This document shows, piece by piece, positions 1-64,000 of a stretch of DNA of 64,000 bases. The stretch's first letter is position 1. Every line of letters starts with the position of its first letter. The position numbers and the translations under genes were made by a program. The notes beneath the pieces are model-generated. The model was not told the DNA's origin. It was given only the letters and a program-made list of their open reading frames with translations, and made no database searches. This DNA comes from Oscillospiraceae bacterium (GTDB taxonomy: Bacteria; Bacillota; Clostridia; UBA1212). The stretch spans positions 1 through 64,000 of the forward strand of contig SVJA01000006.1 of the NCBI GenBank assembly GCA_015069195.1. Reading direction: 5' to 3'.

Positions 1-570
1 CTGTTTTACTTTTTCAATATAAGCAGAAAAATGCTCTTTTTTAAGGAAGGAAAGATCAGTATAATCAGCGACTTTCTGACCAACGCCGAAGTTACTCTTA
101 GAAACATAATAAACGCCAATTTGATGTATAATCTTTCCGTCTGCTGCCTTATGTCCGGTAACGCCAATAGCAATAACATCTGTATAGCTTGTATAATGCA
201 ATACGGCATTTGCGTAATGAACAGCGCCATTTACAGCATAAGAGTTGATGTTAGCAAAGTCGGGCTGATTCTTCGAGGTTTTGTTGGCGACGTTTCCTTC
301 ATCATCCAGTTTAACAAGCTTATCTTTATATCCTTTATACTCAATAAGAATGGGATAATCCTTGCCGTCATTGGCTTTCAAAATCAGTTTGGCATCGGGA
401 CGATTACCGCCTTTGCCGCCATTCTTTGAAAAATAATCATTAAGAGCCTGATCTATCTCTGTGTTCAAAGACTCCTGCTCCAATTTATAATCTACCTTAT
501 ATGATTTGAGCCAGCCATTGACCAAGTCGGCAATATTGGGCTCGATAGATTGAACTGTATTTTTAGCCAT
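1..570 (-). CDS. N-terminal part of a restriction/DNA-methylase-like protein (runs off the window)
   Basis: This minus-strand gene starts at ATG 570 and runs off the left edge with 190 codons visible, so its C-terminus is unseen. The visible part contains a PD...(D/E)xK-like nuclease pattern: RPDAKLIL followed about 10 residues later by ILIEYKGYKDK. That layout, and the opening residues MAKNTVQSIEP, recall the nuclease region in front of N6-adenine methylases of type IIG/ISP-like enzymes. No methylase motif (NPPY) lies in the window, so the methylase part is inferred. The start overlaps the previous gene by 8 nt (563-570), which implies translational coupling within the HTH-Fic-small protein operon. 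Confidence 0.5.
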   Translation of the reverse strand, partial: MAKNTVQSIEPNIADLVNGWLKSYKVDYKLEQESLNTEIDQALNDYFSKNGGKGGNRPDAKLILKANDGKDYPILIEYKGYKDKLVKLDDEGNVANKTSKNQPDFANINSYAVNGAVHYANAVLHYTSYTDVIAIGVTGHKAADGKIIHQIGVYYVSKSNFGVGQKVADYTDLSFLKKEHFSAYIEKVKQ

Positions 571-874
571 TTTCTTTATCCTCCAACTCTAACTTTGCAA
601 GTTTTACTTTTAGGAAATTTATTTGAAACTGCATATTCGTAATAATAAGATTGTCATCAGCCTGATAAAGGTTAACACTTCCACTTACTGCTTGCTTTGC
701 CTTAGTTGCTAATGCTAACTCGGCATCTGTAAGTTGTAACGACGTTATCTTTTTTATTGCTTCGTTGCGATCAAGAAATCCAGTTGTTTGAAACTGGTAA
801 ACGATATTTTCACGCTCGATAATATCCTTTGTAAGCGACAACTTATCGTATTTTCTTTTTATTTTATTGCTCAT
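563..874 (-). CDS. Hypothetical protein, 103 aa, in restriction/Fic operon
   Basis: I do not recognise a family. The protein is charged, looks largely alpha-helical, and has a long C-terminal helix (FQINFLKVKLAKLELEDKE) that could be a coiled coil. The ATG at 874 has a GGAG site five bases upstream. The stop overlaps the start of the methylase-like gene by 8 nt, so the two are probably translated together. It could be an accessory or specificity partner of the restriction enzyme; this is inference from position only. Confidence 0.55.
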   Translation of the reverse strand: MSNKIKRKYDKLSLTKDIIERENIVYQFQTTGFLDRNEAIKKITSLQLTDAELALATKAKQAVSGSVNLYQADDNLIITNMQFQINFLKVKLAKLELEDKENG

Positions 875-916
875 ATATTCTCCAGTCTTTTATCTTTCTA
901 CAAATTTCGCATTTAC

Positions 917-967
917 GGTTCCAAAGTGTCAATTTGATACTTTGGAACCCAAAGTTGATACTTTGGG
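917..967 (-). promoter_or_regulatory. Double hairpin between fic and the 103-aa gene
   Basis: Two adjacent inverted repeats fill the gap after the Fic stop. The first pairs 917-931 with 935-949 (15 bp, one G-T pair, 3-nt loop). The second pairs 948-955 with 960-967 (8 bp, 4-nt loop), sharing two bases with the first. Both contain the half-site AAAGTATCA, or AAAGTGTCA in one arm. No long T-run follows on the minus strand, so an operator or RNA processing/attenuation structure is at least as likely as a plain terminator. Confidence 0.5.
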
Positions 968-970
968 ATT

Positions 971-1576
971 TTACAATTCTTCTGTCTTAAAGGTTGTATA
1001 TCCTTCGTAGTAATAGCTGTGGTCGATGCCTTTCATATAAACTTCACGGCTATCGACATCATCGGTCAGGGCAGCCTTGAGGATATGCTTGATTTCAATA
1101 TCCTTAATGGGGCTACGCTCCATAGCGAGAAGATAATCTTCTTTATCCACCTTGCTCCAGTCAACAACCTTGTGAAGCTCGGTCTTGAAAATGAGGTCGA
1201 GCCAAATACGAGTGCTGCGCCCATTACCTTCTCTAAAGGGGTGGGCGATATTCATTTCTACGTACTTTTCGACGATCTCATCAAAAGTGGACTGCGGCAT
1301 TTTATCAATGTTAGCAAGAGCTGCTTCAAGATACATCAAGGGAGCGAAGCGGAAGTTGCCCTTAGAAATGTTTACGGTTCTAAGTTCTCCGGCAAAGTCG
1401 TAAATCTCATCAAAGAGATATTTGTGAATTGCCTTGAGAGCAGAGAATTTTCCTGCTTCTAATTTATCTAGCATACCGTTTTCAAAAAGCTCAAGAGCTT
1501 TTTTCTTGCTGATGCGTTCTTCCTCACGGGCAAGGTCTGCGGAACTTGTCAGTCCCAATTTATTTTCAAGTGCCAT
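971..1576 (-). CDS. Fic family protein (AMP-transferase fold)
   Basis: This 201-residue protein carries the Fic signature [12 protein letters not shown] near residues 112-123, matching HxFx(D/E)GNGRxxR with the catalytic His and both phosphate-binding arginines. Fic proteins transfer AMP or another nucleotide part to target hydroxyls and often act as toxins or inside TA modules. I see no clear (S/T)xxxE(G/N) inhibitory helix in the protein itself, so inhibition in trans or weak autoinhibition is possible. GGAGGTG lies upstream of ATG 1576. The gene sits 20 nt after the HTH gene and ahead of the methylase-like gene, a common arrangement in restriction islands. Confidence 0.85.
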
Positions 1577-1596
1577 ATTGCACCTCCAAATTCTAA

Positions 1597-1785
1597 TTAC
1601 TTATCAGCTGCAACGCCGGATTTCATCCAAGCATCGACTTCGCTGACTTTGAATTTCCACAGTCTGCCGATCTTTGCGGCGGGCATATTGCGACGTTCAA
1701 TCCAGTCGAGAACTGTATCACGGCTAACTCCCAAATATTCCATTATCTCTTTCATTGAATACCAGCGTTCAATGTTGTTATCCAT
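1597..1785 (-). CDS. Small excisionase/MerR-like helix-turn-helix DNA-binding protein
   Basis: This 62-residue protein is essentially one HTH_17-type winged-helix unit. The recognition segment is [20 protein letters not shown], and the wing region [13 protein letters not shown] precedes VSEVDAWM. Proteins of this size act as excisionases or as controllers of restriction operons. Longer upstream frames exist, but ATG 1785 has GGAGG at the right distance and gives the family length. It is the first gene of the operon and lies just after a promoter covered by a 21-bp palindrome, so it may autoregulate. Confidence 0.8.
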
Positions 1786-1816
1786 GGAGCAATCCTCCGT
1801 TTCCACGAAAATACAA

Positions 1817-1859
1817 TTATACATAATATATGTATAACATAATTCTCGGAATTTTTCAA
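1817..1859 (-). promoter_or_regulatory. Promoter with 21-bp palindromic operator for the HTH-Fic-restriction operon
   Basis: On the minus strand, TTGAAA (1854-1859) and TATACA (1831-1836) are separated by 17 nt. A perfect palindrome at 1817-1837 (9-bp arms, 3-nt centre) covers the -10 box and the start region. A dimeric regulator, perhaps the adjacent HTH protein, could bind here and block transcription. Confidence 0.5.
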
Positions 1860-1922
1860 GGTTTAATAGGGGTTTATTCGGGATTGTTTCGAAAAAGTCA
1901 TAAGTCGAACGGCAAAAGCAAA

Positions 1923-1950
1923 AAGGAGCATAGTTTATTCTATGCTCCTT
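1923..1950 (-). terminator. Hairpin terminator
   Basis: An 11-bp perfect stem (1923-1933 with 1940-1950) has a 6-nt loop. On the minus strand the T-rich sequence TTTTTGCTTTTG follows. It would stop transcripts coming from the tRNA side before the HTH promoter. Confidence 0.6.
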
Positions 1951-2043
1951 AAATGTGGCGACTTTGTGAGAGTTCGAGTCTGTGTTGAGAAAAATATCTT
2001 TTTTGTACGTGCAAACCGAAAAGTAAAATTTCACCCATAAAAA

Positions 2044-2078
2044 CAGAAAAAACTCTGATAAAATCAGAGTTTTTTCTG
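2044..2078 (-). terminator. Terminator downstream of tRNA-Ser
   Basis: A perfect 15-bp inverted repeat (2044-2058 with 2064-2078) with a 5-nt loop contains an A-run on one arm and a T-run on the other. It can therefore work in both directions. It lies about 30 nt beyond the tRNA 3' end. Confidence 0.75.
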
Positions 2079-2106
2079 TGGCTATATCTTTTTTGTAGCC
2101 CTTTGA

Positions 2107-2195
2107 TGGCGGAGACGGAGGGATTCGAACCCTCGTGCCGTTGCCGGCAAACTGATTTCGAGTCAGCCCCGTTATGACCACTTCGATACGTCTCC
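2107..2195 (-). tRNA. tRNA-Ser (anticodon CGA)
   Basis: On the minus strand the acceptor 5' half GGAGACG (from 2195) pairs with CGTCTCC, followed by discriminator G and an encoded CCA (2109-2107). The anticodon loop CTCGAAA gives anticodon CGA, which reads UCG. A long variable arm and a T-arm with the standard loop TTCGAAT complete a class II tRNA of about 86 nt without CCA. Mobile-gene remnants lie upstream and a restriction/Fic operon lies 3' of it, fitting a tRNA-linked integration site. Confidence 0.93.
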
Positions 2196-2239
2196 AAATA
2201 TGAAATTGTACGTTAGCGCCGAGGCAACCAACGTCGGTT

Positions 2240-2269
2240 ATTATACATTATGTTGTAATTGGATTGCAA
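2240..2269 (-). promoter_or_regulatory. Promoter of tRNA-Ser
   Basis: On the minus strand TTGCAA (2264-2269) and TATAAT (2240-2245) are spaced 18 nt apart, 45 nt upstream of the tRNA. A short imperfect palindrome (AACCGACGTTGGTT) follows just downstream. Confidence 0.65.
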
Positions 2270-2373
2270 GGGTAAATTTCTTTATGCCGAAAATCAAAAT
2301 AGTATTAAAAAATCTGATTTAAGTCTGTTGTTTTATACTTCTACATTCCCAAATTTAATAATCCGTTCATGGA

Positions 2374-2622
2374 TTATTCATTCATTAACCGAAAATAAAG
2401 TTCTTCTGCCCGCTCGTTGGTGTCGGTAAGGAGAGAGCCTATTTTGTCACTTGTTAGAAAGCTGCTGCAGAGAATTCTGCGGTGGCCTTTAATGTATTGC
2501 AATTGGCTTTTTCCCTATACACCGATTGGTCGTTCATCGGTTGCCGGTGGAAGCCGGTTGGGGTGGTTGTAATCTCATTGCTGCGTATAAGTGCCGCATA
2601 TTTGTTTAAATAATGATCACAT
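2374..2622 (-). pseudogene. tnpV: tnpV-like transposon protein, pseudogene with three nonsense codons
   Basis: Read on the minus strand from ATG 2622, one frame gives a TnpV-like sequence: SLFKQICGTYTQQ near the start, ERPIGV and QLQYIKGHRRI in the middle, and FLTSDKIGSLLTDTNERAEE near the end, stopping at 2374. It is interrupted by TGA at codon 2, a second TGA about codon 16 and TAG just after ERPIGV, with no frameshift. TnpV proteins accompany clostridial transposons and conjugative elements. The copy is shorter than usual at its C-terminus. The family call is from memory of conserved segments. Confidence 0.5.
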
Positions 2623-2647
2623 TGAAAATTCTCTTTTTGATATTGTT

Positions 2648-2912
2648 TTAGTTTGATAGTTCTTGCGCAAGGCGTATGCCGGGGTTGATTACGGTAGTGA
2701 AGCCGAGGCGCTCATGGTCACTGTGATGGTCGCACCCCGTGTAAATTATTTTGTTGATTTCTTTGAGTGGCTTTTTCGTTCATAGCATTGTAGAGTCCAC
2801 TTAAGTCAGTGGTGATTTTTGCATCATCGGGATTGTTGTATTCTGTCCGGCTCTCATTAATAAATGTCAGAAATGATCCGACGCCATCGTAATTTACATC
2901 CTGTGACAGCAT
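2648..2912 (-). pseudogene. Decayed mobile-element gene, frameshifted
   Basis: A minus-strand frame opens at ATG 2912 with MLSQDVNYDGVGSFLTF and stops near 2718. A second frame takes over at the same point and reads CDHHSDHERLGFTTVINPG to a stop at 2648. Together they look like the C-terminal half of one protein broken by a frameshift near 2725-2735. I do not recognise the family. Its position next to the tnpV remnant suggests it belonged to the same element. Confidence 0.35.
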
Positions 2913-3237
2913 TATGCATTTGAATCTTCGATAGCTTTGTCGTGCATAAAAGTACTTCTATTGTGACTTGGGTTTGGTGAAGGGTGTGATGTGGGGATGT
3001 AGTGTGAGATGGACACCGGGTAGCGTGTGATGCGATGCTGTGGGAATTCTATGCAATTCTGTGGGTTAAATAGTGATGTTGTTTTAATTTCGTTAAAAAT
3101 GGGGAGCTAAATCTATTATAAAATGGAAATTTACTGTAAAATTTTTGTTAAATTAGGCTTTTATGTCGTTGAATATGGTAATGTTAGGATGTAGTTAACA
3201 AAACATTAGGTGTATTATTGGGTATTTATTAACGCTT
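2913..3237. other. Intergenic stretch with no gene seen
   Basis: The first part is unusually rich in G and T on the plus strand (about 2960-3070); the second part is AT-rich. No open frame with a ribosome binding site, RNA gene or repeat is evident. It probably includes further decayed mobile-element sequence. Confidence 0.4.
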
Positions 3238-3266
3238 TTGTTTGTTTTAAATATCTTCGATAATAT
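3238..3266 (+). promoter_or_regulatory. Candidate promoter for the 150-aa gene and NACHT gene
   Basis: TTGTTT (3238-3243) and TAATAT (3261-3266) are separated by 17 nt and lie 32 nt ahead of the first start codon. The -35 match is modest and the region is AT-rich, so the call is tentative. Confidence 0.4.
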
Positions 3267-3298
3267 TATATTTTTGTAAAAAAGAAAGGAATAAGCAC

Positions 3299-3751
3299 AT
3301 GAAAATATCGGTTTATAAGAATAAAGGTAATCGTAAAAAAGAATGTAATTGTTTAGAAATATTTTATCTTGCGCAAACTCAGAAAGTATATTTGATAGTT
3401 GAAACTGATAAGAAAAATAAGAAAGATTTGTCTGTATGTGCCTTTATATTTGATCTCAATGTACGAGAACAAGTCTTGGAGAATATTGTTGATAATGATG
3501 AAAAGAAGATTGTAAATGAACATTTTCAAAAGCTCATTAAAGAGAAAAGTGAAAAGTTGAATATTGAAAATTCGAACATTATTAAATTGCACAATAATGT
3601 GAACTATAAAATGTGTTTTAACACGAGTGATGATGTAATATACACTGCAAGAATTGATAATGATATTCTCCGAATAGAAGAATTAGCAAGATTTTTAACC
3701 GATCCCAACAACGGAGTGGATATTGACTATTTAATTGAAAAAATCGATTAA
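3299..3751 (+). CDS. Hypothetical protein upstream of NACHT ATPase, 150 aa
   Basis: I recognise no family. The protein is lysine- and asparagine-rich with an alternating strand/helix look: KVYLIVETDKK and LSVCAFIFDL in the first half, then a helix around EHFQKLIKEKSEKL. There is no signal peptide or membrane segment. AGAAAGGA precedes ATG 3299. It is very AT-rich like the next gene, which starts 145 nt downstream on the same strand, and unlike the housekeeping genes further right. The pair may have been acquired together, with this protein as a partner or sensor accessory of the ATPase (inference). Confidence 0.6.
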   Translation: MKISVYKNKGNRKKECNCLEIFYLAQTQKVYLIVETDKKNKKDLSVCAFIFDLNVREQVLENIVDNDEKKIVNEHFQKLIKEKSEKLNIENSNIIKLHNNVNYKMCFNTSDDVIYTARIDNDILRIEELARFLTDPNNGVDIDYLIEKID

Positions 3752-3896
3752 AAAATTGAATCATTGTTTAATTCGCAAGAATTATATACATGTGTGTTGG
3801 ATGAAATTACTGCTTTTAAAAATATTTTGAAAAAAATAGTATTTATAAAAATTCTTTTGATATGTGAAATTTTTGAAAAATAAGGAGATTTGATTT

Positions 3897-6716
3897 ATGT
3901 GGGAAGAAATAGCTTTAGCATTAGGTACATCGATTTTGGAGGCAATTGGGACAAAGTTGTTAGATCATAAAAGCAAAATCAAGGTGAAAAAGCAATTAAA
4001 TAAAATTGTCGATGAACAATTTGAATGTTTTTCTGATACTTCTTTAGATAGCGATGCTTTTAATAACCTCGTTAAAAGTGATCGCTTCGTTGAAATTATT
4101 CGTAACTATTTCTTTATGGTTAGAGACAACATCAGTATTGAGGAATATCGCTCTAATATAGAAAATTTGATCCTTAACGAGTGCACTTCGACAAGAATTG
4201 TTGATGTTAAAGCGTTCATTAACAAAATAGAGGCATTATACATAGATTTCTTGCGTAAAATAGTTGAAGACTATCCAGGAATCTGTGCATCTTTTCAGCT
4301 AATGTCAATCTCTCACAGAGAGATAGTTTCAAAGATTCGTGATAGCCAAAATGAATTAATGAGGTATCTAGCTACATTGGATAATAGAAAAACGATAATC
4401 GATAACGAAAGCATAAAACAATACCATATTGTCGCAGAAAAAGAGTTTGGAGAAATCCGTTTCACTGGTATAGCCGGTGCAGAACGTCGCAAATCACAGA
4501 ATATTAATGAATTTTATGTTGAAAATACATTTTCGTATTTTGGAAAAGATATCGACAAGTTATACGAGTATAATTTTGAAGAAATTGAGGCAATTAAATT
4601 AGAGAACTTCTTTGACCTAGGGAATAAAATAATATTGATTGGTGGTGCAGGTTTAGGAAAATCCACTACACTTAATTATCTTTTCTGCAATTATGAAAAT
4701 CTATGTGATGCTACTGCTTTAAAACTAAAAATAGATTTAAAAGAGTATGCAGAAGAAATAGGCGAGAAGAAGAAAGGCATTCTTTGGTGTATTGCGAATG
4801 AATTTGTTAAAAGGATAAAATATTCCGGTCAAACCATTGAAGAAATTCAGGTAATCGTAGCAGAAAAGTTGAATTCGGGATCTTGCTTAATCATGTTAGA
4901 TGCCCTTGATGAAATTCCAACTCTGGCTTTACGCAATACAGTAAGAAGAGAAATCGAAACTTTTACTTCAGTATATTATCTTAACCGATTCATCATTTCT
5001 ACCAGAGAAGCTGGTTACCTAAAAAACAGATTTGATGAAACTTTTCTTCATATAAGAATTAACCAATTTGATTCTGAGCAAATAAAACAATATAGTAAAA
5101 ATTGGTATTTATCATACTACGAAGATTCAACTGACTTTGACGAATTTTGGAGCAAATTTGATGGTGAAGTTAAAAGGGCAAGATGTCATAGTTTAATTCG
5201 AAATCCAATTATTTTAGTTCTCGCATTAGTCATTTTCGATTTTGAAAGTAGTTTACCTACTAGAAGAATAGAATTCTATCAAAAGTGTATAGATACATTT
5301 TTGACAGAACGAGAGAATCGAAAGGCGGCAATCAAGTTAAGTGATAAAACCAAAAGCATTCTAGCTATGAACTTAACAGTTCCCCAAATTGCTTTTTATA
5401 GACACAATAAGTTAAGTCAAAACAGTAGTTTTAGGTTTAATTATTATGAATTAAAAAAAGCTATAAAGGAATCTATTTCTGTAGAAGATGAAATTAATTG
5501 GGTGACGGCTGTCGACGAATACTCTGAATATTTAGTTGAGAGAACAGAATTGATTCAAGAAATTGACGAGGATCTTTTGGATTTTGCCCACAAGACTTTT
5601 TATGAGTATTTCTTAGCATTCTATTTTTCTAAAATGTGCGATAACCAAGAACTCGTAAATTTGTTGCGTGGATGGATAGGAGATTCTAATTACGATGAAT
5701 TAGCGCGCTTGATTATAGAGGTTGTTATAAAAAATGATGAACCAAGGCAACATGACTGTATTATCAACTGCTTGTTTGAACTGCTTTGTAAAGATGATGT
5801 TTTCGGTGAAGAATCACCTAACATACATGATGTATTTGATGTTGTATCAGACCTTTATACTCACAACTTACTACAACCAAAATACCAATACAATTACAAT
5901 AAATTTGTATTATACAATCCTCGTATTATCGATTTTATAAACTTTAAATTAAGACGAATGGAAGTAAAGAATAATTTAGCGTTGTATGACTCAAAACTTG
6001 TGGGGGAATTATTTTTAGAAGACTATAGAAATGATAAACTTATTGATGTTATTGATGCCATATACTATTTAAATAATGAGTTCAAAAAAATAGTTATTCC
6101 CTCTGATTCTTCAAGTTTGTTGTATCATATCAATGAATTGTTCACTGCTCTTCATGATAGTAAGAAAAAATCTAAAATCGATACGGGAATTATCGAATAT
6201 TTTATGAATGAAGGCATCGAATATACTTTAAAATATCCACAAATTTTTATGGCTGTAGTAGTTTTAATGGTAAAAACAAAGTTTGATCTACCAATAGAAA
6301 AGTTGCTTAAATATGAATTTACTCCAAGAAATGTATTTTACAATTATGCGTCACCAGAAATATTATATTCATTGATCGAAAAGGCGATGGAATCAAAAAC
6401 ATATTTGGCTTTGTTGTTATCTATATCTATTGATTGTGCACTTAGGGCATCAAACATGGTCTATTATTTCATGTTTAGCTGTTCAAAAAGGCCGCGCAGA
6501 AAAGCTGAACATGAGGATGTTTTATTTCAGTTTTGCATAAACTTGTGGCGTGCTTTAAATAAAACTGATTCTGTGAAAGAATTCAAAGTGTGCATAAGTG
6601 ATATGGAAATGTATGATGAACAATATGACCAATTGTATGAAAGAATATACAGGCATTATACGGATACAGAAAAAGGTTTGGAAGAAGAACACCTAAAACG
6701 ATTTTTAAAACAATAA
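3897..6716 (+). CDS. NACHT-type STAND ATPase, candidate anti-phage defence protein
   Basis: This 939-residue cytoplasmic protein has a helical N-terminal region (1-240), a NACHT P-loop module and a long helical C-terminal region (about 480-939). Walker A is GGAGLGKST (residues 249-257). Walker B is CLIMLDALDEIP (330-341), with the acidic LDALDE box typical of NACHT. Residues around 365-370 (FIISTREAGY) fit the sensor-1 strand and arginine. Bacterial NACHT proteins act in phage defence: sensing by the C-terminal part triggers oligomerisation and an N-terminal effector. The N-terminal region here shows no nuclease, TIR or protease motif I can name, so the effector is unknown. AAGGAG lies ahead of ATG 3897. 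Strong AT bias marks it as acquired. Confidence 0.8.
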   Translation: MWEEIALALGTSILEAIGTKLLDHKSKIKVKKQLNKIVDEQFECFSDTSLDSDAFNNLVKSDRFVEIIRNYFFMVRDNISIEEYRSNIENLILNECTSTRIVDVKAFINKIEALYIDFLRKIVEDYPGICASFQLMSISHREIVSKIRDSQNELMRYLATLDNRKTIIDNESIKQYHIVAEKEFGEIRFTGIAGAERRKSQNINEFYVENTFSYFGKDIDKLYEYNFEEIEAIKLENFFDLGNKIILIGGAGLGKSTTLNYLFCNYENLCDATALKLKIDLKEYAEEIGEKKKGILWCIANEFVKRIKYSGQTIEEIQVIVAEKLNSGSCLIMLDALDEIPTLALRNTVRREIETFTSVYYLNRFIISTREAGYLKNRFDETFLHIRINQFDSEQIKQYSKNWYLSYYEDSTDFDEFWSKFDGEVKRARCHSLIRNPIILVLALVIFDFESSLPTRRIEFYQKCIDTFLTERENRKAAIKLSDKTKSILAMNLTVPQIAFYRHNKLSQNSSFRFNYYELKKAIKESISVEDEINWVTAVDEYSEYLVERTELIQEIDEDLLDFAHKTFYEYFLAFYFSKMCDNQELVNLLRGWIGDSNYDELARLIIEVVIKNDEPRQHDCIINCLFELLCKDDVFGEESPNIHDVFDVVSDLYTHNLLQPKYQYNYNKFVLYNPRIIDFINFKLRRMEVKNNLALYDSKLVGELFLEDYRNDKLIDVIDAIYYLNNEFKKIVIPSDSSSLLYHINELFTALHDSKKKSKIDTGIIEYFMNEGIEYTLKYPQIFMAVVVLMVKTKFDLPIEKLLKYEFTPRNVFYNYASPEILYSLIEKAMESKTYLALLLSISIDCALRASNMVYYFMFSCSKRPRRKAEHEDVLFQFCINLWRALNKTDSVKEFKVCISDMEMYDEQYDQLYERIYRHYTDTEKGLEEEHLKRFLKQ

Positions 6717-6840
6717 TTACGGAGATATGATTAGTAATTGTTGATCTTTCTTTGATGTTCCGATTTTTAGCGATTACATTTTCGGTGATTTTTATTGTTG
6801 CCGAATTGTTACTTTAACAATTCTTATATTGGAATTTCTT

Positions 6841-6869
6841 GGTCGAACCACATTAGGTTCGGCCTTTTT
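6841..6869 (+). terminator. Terminator after the NACHT gene
   Basis: A 9-bp stem (6841-6849 with 6856-6864, one G-T pair) with a 6-nt loop is followed by TTTTT and more T-rich sequence. It closes the NACHT unit 125 nt after its stop. Confidence 0.75.
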
Positions 6870-6916
6870 CTTTTTCTGGGAAATATCCCCAGACTTTCGG
6901 GAAATGATTTATTATA

Positions 6917-6966
6917 TTGACATTAGATTTTTTTTGTATATAATAAAAGTATCATTTGATACTTTT
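6917..6966 (+). promoter_or_regulatory. Consensus promoter and palindromic operator of TA module 1
   Basis: TTGACA (6917-6922) and TATAAT (6939-6944) match consensus exactly with a 16-nt spacer. A perfect 10-bp inverted repeat (AAAAGTATCA, 2-nt centre, TGATACTTTT) follows directly at 6945-6966, over the transcription start. Its position fits repression by the HTH-containing antitoxin encoded downstream. Confidence 0.75.
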
Positions 6967-6983
6967 ATGGAAAGGGGGTGCGT

Positions 6984-7418
6984 ATGGGCACAACAAAGAG
7001 AATTGAGTCATTGCAGGATGTACAGATGTACATAGCTGATTTGCGGTATACGATAAGAAACGGAGCTAAGATAAATTTTCAGATTGATAGAAAAGTGGAT
7101 GAGGGGCGAGATGTTCGGTATACAAATCGTTATACGATTGCGACACTTTTTCCGAATGAGAGTCCTGTTGATGTTTTGAAAAGAGAGTTGTTGACGCTTT
7201 CTGAAAAAGATTATATTTGTACTGTTAGAGACATCAGATTCCCGAAACGCAGTGAGATGCGTGTTTTCGGAAAGACATACCGGGCATCTGATGATGTGTA
7301 TATTAAAATCAGGGTAGAGCTGATTGATCGGAATTGTTGTGGATATCCCACGACTTTTGTTATGTCCTTTCATTTTGCGGAGATTCCTTTTAGTGATAAG
7401 GATTTTCCGTACAGGTGA
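6984..7418 (+). CDS. MqsR-like toxin candidate of TA module 1
   Basis: This 144-residue protein precedes a Panacea-type antitoxin gene by 27 nt. Its second half shows the order seen in MqsR-type RNases: LSEKDYICTVRDI, then VFGKTY, then a VYIKIRVEL strand and a final VMSFHFAE strand. MqsR toxins are RelE-fold, ribosome-independent mRNA interferases. Family membership is inferred from that pattern and from the antitoxin next door. A GTG at 6978 opens the same frame, but AAAGGGGG ends there and points to ATG 6984. A related, out-of-frame toxin gene lies at 10733. Confidence 0.6.
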   Translation: MGTTKRIESLQDVQMYIADLRYTIRNGAKINFQIDRKVDEGRDVRYTNRYTIATLFPNESPVDVLKRELLTLSEKDYICTVRDIRFPKRSEMRVFGKTYRASDDVYIKIRVELIDRNCCGYPTTFVMSFHFAEIPFSDKDFPYR

Positions 7419-7445
7419 CGGACGATGAGGAAAGAAGGTTTTATT

Positions 7446-8468
7446 ATGAATATTTTGGAAAGTGAAGTTAAGCCATGCCCATGCTGCATGGAGGAGCATG
7501 AGGTTTTTACGGTTTTAGTTGATGAAAAGAATATTTTTAAAAATGAAGAGATAAGTTACGAGGCGATGTACGAGTATTGTGACAAAGCCGATGAGTATAT
7601 TGCTCGTGAGGATATGATTGATGCGAATGACATTGCCATGAAGAATGCATATCGTCGTAAGGTCGGTTTGCTTACCACGGATGAAATTATCGCTATTCGT
7701 GACAAGTACGGCATTTCACAAAGTGATTTGGCGAAGATTTTGGGGTGGGGTGCCAAGACGGTGACGCGTTACGAGGGACACCATGTACAAGATTTGGCAC
7801 ATGATTCGATTTTGCGTAAGATTGATAAGGATCCCGAATGGTACTTGGAGTTGTTGGAGGAGTCCGAAAGTAGTTTTGCCGATGCGGTATATGAGAAGTA
7901 TCACAAGATTGCAGTGGCATTATACGAAACAAAACAGGACGTATATCTCCGCAAATCTATTCGTGCGAAATACGTGAGATATGGGAAAATGCCCGAGTAC
8001 ACCGGTGGTAAAAAACTTGATTTGGACAAAGTTGTGGATGTTATAAGGTACTTTGCAAATTCGCTTAAGGTGAATGTTTTGTATAAAGTGAAATTGATGA
8101 AGTTGCTTTGGTATTCCGATGCTTTGTCATATAAGAGCTTTGGGGTATCGATGACAGGTCTTGTTTATCAGGCTCTGCCTATGGGTGCAGTGCCGATAGG
8201 TCACGATAGAATCATTGATTTAAAAGGTATAAGTTATGACGAAGTTGAGTTTGATGAGGGCACGGGTTACCAATTTGTTTCGGATGGTGATACGGTGTAT
8301 CCAAGTCTTTCAAAGGATGATTTGTTCATCTTAGACCAAGTGATAGAGAAACTCGGCGATATGGATCGTTTTTCTATAGTAAATAAAATGCATAGCGAGG
8401 ATGCTTATATAAAAACCTCACCGTACGATTTTATTCGATACGAGTACACCAAAAATTTGACTATATGA
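7446..8468 (+). CDS. Panacea (DUF4065/SocA-like) antitoxin with HTH, TA module 1
   Basis: The 340-residue protein has three parts: an N-terminal zinc-knuckle remnant, a central Xre-type HTH (about 80-125, around YGISQSDLAKILGWGAKTVTRYE) and a C-terminal DUF4065/Panacea domain (about 190-320, with LMKLLWYSDALSY and LVYQALPMGAVP). Panacea domains neutralise many unrelated toxins; the HTH should bind the operator at 6945-6966. Only one CxxC pair is intact (C11-C14); the second is reduced to YCDKADEYI. An in-frame ATG at 7425 exists, but AAAGAAGG supports ATG 7446. Confidence 0.82.
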   Translation: MNILESEVKPCPCCMEEHEVFTVLVDEKNIFKNEEISYEAMYEYCDKADEYIAREDMIDANDIAMKNAYRRKVGLLTTDEIIAIRDKYGISQSDLAKILGWGAKTVTRYEGHHVQDLAHDSILRKIDKDPEWYLELLEESESSFADAVYEKYHKIAVALYETKQDVYLRKSIRAKYVRYGKMPEYTGGKKLDLDKVVDVIRYFANSLKVNVLYKVKLMKLLWYSDALSYKSFGVSMTGLVYQALPMGAVPIGHDRIIDLKGISYDEVEFDEGTGYQFVSDGDTVYPSLSKDDLFILDQVIEKLGDMDRFSIVNKMHSEDAYIKTSPYDFIRYEYTKNLTI

Positions 8469-8569
8469 ACTATATAAATAGAGCCAATCACTGAGATTGG
8501 AACAGAATACTTCGCTCATATGGAAATGATCAGTTCAAAGCCGAGGAGATTTCGGCAGAAAGGTTTATT

Positions 8570-9265
8570 ATGTTTTTCATCACAGGTGATACACACGGTG
8601 ATTTCACACGATTGAATGATTTTTATAAAAAAGCGGCACCGACGAGTGACGACGTTCTCATTATTCTCGGTGATGCAGGGTTTAATTATTTCGGCGACGA
8701 TAGAGATAAGCAGAAAAAAGAATTTGTCAGCGGTTTTCCGTTTGTGACGTTTTGTATACACGGTAATCACGAAAAGCGTCCTGCGGATATTGAAAGTTAT
8801 ATCACAAAAGAATTTTGCGGCGGCATCGTCTGGTACGAAAAAGAGTTCCCGAATATTTTGTTTGCAAAAGACGGTGAAGTGTATAATTTCGGCGGACTTT
8901 CCTGTATTGCAATAGGCGGAGCATACAGTGTTGACAAATTTGAGAGGCTTGAAAAAGGTTGGCATTGGTTTGACAACGAGCAACCGTCTGATGCGATAAA
9001 GGCTTTCGTAGAGGATAAAATTGCCGTTTTGGGCGATAAAGTCGATATTGTGCTCTCACATACTTGCCCGCTCAAATACGAGCCAAGAGAGGCGTTTTCG
9101 TGCTGTATAGATCAACGCACCATTGACAAAAGTACGGAAGTTTGGCTTGATGTATTGGAAGATCGCATAGAGTATAAAAGATGGTACTGTGGTCATTATC
9201 ACATCGACAAAGTATTTGCCGGCATGCGGTTTATGTTTACCGATATAGAAGAGCTTCACGATTGA
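8570..9265 (+). CDS. Metallophosphoesterase
   Basis: This 231-residue calcineurin-like phosphoesterase has the metal-binding series in order: GDTHGD (residues 6-11), a variant GDAGFN (37-42) where GDxxD is usual, GNHE (65-68), LSHTCP (about 162-167) and GHYH (about 206-209). It is cytoplasmic, without signal peptide. The substrate cannot be told from sequence; proteins of this size act on phosphodiesters, nucleotides or phosphoproteins. AGAAAGG precedes ATG 8570. It is separated from TA module 1 by about 100 nt and could be transcribed from the same start. Confidence 0.85.
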   Translation: MFFITGDTHGDFTRLNDFYKKAAPTSDDVLIILGDAGFNYFGDDRDKQKKEFVSGFPFVTFCIHGNHEKRPADIESYITKEFCGGIVWYEKEFPNILFAKDGEVYNFGGLSCIAIGGAYSVDKFERLEKGWHWFDNEQPSDAIKAFVEDKIAVLGDKVDIVLSHTCPLKYEPREAFSCCIDQRTIDKSTEVWLDVLEDRIEYKRWYCGHYHIDKVFAGMRFMFTDIEELHD

Positions 9266-9278
9266 GTTAAATGAGGAG

Positions 9279-9360
9279 CTTGCCTGAACCTTTGATGTTC
9301 GGGCAAGCGTATATAAAACAGCTGCGAGCCGCATGTGCGGCTCGCAGCTGTTTTATATAC
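9279..9360. terminator. Bidirectional terminator: two hairpins, one a perfect 25-bp stem
   Basis: An 11-bp stem (9279-9289 with 9297-9307, one G-T pair) is followed at once by a perfect 25-bp inverted repeat (9309-9333 with 9336-9360, only two bases between arms). The second carries AAAA/TTTT near its base and lies between convergent genes. It includes the last codons of the minus-strand gene. Confidence 0.75.
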
Positions 9361-9877
9361 CGTAAGTCCCTGTAATCGCATCTCTGAAAATCGGTAGCTC
9401 AGGCGGTGCAAATGTAAATGCTACAAATAAGATGCCAAGTAAAATGATTACTAAATAAGCTATCCAAAGCCTTTTGCATTTTAGAATATCATTTCTTAAA
9501 AGATACGTTTCCGCTATGAATGCGACAGCTGCGGACATTAAAAAGAACGTGATATTGAGCCAATCAGGTGATTTGCCGACGGCACCATTGTATGTATAGA
9601 ATAATACCGGAATCATTAAAAGACCCGTCAGAATACCTGTCAATTTTACGCACCAGAAGTTTTTATAATCTTTGAAATACTTGCATTGGAACAGTGCAAA
9701 GAAAAATTGCGGAAAGAACATCAGTTTCATATGTTCCCATGTGGATTCATTTACTGCAGAAAACGATGCGACTAAAATGTTTTGATTTGTAATGTCATAA
9801 AGAAAGTGAAGCAGAGTGCCTCCGGCTACTGTCAAAGTGAATCCGGCAAAGCTCCATAACTTGATATTTTTATTCAT
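9353..9877 (-). CDS. DUF6512-like integral membrane protein
   Basis: This 174-residue protein has about five membrane segments and the segment SFSAVNESTWEHMKLMFFP (about 39-57), which I associate with the DUF6512 family of small Firmicutes membrane proteins of unknown function. The first segment (8-28) could be a signal anchor. GGACGG lies upstream of ATG 9877. It stands alone on the minus strand between the metallophosphoesterase and a small membrane-protein gene. No catalytic residues are apparent. Confidence 0.6.
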   Translation of the reverse strand: MNKNIKLWSFAGFTLTVAGGTLLHFLYDITNQNILVASFSAVNESTWEHMKLMFFPQFFFALFQCKYFKDYKNFWCVKLTGILTGLLMIPVLFYTYNGAVGKSPDWLNITFFLMSAAVAFIAETYLLRNDILKCKRLWIAYLVIILLGILFVAFTFAPPELPIFRDAITGTYGI

Positions 9878-10029
9878 ATATACCGTCCAAAGTGATATTG
9901 CTGTGAATTATATGTGCGATATGAGCAGGATATGCCTTGTGAAAGATATATTGACGGTGCTTGGTGGGTATGTTACTCTAAACAACGGATGAAGTATCGG
10001 ACAGATTTGTTTCCGGGGGATAAAATAAT

Positions 10030-10566
10030 ATGCATAGTGAATGTGAAACTGAGTATAGGCTTAATCGTATTTTTAATATTTTCAACGAGAAGGTTTATAT
10101 GTACTTGATTCTGACAAATATTTTTATATTGATTGCGGGAATCAGTTTTAATAGTTTCGATAAGTCTTCAATAGTAGAATTTATTTCTATTTTTGTAATT
10201 ATAAATGCAATTACGATAATCAGTTTAGTTTTTCATTGTCCGGGGAGCTTTACGTTAAGCGGAAAACATCTTGAGTTTGACGATTACATAAGTTTGCGCC
10301 CGGAATTCAGATACGGAAAAGGTTTTTGGTGGCTGAAGGTCAGCTGTTCCGTTACAGAGATAAAAAATGTTGAATTTCATCAAAATGTTATCGAGAAAAT
10401 TTTCGACGTCGGACATATTTCTTTTTCGGGAAAAGCTACGTTTTCTGCCAAGAGAGATATTGAAAGGATACCTGATAAGAATGATTTTGTAATATACGGC
10501 ATTAAACATTTTTCTCGATTCAAAACAAGTTTTTTTATAAATGACAAGCGACGCCCTAACAGATAA
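10030..10566 (+). CDS. Hypothetical membrane protein with possible PH-like domain, 178 aa
   Basis: Two hydrophobic segments (about residues 24-41 and 48-69, YLILTNIFILIAGISF and ISIFVIINAITIISLVF) are followed by a soluble beta-rich part of about 105 residues. That layout resembles small bacterial PH-domain (DUF304-like) membrane proteins; I am not sure of the family. GGGGG precedes ATG 10030 by ten bases. An internal ATG at 10099 with GAGAAGG is an alternative start that keeps both membrane segments. The 150-nt gap before it holds no convincing gene. Confidence 0.5.
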   Translation: MHSECETEYRLNRIFNIFNEKVYMYLILTNIFILIAGISFNSFDKSSIVEFISIFVIINAITIISLVFHCPGSFTLSGKHLEFDDYISLRPEFRYGKGFWWLKVSCSVTEIKNVEFHQNVIEKIFDVGHISFSGKATFSAKRDIERIPDKNDFVIYGIKHFSRFKTSFFINDKRRPNR

Positions 10567-10582
10567 AAGTATGTCAGGGCGT
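10551..10582 (+). terminator. Terminator overlapping the end of the preceding gene
   Basis: An 11-bp stem with one G-T pair (10551-10561 with 10572-10582) contains the last codons and stop of the membrane-protein gene. A T-rich run (ATCTTTTTT) follows after ten bases. Confidence 0.55.
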
Positions 10583-10665
10583 TAATAGTAATCTTTTTTA
10601 TTTATCATCGTTTTGTGAATAAATGATTTATATGTGAATGAAGTTTTGTTTTCCGGGAAATAACA

Positions 10666-10715
10666 ATACCTCAAATGATAAGAAATTGACAAAATATTAT
10701 CATTTGAGGTATAAT
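10666..10715 (+). promoter_or_regulatory. Promoter with split 15-bp inverted repeat, TA module 2
   Basis: TTGACA (10686-10691) and TATAAT (10710-10715) are spaced by 18 nt. A perfect 15-bp inverted repeat (10666-10680 with 10698-10712) brackets the -35 box and touches the -10 box. The right arm contains TATCATTTGA, also present at the centre of the TA module 1 operator. Autoregulation by the downstream HTH antitoxin is likely. Confidence 0.72.
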
Positions 10716-10732
10716 ATGTTCAGAAAGCTGAG

Positions 10733-11124
10733 GTGAGTGATATAGCGAGTAGATTATCAGATGAACAGTTGGAAAAAGTACATATTTTTTTAGACAAAGT
10801 GAGATCTCTATTAGCCACAAATGATTTTGTTATTAAGATGAATGAGAAAAACATAGCTTTTGACCGTGCTTTTCCTATAAAGGATAGCCAAAAGAAAGAG
10901 ATTTTACAATCGTTGACTGTGGATGATTGTATTGCTGTTGAGTTTAATAATAATTTAAGATACGAAGATTCAGAAATTTATAAGTTTTTGAAAAATGTAG
11001 ATATATATATATTTATGGTGAGTTGGAAAATTTGGATTTGTATATAAAGATGTATATTAAGGAATATAGCTTTTTTGATAAAATAATAGTCATTTCTTTT
11101 CATAAAGAAGGTGTTTTTGAATAA
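10733..11124 (+). pseudogene. MqsR-like toxin gene of TA module 2, out of frame by one AT unit
   Basis: From GTG 10733 the frame runs through an (AT)6 tract at 11001-11012 and then reads nonsense to a stop at 11047. The frame two bases on gives YGELENLDLYIKMYIKEY and IIVISFHKEGVFE, ending at TAA 11122-11124. This matches the VYIKIRVEL...VMSFHFAE layout of toxin 1. Removing one AT unit joins both parts into a 129-residue protein. The product is therefore off as read here; slippage during replication, a sequencing error or fixed decay could explain it. The start is weak, with only AGAAAG upstream. Confidence 0.65.
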
Positions 11125-11163
11125 TACTTGATGTAGGATAAGTAAGAAAAAGAGGGGTTAAAA

Positions 11164-12174
11164 ATGGATAATAAGACCTTTTGTTTAGAGTGTGGATGTG
11201 ACGTAAATTATTCGATCGTATCGGAAGTTGTTGAAATATTTGGTCGTGGTGTAAAATTTTGTTGTGCTGAGATGTCTGCTTATTGTAATGTCTGTGGTGA
11301 AAAACTATATGTTCCGGAGATAAATGATGCCAATGTCAATTCTCGTGAGGAAGCATATCGTAAGGCGATGCAGTTGATTTCTGTTTCGGAAATTCAGGAT
11401 ATAATGGAAAAATATAATATCGGTGCAGGACCGCTTGCTAAACTTTTGGGTTTTGGTGAAATTACAATCAACCGATATTTATCGGGGCAGTTGCCATCGA
11501 AAGCACATTCTGAAAAATTGTTTGAGTTAAAAAATAACAGACAACTGATGGAGCGTTTATTAGAAGATGGAAAAGATCTTATAACAACTGTTGCCTACAC
11601 TAAATGTAAAAGTAGATTGAATTATCTAAATGAGTTATTCGGCAGACGGAAAATCGATCTGATTGCACAATACATTTTGACAAAATCCGGGGATATTACA
11701 CCGTTAGCGTTGCAAAAACTTTTGTATTATTCTCAAGCTTTTTATTATGCTTTATTTAATAAGTCATTGTTTGATGATGATTGCCAGGCATGGGCACATG
11801 GACCGGTTTTTCCGTCTGTGTATTATAAATATAAAGAATATGGTTACGATCCGATTGAAAAAAACATAGAAGAATTTGAGTCATGTTGCGGTGATCTTTC
11901 GGTTGATGAAATTTCTTTTTTGGATGCGATAATAACAAGTTTCGGCTGTTATTCAGGTACTGTTCTGCGGGCGATGACTCATTGTGAGTTGCCTTGGATT
12001 GAGGCAAGAGGAAATTTGAGACCGTCTGACAGATCCGTTTCCACAATAAAAAGAAAAACAATAAATGTATATTTTGCTGATGTTATAAAAAAGAACAATA
12101 TACAAAATCCGTGTGATATTGCTAAATACAGCAGAAAGTTGTATGAGAAAATTGTCATAGCTGACTCTTTCTGA
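11164..12174 (+). CDS. Panacea (DUF4065/SocA-like) antitoxin with zinc knuckle and HTH, TA module 2
   Basis: This 336-residue protein has an intact MqsA/YgiT-like zinc knuckle (C7-C10 and C41-C44), an HTH region (about 75-115, around IGAGPLAKLLGFGEITINRYL) and a C-terminal Panacea/DUF4065 domain (about 155-280, with LQKLLYYSQAFYYAL and AWAHGPVFPSVYYKYK). It is a distant relative of the antitoxin at 7446. AGAGGGG precedes ATG 11164. It remains intact although the toxin gene before it is out of frame, as expected when loss of a toxin is tolerated but loss of an antitoxin is not. Confidence 0.85.
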   Translation: MDNKTFCLECGCDVNYSIVSEVVEIFGRGVKFCCAEMSAYCNVCGEKLYVPEINDANVNSREEAYRKAMQLISVSEIQDIMEKYNIGAGPLAKLLGFGEITINRYLSGQLPSKAHSEKLFELKNNRQLMERLLEDGKDLITTVAYTKCKSRLNYLNELFGRRKIDLIAQYILTKSGDITPLALQKLLYYSQAFYYALFNKSLFDDDCQAWAHGPVFPSVYYKYKEYGYDPIEKNIEEFESCCGDLSVDEISFLDAIITSFGCYSGTVLRAMTHCELPWIEARGNLRPSDRSVSTIKRKTINVYFADVIKKNNIQNPCDIAKYSRKLYEKIVIADSF

Positions 12175-12190
12175 AAATTGTAAAAAAGCA

Positions 12191-12234
12191 GATAAGTAAT
12201 CCCCCGACTGCGTACAGTCGGGGGATTACTTATC
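12191..12234. terminator. Bidirectional terminator, perfect 20-bp stem
   Basis: Arms 12191-12210 and 12215-12234 are perfectly complementary with a 4-nt loop. The structure lies between convergent genes. An A-run precedes it on the plus strand, giving a T-run on the minus strand. Confidence 0.75.
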
Positions 12235-12246
12235 AATTGCTATTCA

Positions 12247-13014
12247 TTAACCTTTCAATATACATTCCTCAAGAAATACATGAAGTCTTTCTCTGACTTC
12301 CGGTAAAAATTCGCCGTGAAGTTTGCCGGGTTGTTGATAATATTCAACATCGTGGCCTTTTGCTTTTAACCTTTCTACGAAAAGATCACAGTCTGCTTCG
12401 GCAAAAAGATTGTCTTCTCCGTCGCTGCAAATAAAGTAGGGTACACTCGGGAAATTATTTATGCGGTGAATTGGTGAAATAGTGCGAAGTGCTACATCAA
12501 GAGGTTTGTCGTAGCTTGCAACAGCGCTTACATATGTACGTGGGAAGTCCGGACTGCAATCCAAGCTCTTTATAACATCAGTGCAAGGACATGCTGCGGC
12601 TACGCCTTTTAAATTATGTTTTGTGCCTATCGAAAACATGAGTGAACCGAGACCGCCCATACTGCCGCCACATACAGCAACCGGAATGTCGTCAGGCAAA
12701 TTGTACTTTTTTATAAGTGCAGAAATTACCGCATCTGCCATGCGAACAGCACCTTTGTTGCCCCAGCTCCAAGGACCGGGGAACATATATGTGACGATGA
12801 TGCCTTTTTCGCCGAAACGTTCAGTCCAGTAAATGTTGTATGCACCCATATCAATGTTTCCGCCGAGGCATGAACTGCCGCCGAGACCGGGAAATTCTAC
12901 CACAATGCCTTTTACGGGAAGTGTGAGAACCTCTTCGTTTGTATTAGCGTAAAAAGAAAGAGTTTGCTCGTTTATGAACTGAGCGTCGTCATAAATTTGA
13001 TTTTTGTTATACAT
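12247..13014 (-). CDS. Alpha/beta hydrolase (serine esterase/peptidase-like)
   Basis: The 255-residue protein has the nucleophile elbow GGSMGG (GxSxG), an acidic candidate in CSDGEDNLFAEAD and a catalytic His candidate in GKLHGEF near the C-terminus, the expected order for an alpha/beta hydrolase. There is no signal peptide, so it acts in the cytoplasm; the substrate is unknown. A longer frame starts at 13107, but AAAGGA eight bases ahead of ATG 13014 (MYNKNQIYDD) supports the shorter form. It is divergent from the ABC transporter gene to the right. Confidence 0.8.
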   Translation of the reverse strand: MYNKNQIYDDAQFINEQTLSFYANTNEEVLTLPVKGIVVEFPGLGGSSCLGGNIDMGAYNIYWTERFGEKGIIVTYMFPGPWSWGNKGAVRMADAVISALIKKYNLPDDIPVAVCGGSMGGLGSLMFSIGTKHNLKGVAAACPCTDVIKSLDCSPDFPRTYVSAVASYDKPLDVALRTISPIHRINNFPSVPYFICSDGEDNLFAEADCDLFVERLKAKGHDVEYYQQPGKLHGEFLPEVRERLHVFLEECILKG

Positions 13015-13216
13015 AAGTGCCATCCTTTTACTTTTTATAGTATGTTTCAATTTACTGTTGCGTTTATTATAAGTTATTAATTCAGTTTTGTCATCTTTTT
13101 GCGGCAAGTCGGTAAATTTTCATTTGAACGAACGGCCTGTATGTGGTATTTTATCAACAAGATGTTACTTTTGAAACTCGGCGGATGTTGCGGGTTTTGC
13201 AAGGAGGTATGTTTTA

Positions 13217-16189
13217 ATGCTTGAAGTAAAGAATTTAAAGAAAATTTACAAGACAAAAAACGGTGCAGATGTCCATGCACTTGACGGGGTTACACTTCGT
13301 TTTCCGGAGACGGGTATGGTGTTTTTGCTTGGTAAGTCCGGCAGCGGTAAGTCTACGCTCCTTAATGTGTGCGGCGGTCTTGATTCGCCGTCGGAAGGTG
13401 AGATAATCGTAAAGGGCAGAAGCAGTAAAGATTTCAGCCAGAGTGATTTTGACAGCTACCGTAATACTTTTGTCGGTTTTATATTCCAGGAATACAATAT
13501 TCTTAACGAATTTACAGTTGAGGATAATATTGCACTTGCGTTGGAGCTTCAGGGTAAGCCCAAGGACAAGGCTGCTATAAATGCATTGCTCAAAGAAGTT
13601 GACCTCGAAGGTTATGCGAAGAGAAAGCCCAATACTTTGTCAGGTGGTCAGAAACAGAGAATTGCTATCGCAAGAGCGCTTGTAAAGGCTCCTGAGATAA
13701 TTATGGCGGACGAGCCGACCGGTGCACTTGACTCGAAGACCGGTAAGCAGGTTTTTGATACACTTAAGAAACTTTCAAAAGATAAGCTTGTTATAGTTGT
13801 TTCTCATGACAGGGAGTTTGCGGAACAGTACGGCGACCGTATTATAGAACTCATGGACGGAAAAGTGCTTGAGGATATTTCAAAGACTGAGATTCAGCAA
13901 CAGGCTGTTTCTGCGAATGTCAACACCATAGGAGACGTTTTGTGCGTTAAAAGAGGCGCAGACCTTACCGATAAGGATTTTGACGAAATTAAGGCATTTT
14001 TGAAGCGTTCCGGAGACGATGTTATCATTGCCAACAACCCAAAGGATGTTGAGAACTTCAAAAAAGTCAGCATGATAAATGACAAGGGCGAGAAGGAAGT
14101 TTTCCGTGAGACGGTTATCTCGGATGATGATATAAAGAAATACTCAAAAGAGGACAGCCGATTTATACGTTCAAAGCTTCCGCTAAGACACGCTTTCAAA
14201 ATAGGTGTTTCGGGACTTAAGTCCAAGCCTGTCAGATTGTTCTTCACGATACTTCTTTGTACGGTGGCATTTGTGCTTTTCGGATTGCTTTCGACTCTCA
14301 ACTTTTATGACAGCGAAGCGACTTTCAGACAGACGCTTAAGGACAGTGACATTTCTGTTATGCAGGTAAAAAAAGAGTACAAAACAGATGTCACATGGTT
14401 TACAAACGGTGAGAAAGATTATTCTTACGACTCTGTTGCAGATGCTCGGTTCAACAATGCCGATATTGAAAAATTTGCTGAAACTCTCGGAAAAGATGTA
14501 TTCGGTGCTGCAATTTCCTACACAAACTACAATGTAAGAAACAACCAGTCGTCTTATTGGGTAAATGGTATCAATGCCTTTGCTTATATTGATGAAAACA
14601 ATTCTCTCCGCGGTAAAATAAACGGTGAGTATCCTAAAAACAAGGACGAAATCGTCATATCTTCGTATGCTGCCGATATGTTTAAAGCGTGTGAAGTGTA
14701 CGGCAGTGACGGTTCCCCGATAACGCTTAAAACAGCTGAAGATATAATAGGCAAAAAAATTGTTATATCCGGAAACGAATTCAAGGTAACCGGTATATTT
14801 GATTCAGGAGTGATTCCCGAAGAATTTATTGATCTTCAGAATTCCGAAAGCGACAATATGACTCTTGAAAGAGAGTATGAAGCATATCTGGGTGACAGTT
14901 TGCATCTTGTTGCATTTGTTGACAGTGAGCGTCTTGAAAAATTCTCTAACGAGACATTCTGGAAAGATAACGGTATTTTGGATTATACAAATTCATCTGT
15001 AACATTAGAAAATAACGGAAAATACGAATTCCCCGAATACGGTTCAAACTACTATGCAAAGATTGATTCGATGCCGAAAACTGCAAAGATGTTTTATATC
15101 GGAGAAGAAAAAAAGACTCTTTCTGACGGTGAAATTATTGTAAGCGAAAGAACATTGGCTGCAATGATGAATGTAATGCTCAGAAATACGATGGAGGATT
15201 TGTATTCAAAAGGTGAGGATGCAGATCAGACAATTTTAGATACTTATAATAAACTCTCTGAATTGTGCAGCGAAATAGAAATCGGCGGCAAGTTTGTCAG
15301 GGATGAAGATACAAACAAAGAAGAAATTGTTCCGTTTACCGAGAAAGAAATGAATGAAAAAATCAATTCTTTAATTGCTTTGATAAAGCAGGAAAATATT
15401 TCTTTAAAGGCCGGAATGAGATTGTTTGATATGTACAACAATACTTTTATCGGTGATGTTTCTGAATTAAATATTGTCGGTGTTTGTTATCAGAAAACCG
15501 AGGACTACGTCATGCAATATCGCATCTACGTATCTGACGGAAAATTTGATGCTCTTTGGAACGAACAGAAAGGAAGCGTTGTTAACTATTCCGAAACTAA
15601 AAGTAAATATCAGGAGCCTGAAGATGCTTTTTACAGTATTTTATATGTTCCGTATGAATATTCCGAAGCGGCTGTCGACACTTATTGGTCTTTGTACAAT
15701 GCAAATGGATGGGGTGCTGATGAAAGCAGAATATATCTTTCGGGAAATTATATAGGATCTCTTAAAATGATTGACGAATTGGTTTCTTCAATGTCAAAGA
15801 TTTTCCTTTATGTAGGTCTCGGTTTTGCATTGTTTGCGGTGCTTTTGTTCTCGAACTTCATCTCTGTATCAATTTCACAGAAACGCCGTGAAATAGGTAT
15901 ATTGAGAGCTGTAGGTGCGAGAAGTGCGGATGTGTTCAAGATATTCTTCTCCGAATCATTTGTAATCGCAGTTATCTGTATTGCTATTTCTACCGCACTC
16001 AGCGTAATCGTATGTAATATACTTAATCGTGAAGTCGGTGCGGAAATCGGAGCTTCGATATTTGTGTTTGGCATTACGTCATTCGCTATAATGGTCGGTG
16101 TTGCACTTCTTACTGCAATAATTGCAACTTTCCTGCCGGTATTCAATGCGGCCAAGAAAAAACCGGTTGATTCGATAAGAGCGATATAA
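13217..16189 (+). CDS. ABC transporter fusion: ATPase plus FtsX/MacB-type permease
   Basis: This 990-residue protein joins an N-terminal ABC ATPase (1-220) to a permease. The ATPase has Walker A GKSGSGKST (36-44), a Q-loop in FIFQEYN, signature LSGGQKQR (about 137-144), Walker B IIMADEP (about 156-162) and an H-loop in VVSHD. The permease starts with a membrane segment near residue 342 (LFFTILLCTVAFVLFG), has a large extracellular region (about 370-850), then three more segments, the last near 955-980. MacB/BceAB-type systems of this form export peptides or lipoproteins or give peptide-antibiotic resistance; no two-component genes adjoin. AAGGAGG precedes ATG 13217. Confidence 0.9.
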   Translation: MLEVKNLKKIYKTKNGADVHALDGVTLRFPETGMVFLLGKSGSGKSTLLNVCGGLDSPSEGEIIVKGRSSKDFSQSDFDSYRNTFVGFIFQEYNILNEFTVEDNIALALELQGKPKDKAAINALLKEVDLEGYAKRKPNTLSGGQKQRIAIARALVKAPEIIMADEPTGALDSKTGKQVFDTLKKLSKDKLVIVVSHDREFAEQYGDRIIELMDGKVLEDISKTEIQQQAVSANVNTIGDVLCVKRGADLTDKDFDEIKAFLKRSGDDVIIANNPKDVENFKKVSMINDKGEKEVFRETVISDDDIKKYSKEDSRFIRSKLPLRHAFKIGVSGLKSKPVRLFFTILLCTVAFVLFGLLSTLNFYDSEATFRQTLKDSDISVMQVKKEYKTDVTWFTNGEKDYSYDSVADARFNNADIEKFAETLGKDVFGAAISYTNYNVRNNQSSYWVNGINAFAYIDENNSLRGKINGEYPKNKDEIVISSYAADMFKACEVYGSDGSPITLKTAEDIIGKKIVISGNEFKVTGIFDSGVIPEEFIDLQNSESDNMTLEREYEAYLGDSLHLVAFVDSERLEKFSNETFWKDNGILDYTNSSVTLENNGKYEFPEYGSNYYAKIDSMPKTAKMFYIGEEKKTLSDGEIIVSERTLAAMMNVMLRNTMEDLYSKGEDADQTILDTYNKLSELCSEIEIGGKFVRDEDTNKEEIVPFTEKEMNEKINSLIALIKQENISLKAGMRLFDMYNNTFIGDVSELNIVGVCYQKTEDYVMQYRIYVSDGKFDALWNEQKGSVVNYSETKSKYQEPEDAFYSILYVPYEYSEAAVDTYWSLYNANGWGADESRIYLSGNYIGSLKMIDELVSSMSKIFLYVGLGFALFAVLLFSNFISVSISQKRREIGILRAVGARSADVFKIFFSESFVIAVICIAISTALSVIVCNILNREVGAEIGASIFVFGITSFAIMVGVALLTAIIATFLPVFNAAKKKPVDSIRAI

Positions 16190-16201
16190 TTAAATGAATA
16201 T

Positions 16202-16236
16202 TCCCGAAGTAACGCCGGCAAGGCGTTACTTCGGGA
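16202..16236 (+). terminator. Hairpin after the ABC transporter gene
   Basis: A perfect 15-bp stem (16202-16216 with 16222-16236) has a 5-nt loop but no T-run on the plus strand. It lies 13 nt after the stop codon and just ahead of the ribosome binding site of the next gene. It may protect or process the mRNA rather than terminate it. Confidence 0.55.
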
Positions 16237-16249
16237 GAAAGGATAATAA

Positions 16250-16516
16250 ATGTTTGATAAAAAGCAAGAAAAAATAAAAAAGCACTTTGATATTTATATT
16301 GACGGTAAAAAATTCAAAATAATGAATTTTTTTATAACCGAAACTCCTGATAAGTGGTTGCGGCTGGTTACAAAAATTCGCGGTCAACAATTTCCGCGCA
16401 AAACTGTTGCTGAAATTATAATTACAACACCGGATGATAACATTTCTTTACACGGCTGTTTTATGCACAATGTCAGCAGTCCTGCCTGTGAAGAATGGTG
16501 CTATGAAATTGTATAA
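16250..16516 (+). CDS. Hypothetical protein, 88 aa
   Basis: I recognise no family. The small soluble protein has a basic N-terminus (KKQEKIKKHF) and two central strands, and ends with two cysteines in PACEEWCYEIV. GAAAGGAT lies five bases ahead of ATG 16250. It follows the ABC transporter by 60 nt across a hairpin and may be a distal gene of that operon. Confidence 0.55.
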   Translation: MFDKKQEKIKKHFDIYIDGKKFKIMNFFITETPDKWLRLVTKIRGQQFPRKTVAEIIITTPDDNISLHGCFMHNVSSPACEEWCYEIV

Positions 16517-16555
16517 CAAGAACCGCAGTTCTGATTAAGAACTGCGGTTCTTGTT
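16515..16555. terminator. Bidirectional terminator, perfect 18-bp stem
   Basis: Arms 16515-16532 and 16538-16555 are complementary with a 5-nt loop, between convergent genes. The first two bases belong to the stop codon of the preceding gene. Confidence 0.68.
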
Positions 16556-16571
16556 AGTATAGAAGAATATA

Positions 16572-17291
16572 TCATTTTATCGGCTTTGTTTTCAACCTGC
16601 GCAAAACTTCTTTTTGCTCTGCCGTTATGCGATAGCTTTCAATGCTTTTCTGTATTGCTTTGTTGTGAGTCCAAACATCAAGTTTTCTTTCTTTGATGTA
16701 GGGCAGAACGTCATCAAACTGTTTTGAGAGTGCTGTAGCAAAGTACCACGCTACCATCATTTTTATGTAGTATTCATCGGAACGTATTTGCGAAACTGTG
16801 TCCAAAAATATCACATCAAACTTTTCATCGAGATAAAAGCACATTAACATTCTGATTCCGAAGCGTTTCATATATATAAAGTCCGACTCAATCCAACGCA
16901 TCACGTGAGGCAAAAGTTTTTCGGTGTTCTTCTTGAATACTTTCGGTGTGAGCTGGTCGCAGTTTGCCCAGTTGTCGATATAGGGGAGCAGGGCATCAAG
17001 TCTGCGGATTACCTCGTCAAAATCTTTGAGATTCTCAATCAAAAATCCGTGAATCGCATATTCTTCAAAATATTCGTGGGGCAGTACATCCATAAAAAGT
17101 TCTGCATCCAGTATGCCGAGAGATTCTTTTGCATACTTGCGAAGTGCAGGCGTTCTGACACCGATTATTGTATCAGGTGATATGTTTGGTATGAGTTTGC
17201 TTTGAAACTCTTTGTATTTCTTGTCCTGAAGCGCAAAAAGATCGTTTTTAATGCTCTTGCCTACTATTCCGGAAAGATTGCTGTCTGTCAT
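16572..17291 (-). CDS. AlkD-like DNA alkylation repair protein
   Basis: The 239-residue all-helical protein matches the HEAT-like DNA alkylation repair family: it has VRTPALRKYAKE early, WANCDQLTPKVFKKN in the middle and VWTHNKAIQKSIESYR near the end. AlkD-type glycosylases release bulky alkylated purines from DNA. The first frame starts at 17306, but the ATG at 17291 overlaps the stop of the preceding ArsC-like gene (ATGA) and has GGAGCG at a good distance, so coupled translation from 17291 is preferred. Confidence 0.82.
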   Translation of the reverse strand: MTDSNLSGIVGKSIKNDLFALQDKKYKEFQSKLIPNISPDTIIGVRTPALRKYAKESLGILDAELFMDVLPHEYFEEYAIHGFLIENLKDFDEVIRRLDALLPYIDNWANCDQLTPKVFKKNTEKLLPHVMRWIESDFIYMKRFGIRMLMCFYLDEKFDVIFLDTVSQIRSDEYYIKMMVAWYFATALSKQFDDVLPYIKERKLDVWTHNKAIQKSIESYRITAEQKEVLRRLKTKPIK

Positions 17292-17635
17292 ACAATTTCG
17301 CTCCAATCGGCAATCTTAAAGCCTACAAGGATTTTGTCATCAGCGATAAGTAACGGTCTTTTTACCAACATTCCGTCACTTGCCAGAAGTTTTAGTTGTT
17401 CTTCTTCTGTCATAGTCGGAAGTTTATCTTTGAGTTCCAAAGATTTGTAGAGTAATCCCGAAGTGTTGAAAAATTTCTTTAATTCAAGTCCGCTTTTTTT
17501 GTACCATTCTTTCAATTCTTCGTAAGTCGGGTTATCTTCTTTTATGTGGCGATCAATGTATACGACGCCGTTATCGTCAAGGAATTTTTTTGCTTTTTGA
17601 CATGTAGTGCATTTTGGGTATTCGATAAATAACAT
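17288..17635 (-). CDS. ArsC/Spx-family protein (arsenate reductase-like)
   Basis: This 115-residue thioredoxin-fold protein has the N-terminal CTTC motif (YPKCTTCQKAKKFL, residues 6-19) and the conserved RPLLIADDKILVGF segment near 93-106 with the arginine of the ArsC/Spx family. The family includes thioredoxin-linked arsenate reductases, YffB-like proteins and Spx regulators; with no ars genes around, the true role is open. It starts at ATG 17635 with GGAGC upstream and overlaps the AlkD-like gene by 4 nt. Confidence 0.82.
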   Translation of the reverse strand: MLFIEYPKCTTCQKAKKFLDDNGVVYIDRHIKEDNPTYEELKEWYKKSGLELKKFFNTSGLLYKSLELKDKLPTMTEEEQLKLLASDGMLVKRPLLIADDKILVGFKIADWSEIV

Positions 17636-17660
17636 AGCGTGAGTAGCTCCTTATAATTTA

Positions 17661-17690
17661 CGCGGCTTGCACCTGATAGGGCAAGCCGCG
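17661..17690 (-). terminator. Hairpin after the dehydrogenase gene
   Basis: A 10-bp GC-rich stem (17661-17670 with 17681-17690) has a 10-nt loop and is followed on the minus strand by TAAATTATAA. It separates the dehydrogenase from the ArsC-like gene. There is no strong T-run. Confidence 0.5.
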
Positions 17691-17711
17691 GGTAAAATCC
17701 GTAACCTTATT

Positions 17712-18758
17712 TTATTTGGATTCTGCTGTAAGCAGAACTTTTATAGCCGCACCTGTGCGGAGATCTTCAAATGCTTTTTCCCATTGCTCGAGAGGAAGAA
17801 TTTCTGAAATCAAAGGCTTTACATCGAGCTTGCCGGAAGCCATAAGTCCGAGAGCCATTTCCCAACCCATATAGCTGGAACTCATATTGAACTGCAGATC
17901 AATGCCTTTGCGCATTGCGTCATCCCACGGAATTGCTACTGTGGGTTTTCCGTTCATACCGATTGCGCAGAAACGTCCTTTTTTCTTGAGAATATTAAAG
18001 CCGTTTGCGATAGCAGGAGCTGCACCGGAACATTCGATTACGAGGTCTGCTCCGACACCGTTTGTTGTGCTTTTGATGTATTCGTTGAGATCCTGTGTCT
18101 GAACGTTTACAAATTCGTCAAAACAGTCAATTTTCTTTGCTGCTGTAAGACGGCAACCTTCGTCGCTTGTACATCCTGCGAGGATTATTCTGCCTGCACC
18201 TGCGATTCTTGCCATTCTGGCTGCGATAAGACCGATAGCACCGAGACCCATTACAACAACTGTTTCGTTGGGTACTATGCGGCATCTTTCCAAAAGCTGA
18301 TGTGCTACGATAGCACTGGGCTCCATCATAGCGGCTTCTTCCATAGAAACGTTTTCCGGTACCTTGTGAAGAAGTTTCTCAGGCATTTTTACAAATTCTG
18401 CATAAGAACCATCGATTCCCCAGCCGATAGAACGCTTTTCAGCACAGAGCTGAATGTTTCCCGTACGGCAGAGGTAGCATTTTCCGCAGTGGAGGTTGTG
18501 TGGCTCACCGACAACTTTGTCGCCTTCTTTGTAGCCTGTAACCTTGCTTCCGCATTTTACAACCGTACCTGAAAATTCGTGGCCGATGATAACCGGAGGC
18601 CAGTATGGGAACTCGTCATGATATACGTGAATGTCAGTTCCGCAGATGCCTGTGAATGCAACTTTTATAAGAACTTCGTCTTCTGCTATTTCGGGAATCG
18701 GGCGATCCATAATTTCAAAAAATCCGTCGCCTTTTTGTGTTTTAACAAGTGCTTTCAT
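17712..18758 (-). CDS. Zinc-dependent medium-chain alcohol/polyol dehydrogenase
   Basis: This 348-residue protein has the MDR-family hallmarks: FTGICGTDIHVYH with the catalytic-zinc cysteine (about residue 39), GHEFSGTV with the zinc His-Glu (about 60-61), four structural-zinc cysteines in CGKCYLCRTGNIQLC (about 92-106), and a Rossmann motif VMGLGAIGLIAARMA (about 169-183). It oxidises an alcohol, polyol or threonine-type substrate with NAD(P); the exact one is not clear, and the fold is closest to threonine or sorbitol dehydrogenases. GAAAGGA precedes ATG 18758. It lies 50 nt after the release factor 3 gene on the same strand. Confidence 0.9.
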   Translation of the reverse strand: MKALVKTQKGDGFFEIMDRPIPEIAEDEVLIKVAFTGICGTDIHVYHDEFPYWPPVIIGHEFSGTVVKCGSKVTGYKEGDKVVGEPHNLHCGKCYLCRTGNIQLCAEKRSIGWGIDGSYAEFVKMPEKLLHKVPENVSMEEAAMMEPSAIVAHQLLERCRIVPNETVVVMGLGAIGLIAARMARIAGAGRIILAGCTSDEGCRLTAAKKIDCFDEFVNVQTQDLNEYIKSTTNGVGADLVIECSGAAPAIANGFNILKKKGRFCAIGMNGKPTVAIPWDDAMRKGIDLQFNMSSSYMGWEMALGLMASGKLDVKPLISEILPLEQWEKAFEDLRTGAAIKVLLTAESK

Positions 18759-18808
18759 TGTGAAAAAATCCTTTCTTTTAATGCTTTAAGTTTATGTTTC
18801 GTTAATTC

Positions 18809-20404
18809 TTATACTTTTAAATCGGATAACTCAAGTCCTTTGTTTTTGTCAATCGTCCAATCAATTCCCCATTCGTTTTCAAACAGGAGTACAAAGTTTC
18901 CGTCCGTGTCCTCTGTCATCATTGCAGAGCTGGGAAGTGTAAGTTTTCTGGGGTCAATCTCCGGATTTTTAATCCAGCGTGCATAGTGGTGGGGAAGTGA
19001 CTGCATTCTGACAGGACAGCCGTATTCACCTTTCAATCTGTGTTCCAATACTTCAAACTGGAGTACACCGACAGCTCCGATTATAAGTGTTTCTACGCCG
19101 ATATCGATCTGCTTGAATACCTGAATAGCGCCTTCTTCGGCAAGCTGTGTGATACCTTTTTGGAACTGTTTTCTTTTCATCGAATCTGCAAATGTTATTC
19201 TTGAAAAATGTTCTGACGGGAACACCGGAATGTCGGCAAATTTGAGGTTTGAATTTCCTACCGAAAGTGTGTCACCGATGCTGAATATACCGGGGTCAAA
19301 AAGTCCGATAATGTCGCCTGCGTATGCTTCTTCGACAATCGTTCTTTCTTGTGCCATAAATTGCGTAGGCTGTGAAAGTTTTATCTTTCTGCCTGATTTT
19401 GTGTGCCAGGTCTCCATACCTTTTTCAAACTTACCTGAGCAAATTCTGAGGAATGCCAGGCGGTCTCTGTGTGCAGGGTTCATATTCGCCTGAATCTTGA
19501 ATATAAATCCGCTGAAAGGTGATTCGACAGGGTCAACTTCTACGTTGTTTTCAGCAGTTTTACCGCTCGGGCAAGGCGCCATCTTTATGAATTCTTCGAG
19601 AAACGGAAGAACACCGAAGTTTGTCATTGCCGAACCGAAGAATATAGGAGTGAGTGATCCGTTAAGGACTTTATTTAAATCAAATTCTTCGCCTGCCATA
19701 TCGAGAAGCTCTATATCTTCCATAAGTTTGCTGTGGTAGTAGTCACCAAGCAAATCTGCAAATACTTCGTCATCAACGCTTCCTGTAACGGAGTTTACGA
19801 AAGATTGTCCGTGATTTCCGCCGTCAAATAATTCAACATGTTTTTTATCGCGGTTATAAATGCCTTTGAAATCACCGTCAGTACCGATAGGCCAGTTCAT
19901 AGGGTATGACTGGATACCCAGGACATCTTCAATCTCTTTCATAAGATCAAAAGGATTTTTTGCTGCACGGTCCATTTTGTTTATAAATGTGAATATCGGA
20001 ATACCACGCATTTTACAAACATGGAAAAGCTTTATTGTCTGAGCCTCGACACCTTTTGCACCGTCTATAAGCATCACGGCACTGTCTGCCGCCATAAGAG
20101 TTCTGTATGTGTCCTCCGAAAAGTCCTGGTGTCCGGGCGTATCAAGAATGTTTATGCAGTAATTGTTGTATTCAAACTGTAGAACAGACGATGTAACCGA
20201 AATACCTCTCTGCTTTTCTATATCCATCCAGTCGGAAACTGCATGTTTGTTTGATTTTCTTGCCTTGACAGAACCTGCAAGACGAATCGCTCCTCCGTAA
20301 AGCAAAAGTTTTTCCGTCATTGTAGTTTTACCTGCGTCAGGGTGGGATATAATAGCAAATGTACGTCGTCTCTGTACTTCTGCTTCTATCTGCGGTGAAC
20401 CCAT
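18809..20404 (-). CDS. prfC: Peptide chain release factor 3 (RF3 GTPase)
   Basis: The 531-residue translational GTPase has G1 SHPDAGKTTMTEK (about 20-32), G3 DTPGHQDFSED (about 88-98) and G4 FINKMDR (about 142-148), plus the RF3-typical GSVKARK segment after the first helix. RF3 removes RF1/RF2 from the ribosome after peptide release. The length matches bacterial RF3 (about 525-535). GGAGG lies nine bases ahead of ATG 20404. Its start faces the fba gene across 190 nt. Confidence 0.95.
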   Translation of the reverse strand: MGSPQIEAEVQRRRTFAIISHPDAGKTTMTEKLLLYGGAIRLAGSVKARKSNKHAVSDWMDIEKQRGISVTSSVLQFEYNNYCINILDTPGHQDFSEDTYRTLMAADSAVMLIDGAKGVEAQTIKLFHVCKMRGIPIFTFINKMDRAAKNPFDLMKEIEDVLGIQSYPMNWPIGTDGDFKGIYNRDKKHVELFDGGNHGQSFVNSVTGSVDDEVFADLLGDYYHSKLMEDIELLDMAGEEFDLNKVLNGSLTPIFFGSAMTNFGVLPFLEEFIKMAPCPSGKTAENNVEVDPVESPFSGFIFKIQANMNPAHRDRLAFLRICSGKFEKGMETWHTKSGRKIKLSQPTQFMAQERTIVEEAYAGDIIGLFDPGIFSIGDTLSVGNSNLKFADIPVFPSEHFSRITFADSMKRKQFQKGITQLAEEGAIQVFKQIDIGVETLIIGAVGVLQFEVLEHRLKGEYGCPVRMQSLPHHYARWIKNPEIDPRKLTLPSSAMMTEDTDGNFVLLFENEWGIDWTIDKNKGLELSDLKV

Positions 20405-20529
20405 ATATATAAACCTCCGTGAGTTAATTTGTATAAAATCGCTGCGCTGTTTATTTTAATAAATAAAACTATGCACATACTTTATCATTTTAATACATAC
20501 AAGTGTTTTGGGCAAGAAATAAATATTGT

Positions 20530-20558
20530 TTGAATTACTTTGAATAAAGTGTTATTAT
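20530..20558 (+). promoter_or_regulatory. Promoter of fba
   Basis: TTGAAT (20530-20535) and TATTAT (20553-20558) are spaced by 17 nt, 36 nt ahead of the fba start codon. Confidence 0.55.
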
Positions 20559-20594
20559 ATACAGGTATGAATAATTTTAAAGGAGTTGGATTTT

Positions 20595-21530
20595 ATGCCA
20601 TTGGTAACTTCTAAAGAAATGTTTGAAAAAGCTTACAAGGGCGGATATGCTATCGGAGCTTTTAATGTTAATAATATGGAGATCATTCAGGGTATTACAG
20701 AGGCCGCTAAGGAGCTTAATGCACCTTTGATTTTACAGGTTTCTGCAGGTGCCAGAAAATATGCTAATCACACATATCTCGTAAAGCTTGTTGAGGCTGC
20801 TATCGAGGAGACAGGTCTTCCGATTTGCTTGCATCTTGACCACGGTGATTCTTTCGAACTTTGTAAGTCATGTATTGACGGTGGTTTTACTTCGGTTATG
20901 ATTGACGGTTCACACCTTGATTATGAGGAAAATGTTGCACTCACAAAGAAAGTTGTAGAATATGCACATGCGCACGGTGCAGTTGTTGAAGGTGAGCTCG
21001 GAAGACTTGCAGGTATCGAGGATGATGTAAATGTAAGTGCTGAGGATGCTTCTTACACAAACCCTGCTCAGGTACAGGATTTCGTTGAGCGTACAGGTGT
21101 TGACTCACTTGCTATTGCTATCGGTACAAGCCACGGTGCGTACAAGTTCAAACCGGGTCAGAAACCGCAGCTTAGATTTGATATTTTAGAAGAAGTTGAA
21201 AAGCGACTTCCCGGATTCCCGATTGTACTTCACGGTGCATCATCTGTTGTTCCTGAGTATGTTGAAACTATAAATGCTAACGGCGGCTCTATGCCGGATG
21301 CTGTCGGTATCCCTGAGGATATGCTTAGACAGGCTGCATCTATGGCGGTTTGTAAGATTAATATTGACTCTGATTTGAGACTTGCTATGACTGCAGGTAT
21401 CAGAAAGTATATGAATGAGAATCCTTCTCATTTTGACCCCAGACAGTATCTTAAGCCGGCGAGACAGAATATAAAGGATCTTGTTTCACACAAGATTACA
21501 AAAGTTCTCGGCTGTGAGAATAAGGCTTAA
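20595..21530 (+). CDS. fba: Class II fructose-1,6-bisphosphate aldolase
   Basis: The 311-residue protein has the class II zinc and phosphate sites: LHLDHGD (about 80-86, zinc His), SVMIDGSHLDYEEN (about 99-112), IGTSHGAYK (about 178-186, zinc His) and VLHGASSV (about 213-220, zinc His). It splits fructose-1,6-bisphosphate in glycolysis. TTG 20586 opens the same frame, but AAAGGAG points to ATG 20595 (MPLVTSKEMF). It precedes PPi-phosphofructokinase, so two consecutive glycolytic steps sit together. Confidence 0.95.
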   Translation: MPLVTSKEMFEKAYKGGYAIGAFNVNNMEIIQGITEAAKELNAPLILQVSAGARKYANHTYLVKLVEAAIEETGLPICLHLDHGDSFELCKSCIDGGFTSVMIDGSHLDYEENVALTKKVVEYAHAHGAVVEGELGRLAGIEDDVNVSAEDASYTNPAQVQDFVERTGVDSLAIAIGTSHGAYKFKPGQKPQLRFDILEEVEKRLPGFPIVLHGASSVVPEYVETINANGGSMPDAVGIPEDMLRQAASMAVCKINIDSDLRLAMTAGIRKYMNENPSHFDPRQYLKPARQNIKDLVSHKITKVLGCENKA

Positions 21531-21592
21531 TCGTCATAACATTTTATGATGTTGAAATTTTTATGAATTATTAAACCAATTGAAGGGAGAAT

Positions 21593-21640
21593 GCGAAAAC
21601 AGAAACTAAATACAAAAGTTCCTGTTTTCGCTTTATTTTT
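21593..21640 (+). terminator. Hairpin with T-rich tail just ahead of the PFK start codon
   Basis: A 10-bp stem (21593-21602 with 21622-21631), extended by three more pairs across a mismatch, is followed by TTTATTTTTGTT. This looks like a terminator for fba, yet the next gene's ATG is only 12 nt beyond the stem. Confidence 0.6.
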
Positions 21641-21643
21641 GTT

Positions 21644-22879
21644 ATGGAAAAACTAAGAGGCGCAGCAATATTCGGTCAGTCGGGTGGTCCGACATCAGTT
21701 ATAAATTCCAGTGCGGCAGGTGTAATAATCACGGCACTCGGACAGGATTGCATTACGAAAGTTTACGGAGCGGAACACGGTATCAAAGGTGTTCTCAATG
21801 AGAGATTCTTTGATATGAGTTTAGAAGATCCCAAGGAGCTCGAACTTCTCAAAGTTACTCCTTCATCTGCACTCGGTTCTGTCAGATATAAGCTTGCAGA
21901 CAGCGATGTTGACGATACTGATTATAAGAGACTTCTCGAAGTTTTCAAAAAGTATGATATAAGATATTTCTTCTACAACGGCGGAAATGACTCAATGGAT
22001 ACCTGTAACAAAGTCAGCAAATACATGAAAAAAGTCGGTTATGATTGCCGTGTTATCGGTGTACCGAAGACTATTGATAATGATCTTTTCGGAACAGACC
22101 ATTGCCCCGGATTCGGAAGTGCAGCAAAGTTTATTGCGACATCTCTTATGGAGATGTATCAGGATGCTCACGTATACGATAACGGCAGAATTACTATTGT
22201 TGAAATTATGGGTAGAAATGCAGGTTGGCTTACCGCAAGCAGCGTTCTTGCATCGGCTAAAGGCATGGGACCGGATTTGATTTATCTTCCGGAAGTTCCT
22301 TTTGATGAAGCAAAATTCCTTGAAGACCTTGAAAGAGTTCACAAGGCAAACAAGGGTAGTGTGCTTGTTGCCGTATCCGAGGGTATCAGATATGCTGACG
22401 GTACATATGTGGCAGAGAACGGAATAATAGACTCTTTTGGTCACAAACAGCTCGGTGGTGCCGCAGCCAATTTGGCTCGAATAGCTCAGGAAAAACTCGG
22501 TACAAAGGCTCGTGGTGTGGAACTTAATATTCTGCAGAGATGTGCTGCACATTGCGGTTCAAAGGCTGATGTTGACGAAGCATATATGGCAGGCGAAGCT
22601 GCCGTTCTCAAAGCAGTTGAGGGCTATACCGACTACTGCATCGGATTTGAACGTTCTCATGAAAACGGCGAATATAAGTGCAACATAAAGCTTATAAGTC
22701 TTACAGATATTGCTAATGCCGAAAAGAAAGTTCCTCGTGAGTGGATAAATGACGAAGGTAACTTTGTAAAAGACGAATTTGTAGATTATGCTATGCCTCT
22801 TATTGCGGGCGACTCCCGAACTCCTACCGAGGATGGTTTGCCGAGATTTGCAAGACTTAAGAAAGTTTTGGCTGATTGA
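21644..22879 (+). CDS. pfp: Pyrophosphate-dependent 6-phosphofructokinase
   Basis: The 411-residue protein has the PFK fold motifs GQSGGPTSVIN (about 11-21), GGNDSMDT (about 107-114) and PKTIDNDL (about 137-144). The lysine in PKTIDND and the aspartate in GGNDS are the marks of PPi-using rather than ATP-using enzymes. It phosphorylates fructose-6-phosphate reversibly with PPi, saving ATP, as is common in anaerobes. No Shine-Dalgarno lies directly before ATG 21644; AAGGGAG at 21583-21589 is on the far side of the hairpin. The start fits family alignments. Confidence 0.92.
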   Translation: MEKLRGAAIFGQSGGPTSVINSSAAGVIITALGQDCITKVYGAEHGIKGVLNERFFDMSLEDPKELELLKVTPSSALGSVRYKLADSDVDDTDYKRLLEVFKKYDIRYFFYNGGNDSMDTCNKVSKYMKKVGYDCRVIGVPKTIDNDLFGTDHCPGFGSAAKFIATSLMEMYQDAHVYDNGRITIVEIMGRNAGWLTASSVLASAKGMGPDLIYLPEVPFDEAKFLEDLERVHKANKGSVLVAVSEGIRYADGTYVAENGIIDSFGHKQLGGAAANLARIAQEKLGTKARGVELNILQRCAAHCGSKADVDEAYMAGEAAVLKAVEGYTDYCIGFERSHENGEYKCNIKLISLTDIANAEKKVPREWINDEGNFVKDEFVDYAMPLIAGDSRTPTEDGLPRFARLKKVLAD

Positions 22880-22940
22880 TTTATACGGATGCTTTTTCTT
22901 CGATTGGTATTTTTGCATACCCAAATGCGGCAGCTTTGGG

Positions 22941-24287
22941 TTATTTATTTCTCGTAGTAACCTTCCAATAAATCACATATACGATTATTATTATTTCGAA
23001 GATAAAAAGTATTGCTATCAAAATAAACAAGTTTCTGTATTTCCCGTTGTTACTTAAAATTTCATAGATGGTGTCGACTCGTGATTGGCGGATTTCCTGT
23101 GTACCGATGGTAACGAGCGGAATCTGGATAGTTGTACCGTCATCAAGCTGATACTGGACCTGACCTACAACCGTACCGGATTTTATTTGATCCTTTATTT
23201 CATCGGGGTTGTAGCCGGATTCGTATATGTAGTTTGTATGTTTAATAAAGTCTTCGCGGTCTACGGGAGTTACGCAGTATGTTGTCTTACCAGCGGCAAG
23301 GCTGATTTCACCGACTTCTGTTTTTATAGTGTTTATCTTGTCGCCGGCTTTTACGAGCAACGAAAGGTTGTAGTTGTTATTTATATCGTTGAGGGCCAAT
23401 TTTGTAAGTTCCATCGATGTATCAAGGTGGACGCCTGATGAAACAAATATAAGGCTGTAATCTTTGTCTTTCTGTTTTGCATTTGCTTTCTGGTAAAAAG
23501 TAGAAGTGTATTCGTTGTTAAGTTCGTTGTTGTCAAAAACGGCAACGGTACCGCCGGAAACTGACGCTGAATTGTTTTCCTCGATAACGAGATCGTGGGG
23601 ATTACTGATGATTATGTTGTCCCATACCAATACAGCAGGGGCACAATAAATATTAAGAAACCTGGTGTTCTTTACGGCTGTTGCAAGAAACAGGGCAGTG
23701 TCATAGACTGTCGTTATCTGAAATTCGTTGTATGAGCCGTCTGATGTGGCAAAAACGGTGTTTTTCATATTAAGTGATGCCGCTTTGTCATTCATAGCAG
23801 TGATGTATTGTTCTTTTGTGAGACTCTTTTTATTGCAAAGCTGTTCTGCTAAAAGACGGGTAGCGTTGTCGGCGTTTCCTATCAATGCCGCTTTTACAAG
23901 TGTATCGACAGAGTATGCTCTGTTTTTCGTGATACTGTAACCGCCTGAATATGATTTGCTGCTCTCTGTTGCTACGATAGAGTCTGTCAGAGAAAAATTT
24001 TCAAGCGCTATGTAGCATGTCATCATTCTTGCTATAAGTGATGCATTTACCGAAGCGTCAGAGTTTTGCTTTGTTATGATTTGGTTACAGTTCGTTTCGT
24101 AGAGTATATATGAAACTTTTTTTTCGTTGTCTTCCGATTCGATAAGGTCGGAAAAGTTTTGATCTTCTGCAGCAAAAACTGATGTGACAGGGGATAAAAA
24201 CGACATCGAAAAAACAACGGCAAGCAAAAACAGTGCCGTGATACATTTCAATGTATCAAATTTTTTTCTAAAACTTGTATGTCCCAT
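22941..24287 (-). CDS. Divergent D-Ala-D-Ala carboxypeptidase (S11) homologue, probably catalytically inactive
   Basis: From ATG 24287 this 448-residue protein has a signal peptide (FLLAVVFSMSFLSPVTSVFA), an S11 peptidase-like region (about 50-270), a DacA-C-like beta domain and a C-terminal membrane anchor (FILIAILFIFEIIIIVYVIYW) near the end. Flanking sequence aligns well with DacA, but the active motifs are changed: the SxxK region reads NASLIARMMT, the SxN region GNADNAT and the KTG region VSGGTVA. It is therefore probably an outward-facing pseudoenzyme or binding protein for peptidoglycan. The frame extends upstream to TTG 24359, but the signal peptide favours 24287. Confidence 0.75.
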   Translation of the reverse strand: MGHTSFRKKFDTLKCITALFLLAVVFSMSFLSPVTSVFAAEDQNFSDLIESEDNEKKVSYILYETNCNQIITKQNSDASVNASLIARMMTCYIALENFSLTDSIVATESSKSYSGGYSITKNRAYSVDTLVKAALIGNADNATRLLAEQLCNKKSLTKEQYITAMNDKAASLNMKNTVFATSDGSYNEFQITTVYDTALFLATAVKNTRFLNIYCAPAVLVWDNIIISNPHDLVIEENNSASVSGGTVAVFDNNELNNEYTSTFYQKANAKQKDKDYSLIFVSSGVHLDTSMELTKLALNDINNNYNLSLLVKAGDKINTIKTEVGEISLAAGKTTYCVTPVDREDFIKHTNYIYESGYNPDEIKDQIKSGTVVGQVQYQLDDGTTIQIPLVTIGTQEIRQSRVDTIYEILSNNGKYRNLFILIAILFIFEIIIIVYVIYWKVTTRNK

Positions 24288-24383
24288 ATAAATCAAAAAT
24301 TTTAAATATAATAACCGGCACCAACAGGTCTTAATGACAGCTGCTGATACCGGTTCCAAACAATATTGTATGCAGAAGCTGAA

Positions 24384-25448
24384 TTATTTAACTTCTACAG
24401 TCCAACCCATTGTATCTTCTATTCTGCCGCTCTGGATACCTGTGATAGTATCATAGATACGTGCTGAAAGAGGACCGGTTTCGCCATTGTTTATCGGCAT
24501 GATGTTACCTTTCCAGTTGAGCTCGCCCATAGGTGAGATAACTGCTGCAGTACCTGTACCGAAAGCTTCGTCAAGTTTGCCTGCTTTGTGAGCTTCGTAA
24601 AGTTCTTCGATAGAAAGTTTGCGCTCTGTAATTTTTACGCCCCAGCTCTTGAGAAGATTAATAGTAGAGTCACGTGTAACACCTGCGAGGATAGAACCGT
24701 TAAGCTCAGGTGTAACAACCTCTCCGTCGATAACGAAGAATACGTTCATAGTACCAACTTCTTCGATGTACTTACGCTCAACACCGTCAAGCCAGAGAAC
24801 CTGTGTGTAGTTAAGCTCGTGTGCCTTTGTCTGTGCACGGATACTTGCTGCATAGTTACCGGGAGTCTTTGCATAACCGATACCACCGCGTACTGCACGC
24901 ACATAATCATCTTCTACATAAATTTTAACCGGGTTAAGTCCTTCGGGATAGTATGCACCAACCGGTGAAAGGATGATGATGAACTTATATGTCGAAGACG
25001 GTTTAACTCCGAGATATGGGTCTGTAGCTATAATGAAAGGTCTGATGTAAAGTGATGTGCCGGGCTCTGTAGGAATCCAGTCAGCATCAACTTTTATAAG
25101 CTCTTTGAGAGCTTCGAGTGCGAACTCTTCGTCAATAGCAGGAATGTCAAGTCTTGCATTTGAGATGTTTGCTCTTTCGAGGTTTTTCTGAGGTCTGAAA
25201 AGAAGAACTCTTCCGTCATCTGTACGGTAAGCTTTCATACCTTCAAAGATACCTTGGCCGTAGTGAAGAATCATAGCTGACGGATCAAGTGAAAGCGGTC
25301 CGTAGGGCACAATACGTGCATCATGCCAGCCTTTACCGGCTGTGTAATCTAAAACAAACATGTGATCCGTGAAATATTTTCCGAATCCGAGATTAGTCTG
25401 GTCAGGTTTTGCTTTAGGTGAAGTATTTTTTGTAATAGAAATATTCAT
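24384..25448 (-). CDS. ilvE: Branched-chain amino acid aminotransferase
   Basis: This 354-residue class IV PLP enzyme has HYGQGIFEGMKAYR (about 62-75), the lysine-bearing segment GGIGYAKTPGNYAASI (about 189-204), and EVGTMNVFFV (about 230-239), the standard type II BCAT layout. It interconverts leucine, isoleucine and valine with their 2-oxo acids. CCTCC in the complement gives a strong GGAGG site before ATG 25448. It is divergent from the Cys/Met PLP enzyme gene; about 220 nt separates them. A 7-bp inverted repeat lies about 30-50 nt upstream of the start. Confidence 0.95.
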   Translation of the reverse strand: MNISITKNTSPKAKPDQTNLGFGKYFTDHMFVLDYTAGKGWHDARIVPYGPLSLDPSAMILHYGQGIFEGMKAYRTDDGRVLLFRPQKNLERANISNARLDIPAIDEEFALEALKELIKVDADWIPTEPGTSLYIRPFIIATDPYLGVKPSSTYKFIIILSPVGAYYPEGLNPVKIYVEDDYVRAVRGGIGYAKTPGNYAASIRAQTKAHELNYTQVLWLDGVERKYIEEVGTMNVFFVIDGEVVTPELNGSILAGVTRDSTINLLKSWGVKITERKLSIEELYEAHKAGKLDEAFGTGTAAVISPMGELNWKGNIMPINNGETGPLSARIYDTITGIQSGRIEDTMGWTVEVK

Positions 25449-25589
25449 AACATTTCCTCCTAAAATAGCATATATTTGTCCGTATCCGACGAATACGGAA
25501 CTACAAGTATTGATTATACCACTTTTTTTGCAAATTTCTACATAAATTATTCAAAAAATCATATTTTTCTGTACTTTAAAAATTCGCTG

Positions 25590-25622
25590 TGATAAAATAA
25601 CAGAAATCACGAAACTCGTGAT
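25590..25622 (+). promoter_or_regulatory. Extended -10 promoter and palindrome upstream of the metY-like gene
   Basis: TGATAAAAT (TGn plus TAAAAT) lies around 25590-25598. A perfect 7-bp inverted repeat (ATCACGA at 25606-25612, TCGTGAT at 25616-25622) follows where transcription would begin. It may be an operator. No SAM riboswitch or S-box fold is evident. Confidence 0.4.
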
Positions 25623-25668
25623 AAATATGAGCGGGTTTTCGTCACACGATATTATCGGAGGTAATTTT

Positions 25669-26943
25669 ATGCGAATTGAAACTAAATGCGTACAGTCCGG
25701 CTACAGCCCGAAAAACGGTGAAGCGAGGGTGCTTCCTATTTATCAGAGCACTACATACAAGTATGATTCTTCTGAGTTTATGGGTGACCTTTTTGATTTG
25801 AAGGCAGACGGATTTTTCTATACAAGACTTGCAAATCCCACAGTAGATGCTGTTGAGAAAAAAATTGCTGATTTAGAGGGTGGCGTTGCTGCGGTTATGA
25901 CATCTTCGGGACAGGCTGCTTCTATGTATTCTGTTTTGAATATTTGCCACTCGGGTGACCATGTGGTTTGTTCGAGTGCTATTTACGGCGGAACATACAA
26001 TCTTTTCAATAAGACTATGAGAGAGATGGGTATCGACTTTACATTCGTGTCTCCGAACTCAACTGCTGATGAGTTGGAAGCTGCATTTAAGACCAATACC
26101 AGATGTGTATTCGGCGAGACGCTTTCAAATCCGGCGCTTGATGTACTTGATATTGAAGTATTTGCAAATGCTGCGCATAAGCACGGTGTACCGCTTATCG
26201 TGGACAATACATTCCCGACACCTATAAACTGTAATCCTTTTAAGTTTGGTGCTGACATTGTTACACATTCCACTACAAAGTATATGGACGGACATGCTTG
26301 TGCACTCGGCGGAGTAGTTATCGACAGCGGTAATTTTGATTGGAACAACGGTCTTTTCCCCGGTCTTACAACTCCCGATGAGACATATCACGGCATCACG
26401 TATACCGAAAAGTTCGGAAAAGCTGCATATATTGTAAAAATGAGAACTCACCTTATGAGAGATATCGGTGCTATGCAGGGACCTCAGAATGCATTCTTGC
26501 TCAATTTAGGACTTGAAACACTTCATCTCCGTATGGCAAGACACGTAGAGAATGCACAGAAAGTTGCAGAATATCTTGAATCACAGATTGCGACAGGTAA
26601 GGTTTCGTGGGTGAACTATCCCGGTCTTAAGAGCAATAAGAATTATGAACTTTGTCAGAAGTATATGCCAAACGGTTCTTGCGGCGTTGTATCATTCGGT
26701 GTTGCAGGCGGCAGAGAAGCGGCTACTAAATTTATGGATTCTCTTAAATTGGCTGCAGTGGTTACACACGTAGCCGATGCCAGAACTTGCTGTCTGCATC
26801 CTGCAAGCACAACCCACAGACAGCTTACTGATAAGCAGCTTGAGGATTGCGGTGTAAGTCCTGATCTTGTAAGATTCTCTGTAGGTATTGAGAATGCCGA
26901 CGATATAATTGACGATATAAAACAAGCATTGGAGAAATGTTAA
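25669..26943 (+). CDS. O-acetylhomoserine sulfhydrylase / methionine gamma-lyase-type PLP enzyme
   Basis: This 424-residue Cys/Met metabolism enzyme has YTRLANPTVDAVEKKIADLEGG (N-terminal active-site tyrosine/arginine), the PLP aspartate in LIVDNTFPTP and the lysine in HSTTKYMDGH. The long segment after the lysine and the C-terminal SVGIEN are typical of O-acetylhomoserine sulfhydrylases. The alternative is methionine gamma-lyase; sequence alone does not decide. A longer frame begins at 25618, but CGGAGG supports ATG 25669. Confidence 0.88.
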   Translation: MRIETKCVQSGYSPKNGEARVLPIYQSTTYKYDSSEFMGDLFDLKADGFFYTRLANPTVDAVEKKIADLEGGVAAVMTSSGQAASMYSVLNICHSGDHVVCSSAIYGGTYNLFNKTMREMGIDFTFVSPNSTADELEAAFKTNTRCVFGETLSNPALDVLDIEVFANAAHKHGVPLIVDNTFPTPINCNPFKFGADIVTHSTTKYMDGHACALGGVVIDSGNFDWNNGLFPGLTTPDETYHGITYTEKFGKAAYIVKMRTHLMRDIGAMQGPQNAFLLNLGLETLHLRMARHVENAQKVAEYLESQIATGKVSWVNYPGLKSNKNYELCQKYMPNGSCGVVSFGVAGGREAATKFMDSLKLAAVVTHVADARTCCLHPASTTHRQLTDKQLEDCGVSPDLVRFSVGIENADDIIDDIKQALEKC

Positions 26944-26953
26944 TTTCGATAGT

Positions 26954-28303
26954 ATGATAAAACTTCCTTTATTTGTAGAAAAAGTAATAGACGTTTTAGA
27001 AGAAAACGGTTTTGAAGCATACGTAGTCGGCGGCTCGCTCCGGGATATTTATCTCGGCAGCGAGCCTCATGATTGGGACGTGTGTACTTCTGCTATGCCT
27101 GAAGAAACGATGAAATGCTTTGAAGGATACAGAATAATCGAAACAGGTCTTAAACACGGTACTGTTACGGTAATGAGTGACGGTAATCCGATTGAAATTA
27201 CGACGTACCGCATCGACGGAGACTACAAAGATTGCAGACATCCGGAAAATGTTACTTTTACGAAGAATATTGAAGAGGACCTGAAACGAAGAGATTTTAC
27301 CGTAAATGCTATGGCATACAGCCCTAAAAGAGGATTTGTGGATTGTAACGGAAGCAGAGCGGATATAGAAAACGGTGTTATCAGATGTGTCGGAAATGCA
27401 AAAGAACGTTTCACAGAAGATGCACTCAGAATAATGAGATGTATAAGATTTTCCGCGGTGCTCGGCTTTTCTGTTGACGATGATACAGAAGCTGCTGCGA
27501 AAGAACTTGCAGGCAACCTTTCAGCGATTTCCAAAGAGAGAGTCTGGACTGAATTTAAAAAGATGATGTGCGCAAAGGACGGTAAATGGCTTTCTGAATG
27601 TATCAGAAAGTTTACTTCCGTGCTTTCAGTTGTGATTCCGGAAATTTTGCCGACAGTAGGTTTCCCGCATAACAATCCGCATCACATATATGATGTGTGG
27701 GAGCATACGCTTTTTTCCGTAGCAGTATCAGAGCCTGAACTTGATGTAAGAGTTTCATTGCTGTTCCACGACCTCGGAAAACCTTATGTGCAGACTGTTG
27801 ATGAAAAGGGGATAAGTCACTTCAAACAGCATCAGCCTGTAAGTGAGAATATTGCCTTGGAAATACTCAAAAATCTTAAAGTTGATAACAAAACAAAAGA
27901 AACCGTATGTTTGCTTGTAAAGTATCACGATATCAAAATAGAAAACACTATGTCATGTGTAAAAAGATTGCTCGGAAAAATCGGTGAAGAGAATTTCTTT
28001 AAGCTTCTGAAAGTAAAAAGAGCCGATATAAAAGCACATGCACCTGAGTATATTGAAAGTGATCTAAAACATTGTGATGAGCTGGAAGAAACTGCGAAAA
28101 AAATACTTGCTGAGAATCAATGTTTCAAAATCGGAGACTTGAACATCAACGGCAACGATGTGATGTCCCTGGGAATAAAAAGCGGAAAGCAAGTCGGAAC
28201 TGTGTTAAAAACATTGCTTGACGCAGTTATAAGCGAAGAAATCGAAAATGACCGTGAAATACTGCTTACAAAGGCGCGTGTAATTATTGACGGAAGTGAT
28301 TAA
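26954..28303 (+). CDS. cca: CCA tRNA nucleotidyltransferase (class II, with HD domain)
   Basis: The 449-residue enzyme has GGSLRDIYLG (about 25-34), the metal aspartates in PHDWDVCT (about 37-44), EEDLKRRDFTVNAMAY (about 105-120) and FTEDALRIMRCIRF, as in poly(A) polymerase/CCA transferases, then an HD domain with LLFHDLGKP (about 271-279). It adds or repairs the 3' CCA of tRNAs. The start at 26954 lies 10 nt after the previous stop and lacks a clear ribosome binding site, so coupled translation with the preceding gene is likely. Confidence 0.93.
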   Translation: MIKLPLFVEKVIDVLEENGFEAYVVGGSLRDIYLGSEPHDWDVCTSAMPEETMKCFEGYRIIETGLKHGTVTVMSDGNPIEITTYRIDGDYKDCRHPENVTFTKNIEEDLKRRDFTVNAMAYSPKRGFVDCNGSRADIENGVIRCVGNAKERFTEDALRIMRCIRFSAVLGFSVDDDTEAAAKELAGNLSAISKERVWTEFKKMMCAKDGKWLSECIRKFTSVLSVVIPEILPTVGFPHNNPHHIYDVWEHTLFSVAVSEPELDVRVSLLFHDLGKPYVQTVDEKGISHFKQHQPVSENIALEILKNLKVDNKTKETVCLLVKYHDIKIENTMSCVKRLLGKIGEENFFKLLKVKRADIKAHAPEYIESDLKHCDELEETAKKILAENQCFKIGDLNINGNDVMSLGIKSGKQVGTVLKTLLDAVISEEIENDREILLTKARVIIDGSD

Positions 28304-28332
28304 ATCCTGTAAAATATTTACAGGATTTTTTA
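28302..28332 (+). terminator. Terminator between cca and phosphoglucomutase
   Basis: A perfect 12-bp stem (28302-28313 with 28317-28328) with a 3-nt loop runs into a T-stretch. It begins in the cca stop codon and ends only eight bases before the next ribosome binding site. Confidence 0.7.
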
Positions 28333-28348
28333 TTTAGGAGGATGTATG

Positions 28349-30085
28349 ATGGATATTGAAAAATTGTATGATCAATGGTCAACAAAACTCTACTTTGATG
28401 ACGCTACAAGAAAAGAGCTTCTCGCAGTAGCAGGAGACGATGCTGAGATCAGAGATAGATTTTACAGAGAACTTGAGTTTGGTACAGCAGGTATCAGAGG
28501 TGTTATCGGTGCCGGCACAAACAGAATAAATGTTTACGTTGTAAGACGCGTCAGCCACGGTATCGCACAGATGATTGTAAAGCGCGGCGAAAAGGCTATG
28601 AAAGCCGGTATCGTTATCGGTTATGACAGCAGAAATTTTTCAAAAGAGTTTGCTATGGAAGCAGCTTCCGTATTTGCCGGAAACGGTATCAGAGTATATA
28701 TGCATTCTGACCTTTGTCCTGTTCCGGTGCTTTCATATTCTATCAGAAAGCTCAAGTGCGAGGCAGGTGTTATGGTTACTGCCAGCCACAACCCGAAGGA
28801 GTACAACGGTTATAAAGCTTACGGTTCAGACGGTGCGCAGATTCCGCCCGAGGACAGCCAGGTTATCACAGACGTTATCAGTAAGATTACGGATTATACA
28901 AAACTTCCGAAATTTGATTATGATTTCTTTGTAAGAAAAGGTACTATCAGAATTTTGGATGATAAAGTTAAAAAATCTTACTTTGCAGAGATAAAGAAAG
29001 TTCTTGTTGATAAAGAAAATCTTAAGAAGAACGCAGGAAATCTTAAACTCGTATATACACCGGTTCACGGTGCAGGTGCAAAATTTGTACCGGTTATTCT
29101 TAAAGAGCTCGGTTTTGAAAATCTCTACGTTGTAGAAGAGCAGATGGAACCGAACGGTGACTTCCCGACAGTAAATGTCCCAAATCCGGAAAACAGAGAT
29201 GTTTACGATCTGGCAGTTGCCCTTGCTGAGAAAAACGGTGCAAATCTTACTTTGGCGACAGACCCTGACGCAGACCGTACAGGTGCATTTATAAAGAGTG
29301 CAAACGGCGAATACGTTATGCTTAACGGAAACCAGATCGGATGCGTACTTCTCGAATACATACTTTCTGCAAAAGCTAAGACAGGCACTATGCCCGAGAG
29401 ACCTTTTGTAGTATCTACAATCGTATCCACAGACCTTGCAAAAGCTATTTGTGATAACTATGGTGTAGAGTACATACAGGTTCTCACAGGATTTAAGTTT
29501 ATCGGTGAGCAGATAGCGCTTCTTGAAGAGCAGGGCGACAAAAAGTTTGTGTTCGGTTTCGAAGAGAGCTACGGATATCTCGCAGGTACTTATGCAAGGG
29601 ATAAGGATGCTGTTGCATCTTGTATGCTTCTTGCAGAAGCTGCAGCTTATTATGACTCTATCGGTATGACTCTTCTTGATGCTGTCGAAGAAATTTACAA
29701 AAAGTACGGATACTATGCAGAGATGCAGGTATCTCTCACACTTAAAGGTGAGTCGGGTGTTGCTAAGATGGCAGAGCTTATGGATGCTTTCCGTGCTAAA
29801 AAAGGTGATGTCGTAAAAGAAGAAATTTCTGTATTTAAGGATATAAAAACTTCTGTTGCCGTTGATTGTAAGACAGGCGAAGAGACAGCGATTGATCTTC
29901 CTAAGTCAAATGTATTGTACTACGATATGCCTTGCGGTTGGTTTGCTGTAAGACCTTCAGGCACAGAGCCTAAAATCAAGTTTTATTTCGGTATTTGTGA
30001 CAAAACAAGCATGGATGCCGCTTGGGATAAGGCGGAGGAAATAAAGGCTGATCTGATGGCTACGGTACAGGAATTATTGAAGTAA
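28349..30085 (+). CDS. Phosphoglucomutase / phosphomannomutase
   Basis: The 578-residue alpha-D-phosphohexomutase has GTAGIRG (about 47-53), the phosphoserine loop TASHNPKEYNGYK (about 145-157), metal loop DPDADRTG (about 308-315), sugar loop FGFEESYGYL (about 408-417) and phosphate-binding RPSGTEPKIK (about 538-547). It interconverts glucose-1-phosphate and glucose-6-phosphate, the length being that of the PgcA-type enzyme. Tandem ATGs at 28346 and 28349 follow AGGAGG; spacing slightly favours 28349. Confidence 0.93.
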   Translation: MDIEKLYDQWSTKLYFDDATRKELLAVAGDDAEIRDRFYRELEFGTAGIRGVIGAGTNRINVYVVRRVSHGIAQMIVKRGEKAMKAGIVIGYDSRNFSKEFAMEAASVFAGNGIRVYMHSDLCPVPVLSYSIRKLKCEAGVMVTASHNPKEYNGYKAYGSDGAQIPPEDSQVITDVISKITDYTKLPKFDYDFFVRKGTIRILDDKVKKSYFAEIKKVLVDKENLKKNAGNLKLVYTPVHGAGAKFVPVILKELGFENLYVVEEQMEPNGDFPTVNVPNPENRDVYDLAVALAEKNGANLTLATDPDADRTGAFIKSANGEYVMLNGNQIGCVLLEYILSAKAKTGTMPERPFVVSTIVSTDLAKAICDNYGVEYIQVLTGFKFIGEQIALLEEQGDKKFVFGFEESYGYLAGTYARDKDAVASCMLLAEAAAYYDSIGMTLLDAVEEIYKKYGYYAEMQVSLTLKGESGVAKMAELMDAFRAKKGDVVKEEISVFKDIKTSVAVDCKTGEETAIDLPKSNVLYYDMPCGWFAVRPSGTEPKIKFYFGICDKTSMDAAWDKAEEIKADLMATVQELLK

Positions 30086-30110
30086 TTATAAATATGATTC
30101 AGTTGGTTGT

Positions 30111-30138
30111 TGCGACGCAGGATTTATCCTGCGTCGCA
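30111..30138 (+). terminator. GC-rich 13-bp hairpin
   Basis: Arms 30111-30123 and 30126-30138 are perfectly complementary with a 2-nt loop. It lies 25 nt after the phosphoglucomutase stop and ahead of dnaE. There is no T-run, so termination efficiency is uncertain. Confidence 0.5.
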
Positions 30139-30163
30139 TACGATATTTAAAAGGGTAATGGTT

Positions 30164-33100
30164 ATGGCAGTTAAAGATTTTGTGCATTTGCACGTGCATA
30201 CGGAATACAGTTTACTTGACGGTGCTTGCAGGATAAAGGACCTTGTTTCGGCATGCAAAGAAAAGGGTATGAAAGCTATCGCCATGACCGATCACGGTGT
30301 GATGTTCGGAGCTATTGATTTTTATAACGAGTGCAAGGCTCAGGGTATAAAACCTATCATCGGTTGCGAAGTTTACACCGCACGCAGAACAAGATTTGAT
30401 AAGGAATCTGCGTATGACTCCGATTACGGACATCTCATATTACTTGCAAAAAACAATGTCGGTTATAAAAATCTTATAAAGATTGTATCAGCAGGATATA
30501 CCGACGGATTTTATTACAAGCCGAGAGTAGATAGAGATATTCTTGCCGAAAACTCAGAAGGCCTTATTTGTTCTTCTGCATGTCTTGGCGGAGATATTCC
30601 TCGTCTCATAATGGAGGAAAATTATGAGGGAGCAAAAGAACTTGCACTTTGGTACAGAGATACGTTCGGAGAGGGTAATTATTTCCTCGAACTTCAGAGT
30701 AACGGATTAGAAGAACAGATAAAAGTAAATCAGCAGCTTGTCAGAATGTCCGAAGAGACAGGCATTCCGCTTATTGCGACAAACGACGTGCATTTCATTG
30801 AAAGAAAAGATGCCAGAGCACAGGATATACTTATGTGTATACAGACAGGTAAGCATTATGCGGATACAGATCGTATGAAGTTTAATACAGATCAGGTGTA
30901 TTTACGCTCGCCCGATGAGATGTGTGCATTGTTTGAAAGTCAGCCGGAGGCTATTGATAACACCGTAAAGATTGCGGATATGTGTAATGTAGAACTTGAA
31001 TTCGGTCGCTCTATACTTCCTAACTTCGAAATTCCCGAAGGATATACTTCTGAGTCTTATCTCAGAAAACTTTGTTATGACGGTGCGGAGTTCAGATTCG
31101 GAAAAGTACTTTCTGGCGAAGTGCGCGAAAGACTTGAATATGAGCTTGATATTATCTGTAAAATGGGTTATGCAGACTACTATCTTATCGTGTGGGATTT
31201 CATACGATTTGCAAAAGATAACGGTATTACGGTAGGCCCCGGAAGAGGTTCCGGTGCGGGTAGCCTTGTGGCATATTGTCTTAAAATTACGAATATTGAT
31301 TCACTTAAATATAATCTGGCATTTGAGCGTTTCTTAAATCCGGAACGTATCAGTATGCCTGACTTTGACGTCGACTTCTCTGATACAAGAAGAAAAGAAG
31401 TTATTGATTACGTTATCAGAAAATACGGCAGCGAATGTGTTGCACAGATTACAACATTCGGTACGATGGCGGCAAGGGGTGCCGTTAGAGATGTCGGAAG
31501 AGTCTTGGATATGCCATATGGTGATGTGGACGTTATCTCAAAAATGATACCGACGGAGCTTGGTATCACAATAAAAGATGCTCTTGCTAAGAATCCCGAG
31601 CTAAAGGCAAAATATGACAGCGATGAGAGTGTAAAAGATCTTATCGATACCGCTATGCAACTTGAAGGTATGCCGAGAAACATATCTACTCATGCGGCGG
31701 GAGTTGTACTTACAAAAGATCCTGTTACATCTTACGTACCTGTACAGAAGGTAGGAGAGAGTGTTTCGACGCAGTATCCTATGAAAAATCTTGAAGCACT
31801 CGGTCTTTTGAAAGTTGACTTTTTAGGTCTGCGCACTCTTACTGTTGTTCAGGATTCTCTTGAAATGATAAAAGAAAATTACGGTCTTGAAATAAATTTT
31901 GATACGATGGAGATGAATGATCCCAAAGTATTTAAAACCATTTCTGATGGTAAGACTATGGGTATATTCCAGCTTGAAAGTGCCGGTATGACAAGGTTTA
32001 TGATGGATTTGCAACCTGACTGTCTTGAGGATATTATCGCCGGTATTTCGCTTTACAGACCGGGTCCGATGGATCAGATTCCTAAGTATACCGAAAATAA
32101 AAAACATCCGGGTAATGTAAAATACGATCATCCGATTCTTGAACATATTCTTGACGTTACGTACGGCTGTATGTTTATCAGGAACAGGTTATGCAGATAG
32201 TACGTGATGTAGCAGGTTATACGATGGGACGTTCTGATCTTGTAAGACGTGCTATGGCAAAGAAAAAGCACGATGTTATGGAAAAAGAACGTGCTGTATT
32301 TATCAAGGGTGCAGAAAAGAACGGTGTTTCGAGAGAAATTGCAAACAATATTTTTGAGCAGATGACCGATTTTGCAAGTTATGCTTTTAATAAATCACAT
32401 GCTGCTTGTTATGCGGTTGTCGGATATGAAACTGCTTGGCTTAAAACATACTATCCCGTTGAGTTTATGGCAGCGATTATGAATAGTTTCATAGGGAAAA
32501 ACGATATGATTCCTCCCTATATAACTGAATGTCGAGCGATGAATATAAAGGTATTGCCACCGGATGTAAATTGTTCTGTCGGTAGATTTGCCGTAGAAAA
32601 CGGTAATATAAGATTTGGACTTGCAGGACTTAAAAATGTCGGAACGCATGCAGTTGCTTCGATGGTTGCAGAAAGAAATGCAAACGGAAAGTATAAAGAT
32701 TTCGTTGATTTTTGCAGACGTATACAGAGTACTGATATAAATAAAAGATGTGTAGAGAGTTTTATAAAAGCAGGTGCTTTCGATTCTATGGGTTACAACC
32801 GTGCGCAACTTTTGAGTTCGTATGAGAATATTCTTGAAAGTGTTTCTGCCGAGCAGAAAAACAAGGTCAGCGGACAGCTTTCATTCTTTGATATGTTTGA
32901 AGATTCCGTGACGGACAGTATGTCTGCTGAGCTTGTACCTATGGATATAAATGAGTTTCCTCAGTCAGTTATATTGTCTAAGGAAAAAGAGGTTATGGGC
33001 CTTTATTTTTCCGGACATCCTCTTTCTGCGTACCTGGAACAAGTTGAAAATATAAGCACAATTAAGACTTCTGACTTTATGACAAACGAAAGCGATGATG

Positions 33101-33612
33101 AGAGTGATAACGTCAGTATGGATTCAAATGCGCAGGAATCATTTGATAATATGCAGATTACGATTTGCGGCATTGTAACCGATGTTCGCAAAAAGATTAC
33201 AAAACGCAATGATACAATGGCTTTTGTGAAATTGGACGATATGTACGGAGAAGCAGAGCTTCTTGTTTTTGCAAAAACATACGAAAAGTTTAAAATGTTT
33301 TTGAAAGAAGAAGAAATAATTGTTGTAAAAGGTCGGCTGAGCGTTAAAGAGGGGGACTCTCCAAAGATAATTCCCGAGGCGGTATGGAATATAGATAATT
33401 ACACACCTGACACGAGAAAAGAATTTAAAATAAAGTGTTCCCAAGACATTAAGGATAGAGTCAAAGCATTTATAAAGTATTTTGAAGGCAGAACTCAAGT
33501 GGATGTATACGATTCCGTAACCGATGAAAAGATATACAGCGGTTATATAGATGGTTCGCAGACAGTAAGGGAAGAATTAGAGAAATTGATTTCGGAGGGA
33601 AAAAGACAATGA
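30164..33612 (+). CDS. dnaE: DNA polymerase III alpha subunit, interrupted by a one-base frameshift
   Basis: Two overlapping frames encode one DnaE. The first (30164-32200) has the PHP domain (HLHVHTEYSLLDGA at the start), the GPGRGSGAGSLVAYCL polymerase loop and the MPDFDVDFSD catalytic aspartates. It ends in nonsense after TYGCM. The second (from about 32174 to 33612) continues as YQEQVMQIVRDVAGYTMG and includes the tandem HhH and OB-fold parts. One missing G after ATG 32171-32173 explains the break (expected YGCMVYQEQVMQ). Repaired, the protein has 1,149 residues, normal for DnaE. AAGGG supports ATG 30164. Confidence 0.9.
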
Positions 33613-34967
33613 AAATTGTTGTTGTCGGATGCGGAAAAATAGGTGAGACTATAATAAAAAATCTTGTGAACGAAGGTCATGATGTTGTAGCGGTTGATAT
33701 GGAGCAGGAGGTCGTTTCACAGGTAAGCAATATGTACGATGTTATGGCTGTGTGCGGAAACGGTGCCGATAATGATACTCTTGACGAAGCCGGTGTTAAA
33801 GATGCTGAGCTTTTTGTTGCGGTTACAGACTCTGATGAAAGAAATATGTTGAGCTGTTTTATTGCATCTAAGATGGGTGCAAAGCAGACTATTGCCAGAA
33901 TACGAAATCCTGAGTTTAATGATAACAGTCTTAACTTTATAAGAGAAGAGTTAGGTGTTTCCATCGCTCTGAATCCGGAAAAACTCGCTGCACATGAAAT
34001 ATACAGTTTGCTGAAACTTCCTGCTGCTACAAAAATAGAGACTTTTTCTACGCGAAAATTTGAAATTATAGAGATAAAACTAAAAGTCGATTCTCCTTTT
34101 AACGGTTTGAGCCTTATAGACATAAGAAAAAAGTTTCCGTATAAGTTTTTGGTGTGTACAGTTTTACGGGATGATAAAGCTTTTATACCGGATGGTAATT
34201 TTGTATTAAAGAGCGGAGACCGAATAAGTATTACTGCCAGCAGAAAAGAAGTTCAGAAGCTTTTAAAGAAAATCGGTATTGTTCAGCGACCTGTTAAAAG
34301 TGTAATGATTCTCGGAGCAAGTAAAATATCTCATTATCTGGCAGAGATGCTTCTCTCGGACGGTAATGATGTAAAGATCATAGACAAAGATAAAGAAAAG
34401 TGTTTAGTGTACGATGAAAAACTTAAGCATCCTGTAATGATTCACGGTGACGGTGCACAGCAGGAACTTCTTTTGGAAGAAGGTCTTAAGTCTATGGATG
34501 CGTTTGTTTCCATAACCGGAAATGACGAGTGTAATATTCTTGTTTCATACTTTGCTCAGAGTTTGGATGTTCCCACAGTTATAACGAAAACAAACAGAGA
34601 TGAGTTTTCACAGATGGCAAACCGTTTGGGACTTGATTGTATTGTCTCTCCTCACATGACTGTTGCGAATGCCATCGTAAGATATGCCAGAGCTCTTGAA
34701 AATTCGATGGACAGCAGTATTGAGACACTTTACAAGATAATGGACGGAAAAGCCGAAGCTTTGGAATTCATAATCGGACATGACTGTAGCTTTCTTAATA
34801 TACCGATTAAGGACATTAAACTTAAAGACAATGTTTTGATTGCAGGCATCATAAGAAATAAGTCTGTGATAATACCGGGCGGTCTTGATTTTATTTTAGA
34901 AAAGGATAAAGTTGTAATAGTAGCAAGCGGTATAAAGATTACGAGCATTGCGGATATTATTCAATAA
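33609..34967 (+). CDS. trkA: Trk system potassium uptake protein TrkA
   Basis: This 452-residue cytoplasmic regulator has two RCK units. The first Rossmann motif is VVVGCGKIGETI (4-15) and the second starts at MILGASKISHYLAEML (about 234-249); each is followed by a TrkA-C domain. It binds NAD(H)/ATP and gates the TrkH channel. The start codon overlaps the dnaE stop (ATGA), with GGAGG nearby, so the genes are coupled. trkH follows by 18 nt. Confidence 0.93.
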   Translation: MKIVVVGCGKIGETIIKNLVNEGHDVVAVDMEQEVVSQVSNMYDVMAVCGNGADNDTLDEAGVKDAELFVAVTDSDERNMLSCFIASKMGAKQTIARIRNPEFNDNSLNFIREELGVSIALNPEKLAAHEIYSLLKLPAATKIETFSTRKFEIIEIKLKVDSPFNGLSLIDIRKKFPYKFLVCTVLRDDKAFIPDGNFVLKSGDRISITASRKEVQKLLKKIGIVQRPVKSVMILGASKISHYLAEMLLSDGNDVKIIDKDKEKCLVYDEKLKHPVMIHGDGAQQELLLEEGLKSMDAFVSITGNDECNILVSYFAQSLDVPTVITKTNRDEFSQMANRLGLDCIVSPHMTVANAIVRYARALENSMDSSIETLYKIMDGKAEALEFIIGHDCSFLNIPIKDIKLKDNVLIAGIIRNKSVIIPGGLDFILEKDKVVIVASGIKITSIADIIQ

Positions 34968-34985
34968 GGAGAATTTTCGGGTTTT

Positions 34986-36434
34986 ATGAATCGTAGAATG
35001 GTTTTTAATATGGCGGGCAAAGTTGTTACAGCGACCGGGTTGTTGTTAATTCTTCCGACATTGGTAGCTTTGATATATAAAGAATTTAAAGTATTCGAAA
35101 GCTTTCTTATTGTTGCTGTTGCTGCAATTTTGATCGGTTTTGCAGTCATAAAAATTACAAAACCCCGCACTAATGTTATATATGCAAAAGAAGGATTTCT
35201 TATTGTTGCTCTCACTTGGCTTTCTATGTCACTTGTCGGTGCCGTTCCGTTTGTTTTATGCGGAGAAATTCCGAATTATGCTGATGCCTTTTTTGAAATT
35301 GTAAGTGGTTTTACAACGACGGGAGCATCTGTTCTTCCTGATGTGGAGGCTCTTAGTCATGCCGCACTTTTCTGGAGAAGTTTTTCTCATTGGATCGGTG
35401 GTATGGGTATATTGGTTTTCATGCTCATATTTATTCCGAATATGTCAGATCGTTCTATACATATACTTCGTGCCGAAATGCCGGGGCCTGTTGTCGGAAA
35501 ACTTGTTCCGAAAGCTACGGATACTGCGAGGATATTATATATAATTTATCTGATAATGACTGCTACGGAAATAGTTTTGCTGTTTGCAGGCGGTATGCCT
35601 TTCTTTGACAGTATGGTTCATTCGTTCGGAACAGCAGGTACGGGCGGATTCGGTATAAGGGGAGATAGTATCATGAGTTATTCTCCTTACTGTCAATGGA
35701 TTATAGCGATATTTATGTTTTTATTCGGTATAAACTTTAATCTGTATTATCTTTTACTTATAAGAAGATTTAAGTCGGTTTTTCGCAGCGGTGAATTGTG
35801 GGCATACGTCGGTATATCAGTAGGTGCTGTTGCGTTGATTTGTGCGGATATATATTCTTCTTGTCAAAATCTCGGAGAGGCTTTGAGACTTTCTGCTTTT
35901 CAGGTGTCTTCAATAGTGACGACTACGGGTTATTCTACGGCAGACTTTAATTTGTGGCCTACTTTTTCTAAAACAATATTGTTGCTGTTGATGATAGTAG
36001 GTGCGTGCGCAGGTTCCACAGCCGGCGGTATGAAAGTTTCACGTGTTGTTATTATCGTAAAAACTATAAAAATGCAAATAAAGGCACTTTTGCACCCGAG
36101 ATCGGTAAATTCGGTTAAGTTTGAAGGCAAAACTGTCGGTGATGAAACGCTCAAAAGTGTTAATTCATATCTTGGTATTTATTGTCTGTGTCTTGCAGGA
36201 TTTTTCTTCGTTCTGTCATTTGATTCTTTCGGCGATATAGAGACAAATATAAGTGCAACGATTGCATGTTTTAATAATATCGGCCCCGGTTTTGGCGGGG
36301 TAGGTCCAATGGCAAATTATGACGGATATAATTATTTTTCAAAAATAATTCTTTCGTTTGCAATGCTTTTCGGAAGACTTGAAATTTTCCCGATGATAAT
36401 CTTTTTCTCACCGTCCACATGGACTAAACAATAG
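34986..36434 (+). CDS. trkH: Trk system potassium uptake protein TrkH (membrane channel)
   Basis: The 482-residue membrane protein has the repeated selectivity-filter segments of the Ktr/Trk family: SGFTTTGASVL (about 104-114), FGTAGTGGFGIR (about 217-228), TTTGYSTADF (about 315-324) and NNIGPGFGGVGP (about 430-441), set in about ten membrane helices. It ends with the typical FSPSTW. Together with TrkA it imports potassium. AAGGAG lies 14 nt upstream of ATG 34986, longer than ideal. Confidence 0.93.
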   Translation: MNRRMVFNMAGKVVTATGLLLILPTLVALIYKEFKVFESFLIVAVAAILIGFAVIKITKPRTNVIYAKEGFLIVALTWLSMSLVGAVPFVLCGEIPNYADAFFEIVSGFTTTGASVLPDVEALSHAALFWRSFSHWIGGMGILVFMLIFIPNMSDRSIHILRAEMPGPVVGKLVPKATDTARILYIIYLIMTATEIVLLFAGGMPFFDSMVHSFGTAGTGGFGIRGDSIMSYSPYCQWIIAIFMFLFGINFNLYYLLLIRRFKSVFRSGELWAYVGISVGAVALICADIYSSCQNLGEALRLSAFQVSSIVTTTGYSTADFNLWPTFSKTILLLLMIVGACAGSTAGGMKVSRVVIIVKTIKMQIKALLHPRSVNSVKFEGKTVGDETLKSVNSYLGIYCLCLAGFFFVLSFDSFGDIETNISATIACFNNIGPGFGGVGPMANYDGYNYFSKIILSFAMLFGRLEIFPMIIFFSPSTWTKQ

Positions 36435-36501
36435 ACGGTATCTGAGCATTCCGAATACTTTTGGAAAAAATTTTGTTTACAAATTGTTGTTTTTGTTTCG
36501 A

Positions 36502-36555
36502 TTGACATAAAATAATTTTATACTGTATACTTTTTCTATTGAGAGAGTATACAGT
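36502..36555 (+). promoter_or_regulatory. Promoter with inverted repeat overlapping the -10 box, ahead of citrate synthase
   Basis: TTGACA (36502-36507) and TATACT (36526-36531) are 18 nt apart. A perfect 10-bp inverted repeat (36522-36531 with 36546-36555) covers the -10 box and is followed by a T-run. It can act as a terminator for trkAH read-through, as an operator for the citrate synthase promoter, or both. Confidence 0.5.
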
Positions 36556-36581
36556 TTTTTTATCAGAAAGAGAGCTTTATA

Positions 36582-37955
36582 ATGAATACTACAAAAAACA
36601 AAGCTGACAGAAAATCTTACTCCGAAAGACTTGCGGCTATCACAAGATATGCGGAGAAAAAAAGAGAGTTGTGCGATACTAATGATCGTATTTCGATCGA
36701 ACTTTATAAGGAATACGGTGTTAAGCGCGGCTTGCGTGACGAGAACGGCGAAGGTGTATTGACAGGTCTTACAAATATTTCAAAGATTATTTCATTCAAA
36801 AAAGTTGACGGTGTGAAAACCCCTTGCAAAGGCGAGCTTTGGTACAGAGGTTATGATGTGAAGACGCTTATCGGAGCTCTCGGCGAGAATGAGTTTGGCT
36901 TTGAAAAGATAGCATATCTTCTTTTGTTCGGTCAGATGCCGAATAAAACCGAGCTGAATGAGTTTAAAAAATTGATCGGACAGAGCAGAAGTCTTCCTAC
37001 AAACTTTACTCGTGACGTCATTATGAAAGCCCCGACTGCCGATATTATGAATACTATGACAAGAAGTATTCTGACGTTGTCTTCTTATGATACCGAGTAT
37101 AATACCGGAGACATAAGGACAAATCTCAGACGCTGTATACAGCTCATAAGTATTTTTCCTTTGCTTGCCGCGTATTCGTATCATGCATACAATCATTATG
37201 AAAATGATGAGAGTATGTACATTCACCGTCCGGATCCGAATCTTTCGACAGCAGAAAATCTTCTTATGCTTCTTCGTCCGGATAAAAAGTACACTCCTAT
37301 CGAGGCAAAGGTTCTGGATACCGCGCTTATTTTGCACATGGAACACGGCGGCGGTAATAACTCTACGTTTACCACTCGTGTTGTGACTTCATCGGGTTCC
37401 GATACATATTCTACTGTCGCTGCTGCTATGTCATCACTCAAAGGTCCGAAACACGGTGGCGCGAATATTAAAGTAGTTGAAATGATGCAAGACATCAAGG
37501 CAAATATAAAGAATGTAGAAGACAAGGACGAAATCGAAGCATATCTTACAAGGATTGTAGACAAGGAAGCTTTTGATAAGAAAGGTCTTATTTACGGTAT
37601 GGGTCATGCGGTGTATTCACTTTCCGATCCGCGTGAAGAAGTTTTCAAAAAATACGTCGAACAACTTGCTATCGAAAAGCACCGTGAGAAGGATTTGCTT
37701 CTTTATAATTCCATTGAAGAACTTGCACCGAAGGTCATTGCTGCCAAAAGACGAATCTACAAGGGTGTAAGCCCGAATGTGGACTTTTACAGCGGTTTTG
37801 TATACGAGATGCTTGATATTCCTTTAGAGCTTTATACGGCCATTTTTGCGATTGCAAGGATAGTCGGTTGGAGTGCTCACCACATAGAAGAACTCGTAAC
37901 AACCGATAAGATTATAAGACCTGCTTATATGAGCATTATGGAAAAACAGGAATGA
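36582..37955 (+). CDS. gltA: Citrate synthase
   Basis: The 457-residue enzyme has an N-terminal extension (1-60), then ELWYRGYDV, HMEHGGGNNSTF (a catalytic His region, about 252-263), GPKHGGANIKV (about 287-297, catalytic His) and the aspartate-containing end section. GMGHAVYSLSDPR (about 339-351) contains the citrate-binding segment. The length and extension fit the anaerobic/clostridial type. It condenses acetyl-CoA and oxaloacetate, here likely serving glutamate synthesis. It stands alone, with its own promoter and a cluster of hairpins downstream. Confidence 0.93.
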   Translation: MNTTKNKADRKSYSERLAAITRYAEKKRELCDTNDRISIELYKEYGVKRGLRDENGEGVLTGLTNISKIISFKKVDGVKTPCKGELWYRGYDVKTLIGALGENEFGFEKIAYLLLFGQMPNKTELNEFKKLIGQSRSLPTNFTRDVIMKAPTADIMNTMTRSILTLSSYDTEYNTGDIRTNLRRCIQLISIFPLLAAYSYHAYNHYENDESMYIHRPDPNLSTAENLLMLLRPDKKYTPIEAKVLDTALILHMEHGGGNNSTFTTRVVTSSGSDTYSTVAAAMSSLKGPKHGGANIKVVEMMQDIKANIKNVEDKDEIEAYLTRIVDKEAFDKKGLIYGMGHAVYSLSDPREEVFKKYVEQLAIEKHREKDLLLYNSIEELAPKVIAAKRRIYKGVSPNVDFYSGFVYEMLDIPLELYTAIFAIARIVGWSAHHIEELVTTDKIIRPAYMSIMEKQE

Positions 37956-37993
37956 TTATCTGAGACGGATTTTGAAAAATTTGCGAAACGGTA

Positions 37994-38139
37994 AAAATAT
38001 TTCCTCGGAAATATTTTGGGGCAAACGCCACCAACGGCATAGCGGTTGGTGGCGTTATTTGATTATATACAGAGAGCCTCGTGGCGATGCCACGAGGCTC
38101 TCTGTATATTGCCCGGTCGCCGCTCCGGCGACCGGGCAA
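37994..38139. repeat. Cluster of four successive perfect hairpins between convergent genes
   Basis: Four stem-loops follow each other: 37994-38004/38007-38017 (11 bp, 2-nt loop), 38024-38035/38045-38056 (12 bp), 38065-38085/38089-38109 (21 bp, 3-nt loop) and 38109-38121/38127-38139 (13 bp). All stems are perfect and their sequences differ. They fill the gap between citrate synthase and the minus-strand membrane-protein gene. They may be stacked bidirectional terminators. Confidence 0.7.
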
Positions 38140-38151
38140 ATTCTGAATAAA

Positions 38152-38880
38152 TCAACTATTTATAAAATAATCTGCTATAAGACAAGCACCATAAGCAATC
38201 GGTTGGTGACCAAGATACACAAGTAATGAATTTCTGCCGAGCCACGAAAAAGTCTTTACGATAAAATTATCATGCGGAAAATCAGGAAGCAAAGAAGTTC
38301 TGTTTTTGTAAAGTGTTCTGCCGAGACAAACACCGATCATATAGAATCCTAAATTCGGAAAGATCGGGAAGAAATCACCTGCAACAAAATATGGAGTTGT
38401 CAGACCGAGGCAAAATAAATATTCATTTGATACCGTGAATGTTTCAAACCAGAATCCCATACCGATGATGATAGCACCGAGTATAAATAAAACGGGTGTC
38501 GGCAATTTGCGATACAACGGATAAGTAAGCATACAGAATGCCATAAGGTGAAGTATACCGAAGAAAATGTAGTTATAGGGATCTCCGATAATAAGAGTGG
38601 CAACCGTAACGATAAGAGCTGCCCCCAAAACTATCAATCCTCGTTTCATATGTTTTGTACCTAATGTGATACAAATGCCGGATATAAAAATAAAAAGTAT
38701 ACCGCCGTATTCCTGTATGAAATGATACCATGCCGGCCAATCATTAAGGTCGACAAAGCCAAACATATCAAGATCAAACATCACATGGATGAAAACAACA
38801 CATACGATGAAAAGTCCCCGAAAGGCATCAAGCTCCCATATACGGTTTTTTGTGAAATTTTTGTCAGCGGAATCCTTCAT
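38152..38880 (-). CDS. DUF1624 / HGSNAT-type acyltransferase-like membrane protein
   Basis: The 242-residue protein has about seven membrane helices. It begins with RIWELDAFRGLFIVCVVFIH (13-32), the signature of the heparan-alpha-glucosaminide N-acetyltransferase catalytic family, including the candidate catalytic His32. It ends with FPIFPNLGFYMIGVCLGR and LVYLGHQP. In bacteria such proteins may transfer acyl groups to sugars across the membrane; the substrate is not evident. ATG 38880 is preceded by GGAG. The gene stands alone on the minus strand. Confidence 0.8.
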   Translation of the reverse strand: MKDSADKNFTKNRIWELDAFRGLFIVCVVFIHVMFDLDMFGFVDLNDWPAWYHFIQEYGGILFIFISGICITLGTKHMKRGLIVLGAALIVTVATLIIGDPYNYIFFGILHLMAFCMLTYPLYRKLPTPVLFILGAIIIGMGFWFETFTVSNEYLFCLGLTTPYFVAGDFFPIFPNLGFYMIGVCLGRTLYKNRTSLLPDFPHDNFIVKTFSWLGRNSLLVYLGHQPIAYGACLIADYFINS

Positions 38881-39065
38881 AAAATCTCCTGAATGATTTA
38901 TAATAGAGGCACATTATAACACTTAAATTATGAAAATTCTACATGAAACCTCTGGACAAAATCTATTATGCTTGCTGTAAAATTTATGTAAAATAAAACA
39001 TAAAATATACCTCAAAATGTTATGATGAAAAAAACATAAAATTTTACGGAAGGAGGGGTTGAAAA

Positions 39066-39371
39066 ATGGGAGTAATGTGTTATACTCAATCACAGAGAGA
39101 GGTGATTGTGATGCCGAAAATAAAACCTATTTCGGACTTGAGAAACTATTCTGAAGTTTTAAATGATGTTGCAGTCGGAAGCCCTGTGTTTCTGACCAAA
39201 AATGGACGCGGAAAATATGCGATAATAGATATAGATGAGTACGAAAGAATACAAGCTAAAATGACGTTGCTCGATGAGCTGTTAAAAGGTAAAACTTCAG
39301 GTGAGGAGAGAGGCTGGATACCGTCAGAGGATATCCGTCGTGAATTTATGGTTTGTGAGCCGCATGATTGA
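39066..39371 (+). CDS. Phd/YefM-family antitoxin
   Basis: This 101-residue protein carries the Phd/YefM core IKPISDLRNYSEVLNDV followed by GSPVFLTKNGRGKYAIIDIDEYER. The N-terminal part binds DNA as a dimer and the C-terminal tail wraps the toxin. AGGAGGGG gives the strongest support for ATG 39066; however, family members usually begin like MPKIKPISDL, which corresponds to ATG 39111 (86 residues, weaker AGAGAGGTG). An IR with arms near 38977-38989 and 39034-39047 lies upstream and may be its operator. It overlaps the toxin gene by 8 nt. Confidence 0.88.
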   Translation: MGVMCYTQSQREVIVMPKIKPISDLRNYSEVLNDVAVGSPVFLTKNGRGKYAIIDIDEYERIQAKMTLLDELLKGKTSGEERGWIPSEDIRREFMVCEPHD

Positions 39372-39672
39372 AATTTTTTATTCCGGTGAGGCACGCAAAG
39401 ACTTGCGGAGTATACTGGATTATATTCATTTTGATTTAGGCAATCCGAAAGCTGCCAGGGGCACACTAAATAAGATAGTAAAAGATATAGAAAAGTTGTC
39501 ATACTTTCCGCTTTCGGGTGCAAGTCTTGATGCGGTGACCGATTTTGAATCGGACTTCAGATATATAGCGACCTGTAACTACTTGGTATTTTATCGTCTT
39601 GACGAAAACAAAATACATATCGACCGTATTATAAGCGGTAAGAGGGATTATATACGTGTATTGTTCGGTTAA
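39364..39672 (+). CDS. RelE/ParE-superfamily toxin
   Basis: The 102-residue protein has ParE features: FYSGEARKDLRSILDYIHFDLGNPKAA at the N-terminus, FPLSG in the middle, and YLVFYRLDENKIHIDRIISGKRDY near the end. ParE toxins inhibit DNA gyrase, while RelE relatives cut mRNA; the GNPKAA region favours ParE. The frame extends upstream to 39301, but ATG 39364 overlaps the antitoxin stop in ATGATTGA and gives the family length. A strong terminator follows directly. Confidence 0.85.
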   Translation: MIEIFYSGEARKDLRSILDYIHFDLGNPKAARGTLNKIVKDIEKLSYFPLSGASLDAVTDFESDFRYIATCNYLVFYRLDENKIHIDRIISGKRDYIRVLFG

Positions 39673-39676
39673 AGAG

Positions 39677-39722
39677 CAGACGGCGATGAGTTCAAAAGTT
39701 AAACTCATCGCCGTCTGTTTTT
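39677..39722 (+). terminator. Terminator of the Phd/ParE operon
   Basis: A perfect 16-bp stem (39677-39692 with 39702-39717) with a 9-nt loop is followed by TTTTTC. It lies five bases after the toxin stop codon. Confidence 0.85.
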
Positions 39723-39841
39723 CTGTCTTAATATAAAAATATCGATTGATTAAAAATCGTGGACTATCTATTTTGTTCTGTTGATATGAACTGTTTTAAC
39801 CCAGAATCAAAAAAATTTGCCCAAAGTGCAACGCATACTGT

Positions 39842-39980
39842 CTATCCTGGCACAAAAGTCGTTCAAATCCTTTTTAGCAAAGCTAAACCGTAATAACTTC
39901 GCACTATCCTAAAAAAACACGACCAAATCCTTTTTAGCGTAGCTAAACCAGGATTTTGTCGTGTTTTTTTTTAGGATAGT
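39842..39980 (-). repeat. Two copies of a 48-bp palindromic repeat, the second inside a 78-nt terminator hairpin
   Basis: A direct repeat of about 48 bp occurs at 39842-39889 and 39905-39952. Each copy contains AAATCCTTTTTAGC, a short apex, then GCTAAACC: an imperfect palindrome. The second is enclosed by further arms (39903-39923 with 39958-39980), giving a 78-nt hairpin with long A and T runs that terminates the minus-strand exporter operon. The core matches the repeats at 59.3-60.5 kb. Confidence 0.7.
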
Positions 39981-41899
39981 TCAAAAGCTCCCGTATAGAG
40001 CTGGTAATACGTTCCTTTTTCTGCTATCAGTTGTTCGTGGTCGCCTCGCTCGATTATGTGACCGTGATCCATTACCATAATGACATCTGAGTTCTTAATG
40101 GTGGAAAGTCTGTGTGCTATGACAAAGACTGTGCGGCCTTCCATAAGTTTGTCCATACCACGCTGTACGATTGCTTCGGTTCTGGTATCGATAGAGGATG
40201 TTGCCTCATCGAGAATCATTGCCGGCGGGTCTGATACAGCGGCCCTGGCTATGGCTATGAGCTGACGCTGACCTTGAGAAAGGTTTGCACCGTTGTTGGT
40301 GAGTTCTGTCTGATAACCTTGGGGCAGGCGAGTGATGAAGTCGTGTGCTCCTGCGAGTTTTGCCGCTTCGATACATTCATCGTCGGTGGCTTTTAGTCTG
40401 CCGTAGCGGATGTTATCCATTACCGTGCCGGTGAAAAGGTTTGTTTCCTGAAGAACTATGCCGAGTGCTCTGCGGAGTTCAGCTTTCTTTATTTTGTTTA
40501 TGTTAATACCGTCATAGCGAATCTTACCGTCTTGGATATCGTAGAAACGGTTGAGCAGGTTTGTGATAGTGGTTTTACCTGCGCCGGTAGCACCTACGAA
40601 TGCAACTTTCTGACCGGGTTCTGCAAAAAGCGAAATGTCGTAAAGAATTTGTTTATCGTCTTTGTAGCCGAAGTCAACGTTTGTGAGACGAACGTCTCCT
40701 TTGAGTTCGGTGTAGGTGAGGGTTCCGTCTTTGTGAGGATGTTTCCAAGCCCAATGTCCTGTGCGGACGGGTGTTTCGGTGATCGTGCCGTCTTCTGCGA
40801 TTTCTGCACGTACAAGTGTAACATAACCATCGTCTTCTTCGGGTGCCTGATCCATAAGATCAAATATTCTGGAAGCACCTGCCATACCCATAACGATGCT
40901 GTTTATCTGCTGTGAGAGCTGGTTTACGTTACTTGAAAACTGCTTTGACATATTGAGGAACGGAACGACCATGGCGATACCGAAGGGGAGACCCGAAAAA
41001 CCGATATTTTGGAATCCGTATGCACTTGAAAGCCAGATGAAAAGACCGCCTGCGATGGCAACCAGAACGTAAGTTATGTTACCGATATTCATGATGACAG
41101 GGCCGAGAAGGTTTGCAAAAGCGTGTGCTTTGGTGGCGTTTACACGGAGTTCTTCATTCAATTTTTCAAATGAATCTTCTGCTTCTTTTTCGTGGCAGAA
41201 AACATTGATAACTTTCTGACCGTTCATCATTTCCTGAACAAATCCTTCTGCTTTACCGATGGACTTTTGTTGTGCGATAAAGTACTTTGAAGAGTTTGAA
41301 CCGGCAATCTTTGAAACGATAAGCATTGCGATGATACCGAGAATCAAAATCAAGGTCATCCAGACGCTGTAATAGAGCATTATGATGAACACGCTGATAA
41401 CCACGGTGCCTGCACGGACAATCGCCGGAATGGCCTGTGAAACGAGCTCTCTTAAGGTATCAATGTCATTTGTATAGTGGCTCATTATGTCGCCGTGTTT
41501 GTTTGTGTCAAAGTATCTGATAGGAAGATACTGCATCTTGTCAAACATTATCTTTCTCATCTTATAAAGATAACCTTGCGTGATATATGCCATAAGCTGA
41601 GTGTATACAGTAGTGGCAATAAGAGCAAAAGTGTAAATGCCTATCAGTATCCAGGTGAGTTTAAAAACATCTGCGCTGATAAGTTTCCAGGCAGCCACTC
41701 CGGTACCGGTTTTTACCGCGTCTTCTATAAGGGTGATGAATTTACCTATAAATATGGACGGAATAGATGCAGAAAGAGCTGAAATGAGTATGCAGACGAT
41801 TGTGAGAGGCATCATAACGGGGTAGGCTCCGAAAACTGATCTGAGAACTCTTCCGAGGACACCTTTTTTAGGTTTGGGTCTTTTATTATTCTCCATCAT
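39971..41899 (-). CDS. ABC multidrug-type exporter, second half-transporter
   Basis: This 642-residue half-transporter has six membrane helices (about 40-330) and an ABC ATPase with Walker A GATGAGKTT, signature LSQGQRQL and Walker B PAMILDEATSSID. An insert of about 30 residues with little structure (around TLVRAEIAEDGTITETPV) sits between the two domains, as in many clostridial heterodimeric exporters of the YheH/BmrD type. A longer frame starts at 41983; GGAGG supports ATG 41899 (or 41896). The start overlaps the partner gene by 14 nt, so the two are coupled and probably form a heterodimer. Confidence 0.9.
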   Translation of the reverse strand: MMENNKRPKPKKGVLGRVLRSVFGAYPVMMPLTIVCILISALSASIPSIFIGKFITLIEDAVKTGTGVAAWKLISADVFKLTWILIGIYTFALIATTVYTQLMAYITQGYLYKMRKIMFDKMQYLPIRYFDTNKHGDIMSHYTNDIDTLRELVSQAIPAIVRAGTVVISVFIIMLYYSVWMTLILILGIIAMLIVSKIAGSNSSKYFIAQQKSIGKAEGFVQEMMNGQKVINVFCHEKEAEDSFEKLNEELRVNATKAHAFANLLGPVIMNIGNITYVLVAIAGGLFIWLSSAYGFQNIGFSGLPFGIAMVVPFLNMSKQFSSNVNQLSQQINSIVMGMAGASRIFDLMDQAPEEDDGYVTLVRAEIAEDGTITETPVRTGHWAWKHPHKDGTLTYTELKGDVRLTNVDFGYKDDKQILYDISLFAEPGQKVAFVGATGAGKTTITNLLNRFYDIQDGKIRYDGININKIKKAELRRALGIVLQETNLFTGTVMDNIRYGRLKATDDECIEAAKLAGAHDFITRLPQGYQTELTNNGANLSQGQRQLIAIARAAVSDPPAMILDEATSSIDTRTEAIVQRGMDKLMEGRTVFVIAHRLSTIKNSDVIMVMDHGHIIERGDHEQLIAEKGTYYQLYTGAFELS

Positions 41900-43643
41900 T
41901 TTCACCTCCGTGTACCTGTTGTTCATAAATCTCTTTGTAGATATCGCAACTTCCGAGAAGTTCGTCGTGAGTACCTGTTGCAATGATTATACCGTTATCC
42001 ATTACAATGATCATATCGGCATCCTGAACGGAAGCGACTCTCTGTGCGATAATGATTTTTGTTGTAGCCGGTATGAATTTTCTGAAACCTTCTCTGATGA
42101 GTGAGTCCGTCTTTGTGTCAACCGCAGACGTCGAGTCATCAAGGATAAGAATTTTAGGCTTTTTAAGCAATGCTCTTGCGATACAGAGACGCTGTTTCTG
42201 ACCGCCGGAAACATTTGTACCGCCTTGTTCGATAAAGGTGTCATATCCGTCGGGGAAACTCTGTACAAAGTCATGTGCACAAGCGAGTTTACATGCTTCG
42301 ATAATATCTTCGTCAGTGGCGTTTTTGTCACCCCAAAGAAGGTTTTCTTTTATTGTGCCTGAGAAAAGCAAATTTTTCTGTAAAACCATAGCTACGGATT
42401 GTCTTAACGTTTCGATGTCGTATTCTTTGACATTTTTACCGCCTACAGTGACGGAACCTGAAGAAACATCGTAGAGTCTCGGTATGAGCTGGACAAGAGA
42501 TGTCTTACCTGCACCGGTACCTCCAAGAATACCCACTGTCATACCTGAATCAATACGGAGATTGATGTTCTCAAGAGTGGGGCGATGTGCAGATTCGTTG
42601 TACTTAAATGAAACATTATCAAAAATGATAGAGCCGTCAGCGACCTCGGTGATAGCATTTTCAGGTGAAGACATAACCGGTTCTTCTTCTAAAACTTCAC
42701 ATATACGCTTTGCGGACTCTGCTGAAATCGTAATCATAACGTAAATCATGGAAAGCATCATGAGTGACATGAGCACCTGAACACCGTAAGTGATCATAGC
42801 GGAAATCTGACCTACGTCAATACTTGCGTCACGCACCGCATAAAGTGAACCGGCGGAAAGTACGAAAATCATAATGAAGTTCATACAAATATTCATAATA
42901 GGGTTATTGAGTGCAACAATACGGTCAGCTGTTGTAAAGTCTTTTCTGATTTCGACAGCCGCCTTGTCAAATTTCTCTTTTTCATATTCTTCTCTTGAGA
43001 ATCCTTTCACGACACGTGCGCCGCGGACATTTTCTTCTATGGACTCGTTGAGTTTGTCATACTTTTTGAAAACCTTGTGAAAAGCCGGCATAGCAAATCT
43101 GCTGACTGCAAAAAGGCCGCCTGCAAGGAACGGTATAACAAATACAAACGATATAGCAAGTTTTCCGCCCATCGCACAGGACATAATAACGGAAAAGAGT
43201 ATCATAAGAGGGCTTCTGACAGCCGTTCTGATAATCATCATATATGACATCTGTACAAAAGTAACATCGGTTGTAATTCTTGTAACGAGAGATGCCGAAG
43301 AAAATTTGTCGATGTTCTGGAAATTGTATGTCTGTATTTTGTGGAACATGTCCTTTCGCAGATTTTTTCCGAAACCGGATGCTGCCTTAGAAGACAGAAC
43401 CGCAGCGCTGCCTCCGCAAATGAGTGAGAGAACTGCCATCAAAACGAGTAGTGCACCTGTTTTTGTAACTTCTCCGACGAGATATGTATCGGCTCTTCCG
43501 GCATTATCACGTATCGTATTTACCAGGTCTGCCGTAATAAACGGTATGAATGATTCTACGATAGCCTCGCCAACCATAAAAAGCAATGTGAGAACCGATG
43601 CCTTTTTGTATTCGCGAATACTTTTAGCAAGTCGTTTTATCAT
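41886..43643 (-). CDS. ABC multidrug-type exporter, first half-transporter
   Basis: The 585-residue protein has six membrane helices (1-310) and an ATPase with Walker A GGTGAGKTS, signature VSGGQKQR, and Walker B ILILDDSTSAVD, where the catalytic Glu after Walker B is Asp. That Asp is the mark of the degenerate nucleotide site in heterodimeric exporters, so this is the BmrC/YheI-like partner. Substrates are probably lipophilic drugs or peptides. The last codons overlap the start of the partner gene. Confidence 0.9.
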   Translation of the reverse strand: MIKRLAKSIREYKKASVLTLLFMVGEAIVESFIPFITADLVNTIRDNAGRADTYLVGEVTKTGALLVLMAVLSLICGGSAAVLSSKAASGFGKNLRKDMFHKIQTYNFQNIDKFSSASLVTRITTDVTFVQMSYMMIIRTAVRSPLMILFSVIMSCAMGGKLAISFVFVIPFLAGGLFAVSRFAMPAFHKVFKKYDKLNESIEENVRGARVVKGFSREEYEKEKFDKAAVEIRKDFTTADRIVALNNPIMNICMNFIMIFVLSAGSLYAVRDASIDVGQISAMITYGVQVLMSLMMLSMIYVMITISAESAKRICEVLEEEPVMSSPENAITEVADGSIIFDNVSFKYNESAHRPTLENINLRIDSGMTVGILGGTGAGKTSLVQLIPRLYDVSSGSVTVGGKNVKEYDIETLRQSVAMVLQKNLLFSGTIKENLLWGDKNATDEDIIEACKLACAHDFVQSFPDGYDTFIEQGGTNVSGGQKQRLCIARALLKKPKILILDDSTSAVDTKTDSLIREGFRKFIPATTKIIIAQRVASVQDADMIIVMDNGIIIATGTHDELLGSCDIYKEIYEQQVHGGENDGE

Positions 43644-43787
43644 GGTAATTTCCTTTCTTAAATAGTATTTGTGTTTAAGACAAATATTATATAAAAATAT
43701 AACCTTTGAATTATACTTCTATAAGAATTTAATATCAAGGTTTGAAATGTTATAAATTTGTGAAAAAGAGCCTCACGGTTAAAAAAC

Positions 43788-43820
43788 AGAAATCGACTCT
43801 AATTCGATTTCTTGGTTTTT
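43788..43820 (+). terminator. Orphan terminator at the group II intron edge
   Basis: A 9-bp stem (43788-43796 with 43804-43812, 7-nt loop) is followed by TGGTTTTT. No plus-strand gene lies upstream, so the transcript it once ended is gone. Group IIC introns insert just after such terminators. Confidence 0.55.
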
Positions 43821-44491
43821 GTATGACGGGCATATCAATGCTCTGTGGTGAAAGTCCACCGAGGCGTAGTTACCGACGAACTCAAAAGCGACTTGCAAGT
43901 TTCACATCGTGAGGTGTGGGAGAGAAGAAGCAATAGCGAAATCGTAGCCTGACGGACAGAAACTCGGTACGAAGGCGTAATAGGCGGATAAGTTGGCAAG
44001 AGGCAATGAAGTCCAAAAGGTAACCGTAACCCTATTGCGTAAACCGAGCAGGTAGACGAGGAAAGAGTATTGGTTTATCCCGTGAGGTCTCATAGGCGGA
44101 GAAATCTGTAGTAACAACGAACTATGAGAAGTCAGCAGAGGTCATAGTACCGATTGGAAAAAAATCGGGAAGGACTGAACAATTCAAAGCGTCGAATTAA
44201 AATGTATGTTCTAAGCATAAGCCTGACAGAATGCGGTAGCAAGGCGTATCCTCGTGGAAGCATTACAACGTAAAGCAAAGATGACTTGGAAGCGGAAAGG
44301 AGAGGAGACGGAATATGTCAGAAATGCTCGAAAAGATACTGAGTGACGAAAATGTGAAGCATGCCGTTAAGAAAGTATGTGCCAATAACGGAGCAAGTGG
44401 AATAGATAAAGTTACAACCAAAGAACTTGAAGAATATATGAAAGAGAATTGGAGCAGTAGCCGACGGAAGAGAACAACTCCGAAGGTATAA
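43821..44491 (+). mobile_element. Truncated group II intron (5' RNA domains plus start of reverse transcriptase)
   Basis: From about 43821 the sequence has intron-RNA features: GTGGTGAAAGTCCACCGAGG in domain I, and AGAAGTCAGCAGAGGTCATA just before the ORF, a hallmark of bacterial group II introns. An intron-encoded reverse transcriptase starts at 44315 but ends after 58 codons. No domain V or VI is seen downstream, so the 3' part has been lost. The 5' boundary is estimated from the adjacent terminator. Confidence 0.75.
44315..44491 (+). pseudogene. ltrA: Group II intron reverse transcriptase, N-terminal fragment
   Basis: ATG 44315, preceded by GAGGAGACG, opens with MSEMLEKILSDENVKHAVKK, VCANNGASGIDKVTTKELEE and YMKENW: the RT-0 region of group II intron maturases (NxGAxGxDxxT). 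After residue 47 the sequence departs from the family and stops at 44491. About 350-400 residues, with the whole polymerase active site (YADD) and the maturase domain, are missing. It cannot be functional. Confidence 0.75.
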
Positions 44492-44760
44492 CATAAAATC
44501 AAATAGTTATATTAAAATCTGCTTGGGATTCCGGAGTCCAAATGAAGTTCTAAGTGATTATTTAGCAGTTATGATTTAATTATAATGGATTGCCCGAAGT
44601 ATCGGTCAATCCGTACGAAACATTATTGAAACGAGTATTGTCAAGGTCGGTAGTATTTTCTGACGAAAATCTCCACCTAAACCTTGACAAGTCGAGTTAT
44701 GAGAAAAGTGTCCAAGATCATTGACGACTATAGAGAACTTGCCTTATAAACGCATTTTTT
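44492..44760. other. Intergenic debris, no gene seen
   Basis: No open frame with a ribosome binding site is present. One inverted repeat with arms TTGTCAAGGT (about 44638-44647) and ACCTTGACAA (44681-44690) stands out and may be a remnant of another inserted element. Confidence 0.35.
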
Positions 44761-44764
44761 GTTG

Positions 44765-44793
44765 TTGCTTTAAAAGGTTGTTTGATATATAAT
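44765..44793 (+). promoter_or_regulatory. Promoter of the giant secreted protein gene
   Basis: TTGCTT (44765-44770) and TATAAT (44788-44793) are 17 nt apart. This leaves a leader of about 160 nt before the start codon. Confidence 0.6.
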
Positions 44794-44837
44794 GATAATG
44801 AATAAAATTGGGATATAAGGAGTAGTTTGCCTTTTGG

Positions 44838-44899
44838 CATTTGCCCGGATTGTCATCGGAATGTTTTTTTGAATGGCAGGGCAGGTGATTCCGATTTTT
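44838..44899 (+). promoter_or_regulatory. Candidate attenuator in the leader of the giant gene
   Basis: ATCGGAAT (44855-44862) pairs with ATTCCGAT (44888-44895), followed by a T-run, which would make a terminator with a 25-nt loop. An alternative pairing of TTTGCCC (about 44840-44846) with GGGCAGG (about 44879-44885) would open it. The fold matches no riboswitch class I know. Confidence 0.35.
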
Positions 44900-44959
44900 A
44901 GATATAGATAGTGTATACAATTATTCTTCAGTTAAATTTTAAGAAAGGTGATTTTAATT

Positions 44960-47900
44960 ATGAAGAAGTTTCAATCTTTAGTTAAAAAATGCAGGTCACT
45001 CATACTCATAGCGTTTGCTGTGGTTATGGTGGTTGCCGGCGGTTTGGCTGTCGGTAACAGCGGAAATGCTGTTTTGCAGGAGAGTTCTGCTGCTACGGGT
45101 CAGGCTTTTTTTTGGAAATTCGGTTCCGCAAATTCAAAAAACTATACCTCGTCCGGTGTGTCTATAACGGATACTAGTTATACTCAAGGTGGTACTATTT
45201 ATGACTATTCTACCATCAAGGTGACCGGAAGTGACCCGCAATTTCTAGCAAAGTCCGTAAGTATTTCCAGTGCTTCGACGAATAAGTGGTGCATAATGAG
45301 GTACAGAACCACAAGTGCCATTCATTTAAAGATTTATTTTGGTACGACGTCTGCCGGCATTAGTGAATCAAATGCTTTCTTTTGTTCTAATAGTTCAACC
45401 AATCCTTTGGAAAAAGACGGTGAGTGGCACGATTTGATCTTTAATTGTAATTCCTTGAATTCAAGGTGGACAGGAACTGTAAATACACTTAGATGGGATA
45501 TTGAAAACTATGCAACCAACGATACCATCGATATAGCTTTTATTTCAATTTTTAATTCAGATGCAAATGCAACTGCATGGGCACAGTCTACTATTACGAT
45601 GGGTACCGTAAAAGTTGAAGACGGGGCCCCTCAGACGGTAACAAGGGAAAGTCCTTTGGCATCGGTTCCTTTTCAGGGTCAAAACGGTGCTACTACTGGT
45701 CTTCCATCAAAACCTGATTACCTCAATTCGGTTCTTTCACCGGGTACACCTGGTGACTACAGCGGCTGGCGGTGTGTCTACTGTGTAAGAGAAACACATG
45801 CAGTGTTAGGTACAGTATATCGTATAGGTGACCAAAAATTGGCAGGTGCTACTACGAGCGGCGGTGGAAAGACCGTTGCTCAGTGGTTTCAGGCTTATCC
45901 TACAGGTATGGTTATTGCGACAGCCCGCGACGGCTTGACTAATTCAGCATTTAATCCGCTTTGGAACAACATTTCAGCTGAAAACTACATAAAAATTTCA
46001 GGTAGTACACTTACTATATATAAAATAGTTACAGAAACAGTGCAGAATTATAAAGACGTTACCACCTATGCACCGAAGACTGATGACTATGCAGCTATGG
46101 ACACATCCAAAATGGTAGGTACAGTTACTGTTGCGGGAGGTTCTACAGGTGAATACACAAGTGCTCCTTCTCATATGATATTCTACAGGAGTAATCTGAG
46201 CCAATATCTTAAGTTTGACGGTAATACTACCAATATGACTTTTACATATTCCGGTGTTTCCACTCCTTATGAGTTAGAAGTTCCGACGGCATCCCAAGGT
46301 AATGCAGACGGCGAGTATGCGGGTTACAGGGCTACCGGATATTGTGTGCCTAAGATAGCTATATACTATTCGGATGATAGTGCAGCAGAAGGTAATAATG
46401 CTGATGGTTCTATCCAATGGACATATGTTAATAAAGCTTCAGGCACGGTAGACTTCCAAACGAGTTCTACCGCATCAATAGGTTCATATTACGATAAGGA
46501 TTTGACCTATGACGGATATCCGGCAACAGATGCTGCTGTTTATAAAGGTAACGATAAGTACATGTATAAGGGGGCTTTTGCGCATCAGGTTCTTCCGGCA
46601 GGTACATATGTTGCAAAACTTGAGTATGATGTTTTGTATCCTCAATATGTGGAAGTGGAAATAAATAATGCTGCTATGGATAAAACCGGTTGTTTTGATG
46701 GTGCGAATCTTCGTATGTGGCCGTCTTCTATGTCTCAGAGAGAGCCGGATGGTGAGACTGAACTTTCTCCTCAGCCGTACGGACTTATAACGACTATTCC
46801 TGAGTATGATTCTAATGGTGCTAAGGTTAAAATCTACGTTGGATTTGATAAGAATGATACGTCTACACAACCTTATAATGCGGATATACCAGATGGTCAT
46901 CAGTCAACAGATACAACGTATAATACTATTACCGGAAACTTAAAATTGTTTGGTGGTGCTTTTCGACGTGGTGAAGCAAAACCCAGTGTCAATCAGAAGG
47001 CTTACGGATACAAACATATATGGCGTCGTTGCGGAACCGTGATTGACGGCATTTATTATGAGGGTTGGGTTGATACATACTTCACTACTTTCTGGACCAA
47101 AGTTGCCAAAGACAATAATGATGATGGCGATATAAAGGAAACAAAATTTGTAACTGATTTGAATATACTTAAGTGTATACCAAGTTTGTGTTATGATGAA
47201 GGAGAGGGTGATACTCACTACGGTAGATGGAAGAATTATACAAAGGTTGCTAATACTTCTGCACAGTTCTCTGTCAGATGGACATGGTCTTTTAACAGCG
47301 AGGAAAATGTAGAGGCATTTACTGATGGTAATACTAACTACGATTTTGCACAGGTTGAGTACAACTCTAATAATTTTGTAACTCTTACTTCTACAGGAAC
47401 TTCAGAGCAATATTTTAGCATGGGTCATACCTTTACATCATCTGCAACCTATAGTGATTATGGTAATGCTGCATCGCTTGTTGCTCCGGGAACTACAGGT
47501 CTTTGTAATGTAAATTATATAGATCCGTTTAACGCATATAATCATGGTGTTGACACCATGTATGCCGGGTTGGTTTGTCGTACACAGGATACTTATTCAC
47601 AAGGAAGAAGTGTATATATCGGATGTTATACCAAAAGTGATGATGCCACTGCTGAGAAAAATAAATATCGTGGTTGGGTGAGTTCTGCAGATATGCCTGC
47701 TACAGGTGCATGGACAACATTGGTAGCACCACTTAGTAATAATAGTGCGCTTAAAAACTATATAAAAGAGTATTCTACAAGCAATACTACAGGTCATAAC
47801 TCTGAAGTGGGTTTCAATTTGGGCGAACTTACTCGTATTGAGATAAGACCTTTTGTGGATGATTCGGGTAGTAAAGTTATCGGCGGTAAATCTATTGATA

Positions 47901-50900
47901 TTGCGATGGTTGGTATTTTTACCAGTGCAGCAGAGGCACAGGCATATGGTGAAAAATATATAACAACAAACTTAGGTACTAATATGGGTTCTGTGAGAAC
48001 TATATCCAGCACCGGAGGTACGATATCCCTTTCAAAAAAGGATAATTCTACTGCTACATTGTCGAACGGTGTCATTTCTAAGCTTCCGGCAACCGATGGA
48101 TATAAGGTTACTGTTACTCCAAGTGCCGGTTATTATTGCAGCGGTCTTTATTTTAGACCTACAGGTTTTAGATTAAACGGTACTAATAATGTTGATGTTG
48201 CTATACAATACTTCTCTGTTGGTAATGCAAATTCCGGTACACTTTCGAATGTTACTAATAATGCTGAGAAAGTAAATTTGCTTGATACAAACTTTATGAA
48301 TAATGGGTTGTTCACTTCTAATCTGAAAACTGAAAGCGGATGGATAAACAACGTTTGGGGCGACAATGTCATTATGACTCAGGGTCAGATCAAGGCTTAC
48401 AATGCAAAACTTACACAGGTTTCTGATGCTGCAAGAAAGGACCAGGCTGTTGATCTCCTTGATATGACTGCAAAAAAGTCATTAGACCAAACTAAAATCC
48501 AAGCTTATATTGACCAGTTGTGTAGTGCGGCTAATAAAGGTTACAATGAAACTGCATATAACAACCGAAATTATGGTGCTGCTTCATCATCGTATGTGAA
48601 ATTTGGTGTCGTGACGACTCGTGCGAACATAAGAGCTCTTCCGACAGCCGAAACTTATATTGATGGTGATGGACATGATGCTATTCAGGAAGCTGATCTT
48701 GCATACGGTCTCCCTGTATGGGTTCTCCACGAGGATTCTACCGGAACATACTATTTTGTTCAGTCATATAACTACAGAGGTTGGGTGCTTAAGAGTGCTA
48801 TTGCCACTACTACAAGTTACCGTGAGTGGATTGAGTTTGCTGCCCCTGAAATTCGCGGAGACATTGTTGTGACTACGTCACGTACTGTTAGTATCAACGG
48901 TGCGACTGCTGAAATGGGTGTTCCTTTCCAATGTGTGAGCGGTAGTGCAGGTTCTACGTCGTTTACTATTAAGGTTCCTACTAATGTTAATGGTGCACTC
49001 GGTTCTAAAGATGTGGTGATTTCAAGTGATGATGCGAATTTCGGATATTTACCTTACACTTGGAATAATTATGTAAAACAGGCGTTTAAATATCTTAATC
49101 AAGATTATTCTTGGGGTAGCTTTGGCACAGGTCTTGTAGACTGTTCAGGTTTTGCTTGCAATGTATTGCGAACCTTTGGTTTAAAGATTATGCGAAATAC
49201 TACTACTCAAAAAGGTTCAGGTTATACAACGATTATTAACGGTAAAACCTACAGCAGTGCGACTGATAATGGCGACGATATTGCTAAATTTTCAGGTACT
49301 CCGATGATTCTTTTGAGCTCTAATCATGCAGTTCTGTATTTAGGTTTTTATAACGGAAAGCACTATATAATTGATTCGCATGATGGAGACATTAAAAAGG
49401 TTAGTGTGCGTGAACTTACGAGTGCTGATATAAGTGCGACATATACTATTTATAACATTATGGCTCCTGATAACTGGCTGGAAGAGTCGCCTTTGAGAAT
49501 TTCCGGAGTTAAGCAATCCGGTCAATCCTTTACCAGAACTATTCGTGCTCTGCAAACCGGTACGGTGTCGGATTCCTTGAACGGTTATATACATGCCGAT
49601 GCTTCTACTCTTGTGGATAACGGTAAAACAGGCGGTAATGCTTGGATCCTCAACTCCGGCGGACGTGATATCTATGTATGGGCAGAGTTCTCTCCGATAC
49701 AATCTGAATTTGCTATTGACGTGCAGCTACAGATTCCGGATGGATTTGGCCTTGCTGATGAGGTTTACTATGGTGGATTTACAAATGGTACAGATCATCA
49801 GGAAGTTGCCAAAGTTCTTTCTAAAGCAAACGGCGGTACACAGGCTACCAGATTGACAGTATTTAAAGGATATAAGCTTGTTGATATAGTTGTTACCGGA
49901 GGTGCAACACGATCTACTGCAAATGTTTCTAAAGATGCAAGTGATAATAATGGTGCTGAGATTACATTTCCCGGCCATACATTTGAAGGTACAACGATTG
50001 CTAAAGGCGGTACGATTTCACCTTCTTACACAGCGATTGATACTCTCAAAGCCGGTACGACAGATGGCTCTGTAACATACATCATTCAGCCGACATCGTA
50101 TACAATTGAGTACAATTCAAACTATCCGTCCGGTACTCAGACTACTGTTACAGGTACACACTACTACAATTGTACAGGTAACCTTGTAAACGGCACCGCT
50201 TCTTTTACAGCATCGCAAGGTCCGGGCGGAGCATGGTCTGCGTCAAAGAATTTCAGTGCCGGAACTCATTACAAGTTTATGGGATGGTCCGAGAGTAATT
50301 CAGGAGTTGTTAAATTTTACGAGGATAACACGGAAGATTATTCTGCAAAGATTAATAACCTTGTTACAACAGGTCAGCAGGGCGCTAAGTATCAACTTCA
50401 CGGCGCATGGGCTCCGATAAATTACACGCTTTCTGTTGAGTTTGTATCACAGGTTGACCGTGAGCTTATCGGTACTCCTGAAGGTTTCTATGTAAAGGTC
50501 GGCGATACTACAATTAAGAAGAATCAGAATGCTACGACTGCTGATGCGACAGTTGATTTGTCAAAGTACAATGGTACCACAGGTAACAATATGAGTGCGA
50601 CTTATGCAAGCGGTATGTTATCATTAAAGACATCAAGCACAAGTGACCCGTATATTTTGCTTTCTCTCAGCAGTAGTGTCAGCGGAGGTAATGTTGATGC
50701 ATTGAAAAATAAATATATGTCAATTACATATAGAATGCCTGAAAATGTTGTTTTGCCGACAAATGCTATTTTCTATACGACACCGGCAAACAATGCTCAC
50801 GACGCTTACAAGCACTTGCCGGGTTGGATAAATGATGGTGAATGGCATACCGCAGTGTATAATTTGTCGGAAATAGAATGTTTCTATTATCTGAACAAAT

Positions 50901-52870
50901 ATCTTACCGGTGTGAGACTTCCGGGTTGCAAAACCAAGGATGCGACATTATACGTTAAAGATATCAGCTTTTATGAAACGCCTCCGACACTTTGGGGTGA
51001 TTCTTTAACACCTAATGCATCGGGTGCGCAAACCGCTCTCAAAACCCAGGGTAACTATACGTTCAACCATGTTTTGAACGCTTCCACTTCGGTGAATGTT
51101 GTGTCTGCACAGCAGGCTGACTACGGCTTCGTAATGGATCTTAAAGAAGCGTATCTGTTCTTCTATGATGCGAATAGAAAAACTGTTACCAATTCAACTT
51201 GGGATAGTAAATTCGGCGAAAGTGAGAGTATTACAGTAAACGGTGTTACACAGACGGGCTACGATGTGTCCGGTTTAATTCAGAACCATACTTTTGATAT
51301 GTCAAGCAAGAACTTTACTATGCCCGGCTATCATGCAAAACTCGTATTCGTATGTGACTACGTAAATTACAGTGTAAAAGTATTTACCTATACTGCAGGT
51401 GCATCAAATAATGCTGTAAGTTCTACTTATCATGAAAATAATGCTACTACTACAACTGAGCAGACTATCGGAAACGGTAAAGTTCAGATTGTTTCTTCTA
51501 AGAACGACGGTATCAAAGGTCGTTACGGCAGTACTGTTGTTCTCAAGGCTACTGCAAGTTCCGGATACAAGTTTGTAGGTTGGTATGAGAAACTTAAGGA
51601 TGCTACAAATACCAGTAGTAATGCTTACGGTAAGCTCCTTTCTACATCTTCTCCGTTTGAACTTTCTGCTAACCTGCATAAGAATATGGAAGTTGTAGCT
51701 GTATTTGCTCCTAATGCAAATTCTAATACCACATTCAACTTCCGCAACGTTTCAGGTCAGGTTATCCAGACACTTGTAGCTACAAGCGGAGCTGATATTC
51801 CTGTTACTAATATCACTGCTGTTCCTTTCAAGGCGGGTCATACGTTTAACGGTTGGCAGCTTTTAAAGAATGCTGATAAGTCTAATCCTACAAAGGTTAC
51901 TAAAAGCGGCAAGGATTATTGGATGGTTGACGGAACTACTCAGGCTACATACAAATATGGTTACAGTGTGCTTTATGCAGAAAAATCTTGTACAACACCT
52001 GTATATATTCGTGCAAACGGAAGCGGCAATGTATATATCGATGCTTCGTATACAGCTCTTTCAAATGGAACCGTCGTGATTGAAGTTGTGGGAGGCAACG
52101 GTACAATAAACGGTGCACCATCTGCTACAGTCGGTTACAATACAACTGTTACCGCAAATGCTACCGGTTCAAGTACATTCAAAGGCTGGATTGATAGGAC
52201 CGTAAATTCTACCAGATATTCTCCGGAAGCATATAAGATTGGCGACTATTATTATCCTTATATCAGTTATTCAAAGACATTCAGCTTTAAGGCTTTGAAA
52301 AACGGTATGAAGATTCAAGCTATATATGAATCTGCTACGGAAGCTGCAAAGAAACCTAATGTTTCTATAACACCTATTATTCAAAGTGTTAGTGCAACTA
52401 CTGCCGGTGGTCAGGCATACCATAGATATACGGCATACGGTTTGTTTACAGCAAATCCCGGTACGACATATAAGATTCTTGAATGGGGTACGTTGTTCTT
52501 CATGGGAGATACTACAAATAATGTACCGACAACGACATCTTTTGATCCGACTTCGGGTACAATGAAAACAACGAATGTTCTGACTACCGATACTCAAGGT
52601 AACGTTTCTAAACCGTCGAATTCGGCTGAAACTCAGGCAAATCCGACAGGTCAGTATGCTGCAAGCGTAAATGTCGGCGGTGCATACACAATCTATGTAA
52701 GAATGTACTGTAGATATTCTTATGAATTAAACGGTGAAACTGTATATGCTGTTACATACAGTGATACATACATGTTCTCAAGTTCAGGTACAGGTGAAGG
52801 TTACATAACACCTACCATTTATACTGATGGTGCCGACCTTAATCCGAAGGATTATGATAGTTTGTGGTAA
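44960..52870 (+). CDS. Giant secreted multidomain protein with SH3b, NlpC/P60 and InlB-like repeats
   Basis: From ATG 44960 (AGAAAGGTG upstream) this gene encodes about 2,636 residues. A signal peptide (1-46) is followed by a beta-sandwich module (about 45-205, with GEWHDLIFN) and similar modules near 795-1000 and 1862-2007 (GEWHTAVYNLS). An SH3b domain lies near 1213-1290 and an NlpC/P60 domain near 1370-1500, with catalytic Cys1395 (VDCSGFACN), His1456 (SSNHAVLYLG) and a DSH third site. InlB-type repeats follow near 1712-1817 and 2256-2412. It likely cuts peptidoglycan stem peptides while binding wall or host glycans. No LPxTG, dockerin or SLH anchor is seen at the C-terminus. Confidence 0.9.
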   Translation: MKKFQSLVKKCRSLILIAFAVVMVVAGGLAVGNSGNAVLQESSAATGQAFFWKFGSANSKNYTSSGVSITDTSYTQGGTIYDYSTIKVTGSDPQFLAKSVSISSASTNKWCIMRYRTTSAIHLKIYFGTTSAGISESNAFFCSNSSTNPLEKDGEWHDLIFNCNSLNSRWTGTVNTLRWDIENYATNDTIDIAFISIFNSDANATAWAQSTITMGTVKVEDGAPQTVTRESPLASVPFQGQNGATTGLPSKPDYLNSVLSPGTPGDYSGWRCVYCVRETHAVLGTVYRIGDQKLAGATTSGGGKTVAQWFQAYPTGMVIATARDGLTNSAFNPLWNNISAENYIKISGSTLTIYKIVTETVQNYKDVTTYAPKTDDYAAMDTSKMVGTVTVAGGSTGEYTSAPSHMIFYRSNLSQYLKFDGNTTNMTFTYSGVSTPYELEVPTASQGNADGEYAGYRATGYCVPKIAIYYSDDSAAEGNNADGSIQWTYVNKASGTVDFQTSSTASIGSYYDKDLTYDGYPATDAAVYKGNDKYMYKGAFAHQVLPAGTYVAKLEYDVLYPQYVEVEINNAAMDKTGCFDGANLRMWPSSMSQREPDGETELSPQPYGLITTIPEYDSNGAKVKIYVGFDKNDTSTQPYNADIPDGHQSTDTTYNTITGNLKLFGGAFRRGEAKPSVNQKAYGYKHIWRRCGTVIDGIYYEGWVDTYFTTFWTKVAKDNNDDGDIKETKFVTDLNILKCIPSLCYDEGEGDTHYGRWKNYTKVANTSAQFSVRWTWSFNSEENVEAFTDGNTNYDFAQVEYNSNNFVTLTSTGTSEQYFSMGHTFTSSATYSDYGNAASLVAPGTTGLCNVNYIDPFNAYNHGVDTMYAGLVCRTQDTYSQGRSVYIGCYTKSDDATAEKNKYRGWVSSADMPATGAWTTLVAPLSNNSALKNYIKEYSTSNTTGHNSEVGFNLGELTRIEIRPFVDDSGSKVIGGKSIDIAMVGIFTSAAEAQAYGEKYITTNLGTNMGSVRTISSTGGTISLSKKDNSTATLSNGVISKLPATDGYKVTVTPSAGYYCSGLYFRPTGFRLNGTNNVDVAIQYFSVGNANSGTLSNVTNNAEKVNLLDTNFMNNGLFTSNLKTESGWINNVWGDNVIMTQGQIKAYNAKLTQVSDAARKDQAVDLLDMTAKKSLDQTKIQAYIDQLCSAANKGYNETAYNNRNYGAASSSYVKFGVVTTRANIRALPTAETYIDGDGHDAIQEADLAYGLPVWVLHEDSTGTYYFVQSYNYRGWVLKSAIATTTSYREWIEFAAPEIRGDIVVTTSRTVSINGATAEMGVPFQCVSGSAGSTSFTIKVPTNVNGALGSKDVVISSDDANFGYLPYTWNNYVKQAFKYLNQDYSWGSFGTGLVDCSGFACNVLRTFGLKIMRNTTTQKGSGYTTIINGKTYSSATDNGDDIAKFSGTPMILLSSNHAVLYLGFYNGKHYIIDSHDGDIKKVSVRELTSADISATYTIYNIMAPDNWLEESPLRISGVKQSGQSFTRTIRALQTGTVSDSLNGYIHADASTLVDNGKTGGNAWILNSGGRDIYVWAEFSPIQSEFAIDVQLQIPDGFGLADEVYYGGFTNGTDHQEVAKVLSKANGGTQATRLTVFKGYKLVDIVVTGGATRSTANVSKDASDNNGAEITFPGHTFEGTTIAKGGTISPSYTAIDTLKAGTTDGSVTYIIQPTSYTIEYNSNYPSGTQTTVTGTHYYNCTGNLVNGTASFTASQGPGGAWSASKNFSAGTHYKFMGWSESNSGVVKFYEDNTEDYSAKINNLVTTGQQGAKYQLHGAWAPINYTLSVEFVSQVDRELIGTPEGFYVKVGDTTIKKNQNATTADATVDLSKYNGTTGNNMSATYASGMLSLKTSSTSDPYILLSLSSSVSGGNVDALKNKYMSITYRMPENVVLPTNAIFYTTPANNAHDAYKHLPGWINDGEWHTAVYNLSEIECFYYLNKYLTGVRLPGCKTKDATLYVKDISFYETPPTLWGDSLTPNASGAQTALKTQGNYTFNHVLNASTSVNVVSAQQADYGFVMDLKEAYLFFYDANRKTVTNSTWDSKFGESESITVNGVTQTGYDVSGLIQNHTFDMSSKNFTMPGYHAKLVFVCDYVNYSVKVFTYTAGASNNAVSSTYHENNATTTTEQTIGNGKVQIVSSKNDGIKGRYGSTVVLKATASSGYKFVGWYEKLKDATNTSSNAYGKLLSTSSPFELSANLHKNMEVVAVFAPNANSNTTFNFRNVSGQVIQTLVATSGADIPVTNITAVPFKAGHTFNGWQLLKNADKSNPTKVTKSGKDYWMVDGTTQATYKYGYSVLYAEKSCTTPVYIRANGSGNVYIDASYTALSNGTVVIEVVGGNGTINGAPSATVGYNTTVTANATGSSTFKGWIDRTVNSTRYSPEAYKIGDYYYPYISYSKTFSFKALKNGMKIQAIYESATEAAKKPNVSITPIIQSVSATTAGGQAYHRYTAYGLFTANPGTTYKILEWGTLFFMGDTTNNVPTTTSFDPTSGTMKTTNVLTTDTQGNVSKPSNSAETQANPTGQYAASVNVGGAYTIYVRMYCRYSYELNGETVYAVTYSDTYMFSSSGTGEGYITPTIYTDGADLNPKDYDSLW

Positions 52871-52883
52871 AATTTCATAAAGC

Positions 52884-52930
52884 AATCTCCCGGTAAATGG
52901 TTCAGACGCCATTTACCGGGAGATTTTGTT
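52884..52930 (+). terminator. Terminator of the giant gene
   Basis: A perfect 17-bp stem (52884-52900 with 52909-52925), 8-nt loop, is followed by TTGTTTT. It starts 13 nt after the stop codon. Confidence 0.85.
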
Positions 52931-53067
52931 TTATCAATGATATTTAGCATGGTGAAAAAGCCTATCTGTGTATTCTCATCAAGAACGCACCTTTAAGATA
53001 TTTAAGCTGCCTTGAAAAAGTTTGAGTTTGGGTTATACTATGTTTCTAAACTATTTTAACTCACTAA

Positions 53068-53136
53068 GTTACCATAAAAAAACAACCTTCAAAATCTGAT
53101 ATCGGGCAGATTTTGAAGGTTGTTTTTTATGGTAAC
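53068..53136. terminator. Very long bidirectional hairpin, about 30 bp
   Basis: Arms 53068-53098 and 53107-53136 pair along about 30 bp with one bulged base. A-runs and T-runs on both strands suit termination in either direction. It contains the end of the DUF4364 gene. Confidence 0.75.
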
Positions 53137-53654
53137 ATTGCTTTTATCACTCGCAGAAATACTTCTGATGTATTGTTTTTCCAGTTTTCGCAAACTGTTT
53201 CCGCTTCTGTTTTGTCGGCTACGGGGATTCTCACATCTGCGATGTAAGTGCTTCCGTCACGGATAAAGCATCTGCAGTAGATTTGACCGTCAGTTCCGGT
53301 GAAGTGGCTTGCATTTATTTCGATGGACTGCTTTATTTTGCTTTTTTCTTTGTGTACCAGCCGTTTGTAGATGTCTTTTATGGCAGGGGAAATTGTGCTT
53401 TCCAAGGATTTTAAAATATCAAGACCTTTTTTTGAGCACGAGTAGAGGGGGATGCCTCCGCTGTCCTTTACCGTTAAGACCAGACCGCTGTCCGTCAGGT
53501 CGCACAAAGCGCTTTGCATTGCAAAATAATTCATCATGCGCGGCTCCAGCAATATATCCGTGAGAAGTGAGCCGGGTGTGTCCATGTCAATTTCTTTCAG
53601 AACAAAAAGTATCAATATTTGATTTTCGGTGTACTGTGAATCGTTTTCAAACAA
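53127..53654 (-). CDS. DUF4364 family winged-helix protein
   Basis: The 175-residue protein starts NDSQYTENQILILFVLKEID with a winged-helix-like N-terminal half (about 1-90, LCDLTDSGLVLTVKD) and a beta-rich C-terminal half, as in clostridial DUF4364 proteins of unknown function, probably DNA-binding regulators. The open frame begins at TTG 53669, but the GGAGG inside it fits a start at TTG 53654, eight bases on. It follows the rhodopsin-transducer-like gene by 18 nt and is probably co-transcribed. Confidence 0.75.
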   Translation of the reverse strand: MFENDSQYTENQILILFVLKEIDMDTPGSLLTDILLEPRMMNYFAMQSALCDLTDSGLVLTVKDSGGIPLYSCSKKGLDILKSLESTISPAIKDIYKRLVHKEKSKIKQSIEINASHFTGTDGQIYCRCFIRDGSTYIADVRIPVADKTEAETVCENWKNNTSEVFLRVIKAMLP

Positions 53655-53672
53655 AATTCGTTCCTCCAAAAA

Positions 53673-54050
53673 TCAGTATGCGATAAGTCCCATAAAGCTG
53701 AGCTCTGATTGTGTCGTGTCGCAACGGCTGTATTGGCAGATGATCGGAGTATTACTCTTTATATAAATGGCATAGGGAATGCCTCTCTCGACGCCGTCAC
53801 CATTTATATCTTTGAGTTTGTCCATTCTGATGTGATTTGTTCTTCTTGCGGGGCAAACAGCCGTAAAACCGCTTCTGGGCTCTTTGTTTTCAAAGTAGAG
53901 AGTTATTTCAATTATAGCGTCCTCATCGCCTGTATTGAGCACACAGACCGCCTCATGGCTTACATAGTCGCCGTTATCTTTTACCGGATAGAATGCATCG
54001 GGCATAAACCATTCACATTTACCATTAGCTTTTGAATTAAAATTTTCCAT
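53673..54050 (-). CDS. Sensory-rhodopsin-transducer (ASRT) family protein
   Basis: This 125-residue all-beta protein has the family pattern CEWFMPDAFYP, HEAVCVLNTGDEDA, ITLYFENKEP, RTNHIRMDKL and GIPYAIYIKSNTPIICQYSR. The fold is a small beta sandwich first seen with Anabaena sensory rhodopsin. Firmicutes homologues have no rhodopsin and may bind sugars or small ligands. The frame extends upstream to 54092, but GGAG before ATG 54050 (MENFNSK) gives the family length. Confidence 0.8.
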   Translation of the reverse strand: MENFNSKANGKCEWFMPDAFYPVKDNGDYVSHEAVCVLNTGDEDAIIEITLYFENKEPRSGFTAVCPARRTNHIRMDKLKDINGDGVERGIPYAIYIKSNTPIICQYSRCDTTQSELSFMGLIAY

Positions 54051-54287
54051 ATCGATTCTCCTTTTGCATTGTTTTTGAGTAGTGTAACACATTTTTGCCG
54101 AATATACTATAAAAATGTCGCTTGATGTCGGGAAAAGTTTTTAGAATTAATTCAATAATGACTTAAGTGCCGATTTGGCAGGAAATACTGCAAAATTCAC
54201 ACTTAAAATGCAGAGATGCTTTACAAAAACGGCATTTAATGATAAGTTGAAAGCATTGTTTTATTGCTGACGGAGGGAGATCTCTAA

Positions 54288-54908
54288 ATGATTAAATATG
54301 AATATTTAATTAAAACTATAAATATCAAGAATGATTCTGTTTCGGTTAATTCAGATGTATGGGATTCTGTCGAACAAGGGACTGTCGCATGTGAAACTTG
54401 GAAAGGTTTTGCAAAAGCTCCGAAAACTGATTTTCGTATAATTCGTGTTGACGGCGGTTTTTTTGTGAAATTGCATACGGAAGAATGTGATTTGCGTGCC
54501 GAAGTCACAGTGCAGAACGGAGATATTTATCAGGACAGCTGTATGGAACTTTTTTTGTCACCTGACTCAGCTGACGGACGATATTTGAATTTTGAATTTA
54601 ATCCTAAAGGAATATTGCATCTCGGAATCGGTGAGGGAAGACCCGACAGGCTTCTTATTGATGCAACACGTGAGATTTTTAAAATTGAAAGTGTTGCAAA
54701 TGACGGCGATTGGAGTCTTTTGTTTTATATTCCCGATGAATTCCTGCTTAAATATTTCGCTGAAATTTCGAACCGTATGATGGGTAATTTTTATAAGTGC
54801 GGCGAACTTACGGGGCATTCACATTTTTCTTCTTGGGCTCCGATTGATACGGACCGACCTGATTTCCATCGTCCCGAATTTTTTGGATCGCTTGTCGTGT
54901 CGGAATAA
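54288..54908 (+). CDS. CBM9-like carbohydrate-binding protein, cytoplasmic
   Basis: The 206-residue protein resembles the carbohydrate-binding family 9-like domain: SRE-type segments include DSCMELFLSPD (about 84-94), YLNFEFNPKGILHLGIG (about 103-119) and PIDTDRPDFHRPEFFGSL at the end. There is no signal peptide, so it is predicted cytoplasmic, which is usual for stand-alone CBM9-like proteins of Firmicutes. The ligand is unknown. GGAGGGAG lies ahead of ATG 54288. The gene is monocistronic. Confidence 0.75.
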   Translation: MIKYEYLIKTINIKNDSVSVNSDVWDSVEQGTVACETWKGFAKAPKTDFRIIRVDGGFFVKLHTEECDLRAEVTVQNGDIYQDSCMELFLSPDSADGRYLNFEFNPKGILHLGIGEGRPDRLLIDATREIFKIESVANDGDWSLLFYIPDEFLLKYFAEISNRMMGNFYKCGELTGHSHFSSWAPIDTDRPDFHRPEFFGSLVVSE

Positions 54909-54940
54909 TAGTTTTGCTTTTAGATATAAAGTTTTTTGGG

Positions 54941-54969
54941 TTTACATATTGTGTTAATTATTGTAAAAT
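54941..54969 (+). promoter_or_regulatory. Promoter of leuS
   Basis: TTTACA (54941-54946) and TAAAAT (54964-54969) are 17 nt apart, giving a leader of about 100 nt. The leader lacks a T-box core, so T-box control is not supported. Confidence 0.5.
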
Positions 54970-55075
54970 ACCTAAATGTTATTATGGCTGAAATAGGTCT
55001 TTTGTGGCTTTATGGCTGTGATATGTTTAATTAAATTTTATTCACTTGTTAAAGTGGATTTTTGGAGGAATAAAA

Positions 55076-57511
55076 ATGAGTGAAACAACTGCAGCAGTTG
55101 AGAATTCGTACAATCCCGCCGTCATAGAAAAAAAATGGCAGGGTTATTGGGAGAAAAATGCTACTTTTGAGCCGACAAAGGATTATTCTAAACCGAAGTT
55201 CTACGGTTTGATTGAGTTCCCGTATCCGTCAGGAAACGGCCTTCATGTAGGTCACCCCAGATCAAATACTGCTATGGATATTATAAGCAGAAAGCGCCGT
55301 ATGGAAGGTTACAACGTACTTTTCCCGATCGGTTGGGACGCTTTCGGTTTGCCGACTGAAAACTTTGCCATAAAGAACAAAGTTCATCCGGCTGTTGTTA
55401 CTGAGAAAAATATTCAGCATTTCAAAGATCAGCTCAAAATGCTCGGTTTCTCTTTTACGTGGGGCTCCGAGATTGATACTACCGATGCTGACTACTACAA
55501 GTGGACTCAGTGGATATTTATAAAATTGTTTGAGAAAGGTCTTGCTTACAAAGCTGAGATGCCGATTAACTGGTGTACCGGCTGTAAGGTAGGTCTTGCA
55601 AACGAAGAAGTTGTTAACGGCGTTTGTGAGCGTTGCGGAAGCCCTGTTGTCAGAAAGGTTAAGAGCCAGTGGATGCTCCGTATTACCGATTATGCACAGA
55701 AACTCATTGACGGACTTGATGATGTTCAGTTTATCGAGAAAGTAAAGACTCAGCAGCGTAACTGGATAGGCAGAAGCCAGGGCGCAGAAGTTGATTTTAA
55801 GCTTGCAGAAGTTGACGAGAAACTCAAAGTCTACACAACACGTCCCGATACATTGTTCGGTGCTACTTATATGGTTATTTCACCTGAGCATCCTGTTATA
55901 GACAAACTCAAGGACAAAATCAAGAATTTTGACGAAATTGTCAAATACAGAGCAGCTGCAGCTCTTAAGTCTGATTTTGAACGTACTGAGCTTGCTAAAG
56001 ACAAGACAGGTGTTCAGATTGACGGTATTACTGCGATAAACCCCGTAAACGGCAAACAGATTCCGATATGGGTTTCCGACTATGTACTTATTTCTTACGG
56101 TACAGGTGCTATTATGGCAGTTCCCGCACATGATACAAGAGACTGGGATTTTGCTAAGAAGTTCGGTCTCCCGATTATCGAGGTTGTAGCAGGCGGAGAT
56201 GTTCAGAACGAAGCGTTTACTGATATCCAGACAGGTACTATGGTAAATTCCGACTTCTTAAACGGTCTTTCCGTTGAAGAAGCTAAGGTTAAAATCATTG
56301 AATGGATCACTGAAAAAGGTCTCGGTGTTTCTAAAGTAAATTTCAAGCTTCGTGACTGGGTGTTCAGCCGTCAGAGATACTGGGGCGAGCCTATTCCGGT
56401 TGTTAAGTGTCCCTGTTGCGGTTGGGTAACTATTCCCGAGAACGAGCTTCCTGTTAAGCTTCCTGAGATTGACAACTACGTGCAGACAGACAGCGGCGAA
56501 TCTCCGCTTGTAAATGTTCCCGAGTGGGTAAATACTACTTGCCCGAAGTGCGGCGGTCCTGCAGAGCGTGAGACCGATACCATGCCTCAGTGGGCAGGTT
56601 CTTCGTGGTATTTTATAAGATACGTTGACCCGAAGAATAATAACGAATTTGCATCAAAAGAAGCTATGAATTACTGGCTCCCTGTTGACTGGTACAACGG
56701 CGGTATGGAGCATACAACGCTTCACTTGCTTTATTCGAGATTCTGGCACAAGTTCCTCTATGATATCGGTGCAGTTACTTGCCCTGAGCCGTACGTAAAG
56801 AGAACATCACACGGTATGATTCTCGGTGAGAACGGCGAGAAGATGTCTAAATCAAGAGGAAACGTCATAAATCCCGACGATATCGTTGCAGAGATAGGTG
56901 CAGATGCTTTCCGTGTGTACGAGATGTTCATGGGTGCATTCGATCAGGCTATTCCGTGGTCTACAAAGGGCGCTAAAGGCTGTCACAGATTCTTGGAGCG
57001 TGTATGGAGACTTCAGGATATATTGACCGAAGAAGAGGGCATTTCGGACGCTCTTAAGGCTTCTGTTCACGAGACGATAAAGAAAGTTTCAGAAGACTAT
57101 GAGAAGATGAAATTCAATACCGCTATCGCGGCTATGATGGCTCTTGTAAACGATATGTATTCAGTCGGTAAAGTTTCAAAGGGTGACCTCGGTGCATTGA
57201 TCAAACTTCTTTATCCCGTTGCGCCTCACATCTGCGAAGAAATCTGGGAAAAGTGTTCTTTGGGTGAAGGCTTTGCTCATTCACAGAAGTGGCCTGAATA
57301 CGATCCTGCCGCTCTCGTAAAGGAGGAAGTTGAGCTTGCTGTTCAGATTTGCGGTAAAATCAGAGGCAGAATTATGGTTCCTGCGACTTTGGATAAGGCC
57401 GGACTTGAAGCTTTTGCTATGGAGTCTGAGGAGATAAAGAAGATTGTTGACGGAAGACCGATAAAGAAACTTATCGCAGTTCCCGGAAGACTTATAAACA
57501 TTGTTTGCTGA
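55076..57511 (+). CDS. leuS: Leucyl-tRNA synthetase
   Basis: The 811-residue class I synthetase has the HIGH motif as HVGH in [14 protein letters not shown] (about 47-60), the CP1 editing domain (about 220-420, with the [19 protein letters not shown] editing segment), a zinc-like CxxC pair (CPCCGW and CPKCGG), and KMSKS in [10 protein letters not shown] (about 590-599). It charges tRNA-Leu. The frame opens at 55046, but TTGGAGG supports ATG 55076 ([10 protein letters not shown]). argS follows 43 nt later. Confidence 0.96.
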
Positions 57512-57554
57512 TTTTGATAAAACTTTTAAATGATTTAAGAGGTTAGATTTTAAA

Positions 57555-59285
57555 ATGGATATTAAAGGTTATTTGGCAGGATTGATTTCTGTTGCCATTG
57601 ATAATGAAAAATATGACAAAGATACCGTTTGCGGACTTGTTGCGACTCCGCCGGATGAGAAGATGGGCGACTTCGCATTTCCTTGTTTTGCTCTTGCAAA
57701 AGAGTTCCGTAAAGCGCCCCCGTTGATTGCCGGCGATATAAAGGCTGCTATCGAAGGGTCTGATGAAGACAAAGGTTTGATTGAAAAGATCGACGTTGCA
57801 GGCGGTTATCTTAACTTCTATATGAACCGTAAAGCTATCATCGCAGGTGTTGTAAGCGAGATTATAGAAAAAGGCGATGATTTCGGTAAATCTGACGAAG
57901 GTAACGGAAAGAAAGTTATCGTGGAGTTTTCTTCTCCAAACATTGCTAAGCCTTTCCACATCGGACATCTCGTTTCTACTGCTGTCGGTAGTTCCGTAGA
58001 GCGTATTTACAAGTTTCTCGGTTATGACACCGTGAAGGTGAATCACCTCGGTGACTGGGGTACGCAGTTCGGTAAACTTATCAGCGCTTACAAGCGTTGG
58101 GGTAATGAGGCTGCCATATTGGCTGATCCGATAAATGAGCTTCTTAAAATTTATGTGCGTTTTCATAATGAAGCCGAAAAACAGCCGGAACTCGAGGACG
58201 AGGCAAGAGCGTATTTCAAAAAACTTGAAGACGGTGACGAAGAAGTTACAAAACTTTGGAAGTTTTTTGTTACAGCCAGCCTTACTGAATTCAACAGAAT
58301 GTATGACAAACTTGACATTTCTTTTGATTCTTATGCAGGCGAGAGTTTCTATTCCGATAAGATGCCCGAAATCGTTGACATCCTCAAAGAGAAGAACATT
58401 CTAGAAGAGAGCGAAGGTGCTATGGTTGTAAGATTTGACGAGGAAGCTAAAATTCCTCCGTGCATCATTCTTAAATCAGATGGTAGTACTATTTATGCAA
58501 CTCGTGACATCGCAGCGGCTGTTTACAGAAAACGTCACTACGATTTCTACAAAAACATTTATGTTGTAGGTACACCTCAGGCTCTTCACTTTAAACAGGT
58601 ATTTTCTGTAATCGACAAGATGGGATTTGATTGGTCAGATTCTTGCGTACATGTTGGTTTCGGTTATGTAAGATTCCCTGACAGAGTTATTTCAACTCGT
58701 CACGGTGATGTAGTTCTTCTTGAAGATGTTATAAACGAAGCTATCGACAAGACAAAGGAAATCATCCAGAATAGTGCGACAGGTAAAGTTGTTGACGATG
58801 TTGATAATGTTTCCGAGAAAATCGGTATCGGTGCTGTTCTCTATGCATTCCTTAAAAACGGAAGAGAGCGTGACATAATCTTTACTTGGGAAGATATGCT
58901 CGACTTTGAAGGTGAGTCCGGCCCATATGTACAGTATAGCTACGCAAGAGGAAAGAGCGTTCTACGAAAAGCTTCCGAAGCCGGTATTGATTGGAAAGAT
59001 GCAGATCTTACACTTCTTGATTCCGATGAAGAATTTGCACTTGTTAAGCATTTGAATAACTTCCAAAATGTAGTTCGTGATGCGGCTAATAAGTACGAGC
59101 CTTGTGTTGTAACAAGATACGTAACCGATCTTGCACAGCTCTTTAATAAATACTATAACACTTGCAATATTATGAAGTCAGATGACGACATAAGAAAAGC
59201 AAGACTTCTTTTGACAGAAGCTGCGGCTTCTTGTATAAAATCTGCTTTGCACTTGATTGGTGTAGCAGTTGTTGAAAAAATGTAA
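57555..59285 (+). CDS. argS: Arginyl-tRNA synthetase
   Basis: The 576-residue class I enzyme has the Add1 N-terminal domain, the HIGH motif in SSPNIAKPFHIGHLVS (about 121-136), the KMSKS counterpart ISTRHGDVV (about 379-387) and a C-terminal DALR helical domain with FNKYYNTCNI. It charges tRNA-Arg. AAGAGG lies ahead of ATG 57555. It follows leuS closely and ends at a long hairpin made from a palindromic repeat. Confidence 0.95.
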   Translation: MDIKGYLAGLISVAIDNEKYDKDTVCGLVATPPDEKMGDFAFPCFALAKEFRKAPPLIAGDIKAAIEGSDEDKGLIEKIDVAGGYLNFYMNRKAIIAGVVSEIIEKGDDFGKSDEGNGKKVIVEFSSPNIAKPFHIGHLVSTAVGSSVERIYKFLGYDTVKVNHLGDWGTQFGKLISAYKRWGNEAAILADPINELLKIYVRFHNEAEKQPELEDEARAYFKKLEDGDEEVTKLWKFFVTASLTEFNRMYDKLDISFDSYAGESFYSDKMPEIVDILKEKNILEESEGAMVVRFDEEAKIPPCIILKSDGSTIYATRDIAAAVYRKRHYDFYKNIYVVGTPQALHFKQVFSVIDKMGFDWSDSCVHVGFGYVRFPDRVISTRHGDVVLLEDVINEAIDKTKEIIQNSATGKVVDDVDNVSEKIGIGAVLYAFLKNGRERDIIFTWEDMLDFEGESGPYVQYSYARGKSVLRKASEAGIDWKDADLTLLDSDEEFALVKHLNNFQNVVRDAANKYEPCVVTRYVTDLAQLFNKYYNTCNIMKSDDDIRKARLLLTEAAASCIKSALHLIGVAVVEKM

Positions 59286-59295
59286 AAAAACTAAG

Positions 59296-59366
59296 ATTGC
59301 CGATAAATTTTCTGGTTTAGTTCCCTTTGGTCCTAAAAAGAAAATTTATCGGCAATTCTTCGTTTT
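59296..59366 (+). terminator. argS terminator built around a palindromic repeat
   Basis: A 15-bp outer stem (59296-59310 with 59342-59356) encloses a copy of the GGTTTAG...CTAAAAAG palindrome. A T-run (TTCGTTTTTTAC) follows. The structure begins 11 nt after the argS stop. Confidence 0.7.
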
Positions 59367-59694
59367 TTACGGGTTAGTTGGCGTTTTCTGTGTGTGGAAA
59401 AATTCTGGTTTAGTCCCTACGGTCCTAAAAAGAATTTTACACGAGACTCAATTGCTTTTACGGAGTCTGCTGCAATTTAGTAAAGGTAAAATTTCTGGTT
59501 TCCTGACTTCGTCAGTAAAAAGAAATTTTTTAACTGCCACTCTCGTTTTATGCGTAAGAAAATAGCTTGGTTCCTATGGTCCTAAAAAGAAAATTTATCG
59601 GCAATTCTTCGTTTTTTACGAGTTAGTTGGCGGTTTATGTGTGTGGAAAAATTCTGGTTTACCTTCCTACGTCGGTAAAAAGAATTTTTCAGGC
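59311..59694 (+). repeat. Array of five copies of an imperfect extragenic palindrome
   Basis: Copies lie near 59311-59341, 59402-59435, 59490-59527, 59566-59592 and 59652-59688. The shared pattern is TCTGGTTTA, a variable apex (often CCCTACGGTC), then TAAAAAGAA. The pairing leaves a conserved GG/AA mismatch in each stem. The same element occurs inverted at 60320-60500 and near 39.87-39.95 kb. Confidence 0.7.
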
Positions 59695-59783
59695 GGCTTA
59701 AAATATTTTTACGATGAGATGGCGGTTTTGTTTCCTGTGGAATTTTACACGAGGCTCAATTGCTTTTACGGAGTCTGCTGTGG
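59332..59783 (+). repeat. Imperfect direct duplication in the argS-rplU gap
   Basis: Sequence from about 59332-59417 recurs at about 59579-59664 with few changes (both contain AAATTTATCGGCAATTCTTC). A second matching block (TTTTACACGAGACTCAATTG, one change) lies at about 59435-59475 and again at about 59743-59783. The unit therefore seems to have duplicated as a whole and then gained insertions. Confidence 0.65.
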
Positions 59784-59853
59784 TTTTGTGAAGGTATAAA
59801 TTCCGTTTTTCGCAGTGTTGGAAAAAATTGTAAAAACTGTAATTTCTTTATCA

Positions 59854-59882
59854 TTGACAACAATTTTAGGGTAAAGTAGTAT
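59854..59882 (+). promoter_or_regulatory. Promoter of the candidate antisense RNA
   Basis: TTGACA (59854-59859) and TAGTAT (59877-59882) have a 17-nt spacer. No plus-strand protein gene follows, but the 3' end of a minus-strand mini-gene does. Confidence 0.7.
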
Positions 59883-59888
59883 ATTAAA

Positions 59889-59982
59889 AAGGACATAGCC
59901 CGAAACGGTTATACTCCTTGGTAATGTTTTAATGAGGATTGACTACGATCGTTTTGATGGTTGAGCGCAGTCATTTCTTTTG
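59889..59982 (+). ncRNA. Candidate antitoxin antisense RNA of a type I TA pair
   Basis: Transcription from the promoter at 59854-59882 would begin near 59889. A hairpin with stem parts GACT..CG (about 59941-59947) and CG.AGTC (about 59967-59973) is followed by ATTTCTTTT, a likely stop near 59980. The RNA of about 90 nt would be complementary to the last codon(s) and the 3' untranslated part of the 28-residue ORF on the other strand, as in txpA/ratA-type systems. Its existence is inferred. Confidence 0.5.
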
Positions 59983-60057
59983 ATTTATGTAGGCAAAAAA
60001 GTGCATGGAAATTTCTATGATGTAGAGTAGGATTAGTATTTTTTCATAATTGCTCAT
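59971..60057 (-). CDS. 28-residue hydrophobic peptide, candidate type I toxin
   Basis: On the minus strand a perfect ribosome binding site (AAAGGAGGTGATT) precedes ATG 60057. The 28-codon frame opens MSNYEKILILLYIIEISMHF and ends in the polar tail INQKK. One membrane helix with a charged end is the standard form of TxpA/Fst/holin-like type I toxins. A terminator with T-run follows at about 59889-59919 (minus orientation). A convergent antisense promoter lies beyond it. It is far shorter than usual gene-finder cut-offs and would be missed. Confidence 0.6.
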   Translation of the reverse strand: MSNYEKILILLYIIEISMHFFAYINQKK

Positions 60058-60061
60058 GTAA

Positions 60062-60115
60062 ATCACCTCCTTTCCGGCTGTCTGCAAAAACTTGCAAGCA
60101 GCCTCCAAGGAGGAT
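60062..60115 (-). promoter_or_regulatory. Structured leader of the candidate type I toxin
   Basis: Upstream of the mini-gene on the minus strand, CCTCCTTGGAGG (about 60099-60110 in the plus orientation) is self-complementary and can also pair with the toxin's GGAGG. A hairpin GCTGCTTGCAAG...TTGCAGACAGC follows. Sequestered ribosome binding sites are common in type I toxin mRNAs. Confidence 0.4.
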
Positions 60116-60319
60116 AACTGCAACTATTTCGGGGCAATGCCCCCCCAAGGCGTGTGCCTTGTAGGAAAATGATGCCATAATGGGTATGTATTGTAAATGA
60201 TGTAAGTCATTATTTCCAGAAAATACTAAAGTCAGCACCGAGAAACGCTTGATATGACATGTTTCTGCGGCTTCTTGTGTGTCCGTTATTTCCCGAGATA
60301 AAAGCGATATTTCTTGCAA

Positions 60320-60500
60320 AAAATTCTTTTAACGACCGTAGGGAAGTAAACCAAGTTCCACCCGCCTCGTAAAAAAACATTATTCACAGAAAAATTCTTT
60401 TTACGACCGTAGGGAAGTAAACCAAGTTCCACCCGCCTTGTAAAAAAAACATTATTCACAGAAAAATTCTTTTTACGACCGCAGGGAAGTAAACCGGAAT
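60320..60500 (-). repeat. Tandem 71/72-bp repeat, 2.5 copies, each with the inverted palindrome
   Basis: AAAAATTC recurs at 60320, 60391 and 60463. Each unit holds ACGACCGTAGGGAAGTAAAC (one with GCAGGG) and, in the first two, CAAGTTCCACCCGCC followed by an A-run and ATTATTCACAG. This is the palindromic repeat of 59.3-59.7 kb in reverse orientation. The unit length and structure do not fit a CRISPR array. Confidence 0.75.
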
Positions 60501-60525
60501 TTTTCTGTGAATAATGTTTTTTTTG
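60443..60525. repeat. Perfect 28-bp inverted repeat just upstream of the rplU promoter
   Basis: Arms 60443-60470 and 60498-60525 are exactly complementary. The 27-nt loop is the core of the third palindrome copy. The right arm ends one base before the rplU -35 box, so the structure can insulate the promoter from upstream transcription. Confidence 0.75.
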
Positions 60526-60526
60526 T

Positions 60527-60554
60527 TGACATTTACTCTTAATAAGTGTAAAAT
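60527..60554 (+). promoter_or_regulatory. Promoter of the rplU-prp-rpmA operon
   Basis: TTGACA (60527-60532) and TAAAAT (60549-60554) are 16 nt apart. Transcription would start near 60561 and give a structured leader of about 110 nt. Confidence 0.7.
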
Positions 60555-60660
60555 ACTCGGGTATCCGCTCTGACGGGGCTTCTAAATCTATGCCCATTTT
60601 CGGGTATGGTGCCTGCGTAACAGAATTGATCCGGTTCTGTGTAAGGCGAGACTTTATAGG
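60555..60660 (+). promoter_or_regulatory. L21 leader RNA (ribosomal protein autoregulatory leader)
   Basis: The leader between the promoter and rplU contains paired segments, including ACAGAA with TTCTGT (about 60620-60642) and GGGTAT repeats around 60558 and 60602. Firmicutes rplU operons carry a conserved L21 leader at this position. I assign it from position and hairpin content, not from an alignment. Confidence 0.5.
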
Positions 60661-60671
60661 AGGTGTATATA

Positions 60672-60986
60672 ATGGATTATGCTATTGTTGTTACAGGCGG
60701 TAAGCAGTACAAAGTTACTGAGGGCGAGAAAGTATTCGTAGAGCTCCTTGGTGTTGAGGCTGACGAGGCTGTAGTATTTGACAAGGTTCTTGCTGTTTCA
60801 AACGGTGACGGAGTTACATTCGGTGCTCCTTATGTTGAAGGCGCTACTGTTTCAGCTAAGGTTGTAAAGAACGGCAAAGATAAGAAGATCATGATTATTA
60901 AGCATAAGGCAAAGAAGGGCTACCGTAAAAGACAGGGTCACAGACAGCCTTATACACAGGTTATCATCGAAAAGATCAATGCCTGA
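60672..60986 (+). CDS. rplU: Ribosomal protein bL21
   Basis: The 104-residue protein reads [15 protein letters not shown] at the start and ends with the conserved [17 protein letters not shown] segment, both diagnostic for bL21, a 23S rRNA-binding protein of the large subunit. The frame opens at GTG 60663, but AGGAGGTG spans that point, so ATG 60672 is the start. It leads the operon with prp and rpmA, the standard Firmicutes order. Confidence 0.96.
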
Positions 60987-60997
60987 GGCATGTACTT

Positions 60998-61357
60998 ATG
61001 ATTAAGGTTGTTATTCGTCGGGACAGAGAAGGCTCTGTGATTGATTTCAGAGTAAAAGGTCATGCGGGCTACGATGTTGAGGGCAAGGACATTATTTGTT
61101 CAGCCGCATCTGCGATTGCATATACCGCTTGCGGATATTTCGAAGAAAAATATAATGCCGACGGAAAGAAACAGACTTTATTCAAAGAAAAAAGCGGCGA
61201 TTTATCATGGACGCGGCCCAGGATAACCGACAGAGATGAGAAAATTGCGGCTGATGCTGTTTTAGAAGCTATGGTTATAGGTTTCAGACAGATTGAGTAC
61301 AGCTACGGAAGTAAATATTTGGTTGTTAGTGAAGAGGAGGTAGAATCCCATGCTTAA
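60998..61357 (+). CDS. prp: Ribosomal-processing cysteine protease Prp
   Basis: The 119-residue DUF464/YsxB protein has the catalytic histidine in [13 protein letters not shown] (about 19-31) and the catalytic cysteine in [10 protein letters not shown] (about 32-41). Prp removes the N-terminal extension of L27, and the L27 encoded next has that extension. It starts 11 nt after rplU and overlaps rpmA by 8 nt. Confidence 0.94.
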
Positions 61358-61628
61358 GATTAATTTGCAGTTATTCGCTCACAAAAAAGGTCTCGGTAGT
61401 ACAAAGAACGGCAGAGACTCTGAGTCAAAGAGACTCGGTGTGAAGAAGAGCGACGGACAGGCTGTTGTCGCAGGCAACATCATTGTCAGACAGAGAGGCA
61501 CAAAGATTCATCCCGGTACAAACGTTGGTATTGGTACTGACTATACTATCTACGCACTTAAGGATGGTAAGGTATCATTCACACGTCTTGGCAAGGATAA
61601 GAAGCAGGTATCTGTTATCGAAGCGTAA
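61350..61628 (+). CDS. rpmA: Ribosomal protein bL27 with cleavable N-terminal extension
   Basis: The 92-residue protein starts with [20 protein letters not shown]. The segment LQLFAHKKG matches the Prp cleavage pattern, with cutting expected between F and A (residues 9 and 10), which exposes the mature N-terminus near the peptidyl transferase centre. The rest ([13 protein letters not shown] and [12 protein letters not shown]) is standard bL27. GAGGAGG supports ATG 61350 inside the end of prp. Confidence 0.96.
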
Positions 61629-61654
61629 TTTAGTTTAATATTGTTAAACTGCAG

Positions 61655-61690
61655 TCGCAGGTGACTTATGGTCGCCTGCGATTTTTTATA
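61655..61690 (+). terminator. Terminator of the rplU operon
   Basis: An 11-bp stem with one G-T pair (61655-61665 with 61671-61681), 5-nt loop, is followed by TTTTTT. It lies 27 nt after the rpmA stop. Confidence 0.85.
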
Positions 61691-61719
61691 TATGCCTAAA
61701 ACTGACAGTTGCGGGATTC

Positions 61720-61748
61720 TTGACTTGTTTCGTCATTTTTCGTATAAT
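61720..61748 (+). promoter_or_regulatory. Promoter of the amidase gene
   Basis: TTGACT (61720-61725) and TATAAT (61743-61748) have a 17-nt spacer, 66 nt ahead of the start codon. Confidence 0.7.
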
Positions 61749-61814
61749 TCCGACAGTTGTTGAATTGGTTGATCTTATTTTTACTTACGATAAAATTTTG
61801 AAGGCGGTGAATAC

Positions 61815-64000
61815 ATGAGAAAATCGGTGCGTTTTTTGTCCGTTGCACTTGTTTTGTGTATTCTGACCGCTTTTTTTGCGCCTTATGTTCAGACGGTGCA
61901 GACTGTACAGGGTGCTTCGCTTAAGATAACTCTTGATCCCGGTCACGGCGGTTCGGACCCGGGTACGGCGGCTGCTTTTGATAACGGCGGTTCACATTAC
62001 GAGAGTTGGTATAACCTTGAAATTTCGAAGGCTGCAAAGGAAAGGCTCGAAAAATACGGAGTTACCGTCTATATGACGAGAACCGCGGATACTGCGGTAA
62101 GTTTGTCGGACAGGGTTGATATTGCGGTAAATAACGGCTCTGATGCTTTGATTTCCATACATAACAACTCTGCAGGAAGCTCTGCATATGGTTCTGTTGC
62201 GTGTGTTCCTACCAATAATTACAGACCAGAAATGGGTAAGAAGTCTTCTTCGATGGCGGAGGATATTCTTTCAAAACTTGAAAATTCACCGGGTACAAGG
62301 AACAGAGGTCTTTTGAAGGAGTCTTACAGTGGCCTTTATTATCCAGACGGAAGTACGGCGGATTATTACGCTATAAATCGTTATGCAAAACAACGCGGTC
62401 TCAGTGCGGCAATGATTATTGAGTGCGTTTTTTGTACGAACAGCGGCGATGTTGCATTGCTTGAAAAGGAATCGAGCAGAACGCAGATGGGGTATTCTAT
62501 TGCCGACGGCATTGCGAAATATTATGGTTTAAAACTTGCCGAAGAAAAACCTGTGGTTCCGAAGTATAAGGCAGAGATAAAGGCGTCAAATGCCGGTGGA
62601 AAGGTCGGTTTTAATGACAGTTATACCGTTTCTAGCCTTTCTGGTCTCGCGGACGGTTCTGTTGTTGCTTTTAATGTCAAGTCTGATTCCGGCTACAAAT
62701 GTTCTTCAGTAAGTGTAAATGGTAAGAATATTACGATTTCGGGAAACGGCACGGGTTTTGCTTCGTATCAGACACCGGTTTCCGGCGGCGATGTTAAAAT
62801 AAGCGTTTCTTTTGAAAAGATTCTTTATAAATTAGGTGTATACAGAGTTACTACGGATTTTTTGAATGTGCGCGAAGCACCGAATGCAAATGACGGTACG
62901 AAGATTCTAGGCGCATTTAATACCGGTGATAGATTTACCGTTACGGAAATTACGAATACCCATTGGGGTAAGGTTGTCTATAACGGACAAATAGGCTACA
63001 TTTCAATTCATCTTAACTATGCAGAGCATGTGAGTGACCTTATTATTGAGTCGAATGATATTGTTTTTGACAATGCCGATACCGTTAAGTGGGTTAAAGA
63101 TTATGTCCCGGGAAGTACTGCGGTCAGCCTATACACTGACCAGACGACGGAAGATGTATTGATGAAAGTGGAGAATTCTTCCGATAACAAGCCTTGTGTT
63201 GATTTCAGATTTGACAAACTCGGAAGTATGTATGCTGATAAGTACAAATACATAATGATTACTGCAAAGACGAGTGACTCCGGAAACGCCAAATTTTATA
63301 TATACACTGACAGCGCATCTGAAACGGTTGTAAAGAACGTTAAGTGGACTTCCGACGGACTGTGGCATACATATCTTATTGATCTGTCGGATGTGGGCAA
63401 CCGAAAAGGTTCGTTTAAAAATATAAAAGTTGAATATTTTGATTCAAACGGCGCGGGAAATGCTCTTTTTATAAGAAATATAAGATTTTTTACAGACAAA
63501 CCGACTATTCCGGCAGTATCGTTGGGTAACACTGTGATGGATCTTGCAGGAAGTGTAAAAATCAGTTATTCGGGAATGGATAGCTATTTCGGCGCGAATG
63601 ATAATATATCTCCTTATATTGCCGTGTATTCTGCAACATCCGATCACCTGGGTGAACCCCTTTTCAAAAAATATCTGACTAATGGAAGCGGAACGATTGA
63701 TTTTTCTGCGAACTCTACCGATGGCAAAATTGACGAGGGTAGTTTTAAAGTTCGATTAGGTTATGATGCGAAAGGCTCTGCAAATAAGAGTTTCAATTTA
63801 CATACTGTACTTTTCCTGAATGAATCTGCAGTAAAATCATTGACCGTTGAGAAACCTGTGCGACACATAAACGGCCTTTATCGTGTTTATATTCCGAGGA
63901 ATCCGGATGGGGTAGTATTGCTTCGTGCGAATCCGTCAGACTATTCTGTTGCGACCGCTGCAGTGCCAAACGGTGCGAATGTTTTTGTTACAAATGTTTC
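61815..64000 (+). CDS. Secreted N-acetylmuramoyl-L-alanine amidase with SH3b and beta-sandwich modules (partial)
   Basis: From ATG 61815 (AAGGCGGTG upstream) 728 codons are visible and the frame stays open to the window end. A signal peptide (1-33) precedes an Amidase_3 domain (about 36-220) with zinc ligands His44 (DPGHGG), Glu63 and His116 (SIHNNS) and catalytic Glu203 (IIECVF). It cuts the bond between MurNAc and the stem peptide. An SH3b domain (about 340-405, TTDFLNVREAP) and a module with GLWHTYLIDLSDV (about 418-560) follow; the same module occurs in the giant protein at 44960. The gene has its own promoter. Confidence 0.92.
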   Translation, partial: MRKSVRFLSVALVLCILTAFFAPYVQTVQTVQGASLKITLDPGHGGSDPGTAAAFDNGGSHYESWYNLEISKAAKERLEKYGVTVYMTRTADTAVSLSDRVDIAVNNGSDALISIHNNSAGSSAYGSVACVPTNNYRPEMGKKSSSMAEDILSKLENSPGTRNRGLLKESYSGLYYPDGSTADYYAINRYAKQRGLSAAMIIECVFCTNSGDVALLEKESSRTQMGYSIADGIAKYYGLKLAEEKPVVPKYKAEIKASNAGGKVGFNDSYTVSSLSGLADGSVVAFNVKSDSGYKCSSVSVNGKNITISGNGTGFASYQTPVSGGDVKISVSFEKILYKLGVYRVTTDFLNVREAPNANDGTKILGAFNTGDRFTVTEITNTHWGKVVYNGQIGYISIHLNYAEHVSDLIIESNDIVFDNADTVKWVKDYVPGSTAVSLYTDQTTEDVLMKVENSSDNKPCVDFRFDKLGSMYADKYKYIMITAKTSDSGNAKFYIYTDSASETVVKNVKWTSDGLWHTYLIDLSDVGNRKGSFKNIKVEYFDSNGAGNALFIRNIRFFTDKPTIPAVSLGNTVMDLAGSVKISYSGMDSYFGANDNISPYIAVYSATSDHLGEPLFKKYLTNGSGTIDFSANSTDGKIDEGSFKVRLGYDAKGSANKSFNLHTVLFLNESAVKSLTVEKPVRHINGLYRVYIPRNPDGVVLLRANPSDYSVATAAVPNGANVFVTNV

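What the first reader, a model, noticed from the sequence alone, without database searches (positions are those of the whole stretch)
59854..60115. Unannotated type I toxin-antitoxin candidate: 28-residue peptide plus antisense RNA
A minus-strand mini-gene with a perfect AAAGGAGGTGA site encodes a 28-residue one-helix peptide with a lysine tail. Its mRNA would have a structured leader that can hide the ribosome binding site and a 3' terminator. A strong convergent promoter (TTGACA-17-TAGTAT) would make an RNA of about 90 nt complementary to its 3' end. This is the architecture of txpA/ratA-like modules, but the peptide sequence is not one I know, and it sits between argS and rplU inside a repeat nest.
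Basis: partly seen in the sequence, partly recalled or inferred. Interest (0 to 1): 0.7.

Follow-up and report, generated by a model that had tools for sequence, protein, structure and literature searches.

The report
BsrG-like RNA-controlled toxin peptide module
A gut Clostridia bacterium carries about ten copies of a tiny predicted membrane-toxin gene held off by an antisense RNA, and the same RNA control scaffold recurs across many Clostridia with different short peptides.

Summary
The 28-residue peptide is one of about ten dispersed family members in its own genome and about twelve in a second species of the genus. Nearly every intact copy has an SD, a lysine-tailed hydrophobic peptide under purifying selection, and a convergent promoter (mostly TTGACA-17-TAATAT) for an antisense RNA of about 90 nt. 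The new result concerns the mRNA: the 5' leader is complementary to the mRNA's own 3' terminator region. This pairing covaries strongly (24 modules: within-module -40 kcal/mol; shuffled pairings -27±1.2, 0 of 20,000). It competes with an anti-SD:SD hairpin in the leader. Folding predicts that antisense binding re-locks the SD, as for B. subtilis bsrG/SR4, which behaves the same way in the same calculation. A model of the antisense promoter and 5' element alone finds the scaffold in 64 of 391 Clostridia genomes, carrying peptides with no recognisable similarity. In this genus, 12 modules also carry a near-consensus Noc-binding site (nucleoid occlusion) by the toxin promoter; the window copy has only a degenerate one. 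Toxicity, expression and Noc control are inferred.

The parts
60210..60225 (-). Degenerate Noc-binding-site-like palindrome TATTTTCTGGAAATAA (11 of 16 to TATTTCCCGGGAAATA); sibling copies have 13-15 of 16 at this place
   Evidence: NBS consensus from PMC7383237
60169..60197 (-). Toxin promoter TTTACA-17-CATCAT with TG before the -10; siblings TTTACA-17-CATTAT
60147..60160 (-). 5'-terminal hairpin AAGGC-ACAC-GCCTT of the toxin mRNA; same place, different stem sequences in siblings
60105..60143 (-). Leader element complementary to the mRNA's own 3' end; contains the anti-SD
60107..60113 (-). Anti-SD CCTCCTT
60076..60103 (-). Leader hairpin between anti-SD and SD
60063..60073 (-). Shine-Dalgarno AAAGGAGGTGA
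59971..60057 (-). 28-codon predicted toxin ORF (with stop)
59886..59921 (-). mRNA 3' element and terminator CCAAGGAGTATAACCG..CGGGCTATGTCCTTTTT, complementary to the leader
59885..60163 (-). Predicted full-length toxin mRNA (about 279 nt; ends inferred from promoter and terminator)
   Evidence: z -5.3
59854..59882 (+). Convergent antisense promoter TTGACA-17-TAGTAT
59889..59982 (+). Predicted antisense RNA, about 94 nt: 5' hairpin resembling the toxin leader element, then terminator
59941..59981 (+). Antisense terminator; its U-tract is the complement of the toxin's lysine codons and stop

Best explanation
This is one copy of a multicopy chromosomal type I toxin-antitoxin module that works like bsrG/SR4. 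The mRNA encodes a 28-residue membrane peptide, probably toxic when made in excess. As it is transcribed, its leader anti-SD (CCUCCUU) pairs with the SD and keeps it closed. Once the 3' end is made, the terminator-proximal element pairs with the leader over about 35 nt, takes the anti-SD away and loosens the SD, giving a stable, slowly translatable mRNA. The antisense RNA, made from the convergent promoter, is the exact complement of that 3' element and of the last codons. Binding there removes the leader's partner, lets the anti-SD close on the SD again, and creates a long duplex for RNase III. Shown by comparison: conserved ORF, both promoters, antisense terminator, covarying 5'-3' complementarity, competing SD hairpin. 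Inferred: transcription, toxicity, order of folding, RNase III. In this genus most sibling toxin promoters also carry a Noc-binding site at fixed spacing, so Noc probably modulates toxin transcription there (weak for the window copy).
For: Family: paralogues at 54% and 42% identity in the same genome, 10 hits in G000 and 12 in G002. ORF under purifying selection in one frame only. Antisense promoter conserved in 23 modules. Leader:3'-end duplex -40.2 kcal/mol within modules against -27.0±1.2 for permuted pairings, 0 of 20,000, repeated on 24 independently found loci (-36.8 against -28.5±0.9, 0 of 20,000). Leader versus antisense differences favour G-U-compatible changes 54:25, P=0.0015. Cost of opening the RBS: full-length 10.3, without 3' element 14.0, shuffled 3' element 13.9 kcal/mol (P=5e-7); antisense-bound 13.4, higher in 20 of 23; real bsrG gives 12.0 to 15.2 in the same calculation. 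bsrG has the same 5'-3' pairing, -43 kcal/mol, and SR4 is reported to lengthen the SD-blocking stem from 4 to 8 bp (PMC4147584; PMC6562991). A scaffold relative, L101, passes the Pfam Hol_Tox cut-off (24.1 against 23.3), as does BsrG (34.5). Noc sites.
Against: No expression, toxicity or binding data. The window peptide matches no Pfam or NCBIfam family. The energies are thermodynamic predictions without co-transcriptional kinetics, and even the full-length mRNA keeps the RBS fairly closed (about 10 kcal/mol). The window copy has a weaker leader:3' match than most siblings (rank 7 of 24 in its row) and a degenerate Noc site. The module is absent at this position in G002. Several copies in both genomes are decayed, so not all are under strong selection.
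Confidence: 0.75

Rival explanations
1. hok/aapA-type logic: the 5'-3' pairing locks the full-length mRNA as an inert store, and 3' trimming opens it; the antisense RNA then acts only on the trimmed form.
For: The 5'-3' long-distance pairing and metastable anti-SD hairpins are as described for aapA (PMC6733600). Full-length folds are very stable (z -5.3).
Against: Removing the 3' element makes the RBS harder, not easier, to open in 22 of 23 modules, because the leader anti-SD then takes the SD.
Confidence: 0.15
2. RatA-like: the antisense RNA works only by RNase III decay; the 5'-3' pairing merely protects mRNA ends.
For: RatA and SR5 act this way in B. subtilis (PMC6562991).
Against: Predicted RBS closing on antisense binding resembles bsrG, not txpA; the anti-SD lies inside the covarying element.
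Confidence: 0.2
3. The peptide is not a toxin but a small membrane regulator kept low by antisense RNA.
For: No toxicity data; some small one-helix peptides regulate enzymes.
Against: Many dispersed, decaying and tandem copies and dissimilar hydrophobic lysine-tailed peptides on one scaffold fit addiction modules better. Some peptides reach or approach Hol_Tox.
Confidence: 0.1
4. A repeat element (MITE-like inverted repeat) with a chance ORF.
For: The site lies in a nest of imperfect repeats, and leader and antisense form a DNA inverted repeat.
Against: In-frame purifying selection, conserved SD and promoters, excess of G-U-compatible changes; repeats flank, and in some copies interrupt, the module rather than form it.
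Confidence: 0.03

Closest known systems
bsrG/SR4 (B. subtilis prophage SPbeta; Pfam Hol_Tox PF16935)
   Same: MxxYE..L N-terminus, one hydrophobic helix, lysine tail; antisense RNA overlapping the 3' end; long 5'-3' helix (P1); SD in a hairpin that antisense binding is predicted to strengthen
   Different: 28 instead of 38 residues; the window peptide is below Pfam detection; antisense about 90 nt starting in the terminator element; chromosomal multicopy family outside any recognised prophage here; this copy has no Rfam BsrG match
txpA/RatA and bsrE/SR5
   Same: Convergent genes, 3' overlap, small hydrophobic toxin; bsrE has a fold like bsrG (PMC6562991)
   Different: RatA and SR5 are reported not to change the conformation around the RBS
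par/Fst (RNA I/RNA II of pAD1)
   Same: Convergent promoters, short toxin, SD hidden by the leader, overlap at the terminator
   Different: In par the two RNAs read direct DNA repeats, so the antisense pairs with the SD region (PMC7472228). Here the repeats are inverted, so the antisense resembles the leader and cannot cover the SD. No PXXXG motif.
hok/Sok and aapA/IsoA
   Same: 5'-3' long-distance pairing and competing anti-SD hairpins
   Different: There the full-length mRNA is inert and 3' trimming activates it; folding predicts the opposite sign here
C. difficile type I modules (CD0956.2-RCd10 etc.)
   Same: Clostridia, convergent overlapping genes, lysine-tailed hydrophobic peptides, multicopy
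   Different: 34-59 residue toxins reported to lack similarity to other type I toxins, largely in prophages (PMC6563280); not compared here at sequence level

Membership tests
Type I toxin-antitoxin module | Short hydrophobic peptide with its own SD and conserved coding frame | tested here: met
Type I toxin-antitoxin module | Antisense RNA gene overlapping the toxin mRNA | tested here: met
   Promoter, 5' element and terminator conserved in most of 23 modules; transcription itself not testable
Type I toxin-antitoxin module | Peptide toxic, antisense neutralises it | not testable with these tools
   needs experiment
TxpA/BsrG (Pfam Hol_Tox PF16935) | Window peptide reaches the family cut-off | tested here: not met
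   no match; 6 of 24 relatives weakly, best E 0.013
TxpA/BsrG (Pfam Hol_Tox PF16935) | A relative in the same peptide and scaffold family reaches the cut-off | tested here: met
   L101 peptide 24.1 bits against cut-off 23.3
bsrG/SR4-like RNA control | Long 5'-3' helix in the toxin mRNA | tested here: met
bsrG/SR4-like RNA control | Antisense binding at the 3' end increases SD sequestration | tested here: inconclusive
   Predicted in 20 of 23 modules and for bsrG itself; not measured
par/Fst | Direct repeats giving antisense complementarity to the SD region, and PXXXG motif | tested here: not met
   Repeats are inverted; the peptide has no proline; criteria from PMC7472228
hok/aapA long-distance-interaction type | 3' trimming opens the RBS | tested here: not met
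   Removing the 3' element raises the RBS opening cost (prediction only)
SOS-controlled type I module (TisB-like) | LexA box in the toxin promoter | tested here: not met
   The shared palindrome is the Noc site; it is absent from the lexA upstream region of this genome
Noc-site-bearing promoter | NBS TATTTCCCGGGAAATA next to the promoter and Noc with QKKR residues in the genome | tested here: inconclusive
   Noc present (308.8 bits, cut-off 315; QKKR read from the sequence). 12 sibling modules have 13-15 of 16; the window copy has 11 of 16

The most novel reading that the evidence does not exclude
In this genus a nucleoid-occlusion protein controls a dispersed set of antisense-regulated toxins. 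Noc bound at sites abutting or 10-11 bp upstream of the -35 hexamer represses or tunes toxin transcription, so toxin supply is tied to the state of the nucleoid, or the cassettes double as Noc-loading sites spread round the chromosome. More broadly, Clostridia share one RNA control cassette (leader, antisense and terminator elements) onto which unrelated membrane peptides have been swapped.
Probability: 0.4. Interest if true: 0.8.

Novelty: new variant of a known kind. Interest (0 to 1): 0.55.

Why it matters
It adds a large, apparently unannotated set of type I modules in Clostridia (64 of 391 genomes sampled at a strict cut-off, up to 12 per genome) that current family models do not name. 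It gives a simple test of how a 3'-binding antisense RNA silences a distant ribosome binding site, since dozens of natural covariants exist. If the Noc sites act on transcription, it links chromosome segregation to toxin control, which I did not find described in the papers held.

Tried and rejected
LexA/SOS control: rejected; the palindrome seen upstream of recA and recN is the Noc site, and lexA lacks it. Shared leader/antisense sequence as mere duplication: rejected by covariation and G-U bias. par/Fst direct-repeat logic: rejected, the repeats are inverted. Phage or plasmid carriage: a sibling peptide had no tblastn match in either collection. Rfam: none at gathering in the modules; one weak BsrG match for L003, E 0.11. 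The Hol_Tox model run on the whole genome gave only sub-threshold hits. Conserved position between argS and rplU: not found in G002. Noc sites in modules of other families: absent, best 11 of 16. A covariance model with base pairs could not be made from MAFFT rows, so R1 is sequence-only. Literature search for Clostridia scaffold or Hol_Tox work found nothing specific.

Full report
What is there. On the minus strand between argS and rplU, the window holds a promoter (60197-60169), a structured leader, a perfect SD, a 28-codon ORF and a terminator; a convergent promoter at 59854-59882 faces it. The antisense RNA would run from about 59889 to 59982. Its terminator U-tract is the complement of the toxin's lysine codons, so the lysine tail does double duty. 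The same arrangement recurs in most intact copies.

Family. A tblastn-type search of the window's own genome (2.0 Mb in 23 contigs) found two more copies at once. A profile found ten in G000 and twelve in the other genome held for the genus, G002. G002's loci match the public roe-deer-colon metagenome assembly RGIG4242. Some copies are tandem (L006/L009) and some decayed: a frameshift (L055), an internal deletion (C16:63868), leaders interrupted by another repeat (L014, L087, L094), a lost 3' end (L013). Relatives with the same peptide type occur in other Clostridia families. The coding frame has pN/pS 0.29-0.37 within the two main groups; the other frames have 0.8-1.95.

The RNA switch. Leader and mRNA 3' end are complementary over about 35 nt. 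I took leader windows at a fixed distance from the start codon and 3' windows from the terminator, then compared within-module with permuted pairings: -40.2 against -27.0±1.2 kcal/mol, none of 20,000 permutations reaching the observed mean. Because the antisense RNA is the complement of the 3' end, the leader resembles the antisense RNA rather than pairing with it. Differences between the two favour G-U-compatible changes 54:25, which a plain DNA inverted repeat would not predict; the modules are related, so that P value is only indicative. The leader also holds an anti-SD that closes on the SD in the nascent RNA (SD 90% or more paired in about half to two thirds of the modules and always mostly paired except L012). 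The two pairings exclude each other. The cost of opening the RBS is 10.3 kcal/mol for full-length mRNA, 14.0 without the 3' element and 13.9 with a shuffled one, and 13.4 with the antisense-covered region masked. The real bsrG sequence, fetched from phage SPBc2, has the same 5'-3' helix and gives 12.0 to 15.2 on masking, in line with the published effect of SR4 (PMC4147584; PMC6562991).

Scaffold wider than the peptide. A sequence model of the antisense promoter and 5' element alone hit 64 of 391 Clostridia genomes, 43 of 222 genera, but 13 of 398 in a phylum-wide draw that includes Clostridia. Of 29 loci read outside this genome, 24 gave a short ORF by a mechanical filter, mostly hydrophobic, SD-led and ending in basic residues; two of the failures carry an ORF of the MAKK type that the filter missed, and in two others the filter picked an overlapping ORF instead of the MAKK one. 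The peptides differ from the YE type (for example MENDYIISFMIILLLLVISIKK, MIKYILRIIFLIIVFLITFTIKVK, MEIVYIVSITIVSIIAILAIRNIKK). The leader:3' pairing test repeats on these 24 loci (-36.8 against -28.5±0.9, 0 of 20,000). None of the scaffold was found in Rfam, and ten tested peptides reached no Pfam or NCBIfam cut-off.

Relation to known toxins. BsrG passes Pfam Hol_Tox (34.5 bits) and so does L101's peptide (24.1, cut-off 23.3), a member of the same peptide and scaffold family. The window peptide itself does not. So it works like bsrG/SR4 and is probably a divergent relative, but I do not file the window peptide as a Hol_Tox member.

Noc sites. Twelve sibling modules in the two genomes of the genus carry a palindrome matching TATTTCCCGGGAAATA at 13-15 of 16 positions, ending 10-11 bp before, or overlapping by 1-2 bp, the -35 hexamer in those where the promoter is clear; random sequence gives 13 or more in 4 of 3000 windows. 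This is the Noc-binding site (consensus in PMC7383237). The genome encodes a Noc-like protein (308.8 bits, just under the curated cut-off of 315) with the Q, K, K, R specificity residues at the aligned positions (read by eye). Seven of 42 such sites in the genome fall in module promoters (P about 5e-15). Modules of other families lack them. The window copy has a degenerate site (11 of 16). Whether Noc acts on transcription is not known.

Limits. Everything rests on sequence comparison and folding energies. Transcript ends are inferred, toxicity is untested, and related modules are not independent observations.

Noticed in passing
window 43903-44175: Group II intron RNA domains (Rfam RF02001 and RF01998).
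   Followed up: no
window 60319-60495 and 59305-59690: Imperfect repeats GAAAAATTCTTTTTACGACCGTAGGGAAGTAAACC, three tandem copies 71-72 nt apart with inverted relatives on the other side of the module; similar repeats lie near other copies in the genome.
   Followed up: partly
L014, L087, L094: Another repeat of roughly 150 nt (..TTTTTTGCGAAAA..GAGTGAGTGATG..) interrupts the leaders of three copies just upstream of the SD.
   Followed up: no
L027, L051, L039: Noc-site palindromes also lie upstream of recA, the recN operon and ctsR in this genome, some next to promoters.
   Followed up: partly
L120, L130, L131, L138: In these scaffold relatives the predicted toxin (MAKKLL..) starts about 40 nt after the SD and is overlapped by a short ORF in another frame, suggesting translational coupling.
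   Followed up: no
L013 and L117: A module with toxin and leader but no 3' element, and an antisense gene with no recognisable toxin (next to a tRNA gene): natural half-modules.
   Followed up: no
L151, L153: Scaffold in another class of the phylum with a quite different basic peptide (PIKLTFHIGIFKISIEIKFRHRN..), up to nine element matches per genome.
   Followed up: no
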